Part shown: positions 1 to 15,127 of the stretch, piece after piece
Position numbering within the stretch: the stretch's first letter is position 1
Layout: every line of letters starts with the position of its first letter
Source of the DNA: Rickettsia typhi
GTDB taxonomy: Bacteria > Pseudomonadota > Alphaproteobacteria > Rickettsiales > Rickettsiaceae
DNA: 15,127 nucleotides
NCBI GenBank assembly: GCA_945883665.1
Contig: CAMCXV010000027.1
Span: 1 to 15,127 of the forward strand
Reading direction: 5' to 3'
Translations under genes and position numbers: made by a program
The notes under the pieces: model-generated
Told to the model about the DNA's origin: nothing
What the model saw: the letters and a program-made list of their open reading frames with translations, nothing else
Database searches by the model: none

Positions 1-2
1 AC

Positions 3-32
3 TCCTATTATTTAAATTAATAAATAATAGGA
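3..32. repeat. AT-rich inverted repeat at left edge
   Basis: Two 12-base arms (3-14 and 21-32) are perfectly complementary around a six-base loop. The outer end has two G-C pairs and the rest is A/T. No run of T follows it on the plus strand, and the minus-strand continuation lies outside the window, so it cannot be judged fully as a terminator. It lies about 85 bp past the stop of the minus-strand dehydrogenase gene. It could end that transcript, or belong to whatever lies to the left, possibly an insertion sequence. Confidence 0.5.
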
Positions 33-86
33 ATATAGATTGATACTAATGGATTAATATTGCTTTAAATATTCCACCTATAGGGT

Positions 87-137
87 GGGTCAATTTTGGA
101 CGCACATTAACCCATTTACTGGGTCAGTATTGCACGC
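87..137. mobile_element. Possible IS21-type terminal repeats
   Basis: Two 17-base direct repeats, 87-103 and 121-137, both begin GGGTCA and end ACGC and agree at 14 of 17 positions, 34 bp apart. A short ACCCA/TGGGT inverted pair lies between them, and a CCACC/GGTGG pair lies just outside at 74-88. Spaced imperfect copies of a GGGTCA-N-ACGC type motif at an element end are a known habit of IS21-family insertion sequences. No transposase gene is inside the window, so the body would have to lie to the left, or only a solo end remains. The right-hand repeat overlaps the last codons of the dehydrogenase. The family assignment rests on memory of such ends only. Confidence 0.35.
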
Positions 138-871
138 TTTTTAACAAATAGCTTTATTTTGTATGGAAGGATACGTAAAAATTTCATAATAAGCACAAAT
201 AAAGTAGGAAAATATAATTCAAACCTATTTGAATTTAGACCAGCAATAATTCTATCAGCTGCATCTTGTGAACTGATTATCATTGGCATTGTAAAATTGT
301 TCATGTCTGTCATAGATGTTTTTACAAAACCTGGGTTTATAATTTTGATATCTATATTTTCTGGTGATTCTGCGTAAAGACTTTCAACAAAATTAATTAA
401 ACCAGCTTTGCTAGAGCTATATGGTTGACCAATTGGTAATCCTGTATAACCAGCTACACTGCAACAAAAAACTATTTGAGATTTTGATTGTTTTTCTAAG
501 TAAGGTAGAACATTAATTGCTAAATTAATTGGAGCAATTAAGTTTACTTGCATTAACTGCTCAACAAAATCTTCTTTTATTTCTTTTATAGATTTAGGAT
601 CATATAGGGCAGCCATGAATATAATTCTATCTATAGTTTTGTATTGAGCGAAAACTTTAGTAATAGTCACTTTCATTGCTTTACTATCCGAAACGTCAAG
701 AGGGAATATTTGATTATTAACACCCAATTTATCACTTAGATCTGCTAGTAGCTCTTGATTTCTTGCAGAAAGAATAAGATTAGCGCCACATTTTGATAGT
801 CCAATAGCTAGCTGTCGACCAATACCGCTGCTAGCACCTATAATCCATATATTTTCATTGTTGAATTTCAT
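116..871 (-). CDS. Short-chain dehydrogenase/reductase (SDR)
   Basis: A 251-residue classical SDR, predicted to reduce or oxidise a carbonyl/hydroxyl with NAD(P)H. The nucleotide-binding GASSGIG is at residues 12-18, Asn110 is in place, and the catalytic triad Ser138, Tyr151, Lys155 is complete (YSSSK). The proline-glycine turn after the active site (NPGFVKT) is at 179-185. Residues about 218-245 are hydrophobic and basic and may lie against the membrane. The ATG has an AGGA-type ribosome site just upstream. The gene overlaps the end of the DUF3833 gene by 17 bases and is the last gene of the lipid cluster, so it probably acts on the same lipid product; the substrate is unknown. Its last residues (RAILTQ) are encoded by the IS-like repeat at 121-137, so the native C-terminus may have been replaced. 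Confidence 0.85.
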   Translation of the reverse strand: MKFNNENIWIIGASSGIGRQLAIGLSKCGANLILSARNQELLADLSDKLGVNNQIFPLDVSDSKAMKVTITKVFAQYKTIDRIIFMAALYDPKSIKEIKEDFVEQLMQVNLIAPINLAINVLPYLEKQSKSQIVFCCSVAGYTGLPIGQPYSSSKAGLINFVESLYAESPENIDIKIINPGFVKTSMTDMNNFTMPMIISSQDAADRIIAGLNSNRFELYFPTLFVLIMKFLRILPYKIKLFVKKRAILTQ

Positions 872-1409
872 TAATCCTATCTTTCTTTTGCATAAAGAGT
901 GTTAGTTCAGAAACTGTAATACCAAATTTTTTAATATAAGATCTGTTGATCACAACGCCATCATTCATTTGCCACATCCAATCATCAAATTTAACTCTAT
1001 ATGTAGAATTATCAACAGTTATATCCATGGAATATTTCCAGTTCATAGAAGAACCAGAAGATTCGCCTGAAGCATTACCTATAATGTCATGAGCACTACC
1101 TAAGTATGTGCCATCCTTATTTTGGACTATCTTCCAAGTTCTTTGTTGTTTTTTTCCATTATAAAATGTAAAATCTTCTTCGAGTTTTCCTATATTGCCT
1201 TCCCAACTACCAAACATATCAACATCAAATTTTGTTGTAACACGACCTCTCCAATCTTGGATTATTCCCCAAGCTTTAATGTTACCAGTAAAATATTCTT
1301 TTAGATTAAATTCAGGTTTGGTATTATTGTAATAATTCAAATCACTACTTTTACAACCGACTAACATACTCATTACCCCTATTATTGTTATAAGAAATAT
1401 TTTTTTCAT
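855..1409 (-). CDS. DUF3833 family lipoprotein
   Basis: A 184-residue protein with a lipoprotein signal peptide: MKK start, hydrophobic stretch 4-17 and a lipobox ending Gly18-Cys19. It should be lipidated at Cys19 and exposed to the periplasm. The mature part carries the pattern I associate with DUF3833: a YFTGNIKAWG block near 39-48, a WxGRVTTKF block near 53-61, a central FYNGKKQQRTW near 82-92, and DDWMWQMNDGVVINRS near 142-157, ending in a KFGITVSELTLFM strand. The biochemical role is unknown. It starts three bases after the MFS transporter stop and overlaps the SDR start, a layout typical of translational coupling. DUF3833 proteins are usually found in this same lipid-modification cluster, which suggests a role in handling modified lipid or in envelope stress. 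Confidence 0.82.
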   Translation of the reverse strand: MKKIFLITIIGVMSMLVGCKSSDLNYYNNTKPEFNLKEYFTGNIKAWGIIQDWRGRVTTKFDVDMFGSWEGNIGKLEEDFTFYNGKKQQRTWKIVQNKDGTYLGSAHDIIGNASGESSGSSMNWKYSMDITVDNSTYRVKFDDWMWQMNDGVVINRSYIKKFGITVSELTLFMQKKDRINEIQQ

Positions 1410-1412
1410 AAG

Positions 1413-2678
1413 CTATGTTTTTTTATTTATCCTAATACTGTAACTAATCATAGCATAAGATACAATCTTGATGGCGCATGGTACTATTGAATATAAAAAA
1501 CTAAGTAACAATAAAGTATCATTCTCATTTTTAACAGAATTTTGAAAACCAGCTTTATCAAGAAATAAAAGAACTATAGCAGATGAAATACCTAGTGATA
1601 ATTTTGCGAGAAACGCAAGTATACCAAATAATAAAGTTGCATTATCCTCTAGTTTTTGTTTGTGCATTTGATCGGCAAGAATTGATGGGGGTATTGCTAA
1701 GTCAGCACTAAAGGCTATACCAGATATAGCACATATTATTGCATATTGAACAAGATCTCCTTCTTTTAGAAAAAACGCCCAAACAAAGCTCATAGTTGCA
1801 ATAAGCATTGAAAAAGACCATGCTTTCTCTTTTCCTAATTTATTACTAAGATAATACCAAAGAATCATTCCTATTGCTCCAGATATGAAATACAGGAATA
1901 AAAATAACCCAGTGTAACTTGTTGCGTTCAAACAATATTTTATAAAAAATATTACAAGTACCGAGGGGATACTAGATGCCAGCATGCTAATAAAATATAC
2001 TTTAAAAAAGTAACGAGTTTCAACTGATAATGCTCTTATAAATTTTGTATCAAATTTATAAAGTTTGATATTACCATATGAAGTATTTCTTTTGCACCAA
2101 ATTCTTAAGGTTGTCATAGCTAAACACATGAAAATAAATAGTACAATGCTCATTATCAAAAATGTATTACTACTATTCATTTTAGACATTAACATAGCTG
2201 GTATTGATACCGCAAAAATTAAACCAATTAAATTACAACTCTCTCTGAAAGTGGTAATTTTTATTTGCTGCTTTTTATCTTGTGTCCACAGCCCGCCATA
2301 GGTATTAAGATTAATGGTCACAATACTATATGAACTGGTTGCTACTAACATCGCAATGAAAAACCAAATCTTTGCTGCTAAGATGTTAGGTTGAAATAGA
2401 GCGGAAAAACTAATTACTAAAGCAATTGAAGCAAGAAATATAATAGAATATCGGTATCTTGAATATTTATCACTCAGCATTCCAATAAAGGGGTCTTGCA
2501 CTGCTTCAATAGACCTGAGAGCCAATAAACTAAATCCTAAATAACTTAAAGATACGCCGTAATTTGCGTTATAATATTCTGGAGCATAGACATATAAAGG
2601 TATGCCAGCAAAAGAAGTAAAAATAGCTACAAAACTATAGTAAAATAAATCTAGTTTAGTGATCTTAACTTTATTCAT
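1413..2678 (-). CDS. MFS transporter (sugar:cation symporter-like)
   Basis: A 421-residue integral membrane protein with about twelve hydrophobic segments. Cytoplasmic loop 2-3 reads DPFIGMLSDKYSRYRY (about 62-77), the MFS signature as found in the glycoside-pentoside-hexuronide/MFS_2 group. The substrate cannot be read from sequence. Members of this group found in the amine oxidase-DUF1365-CFA cluster are conserved by position, so a lipid-related cargo is as plausible as a sugar; this is inference. The gene ends three bases before the DUF3833 start. It begins 127 bp after the methyltransferase stop, the only sizeable gap in the cluster. That gap is AT-rich, shows no ORF I would defend and no clear terminator, so cotranscription remains likely. 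No strong ribosome site precedes the ATG. Confidence 0.82.
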   Translation of the reverse strand: MNKVKITKLDLFYYSFVAIFTSFAGIPLYVYAPEYYNANYGVSLSYLGFSLLALRSIEAVQDPFIGMLSDKYSRYRYSIIFLASIALVISFSALFQPNILAAKIWFFIAMLVATSSYSIVTINLNTYGGLWTQDKKQQIKITTFRESCNLIGLIFAVSIPAMLMSKMNSSNTFLIMSIVLFIFMCLAMTTLRIWCKRNTSYGNIKLYKFDTKFIRALSVETRYFFKVYFISMLASSIPSVLVIFFIKYCLNATSYTGLFLFLYFISGAIGMILWYYLSNKLGKEKAWSFSMLIATMSFVWAFFLKEGDLVQYAIICAISGIAFSADLAIPPSILADQMHKQKLEDNATLLFGILAFLAKLSLGISSAIVLLFLDKAGFQNSVKNENDTLLLLSFLYSIVPCAIKIVSYAMISYSIRINKKT

Positions 2679-2805
2679 TTAGTACCACATCTTTAATATA
2701 TTATTATATTAGGATAAGTTTAGGATTGTTGATATATTCAATTATGCCTTTTTTGCCTTTGCAGAGTTCATAAATAGCAGGGGAGATAATAAAATTAATA
2801 AGAAT

Positions 2806-3966
2806 TTATTCATGTTTAATTTCTGCTTGGATCACATTTGTTCTATTTGATGTAAAGCTTGCAATACTTGCTGATAAATAAAATCTCCAAATTCTAATAA
2901 ACTTATCATCAAAATTTAGTAATCTGATTTTATCAAGGTTTTTTTCAAAATTTTCTAACCAAGAAGATAATGTTGTAGCATAAGAATTACCAAAAGCATA
3001 GTAATCTACTACTTGTAATCCAGATTTTTTTGCCTCAAGTTTAAATTGTTCTATAGATGGAAGCATACCTCCTGGAAAAATAAAGCTTCTTATCATATCG
3101 CCAGTTTTTCTATATTTCTCAAAATAGATCTCATCAATGGTAATAGTCTGAATTATTGCTTTACCTTTATTCTTGAGTAAAGACTTGATTTTATTGAAAT
3201 ATACAGGCCAAAATTTTTGACCCACTGCTTCAAACATTTCTATAGAAACGATGTTATCATACTTTCCATCTAATTTTCTATAATCTTGGTAAAGAATATT
3301 CGCTTTGCCTTCAACTATTTTTTTCGCATAAGCATATTGCTGATCTGAGATGGTTATTCCTTTAACATCATAATCATTTTGGTAAGTAGCTCTTTCTGCA
3401 AAACCACCCCATCCACACCCAATTTCTAATAAACTACCAGAAGATTTTTCTAATCTATCTATTATTCTATCATATTTGTTATATTGAGCTTGCTGGAGAT
3501 CTTCATTATCAATTTTATACAGAGCAGAAGAGTAAGTCATAGTTTTGTCAAGCCAAAGGGAATAAAATTCATTTCCTAAATCATAATGAGCGTGTATATT
3601 TCTTTTGCTGCCATTCAATGTGTTTGATCTAAGAGAATATAGAATCCTAGAAACAATATTGGATATTTTGCTACCGTAAACATAGCTATCAAGTGCACTA
3701 GCATTTTGCAGAGCAAATTTTAGTAGATCCGTTAAATTATCTGTATCCCACCAATTATCTCTATATGCTTCTGTTAGACCAACATCTCCTTTAGCGATCA
3801 AATTCGTGATTGTTCTATAATCATGAATAATCATAGTGGCGTTGATTCCTTCCTTGTTACCATCAAAACAATGCTCTTTTTGATCTGGTGTAATGAGTTT
3901 AAGTGTTCCAAATTCAATAGTATTTAAACTATCAATGAACCTATTAACTATTATTTTCTTTATCAT
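2806..3966 (-). CDS. CFA/UfaM-type phospholipid methyltransferase
   Basis: A SAM-dependent methyltransferase of the cyclopropane-fatty-acyl-phospholipid synthase family, which methylates double bonds of acyl chains in membrane phospholipid. Counting from the ATG at 3966 (386 residues), HYDLGNEFYSLWLD is at 127-140, the SAM-binding EIGCGWGG at 181-188, and EMFEAVG at 243-249. IFPGGMLPS follows at about 296-304. E. coli Cfa has FEHVG and HTIG at two conserved places; here they are FEAVG and QTIT (Gln273). This pattern fits the methylase subgroup in the singlet-oxygen cluster better than a true cyclopropane synthase. A TTG at 3978 would add four residues; I prefer the ATG, with a weak GAGA site upstream. 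It overlaps the DUF1365 gene end by 23 bases, suggesting translational coupling. Confidence 0.85.
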   Translation of the reverse strand: MIKKIIVNRFIDSLNTIEFGTLKLITPDQKEHCFDGNKEGINATMIIHDYRTITNLIAKGDVGLTEAYRDNWWDTDNLTDLLKFALQNASALDSYVYGSKISNIVSRILYSLRSNTLNGSKRNIHAHYDLGNEFYSLWLDKTMTYSSALYKIDNEDLQQAQYNKYDRIIDRLEKSSGSLLEIGCGWGGFAERATYQNDYDVKGITISDQQYAYAKKIVEGKANILYQDYRKLDGKYDNIVSIEMFEAVGQKFWPVYFNKIKSLLKNKGKAIIQTITIDEIYFEKYRKTGDMIRSFIFPGGMLPSIEQFKLEAKKSGLQVVDYYAFGNSYATTLSSWLENFEKNLDKIRLLNFDDKFIRIWRFYLSASIASFTSNRTNVIQAEIKHE

Positions 3967-4762
3967 ATTTGTTCTCAATATTAGTAGTAAGTGTTTCTTT
4001 TATTTGTGCTGGTTTGGGAATATACTTTATTCCTTTTAATTTTAATTTAAGAGCTTGCCAATGTATCAATATAATTGTCTTAATTGTGATAAGAGGATAT
4101 TTCCAAAAGAAATAATTAATATTTTTCTTCGATAAATCATGAAATTTACCAAAGATTGAGGTAACCAGTTTTTTGTTCCCATTATTATCAAAATAATCAA
4201 TCCAAGCCCCACAGCTATTATGCTGAAAAGAGAATCTAAAGCAATATTTTCCTTCTCTTTCCAAAAATGGTGATACATGAAAGATTTTATCTGCGTAAAT
4301 CAAATCTTTAGGTTTAATAATTTCATTATTCTTATGACTGCAAAAATAAAAATGCCTTTCACCAAAAGTATTATTAACCTCGCACAACACAGCACGAATT
4401 TTGTCTTTATCATCATTGCAAAACCAAAAACTCACTGGATTAAAAATATATCCCAATATTCTAGGCATTGTTAATAGATAAATTTCTTTGATTAAGTCGT
4501 TTAAACTATTATCATGCTTTATTAGTATATTTCTTATCCATAACTCACAGTTATTTTGATTGTTTTTTACTCCATGATCAGATTCGTAGAAACTCATCTT
4601 AGCAAATTTATTTATACTTAGTGTATTTGTAAGATTATTTGTTTGATTAATTAGCGATAACGGTAGAAGAAGATAGTAAGATTTATAATTGAATATATTC
4701 GTCTTCGGAAAAAATCTTTTATGATAAATATCAGCCAAAATTAATTTTGGTTCTACTGCCAT
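3944..4762 (-). CDS. DUF1365 family protein
   Basis: A 272-residue protein recognised by DUF1365 blocks: PRILGYIFNPVSFWFC near 106-121, LCEVNNTFGERHFYFC near 131-146, and KIFHVSPFLEREGKYCFRF near 163-181. The N-terminus (YHKRFFPKTNIFNYKSYYLLLPL) is also typical. It has no signal peptide; a hydrophobic stretch near 224-236 may touch the membrane. The catalytic role is not established for the family, but DUF1365 proteins nearly always sit between an FAD amine oxidase and a CFA-like methylase and have been linked to unusual fatty acid formation in Rhodobacter. Its start overlaps the end of the oxidase gene by ten bases and its end overlaps the methyltransferase start, so the three are probably translated as a coupled unit. 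Confidence 0.85.
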   Translation of the reverse strand: MAVEPKLILADIYHKRFFPKTNIFNYKSYYLLLPLSLINQTNNLTNTLSINKFAKMSFYESDHGVKNNQNNCELWIRNILIKHDNSLNDLIKEIYLLTMPRILGYIFNPVSFWFCNDDKDKIRAVLCEVNNTFGERHFYFCSHKNNEIIKPKDLIYADKIFHVSPFLEREGKYCFRFSFQHNSCGAWIDYFDNNGNKKLVTSIFGKFHDLSKKNINYFFWKYPLITIKTIILIHWQALKLKLKGIKYIPKPAQIKETLTTNIENKYDKENNS

Positions 4763-6006
4763 GGTACATCAACCTCAAATTTTTTAGAAAGATTAACTGC
4801 GCTTAATAAACCATCTTCATGAAAACCATATCGTTGCCAAGCTCCGCAATACCAAACCCTGCTATTTCCTTGTATCTTAAATATGTTTTTTTGAGCATCA
4901 ATAGCTTTTTGATTAAATACTGGATGCTCAAATTCATAAACATCATAAATCAAGTTTTTATTTGGTTCTTTAGCTGGGTTTAATGTTACTATAATAGGGG
5001 TAGAAGTATTTAAGCTCTGCAAATTGTTCATCCAGTAACTAAGGCTAATTTGCTGTTCTGATTTATTACTATTGGATAGATATACCCAACTCGACCATGC
5101 GCTCTTTTTTTTGGGCATAAAATTTATATCAGAATGCAGTACCATTAAGTTTTTTTGATAATTAATGCTTCCTAAAATATCTTGCTCAAGTTTAGTGGGA
5201 GATTCAAGTAGCTTTAGTGACGTATCAGAATGAGTTGCAAAAATCACATGATCAAATTCATCAATTATTTTATTTTTATGATGTATTTCAATACAATTAT
5301 TACCTCTTACTACTTTTTCTATCTCAGAATTTAGCTTTATTTGTTCTACAAAGCTTTGGCTAAATTTTTTTATATATTCTTTACTTCCCCCTTGAACAGT
5401 ATACCACTGGGGTTGATTAGCAATACTAAGTAATCCATGATTCTCAAAAAAATTAATAAATGTTATAGCTGGGAAATTTAACATTTCTTCAACTGAAGTA
5501 CTCCAAATAGAACCGCCCATAGGTAATAAATAATATTTTTTAAACCAATCACTTAATTTTAAAATTTCTAATAATTGTTTTAGATTAATAAAAGCATTTT
5601 GCTCAACGGTAATTTTTGCCTTTGAATTAAACCTAAATATATCGTAAATCATCCTCCAAAAAGAGAGTGATATTAAATTCTTTTTTTGGCTAAATAATGA
5701 AGAAATAGTATCAGTGCCGTATTCTATTTTTCCTTGGTTTATACTAACACCAAACGACATTGCGCTCTTTATTACGTTGATATCAAAATATTTGAAAAGT
5801 GATGTTAAAAGAGGGTAATTAATTTTATTAAAAAATATAAAACCTGTGTCTACAGGAATAATGGTACCATTGTTATTTATATCAACTGTCCTTGCATGGC
5901 CACCTATGTAATCATTTTTCTCAAAAAGAGTAATATTATGCTTTTTGTTTAGTAAGTATGAAATAGCAAGACCAGATATACCTGATCCTATAACAGCAAT
6001 TTTCAT
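4753..6006 (-). CDS. FAD-dependent amine oxidase-like protein
   Basis: A 417-residue flavoprotein of the NAD(P)/FAD-binding amine oxidase group (COG2907-like). The N-terminal Rossmann fold shows GSGISG at 7-12, the ribose-binding Glu29, and GGHART at 35-40. Further family blocks are WSTSVEEMLNFPA near 168-180, a VQGGSKEYIKKF segment near 203-214, an ATHSDTSLKLLE segment near 258-269, and C-terminal CGAWQRYGFHEDGLLSAV for flavin closure. It is predicted to desaturate or otherwise oxidise a lipid substrate rather than a free amine, because relatives sit with CFA-type methylases; the substrate is inferred. It is the first gene of the six-gene cluster. No good ribosome site precedes the ATG, and a perfect palindrome lies 25-51 bp upstream. 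Confidence 0.87.
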   Translation of the reverse strand: MKIAVIGSGISGLAISYLLNKKHNITLFEKNDYIGGHARTVDINNNGTIIPVDTGFIFFNKINYPLLTSLFKYFDINVIKSAMSFGVSINQGKIEYGTDTISSLFSQKKNLISLSFWRMIYDIFRFNSKAKITVEQNAFINLKQLLEILKLSDWFKKYYLLPMGGSIWSTSVEEMLNFPAITFINFFENHGLLSIANQPQWYTVQGGSKEYIKKFSQSFVEQIKLNSEIEKVVRGNNCIEIHHKNKIIDEFDHVIFATHSDTSLKLLESPTKLEQDILGSINYQKNLMVLHSDINFMPKKKSAWSSWVYLSNSNKSEQQISLSYWMNNLQSLNTSTPIIVTLNPAKEPNKNLIYDVYEFEHPVFNQKAIDAQKNIFKIQGNSRVWYCGAWQRYGFHEDGLLSAVNLSKKFEVDVPWQ

Positions 6007-6031
6007 TGTTTTGAGATTATTTTATATTATA

Positions 6032-6057
6032 TATACTAAGTTTTCAAACTTAGTATA
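6032..6057. promoter_or_regulatory. Perfect palindrome, candidate operator
   Basis: Two 12-base arms (6032-6043 and 6046-6057) around TC form a near-uninterrupted palindrome with core CTAAGTTT/AAACTTAG. It lies 25-51 bp before the start codon of the amine oxidase gene and touches a minus-strand TATAAT (6031-6026). A short run of T follows on the plus strand (6059-6064), which would make a terminator for rightward transcripts, but no plus-strand gene precedes it. A regulator-binding site or a 5'-leader hairpin for the lipid cluster is the more useful reading. Confidence 0.45.
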
Positions 6058-6204
6058 ATTTTTTCCTTTAGATAATCTAACAATTACCTAAAAAAAGACA
6101 AATTTTGGTATAAGATAATGATAAAATTACATATGTAAATCTATAAAATTTTTTATAAAATTTCTTTACTTACAAACCGACTATTTACTTATTAAAATAT
6201 ATTA

Positions 6205-6258
6205 ATTTTATGTAAAGTCAAATAGTGATATATTTTATGTAAAGTCAAATAGTGATAT
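6205..6258. repeat. 27-bp tandem direct repeat, two copies
   Basis: Copy one (6205-6231) and copy two (6232-6258) are identical over 27 bases, and one further base matches. The unit contains GTAAAGTCAAATAGTG. The perfect identity points to a recent duplication. It sits upstream of the lipid cluster on the minus strand, about 200-250 bp from the first start codon. Confidence 0.95.
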
Positions 6259-6303
6259 AGGTGAATAATAAAGACTTATCTAAATAATATAAGCAATGAA
6301 TTG

Positions 6304-6347
6304 AATATTTCATCTCTAACGCTGTTATACAAATTATATGAAATATT
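6304..6347 (-). repeat. Inverted repeat after murJ, possible weak terminator
   Basis: Arms AATATTTCAT (6304-6313) and ATGAAATATT (6338-6347) pair over ten bases with a 24-base loop. A looser outer pair around ATAGGTGA (near 6257-6269) and its complement (near 6346-6357) could enclose it. It lies 19 bp past the murJ stop. The stem is AT-rich and lacks a following T run on the minus strand, so a terminator role is only possible. Confidence 0.35.
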
Positions 6348-6365
6348 ATCACCTATCATATTCTT

Positions 6366-7907
6366 TTATACTGTTTTAGCTGTAATATGATGTTTTATCA
6401 AAAATAAATGAATTTTAAAAAAATATAGCATCAGAAAATAAACCATTATAGCAATAATAATTGTTATAAATAATATTTGAGCTTTAACAGCAAAGCTAAG
6501 AGAATAATATAAATCATGAAAAAAATAGTTAGAAATACATAATACTGCAATCATGAAAAAAGCACTGATAATTATTTTATAAATAGATTTTTTAGTTTTT
6601 CTTTGAATCTTAAAATTGCCATGAGATTTTGCATATTTACTTAATAAAAATATATTATACCAAGCCGATATGCTTGAACCAATAGCAATTCCAACATGAT
6701 CGAAAGGAATCATTAAAGCAATATTGAGAAAACTATTAAAAAGAAGAGAATAAACAGTTATGCGCATAGGGGTTTTTGTGTCGCCATTAGCATAAAAAAT
6801 AGGAGTCAGTATTTTTGCAATTACAAAGGCAGGTAGTCCTAGAGAAAATGCAGCAAGAGCATAGGCTGTTTTGCTAGTATCTTCTGCAACAAAAGCTCCT
6901 CTTTCGTATATTAGATGAATGATAGGTTTTGCCAATAAAAACAACCCTAATGTAGCTGGTATAGAAAGTGCCAGAGCTATGATTATAGCGTTGTTTTGTA
7001 AATTATTAGCCCCTTCAATATCTTTCTTTTTGTAAATTTGAGATAATTCTGGTAATAAAATTGTTCCAAAAGTTACGCCGATGATAGCAAGGGGTAATTG
7101 ATATAATCTCTCAGCATAAGATAAAATTGATACAGCCCCTGGGATGAAACTAGCAATAGATTGAGATATGAATAGATTAATTTGTTGTACGCCAGAGCTT
7201 ATTGCCGCTGGTCCCATGTTTTTAAGTAATTTTATTACTTCTGGATCGTCATAAAAAGCAAGAGAAGGTGAAAAAGTTAATTTTGCTCTGAGTAAACAAA
7301 ACCACATAAAAACAACTTGTAATATTCCTGCTAAAATTAGTGAATATGAAATAGCAAAATGAGATTTTAATTTTTCTTGCCATAGATATGTAAATAATAT
7401 AACGCAAACATTCATAATAATTGGAACAAAAGCAAAGGCGGCAAATTTTTTGACTGAGTTCAACATTCCACCAAATATTGCGCTAATCGAGATAAAAATT
7501 AGGTAAGGAGTTGTTATTCTACATAATAAAATTGCTAACTCATATTTTTCTTGAATTTTGTAAAAACCCGGAGCAATTAAAACCATAAGATATGGCATAA
7601 ATATTTGCATTAAGGTTGATAATATAATTAGAGAAATAAATAATAGAGTTAAAATTTCGCTACTAAATTTGCGAGCTGAGCTTTGAGATTCCAATAATTT
7701 TTGACTAAAAATAGGAATGAATACAACAGATAAAGCACCTTCTCCAAAAATTCTTCTAAATAAATTAGGAAATTTAAAAGCAATGTTTATGCAATCTGCA
7801 ATAGAACTTGAGCCAAAAACCGAGGCAACAAACAATTCTCTTGCTAATCCAAAAATTCTAGAAAGCATTGTAAAGAAAGCAACGATAATTCCAGATTTAA
7901 TCAACAT
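6366..7907 (-). CDS. murJ: Lipid II flippase MurJ (MviN family)
   Basis: A 513-residue polytopic membrane protein of the MOP superfamily that moves lipid II across the inner membrane for peptidoglycan synthesis. The N-terminal block SRIFGLARELFVASVFG (16-32) and KFPNLFRRIFGEGALS (45-60) match the MurJ signature, including Arg17, Arg23 and Arg52, the positions of the essential cavity arginines. About fourteen hydrophobic segments span the chain, and a positively charged loop (RKTKKSIYK) precedes the last pair. Length is typical. The start lies 57 bp after the pleD stop, so the gene may be read as the last member of a divK-pleD-murJ transcript. Its start codon is partly buried in a 14-bp inverted repeat (7906-7954). 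Presence of murJ implies that the organism makes at least some peptidoglycan. Confidence 0.93.
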   Translation of the reverse strand: MLIKSGIIVAFFTMLSRIFGLARELFVASVFGSSSIADCINIAFKFPNLFRRIFGEGALSVVFIPIFSQKLLESQSSARKFSSEILTLLFISLIILSTLMQIFMPYLMVLIAPGFYKIQEKYELAILLCRITTPYLIFISISAIFGGMLNSVKKFAAFAFVPIIMNVCVILFTYLWQEKLKSHFAISYSLILAGILQVVFMWFCLLRAKLTFSPSLAFYDDPEVIKLLKNMGPAAISSGVQQINLFISQSIASFIPGAVSILSYAERLYQLPLAIIGVTFGTILLPELSQIYKKKDIEGANNLQNNAIIIALALSIPATLGLFLLAKPIIHLIYERGAFVAEDTSKTAYALAAFSLGLPAFVIAKILTPIFYANGDTKTPMRITVYSLLFNSFLNIALMIPFDHVGIAIGSSISAWYNIFLLSKYAKSHGNFKIQRKTKKSIYKIIISAFFMIAVLCISNYFFHDLYYSLSFAVKAQILFITIIIAIMVYFLMLYFFKIHLFLIKHHITAKTV

Positions 7908-7954
7908 GTATATGTATTATTTTCTTTCATTGTAAAAACTTAATACATATACAT
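7906..7954 (-). promoter_or_regulatory. Hairpin covering the murJ start codon
   Basis: Perfect 14-base arms 7906-7919 and 7941-7954 enclose a 21-base loop. On the minus-strand message the 3' arm includes the first two bases of the murJ ATG, while the only purine-rich stretch that could serve as a ribosome site (GAAAG) is in the loop. The stem is almost all A-T. It could weakly restrain translation of MurJ in a readthrough transcript from pleD, or be an AT-rich coincidence. Confidence 0.4.
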
Positions 7955-7964
7955 ATATGAAAGA

Positions 7965-9323
7965 TTATTTAGTGGCAACCACTTTGTTTCTTCCCTTTTT
8001 TTTTGCTTCGTATAAAGCTTTATCAACTTTGCTAAGAAAATCTTCTGCAGTTTCCCCTTGATGATACTCTGCTACTCCTATTGATGTTGTTTTATGTATT
8101 CTTCCTATTGGATCTGGTATAGCAAATCCTGTTGCTTCTATAAGGAAACGTGTTTTTTCAGCAATTGGAAGAGCTCCCTGTAAATCAATATTATTAAGTA
8201 ACACTATAAATTCTTCACCACCATATCTTGCTACCACATCTGTCACTCTAAAAGAAGTCTTTAAAATAGAAGCTAGAGTTTTAAGAACTTCGTCTCCAGC
8301 AGGATGACCATAAGTATCGTTGACTTGTTTGAAGTGATCCATATCAAACATCATGATACAAAGCGGCTTCTTTGTTTCTTGGCTTTTTTGTACCATCTGT
8401 CTAACATCTATATCAAAATATCTTCTATTAAAAACGCCAGTTAAACCATCTTTTGTAGATAAATCAACGCTTTCTTCTAATTCAGTGCGTAGGTTTTCTT
8501 GATATTGTTTTCTCCTAAGTTGAGTTTTGACCCTAGCTTTTAATTCACTTTTGTCAATTGGATACATAAAATAATCATTAATACCAAGCTCCATACCCTT
8601 AATAACCATTGGTATATTTTCTTCGTCTGCAAGCATCATCAATACTGAATTTTTAAAATGAGGTTTTGAACGAAGAGTTACGGCAATTCGAAGTGGATCT
8701 ATAGTATCTATCTGACAACTTATGATAATAAGATCGGGAATAAATAATCCAAGAGAATCTATTTGATTTAAAGACGATAAAATTCTAACTTGACCACAAA
8801 GCTCAGAGAGATGATCTTTAACATTTCTAGCCTGAATTACATCGTCATCAAATAATAATAGTTTACTTTCTGAAAAATTATCTTTTAATTCTACAACAGT
8901 TGCACCAAGCTCAGTATTAATAGTATTTCTTAGTTTTAATTCATCAATTACAGCTTTCATTCGAGCCAAAGATCTTACTCTAGCAAAAAGAGCAATGTCA
9001 TTAATTGGTTTTGTTAAAAATTCATCGGCGCCAGCTTCCAAACCTTTTACCCTGTCTTCAAGTTCTGACAGAGCTGTTACCATGACAACTGGGATATGAT
9101 TAGTTTCTGGATTTTTTTTAATTTGCTTACATGTTTCAAATCCATCCATTTCAGGCATCATAACATCAAGCAAAACTATATCTATTTTATTTTGTGCTAA
9201 AATCTTAAGAGCTGAAACACCATTATTTGCAGTAAATACAGTGTAATATTCCGCTAATAACTTAGCTTCCAATAGTTTCACATTTGAGTCTAAATCATCT
9301 ACTACCAAAACTGTTGCGGTCAT
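7965..9323 (-). CDS. pleD: Diguanylate cyclase response regulator PleD
   Basis: A 452-residue REC-REC-GGDEF protein that makes cyclic di-GMP from GTP when phosphorylated; in Caulobacter it acts in polar development. REC1 (about 3-120) has the acidic pair Asp9-Asp10, phosphoacceptor Asp53 (LLDVMMPEMDG) and Lys105 (TKP). REC2 (about 153-270) lacks the acceptor Asp (IIISCQIDT), so it is a dimerisation adaptor as in Caulobacter. The cyclase domain (about 288-450) has GGEEF at 368-372 and an intact inhibitory site RVTD at 359-362, so product feedback should work. These numbers coincide with Caulobacter PleD. The gene starts 16 bp after divK and is surely cotranscribed with it. Confidence 0.96.
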   Translation of the reverse strand: MTATVLVVDDLDSNVKLLEAKLLAEYYTVFTANNGVSALKILAQNKIDIVLLDVMMPEMDGFETCKQIKKNPETNHIPVVMVTALSELEDRVKGLEAGADEFLTKPINDIALFARVRSLARMKAVIDELKLRNTINTELGATVVELKDNFSESKLLLFDDDVIQARNVKDHLSELCGQVRILSSLNQIDSLGLFIPDLIIISCQIDTIDPLRIAVTLRSKPHFKNSVLMMLADEENIPMVIKGMELGINDYFMYPIDKSELKARVKTQLRRKQYQENLRTELEESVDLSTKDGLTGVFNRRYFDIDVRQMVQKSQETKKPLCIMMFDMDHFKQVNDTYGHPAGDEVLKTLASILKTSFRVTDVVARYGGEEFIVLLNNIDLQGALPIAEKTRFLIEATGFAIPDPIGRIHKTTSIGVAEYHQGETAEDFLSKVDKALYEAKKKGRNKVVATK

Positions 9324-9339
9324 AATATTTAAATAATTT

Positions 9340-9711
9340 CTAGTTATTTATAAATTTTTCTATCGAAAGAAAAAATTTGTCAATAGAAAATGGCTTTGAC
9401 GTATACAAATCGCAGCCAGATTCTGAAATTCTTATTTCGTCATTCTTCATAGCAAATGCAGTTATAGCTATAATGGGTATTTTTTTAGTTTCTGGATTTT
9501 GTTTTAAATCAACTATCAAATCTAGACCTGAAATCTCGGATAATTGTATATCCATCAATATAAGATCTGGCTTCCAATCTATAACCATATTCACTACATT
9601 TACACCATCTCTTGAAACTAAGAATTCATGATTTTTGATCATAAGTAAATCGCAAAATAGCTTTAGATTTAATTCATTATCCTCTACAACTAAAACTTTT
9701 CCCATAACCAT
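9340..9711 (-). CDS. divK: Single-domain response regulator DivK
   Basis: A 123-residue stand-alone receiver domain that switches the activity of cell-cycle histidine kinases such as DivJ/PleC/DivL in alphaproteobacteria. Visible features are the acidic Glu10-Asp11, phosphoacceptor Asp54 in LILMDIQLSEISGLD, the conserved Thr in AITAFAMKNDE, and Lys in the SKP motif near the end. There is no output domain. The stretch ITAFAMK is highly characteristic of DivK. The start is ambiguous: Met1 or Met3, two codons apart, and neither has a clear ribosome site; Met3 would place the acceptor at residue 52. It is the first gene of a divK-pleD operon, the order found in Caulobacter. The kinases it would partner are not in the window. 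Confidence 0.92.
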   Translation of the reverse strand: MVMGKVLVVEDNELNLKLFCDLLMIKNHEFLVSRDGVNVVNMVIDWKPDLILMDIQLSEISGLDLIVDLKQNPETKKIPIIAITAFAMKNDEIRISESGCDLYTSKPFSIDKFFLSIEKFINN

Positions 9712-9810
9712 AATAATATATCAAATATTTTAATCATCATATAATAATAATTTAAATTATGATTCTAGTTATCTGTTAATAACTAAAAACTCCTATCTTC
9801 TAGGATTATA

Positions 9811-9852
9811 GAGTAAAGTAATAATATAATTGTAGCTTAATTTACTTTATTC
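9811..9852 (-). terminator. Inverted repeat between holC and divK
   Basis: Arms 9811-9821 and 9842-9852 pair over eleven positions with one G-T pair and a 20-base loop. It lies about 50 bp past the holC stop in the 193-bp gap before divK. No T run follows on the minus strand, so a terminator role for holC is tentative. It could equally be a site in the divK promoter region. Confidence 0.3.
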
Positions 9853-9904
9853 AGTGCCTAATACATTTCTTGTTGGGGATATGTGATGTTATTGTTGTGT
9901 AAAA

Positions 9905-10399
9905 TCAATAATTATTACTCTTCTCAATCCCCCAGCTATTATTTTCATCTTGTAGATAAGACTCAAAATTAAACTTATCTATTGAAGATTTATTAATTAT
10001 ATTTTTTATGTCTTGACTAGAAATCAAGCTCGAATGATCGTACAAAAAAATCAAACGTTCACATTTTGCAATAAGCAAATTTTCGTTAGATGCAATTATA
10101 GAAAGAATTTTACTTTCACTTGCATTAATAATCATCATGTTTGATGAGTTATTCAAATTCTTAAGCTCTGAACCAATTAAAATATGCTGTATTTCTGGTA
10201 ATAAATCATCTATAGTTGAATGTGGAATAAATTGTTTTTTAGAATATGTCCACAATACCCTGTCTAGTTCAACTGTATATTCTTTGCTGTTTGTATGGAC
10301 AAATAACTTAATACCGTTATGATAACATTTTTCTGCAAGCATACAAAATGCTTTTGGTAATCTTTCCTGTGTAGTTTTATAATAACTAATTTTAATCAT
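9905..10399 (-). CDS. holC: DNA polymerase III chi subunit HolC
   Basis: A 164-residue protein that, in the clamp-loader complex, links DNA polymerase III to single-stranded-DNA-binding protein and pairs with psi. Family features are the AFCMLAEKCYHNG helix (17-29), a KLFVHTNSKE strand (31-40), Leu49-Trp50 and the FIPH signature (57-60), followed by a PEIQHILIG strand (69-77). The first 120 residues cover the usual domain; the tail from about 125 is lysine- and asparagine-rich and extends it slightly beyond the usual length of about 145-150. The gene diverges from the glycosyltransferase gene, with only 21 bp between the two start codons, and stands 193 bp before divK. In Rickettsiales psi is usually not recognisable, so chi may work alone; that is an inference. 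Confidence 0.85.
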   Translation of the reverse strand: MIKISYYKTTQERLPKAFCMLAEKCYHNGIKLFVHTNSKEYTVELDRVLWTYSKKQFIPHSTIDDLLPEIQHILIGSELKNLNNSSNMMIINASESKILSIIASNENLLIAKCERLIFLYDHSSLISSQDIKNIINKSSIDKFNFESYLQDENNSWGIEKSNNY

Positions 10400-10420
10400 T
10401 TTTCTATAGTCAAGATTAAT

Positions 10421-11302
10421 ATGCTAAAATGCACTTATATAGTTCTTTTAAATAACAATGAAAGTAACATTCCTCTTTTAATAAAATCTTTAAAAGAAAT
10501 AAGTGGTTCCTTTAGAAAAGAGTTTATCATCATTGATGATGGTTCAAAAGACAATTCTTTAGAATTAGTAAAGTTAGCTGCTAATGACTTGCCTAAAACT
10601 ACCATTATTACTCAAAAAAATCATGGTTGGACAATTAGTATTAATAAAGCTATTACTTTAGCTAATGGAGATTATATTCATTTTGTAGAAGGAGGGGAGG
10701 TACTTTATCCTGAATCAACCACAATTATGATAGATTCATGTTTACAATTTGGTGCTGAAGTTTCGTGTGCAAAAACAAAAGAGATAAAAAATGAAAAAAA
10801 CTTAAATTTTAAAAAAAAATTTTCTTTAGAGTCAAAATTGATCCAATCTCCTATAAATGAAATTCTTTTGAATCAAATACCAGCTTTACGAAATATTGGT
10901 GGGTCTGGAACTTTAGTCAAAAGATCTCTCCTTGAAAAAGTAGGCAAAGCAGATATGAGTATATATTCTCAGAATATTTCTTTATCTCTTAGATGTGCGA
11001 AATATAGTAATTTTGTTTCTATTAACAATGATTTATCTTTTAAAATTAACAATGCCGCATCAGAAGAAAAGGAATTTGCATCTTATAATAATCTACGAAC
11101 AATATATAATTTTGCTATTAATCATCCTGATATTTTTCAAACACTTATCCCAGAAATGCTGGGAAATTTATCCTCTGAAGTATTGTCAAAAAAACTTAAA
11201 TTTTTATATTATTTAGAATCTAAAAAAGCAAAATACATTAAATTACCTACTCTAGCTAATGTTCTTGAGTTTTATAAAAGCGAATATGAAAAATTATTTT
11301 AA
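10421..11302 (+). CDS. Family 2 glycosyltransferase
   Basis: A 293-residue protein with an N-terminal GT-A domain: the strand YIVLLNNNESNIPLL (6-20), the nucleotide-binding EFIIIDDGSKDNS (34-46; Asp39-Asp40) and NHGWTISINKAITLANGDYIHFVEGGE (67-93). The usual DxD metal-binding motif after the fourth strand is replaced by EGGE (90-93), so metal and sugar-nucleotide binding may be altered or lost. A second half with SGTLVKRSLLEKVG (162-175) corresponds to the acceptor region. No membrane segment or signal is seen, so it is probably cytosolic or membrane-peripheral. Acceptor and sugar are unknown; surface polysaccharide or lipid glycosylation is the usual role. It is transcribed away from holC and ends 109 bp before groES. 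Confidence 0.8.
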   Translation: MLKCTYIVLLNNNESNIPLLIKSLKEISGSFRKEFIIIDDGSKDNSLELVKLAANDLPKTTIITQKNHGWTISINKAITLANGDYIHFVEGGEVLYPESTTIMIDSCLQFGAEVSCAKTKEIKNEKNLNFKKKFSLESKLIQSPINEILLNQIPALRNIGGSGTLVKRSLLEKVGKADMSIYSQNISLSLRCAKYSNFVSINNDLSFKINNAASEEKEFASYNNLRTIYNFAINHPDIFQTLIPEMLGNLSSEVLSKKLKFLYYLESKKAKYIKLPTLANVLEFYKSEYEKLF

Positions 11303-11309
11303 ATAAACA

Positions 11310-11340
11310 CTTGAACTATAGTTTTTAAAGCATATATACA
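11310..11340 (+). promoter_or_regulatory. Candidate groESL heat-shock promoter
   Basis: CTTGAA at 11310-11315 matches the -35 core used by RpoH (sigma-32). CATATATA begins 15 bp later at 11331. The same DNA also reads as a vegetative promoter, TTGAAC (11311-11316), 18 bp, TATACA (11335-11340). Transcription would start near 11347, giving a leader of about 65 bases before groES. The -10 lacks the CCCC of the E. coli RpoH consensus, as expected in an AT-rich genome. Confidence 0.5.
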
Positions 11341-11353
11341 GAACTACAAACCT

Positions 11354-11384
11354 AGTACTCAAACTAAAAAATTTGAGTGTTTTT
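11354..11384 (+). terminator. Hairpin with T-run in the groES leader
   Basis: ACTCAAA (11357-11363) pairs with TTTGAGT (11372-11378) over seven bases and can extend three more with two G-T pairs. The loop is eight bases, and TTTTT follows at 11380-11384. It resembles a factor-independent terminator for the glycosyltransferase gene, but it lies downstream of the candidate groESL promoter and ends 28 bp before the groES ATG. It may therefore also act inside the groESL leader as an attenuator or temperature-sensitive fold. Confidence 0.5.
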
Positions 11385-11411
11385 AGTAAACTTAAAATAA
11401 TGAGGTTCAAA

Positions 11412-11699
11412 ATGAATTTTATACCATTACATGATCGTGTTGCAATTAAGCCTATAGATCAAGAGGAAAAAACAGTTGGTGGCATAATTATTCCTGATAG
11501 CGCTAAAGAAAAACCTATGCAAGGGAAAGTTATTGCAGTTGGAAAAGGTTCTAAAGATAAGGATGGTAAGCTTATACCACTTGATGTAAAAATAGGTGAT
11601 AAAGTTTTATATGGTAAATGGGGCGGAACAGAAGTGAAAGTTGATGGCCAAGAGTTCATTATCATGAAAGAAACAGATATTATGGGAATAATAAACTAA
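11412..11699 (+). CDS. groES: Co-chaperonin GroES
   Basis: A 95-residue co-chaperonin that caps GroEL as a heptamer during protein folding in the cytosol. It starts [13 protein letters not shown] and carries the mobile loop [18 protein letters not shown]. The conserved GKVIAVGKG strand and [19 protein letters not shown] follow, ending in the usual IMGIIN. An upstream in-frame TTG at 11373 would add 13 residues, but the ATG at 11412 has a GAGG ribosome site six bases before it and gives the family length, so I use it. It lies 36 bp before groEL, forming the standard groESL operon. The upstream region shows a CTTGAA-type promoter and a leader hairpin; no CIRCE element is present. Confidence 0.97.
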
Positions 11700-11711
11700 T
11701 TAATTAAGTAA

Positions 11712-13385
<1,674 letters not shown>

Positions 13386-13391
13386 AAAACC

Positions 13392-13409
13392 TATCAATAC
13401 ATATTGATA
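13392..13409 (+). repeat. 8-bp palindrome after groEL
   Basis: TATCAATA (13392-13399) and TATTGATA (13402-13409) are exact inverse copies around CA, starting seven bases after the groEL stop. The two-base loop makes a stable hairpin unlikely at full length, but the pair may help stop decay or mark the transcript end together with the stronger hairpin just downstream. Confidence 0.45.
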
Positions 13410-13412
13410 CTA

Positions 13413-13453
13413 TTGTGGTAAGGGGATTAAGATTTTTATCCCCCTTATCACAA
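13413..13453 (+). terminator. Probable groESL transcription terminator
   Basis: Arms 13413-13427 and 13438-13453 pair over about fifteen positions with one G-T pair and one bulged C, around a ten-base loop (13428-13437). The stem centre is GGGGAT/ATCCCC, one of the few GC-rich stems in the window. The tail is AT-rich but has no long T run, so it is an imperfect factor-independent terminator. Its position just past the groESL operon supports the role. Confidence 0.65.
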
Positions 13454-13555
13454 CCATAAATTTAAAATTTTGTAAGTTATATAAGATCGATTTGCTATTT
13501 AGTTCAATCTATCTCGCCTTGTGCTTTAAATGAATAAAAAGAAAGAGGAGAATAC

Positions 13556-14509
13556 ATGAATAGTTTTACTAATTTCTCAGTTATTGGAAGTGGAAGTTGG
13601 GGTAGTGCAATTGCCTGTCATTTATCAAGAATACATCAATCAGTCAAAATATATTCTGATTCGCAAGAGATAGCCGATGAAATAAATAATAAAAAGCTTA
13701 ATAGTAAGTATCTTGGCTCCATTACTTTAACAAGTAATTTGATTGCAACAAATCAAATTGAAGAAATCTTAGATTCGGAAATAATATTTATTGCAGTTCC
13801 TTCCTCTGCCTTCGGAAATGTATTAGAACAATTAAAACAATATAATATTCCGTCAACCACCATTTTTGTTATAGCTACTAAAGGAATTTCTTCTGAACCA
13901 ATAGAGCTTCTTTCTGAAAAATTTAAAAGAGAGCGAGCGAATCCTTTTGCTTTTTTTTCTGGTCCAAATTTTGCCAATGAAGTAGCTTTAGAAAAATTCA
14001 CAAGTGCGACTATTTCTTCAGAAGATTTACTTCTTGCCAATGATTTAGCAAAGAATTTATCAACGCCATATTTTGAGATTTCTACCACAGATGATATTAT
14101 AACTATTCAAATAGCATCTATTGTAAAAAATATAGTAGCTATAAAAAGCGGTATTTTAGAGGCTAGTGATGCTGGGGATAATGCAAAAGCATGGCTTATT
14201 ACCAAAGCTTTACAAGAAATATCGCTAATTTCAAAGGCAATGGGTGGTAGACAAGAAACTCTATTAGAGCCAGCGGTAATTGGGGATTTAATTTTGACAA
14301 GCTATTCTCAAAATTCACGCAATACTAAATTTGGCTTCCTAATGCATCAAAATCAATATTCTAAAGATTTTATTTCTTCCTATCCGATATTAGTGGAGGG
14401 CGCTGAAGCTGCAAAACTCATAGAATCTTTTGTTCTAAAATATAATATAAAATTATCTGATCTCCCTATAATTAACTCCGTGGTTAAAGCAATACACAAT
14501 GCTAAATGA
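13556..14509 (+). CDS. gpsA: Glycerol-3-phosphate dehydrogenase [NAD(P)+]
   Basis: A 317-residue cytosolic enzyme that reduces dihydroxyacetone phosphate to sn-glycerol-3-phosphate, the backbone of phospholipids. The Rossmann loop GSGSWGSA is at 11-18, VPSSAF at 81-86, the catalytic ATKG with Lys109 at 107-110, GPNFA at 136-140, the conserved Lys191-Asn192 (VKNIVAIKSG), GD at 243-244 and the glycerol-phosphate-binding SRN at 254-256 (SRNTKFG). All essential residues are visible. Length is slightly below the 330-340 typical of the family because the C-terminal helix is short. An AGAGGAG ribosome site sits five bases before the ATG. It follows groEL after 170 bp that include a terminator, so it probably has its own promoter. 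Confidence 0.95.
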   Translation: MNSFTNFSVIGSGSWGSAIACHLSRIHQSVKIYSDSQEIADEINNKKLNSKYLGSITLTSNLIATNQIEEILDSEIIFIAVPSSAFGNVLEQLKQYNIPSTTIFVIATKGISSEPIELLSEKFKRERANPFAFFSGPNFANEVALEKFTSATISSEDLLLANDLAKNLSTPYFEISTTDDIITIQIASIVKNIVAIKSGILEASDAGDNAKAWLITKALQEISLISKAMGGRQETLLEPAVIGDLILTSYSQNSRNTKFGFLMHQNQYSKDFISSYPILVEGAEAAKLIESFVLKYNIKLSDLPIINSVVKAIHNAK

Positions 14510-14522
14510 CAGAAAATTTGCA

Positions 14523-14675
14523 CTAACTAATTAATAAACTTAATTTAGTCATAGATTCTTCTAAAACTCTTATTGCTGATTGTAGTAATTTTAGTAGCTT
14601 GTTGCTCTTTCCAATCAAGTTAATACAGACTTTAAGCTTAAATGGATAATGTTTGATCTGGTTTATGATAGGCAT
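14523..14675 (-). pseudogene. Possible small ORF or gene remnant
   Basis: A 50-codon minus-strand ORF starts MPIINQIKHYPF and ends MTKLSLLIS. The frame stays open for another eleven codons upstream (IKKHRANLAIF) to a TAG, so the readable stretch is 61 codons. The composition is coding-like: lysine- and leucine-rich, with an amphipathic-looking LLKLLQSAIRVLEES segment. There is no ribosome site before the ATG, and it is convergent with gpsA, ending 14 bp past the gpsA stop. I do not recognise it. A decayed 3' fragment of a longer gene or a chance ORF in AT-rich DNA are both possible. Confidence 0.25.
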
Positions 14676-14754
14676 AAAAATAGCTAAGTTAGCTCTGTGT
14701 TTTTTAATCTATGATAAAAAAGAGACAATCATGACTGATTAATCACATACTTAC

Positions 14755-14809
14755 ATAGATTTGTAGTTTGTAATAGTTTTTTTGCTGTATAAAATTCAAT
14801 AGATTTGTA
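14755..14809. repeat. 11-bp direct repeat pair
   Basis: ATAGATTTGTA occurs at 14755-14765 and again at 14799-14809, 44 bp apart, about four turns of the helix. Both copies are followed within a few bases by T-rich DNA. The pair lies just upstream of the GTG-start ORF at 14834 and could be a regulator-binding pair, although chance is reasonable in such AT-rich sequence. Confidence 0.4.
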
Positions 14810-14833
14810 ATGATTTTTATGGAGTGTTGATCT

Positions 14834-15049
14834 GTGCCTTTACGTAATATTGAATATCTAATTAATGAATTTCAACAAAAAATGTATTTAGAGAGTCAAC
14901 AGAACATACCAAACGATGTTCTTCTTAATGATTATCTTAACAATATGGAGCTCCTAGTATGTGAACAAAAAACTATTCATGCTGGTGTAACATTCTTTCT
15001 GTACTTTCGTTTTAAATCAGTAGCAAAATATATGTACAAGCTATTGTAA
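14834..15049 (+). CDS. Hypothetical protein, 71 residues
   Basis: An unrecognised small protein starting at GTG with a GGAG ribosome site (14821-14824) nine bases upstream; an ATG at 14819 is followed at once by a stop, so GTG is the best start. The first 45 residues (MPLRNIEYLINEFQQKMYLE...) look like charged, amphipathic helices with leucines and glutamines. The last 25 (VTFFLYFRFKSVAKYMYKLL) are aromatic, basic and hydrophobic, and differ in character, as if a frameshift or truncation had cut a longer gene. No signal peptide, no known motif. It is on the same strand as gpsA and as the gene that begins at 15111, 61 bp downstream. Function unknown. Confidence 0.45.
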   Translation: MPLRNIEYLINEFQQKMYLESQQNIPNDVLLNDYLNNMELLVCEQKTIHAGVTFFLYFRFKSVAKYMYKLL

Positions 15050-15110
15050 AGCGATAAAACACATTTTACCTTTTGAGTTAGAATTTAATATAAACAAGAG
15101 GGTAATGAAT

Positions 15111-15127
15111 ATGTTTTATCAAGAAAA
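15111..15127 (+). CDS. Start of a gene truncated by the window end
   Basis: ATG at 15111 is preceded by a GAGGG ribosome site (15098-15102) with eight-base spacing. The visible codons read MFYQE before the sequence ends. A second in-frame ATG two codons earlier (15105) is too near the ribosome site. Nothing can be said about function. Confidence 0.4.

Follow-up and report, generated by a model that had tools for sequence, protein, structure and literature searches.

The closest described systems for the formation of furan fatty acids are bacterial. In the free-living Rhodopseudomonas palustris three consecutively numbered genes, RPA2571-2570-2569, are reported to suffice for production of a furan acid (PMC7380195); they encode the same three enzymes as the locus considered here, in the same order ufaD-ufaO-ufaM, although this organism has a further methylase, FufM. 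In Rhodobacter sphaeroides the genes RSP1091-1087 comprise ufaD, ufaO and three genes that, judging from their order and length, appear to encode an MFS transporter, a DUF3833 protein and a short-chain dehydrogenase (SDR), whereas ufaM (RSP2144) is located elsewhere. In both organisms the oxygenase assigned to furan-ring closure belongs to the DUF1365 family (PMC7380195). Related proteins occur in plants, where AT3G23510 resembles UfaM and UfaD and AT1G30130 resembles UfaO (PMC10940516); in the plant UFAMD/CPS the UfaD and UfaM parts are fused into a single eukaryotic protein, while they are separate genes in our locus. UfaM itself falls in the same superfamily as the canonical bacterial cyclopropane fatty acid synthases (PDB 6bqc, 5z9o and 7qos; E = 2e-47 to 1e-50), whose bicarbonate ligands are Glu239, His266 and Tyr317, with a further conserved Cys139 (E. 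coli numbering; PMC3132707).

Here we describe a stretch of 15,127 nucleotides (the window). With a probability of roughly 0.7, we interpret it as chromosomal DNA of a Rickettsiaceae endosymbiont from the 'Ca. Megaira' clade that carries an operon for furan fatty acids (ufa) gained by horizontal transfer.

Architecture of the cluster

Six minus-strand ORFs, all matching Pfam families above cut-off, lie where the preliminary description had placed them. The first gene, ufaD (4753..6006), codes for an FAD amine-oxidase-like fatty acyl desaturase (Amino_oxidase, 2e-14) and is followed by ufaO (3944..4762; DUF1365, 1.4e-71) and ufaM (2806..3966; CMAS, 2.7e-76), an acyl methylase that depends on SAM and belongs to the cyclopropane synthase superfamily. 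For ufaM we use the ATG start found in the ORF of the related genome G185, whereas the ORF list gives a TTG at 3978. Downstream lie genes for an MFS_2 (GPH-like) transporter (1413..2678; MFS_2, 1e-41, with an NCBIfam gph match under its cut-off), for a DUF3833 protein whose sequence appears to contain a lipoprotein-type signal (855..1409; DUF3833, 6.8e-66), and for an SDR (116..871; adh_short, 2.4e-40), the last cluster gene within the window. Their ends overlap or nearly touch at 855-871, 1409/1413, 3944-3966 (with the ATG start) and 4753-4762, much as had been proposed, but a gap of 127 bp separates the MFS gene from ufaM. This gap contains the remnant of a seventh, chalcone-isomerase-like gene (2679..2813, minus strand), recognized by alignment with its intact counterpart in G185 (L171 8241-8756; Chalcone_3, PF16036); most of the gene is deleted in the window and the signal-peptide end alone remains.

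Comparison of 75 DUF1365 loci from Rickettsiales genomes, many of them cut by contig ends, revealed all seven cluster genes in 36, and ufaD, ufaO and ufaM on the same strand and near each other in 72, which excludes a chance grouping. The three-enzyme core of a furan fatty acid pathway is thus present, as had been anticipated, with two adjustments: the gene labeled an oxidase corresponds to UfaD, which acts as a desaturase in R. sphaeroides, and the link to furan acids holds for ufaD, ufaO and ufaM, since the MFS, DUF3833 and SDR genes match R. sphaeroides genes reported as dispensable for synthesis (PMC7380195).

Pathway enzymes and the predicted product

The UfaD, UfaO and UfaM homologues were assigned at the family level and by cluster homology. 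Across 122 cluster homologues, taking columns at least 98% identical as near-invariant, UfaD keeps 50 of 51 such columns, UfaO all 28 and UfaM all 59, i.e. 137 of 138 positions, so that the presumably catalytic positions are intact. Comparison with G185 indicates strong purifying selection on both ufaO (dN/dS 0.115) and ufaM (dN/dS 0.111), and the AlphaFold model of UfaO (pLDDT 84) displays beta strands and one long helix. Given dN/dS values of about 0.11 and the near-complete retention of conserved positions, the ufa pathway of the window is likely to be functional. By analogy with the enzymes of R. sphaeroides and R. palustris, UfaM would methylate the cis-vaccenoyl chains of finished phospholipids, UfaD would turn the product into a conjugated diene by desaturation, and O2-dependent closure of the furan ring would fall to UfaO.

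Two other readings of the cluster bear on this prediction. It is unlikely, though conceivable, that the cluster yields a modified chain of a different kind (a cyclopropane acid, for instance, or one with just a methyl branch) and no furan. UfaM retains Glu250, Ile279 and Tyr333, whereas Gln277 replaces the equivalent of E. coli His266 (numbering from the TTG start). Considered as a canonical cyclopropane synthase, it keeps the equivalents of Glu239 and Tyr317 but has Gln for His266 and Ser for Cys139, and differs further in having ufaD and ufaO as partners. The window sequence does not by itself fix the product, because two of three cotton cyclopropane synthases likewise have Gln at the His266 position; moreover, an E. 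coli Cys139Ser mutant retains 31% of catalytic efficiency (both PMC3132707), and further DUF1365 proteins are noted as having untested functions (PMC7380195). However, all 123 homologues have Gln at the first of these positions, and 122 of 123 depart at the second, from residues described as strictly conserved in non-plant cyclopropane synthases (PMC3132707). Furthermore, the three enzymes occur together in the R. palustris order, in which the genes are reported to be sufficient for furan acid (PMC7380195), and E. coli carrying a Halomonas ufaM that adjoins ufaD and ufaO formed an intermediate of furan acid synthesis (PMC12089945). The loss of the chalcone-isomerase-like gene in the window, together with the split ufaD of G185, could mean that some members of the clade are gradually losing the operon; that it has decayed to the point where the product is no longer made appears quite improbable in light of the low dN/dS values, the single departure among near-invariant positions and the existence of 13 full-length UfaD relatives (417-418 aa, 83-96% identity). 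The degraded gene also lies outside the requirement named for R. sphaeroides, namely ufaM, ufaD and ufaO (PMC7380195).

Host lineage, cluster sites and probable acquisition

The host is a member of Rickettsiaceae close to 'Ca. Megaira', a group of algal and ciliate symbionts, in agreement with the Rickettsiales origin suggested earlier. This placement combines single-gene results, i.e. one GroEL tree and the MurJ and GpsA identities, with gene order. In the GroEL tree the window groups with G186, G183 and G184 (support 100/99), as sister to an assemblage that includes MegNEIS296, the 'Ca. Megaira' symbiont of the green-lineage host Mesostigma viride (an alga), whose GroEL is 94% identical. The seven-gene block murJ-pleD-divK-holC-GT2-groES-groEL (6393..13385) is collinear with that of MegNEIS296. 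The intracellular lifestyle of the window bacterium would follow from that of its kin.

The cluster occupies a distinct site in each of three related genomes: beside murJ in the window, beside mlaD and a transposase remnant in G185, and beside rimM in G186, where homology breaks off sharply. In five other loci (L167, L168, L169, L174 and L175) traX and rpsP come after murJ, a position taken by the ufa cluster in the window. Upstream of ufaD, a stretch common to the window and the G185 cluster (6007..6131, minus strand) was recovered with blastn, window positions 5524-6131 aligning to L171 5597-4990 at 86% identity, and the two genomes diverge past 6131; the shared stretch had escaped a more stringent search with short words. 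The adjoining junction (6132..6392), which bears two identical 27-bp tandem copies at 6205-6258, gave no blastn match in L167, L168, L169 or L171. The window, which extends only 115 bp beyond the SDR gene on its left side, showed no transposase, integrase or target duplication. A second synteny break, between groEL and gpsA, raises the possibility that genome rearrangement explains the site of the cluster.

Within the order DUF1365 was found in 81 of 343 genomes, and in Rickettsiaceae it is sporadic, being present in G185 and in three of the 62 listed genomes whose MurJ is 54% identical or more. The cluster is absent from MegNEIS296, itself an algal symbiont, and close relatives have different versions at different sites. 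The cluster of G185 is 88-90% identical to that of the window in the three enzymes and 74% in the MFS part, whereas in G186, despite 94% identity in GroEL, the three Ufa proteins reach no more than 47-57%. Though many branchings in the Ufa gene trees are weakly supported and their rows differ in composition, AU tests reject a single clade of the window, G185 and G186 (p = 6e-7 under LG; also rejected under a C20 mixture) as well as one of all five Rickettsiaceae rows (p = 5e-5, LG only). At least two different cluster lineages occupy the three sites within one closely related group. The breadth of DUF1365 in the order makes ancestral presence possible, but inheritance from a Rickettsiales ancestor with loss in most Rickettsiaceae is disfavoured and has a low probability, given both rejected topologies and the contrast between GroEL and the Ufa proteins in G186. 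The murJ-ufaD junction might in principle be an assembly chimera of a Megaira-type contig with another bacterium; we regard this as very improbable, since base composition is similar on both sides and G185 (GpsA 84% identical) carries the same cluster beside genes in MegNEIS296 order. Because a single inherited copy is rejected by the topology tests (p = 6e-7), the data are best read as repeated horizontal acquisition, which suggests that Megaira-type symbionts obtained the ufa set more than once by gene transfer. This agrees with the possible external origin raised earlier, and the base composition does resemble that of the neighbors (29.5% GC against 30.7% in the flank, or 28.7% without groESL).

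Regulation and biological implications

Family searches of the window ORFs of at least 90 aa detected no ChrR, RpoE or photolyase, in line with the preliminary description. Beyond the window, no ChrR scored over cut-off in the 80 related genomes searched (78 of them DUF1365-positive), with weak sub-threshold matches in G350 alone, while a photolyase was found in 70 of these 80, including G185 and MegNEIS296. In R. sphaeroides the regulon is under sigmaE-ChrR control, on which the chemistry itself does not depend; since the relatives of the window show no ChrR over cut-off, ufa expression may be constitutive or otherwise controlled.

To our knowledge, the gain of multi-gene lipid pathways is not expected in reduced intracellular genomes. 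An O2-dependent pathway poses no paradox for an aerobic intracellular bacterium, and the occurrence of DUF1365 in the order, though sporadic in Rickettsiaceae, tempers the surprise first expressed at finding such a cluster. The presence of different operon versions at three sites within one group of close relatives and the absence of the operon from MegNEIS296 suggest selection for the operon in some hosts. By analogy with the characterized systems, the furan lipid would be oxidized sacrificially in the symbiont membrane, thereby quenching singlet oxygen and further oxidants. More tentatively, and with considerable doubt, algal and ciliate endosymbionts might repeatedly gain an operon that acts as a transferable membrane antioxidant, uncoupled from its singlet-oxygen switch, with furan lipids shielding the symbiont, and perhaps the host, from oxidants of the chloroplast or of ingested algae. 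The chemistry is known; what is new is the repeated arrival in protist-type endosymbionts, apparently without the ChrR switch. The antioxidant reading, if true, would represent a photoprotection trait gained by gene transfer in an obligate intracellular lineage. The operon leads to the chemically testable prediction that certain Megaira-type symbionts contain furan lipids. They would also provide a natural case of a ufa pathway apparently operating without ChrR, in which the lipid's own role could be separated from its role in ChrR signaling.

Cluster architecture and the methylase class

The coordinates of the six minus-strand ORFs at 116..6006 were confirmed, and Pfam searches recovered the families named in the preliminary description: from 5' to 3' a UfaD-like FAD enzyme, a DUF1365 protein (UfaO), a CMAS methylase (UfaM), an MFS_2 protein, a DUF3833 protein and an SDR. 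The order of ufaD, ufaO and ufaM is identical to that of R. palustris, in which RPA2569-2571 are enough for the product. In R. sphaeroides RSP1091 is the desaturase UfaD, the DUF1365 protein RSP1090 (UfaO) is credited with supplying the ring oxygen of the furan from O2, the methylation of cis-vaccenate is carried out by UfaM, and single deletions of RSP1087, 1088 or 1089 left the acids unaltered (these points from PMC7380195). The 127-bp methylase-MFS gap of the window contains the start of a seventh gene, which is intact in the related genome G185 (locus L171, 8241-8756), where its product matches Chalcone_3 just above the cut-off (28.5 versus 27 bits). The locus was read in 75 of the 81 DUF1365-positive genomes of the order, and 46 of these have the chalcone-isomerase-like gene close to ufaO and on its strand. 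The most likely ancestral state is a seven-gene unit, one member of which has been lost in the window.

Near-invariant positions are retained almost throughout in the window (UfaD 50/51, from 122 sequences; UfaO 28/28 and UfaM 59/59, from 123 each; 137/138 over the three proteins). With reference to the E. coli cyclopropane synthase (residues from PMC11387697 and PMC3132707), the window UfaM keeps Glu239, Ile268 and Tyr317, but differs from the canonical enzymes at the His266 and Cys139 positions, the former being Gln in 123/123 UfaM homologues and the latter non-Cys in 122/123. As Gln is also present in 2/3 cotton enzymes (PMC3132707), it does not fix the methylase product.

Host placement and distribution in the order

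Among the matches listed from 343 genomes of the order, the window MurJ is 77% identical to those of G183 (probably 'Ca. Megaira' MegNEIS296, a symbiont of the alga Mesostigma viride according to PMC9098888) and G184, 75% to that of G186, and at most 66% to others. GroEL, searched in 30 genomes with 28 matched, is 94% identical in the same three and at most 88% in the remaining genomes that matched over a long stretch; from G185 only a 35-residue piece, 94% identical, was recovered. The GroEL tree places the window beside G186+G183+G184 (support 100/99), nested in an 18-row set (100/100) that we interpret from its members as Rickettsiaceae. In a search of seven genomes, GpsA identity is 84% for G185 and 72-73% for G183, G184 and G186, but drops to 50% for the remaining three, indicating that G185 is the nearest to the window among them.

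The cluster had been considered unexpected in an intracellular bacterium. DUF1365 is present in 81/343 genomes of the order, but in only three (G172, G178, G186) of the 62 listed with MurJ of at least 54%, with G185, in which no MurJ was found, as a fourth carrier; G183 and G184 gave no DUF1365 match. Thus, the cluster is common across the order at large and sporadic in Rickettsiaceae. The cluster of L003, a MAG labelled Cytophagales (Bacteroidota), falls among Rickettsiales-type ones, by transfer or mis-binning.

Cluster phylogeny and genomic sites

In the UfaD+UfaO+UfaM tree (36 rows picked from 123; LG and C20 mixture models) the window pairs solely with G185 (100/100), and the G186 copy with G151 (100/100) and then G347 (at least 100/99), both of which lie outside the Rickettsiaceae set by GroEL. 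Deeper placements, including that of the sister group of the window, have weak support and change with the model (LG versus C20). A single clade of window+G185+G186 was rejected (p-AU 6e-7, LG), and again under C20 with a far lower p, the size of which is not trusted; one clade of all five Rickettsiaceae rows was also rejected (p-AU 5e-5, LG only). The tested groups follow host kinship, but were set after the first trees had been viewed. The G186 contig is of Megaira type: two neighbours of the cluster, a transporter and RimM, share 94% and 88% identity with their G183 counterparts, and 86% DNA identity to G183 extends to just beyond rimM and ends before the cluster. Two strains may have been binned together as G186, which has two rimM copies.

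The cluster follows murJ in the window, at the place where traX and rpsP follow it in MegNEIS296, G184, G186, G193 and G200. In G185 it sits after mlaD, from which it is separated by a remnant of a transposase (rve) that matches below Pfam cut-offs, and the rest of this block is collinear with G183; the DNA shared by the window and G185 stops 125 bp upstream of ufaD. A second synteny break lies at 11736-14509: the gene after groEL is gpsA in the window but recG in MegNEIS296 (L167), whose gpsA is ~730 kb from groEL along the contig. The orders of the window and G183 therefore differ at both ends, making insertion indistinguishable from rearrangement at the window site.

Several further features were observed around these loci. 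A 27-bp unit occurs in two perfect tandem copies at 6205-6258, between murJ and ufaD, within a stretch that matched none of the four loci used for comparison. In G186 a phage-type integrase gene (L169, 9572-10372) directly follows rpsP, close to the murJ-traX-rpsP site. An epimerase gene with a DUF1731 end (PF01370, PF08338) adjoins ufaD in two Rickettsiaceae genomes whose clusters belong to different lineages (L170, 7654-8571; L172, 11348-12250), at the place corresponding to murJ in the window. In G184 (L168, 10682-12806 and 13498-14369) pleD is matched at its two ends only, with ~1.3 kb unmatched between, and the match to the glycosyltransferase gene falls into two segments.

Selection, regulation and potential role

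Nei-Gojobori dN/dS between the window and G185 is 0.115 for UfaO, 0.111 for UfaM, 0.20 for UfaD over codons 1-160, and 0.24 for part of the MFS gene; for comparison, window versus G183 gives 0.12 for MurJ and 0.036 for GroEL. Among the best 120 matches listed, UfaD is 83-96% identical to 13 full-length relatives, the next full-length ones being at most 59% identical. Against a working operon stand the split ufaD of G185 and the chalcone-isomerase-like gene of the window, which is only a remnant.

ChrR (TIGR02451), the singlet-oxygen switch of the R. sphaeroides regulon, was above the cut-off in 0/80 genomes (78 DUF1365-positive plus G183 and G184); one of them, G350, gave weak matches below threshold, and the Caulobacter control was positive. 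Photolyase, earlier taken as a usual companion, occurs in 70 of these 80 genomes but also in 33/77 further genomes, and hence is no specific companion of the cluster. By analogy with the R. sphaeroides work, the cluster might have a protective role. The pathway itself is known, and it is the setting that is new: the real evolutionary point is its probable repeated gain in protist-type endosymbionts that apparently lack the known switch.
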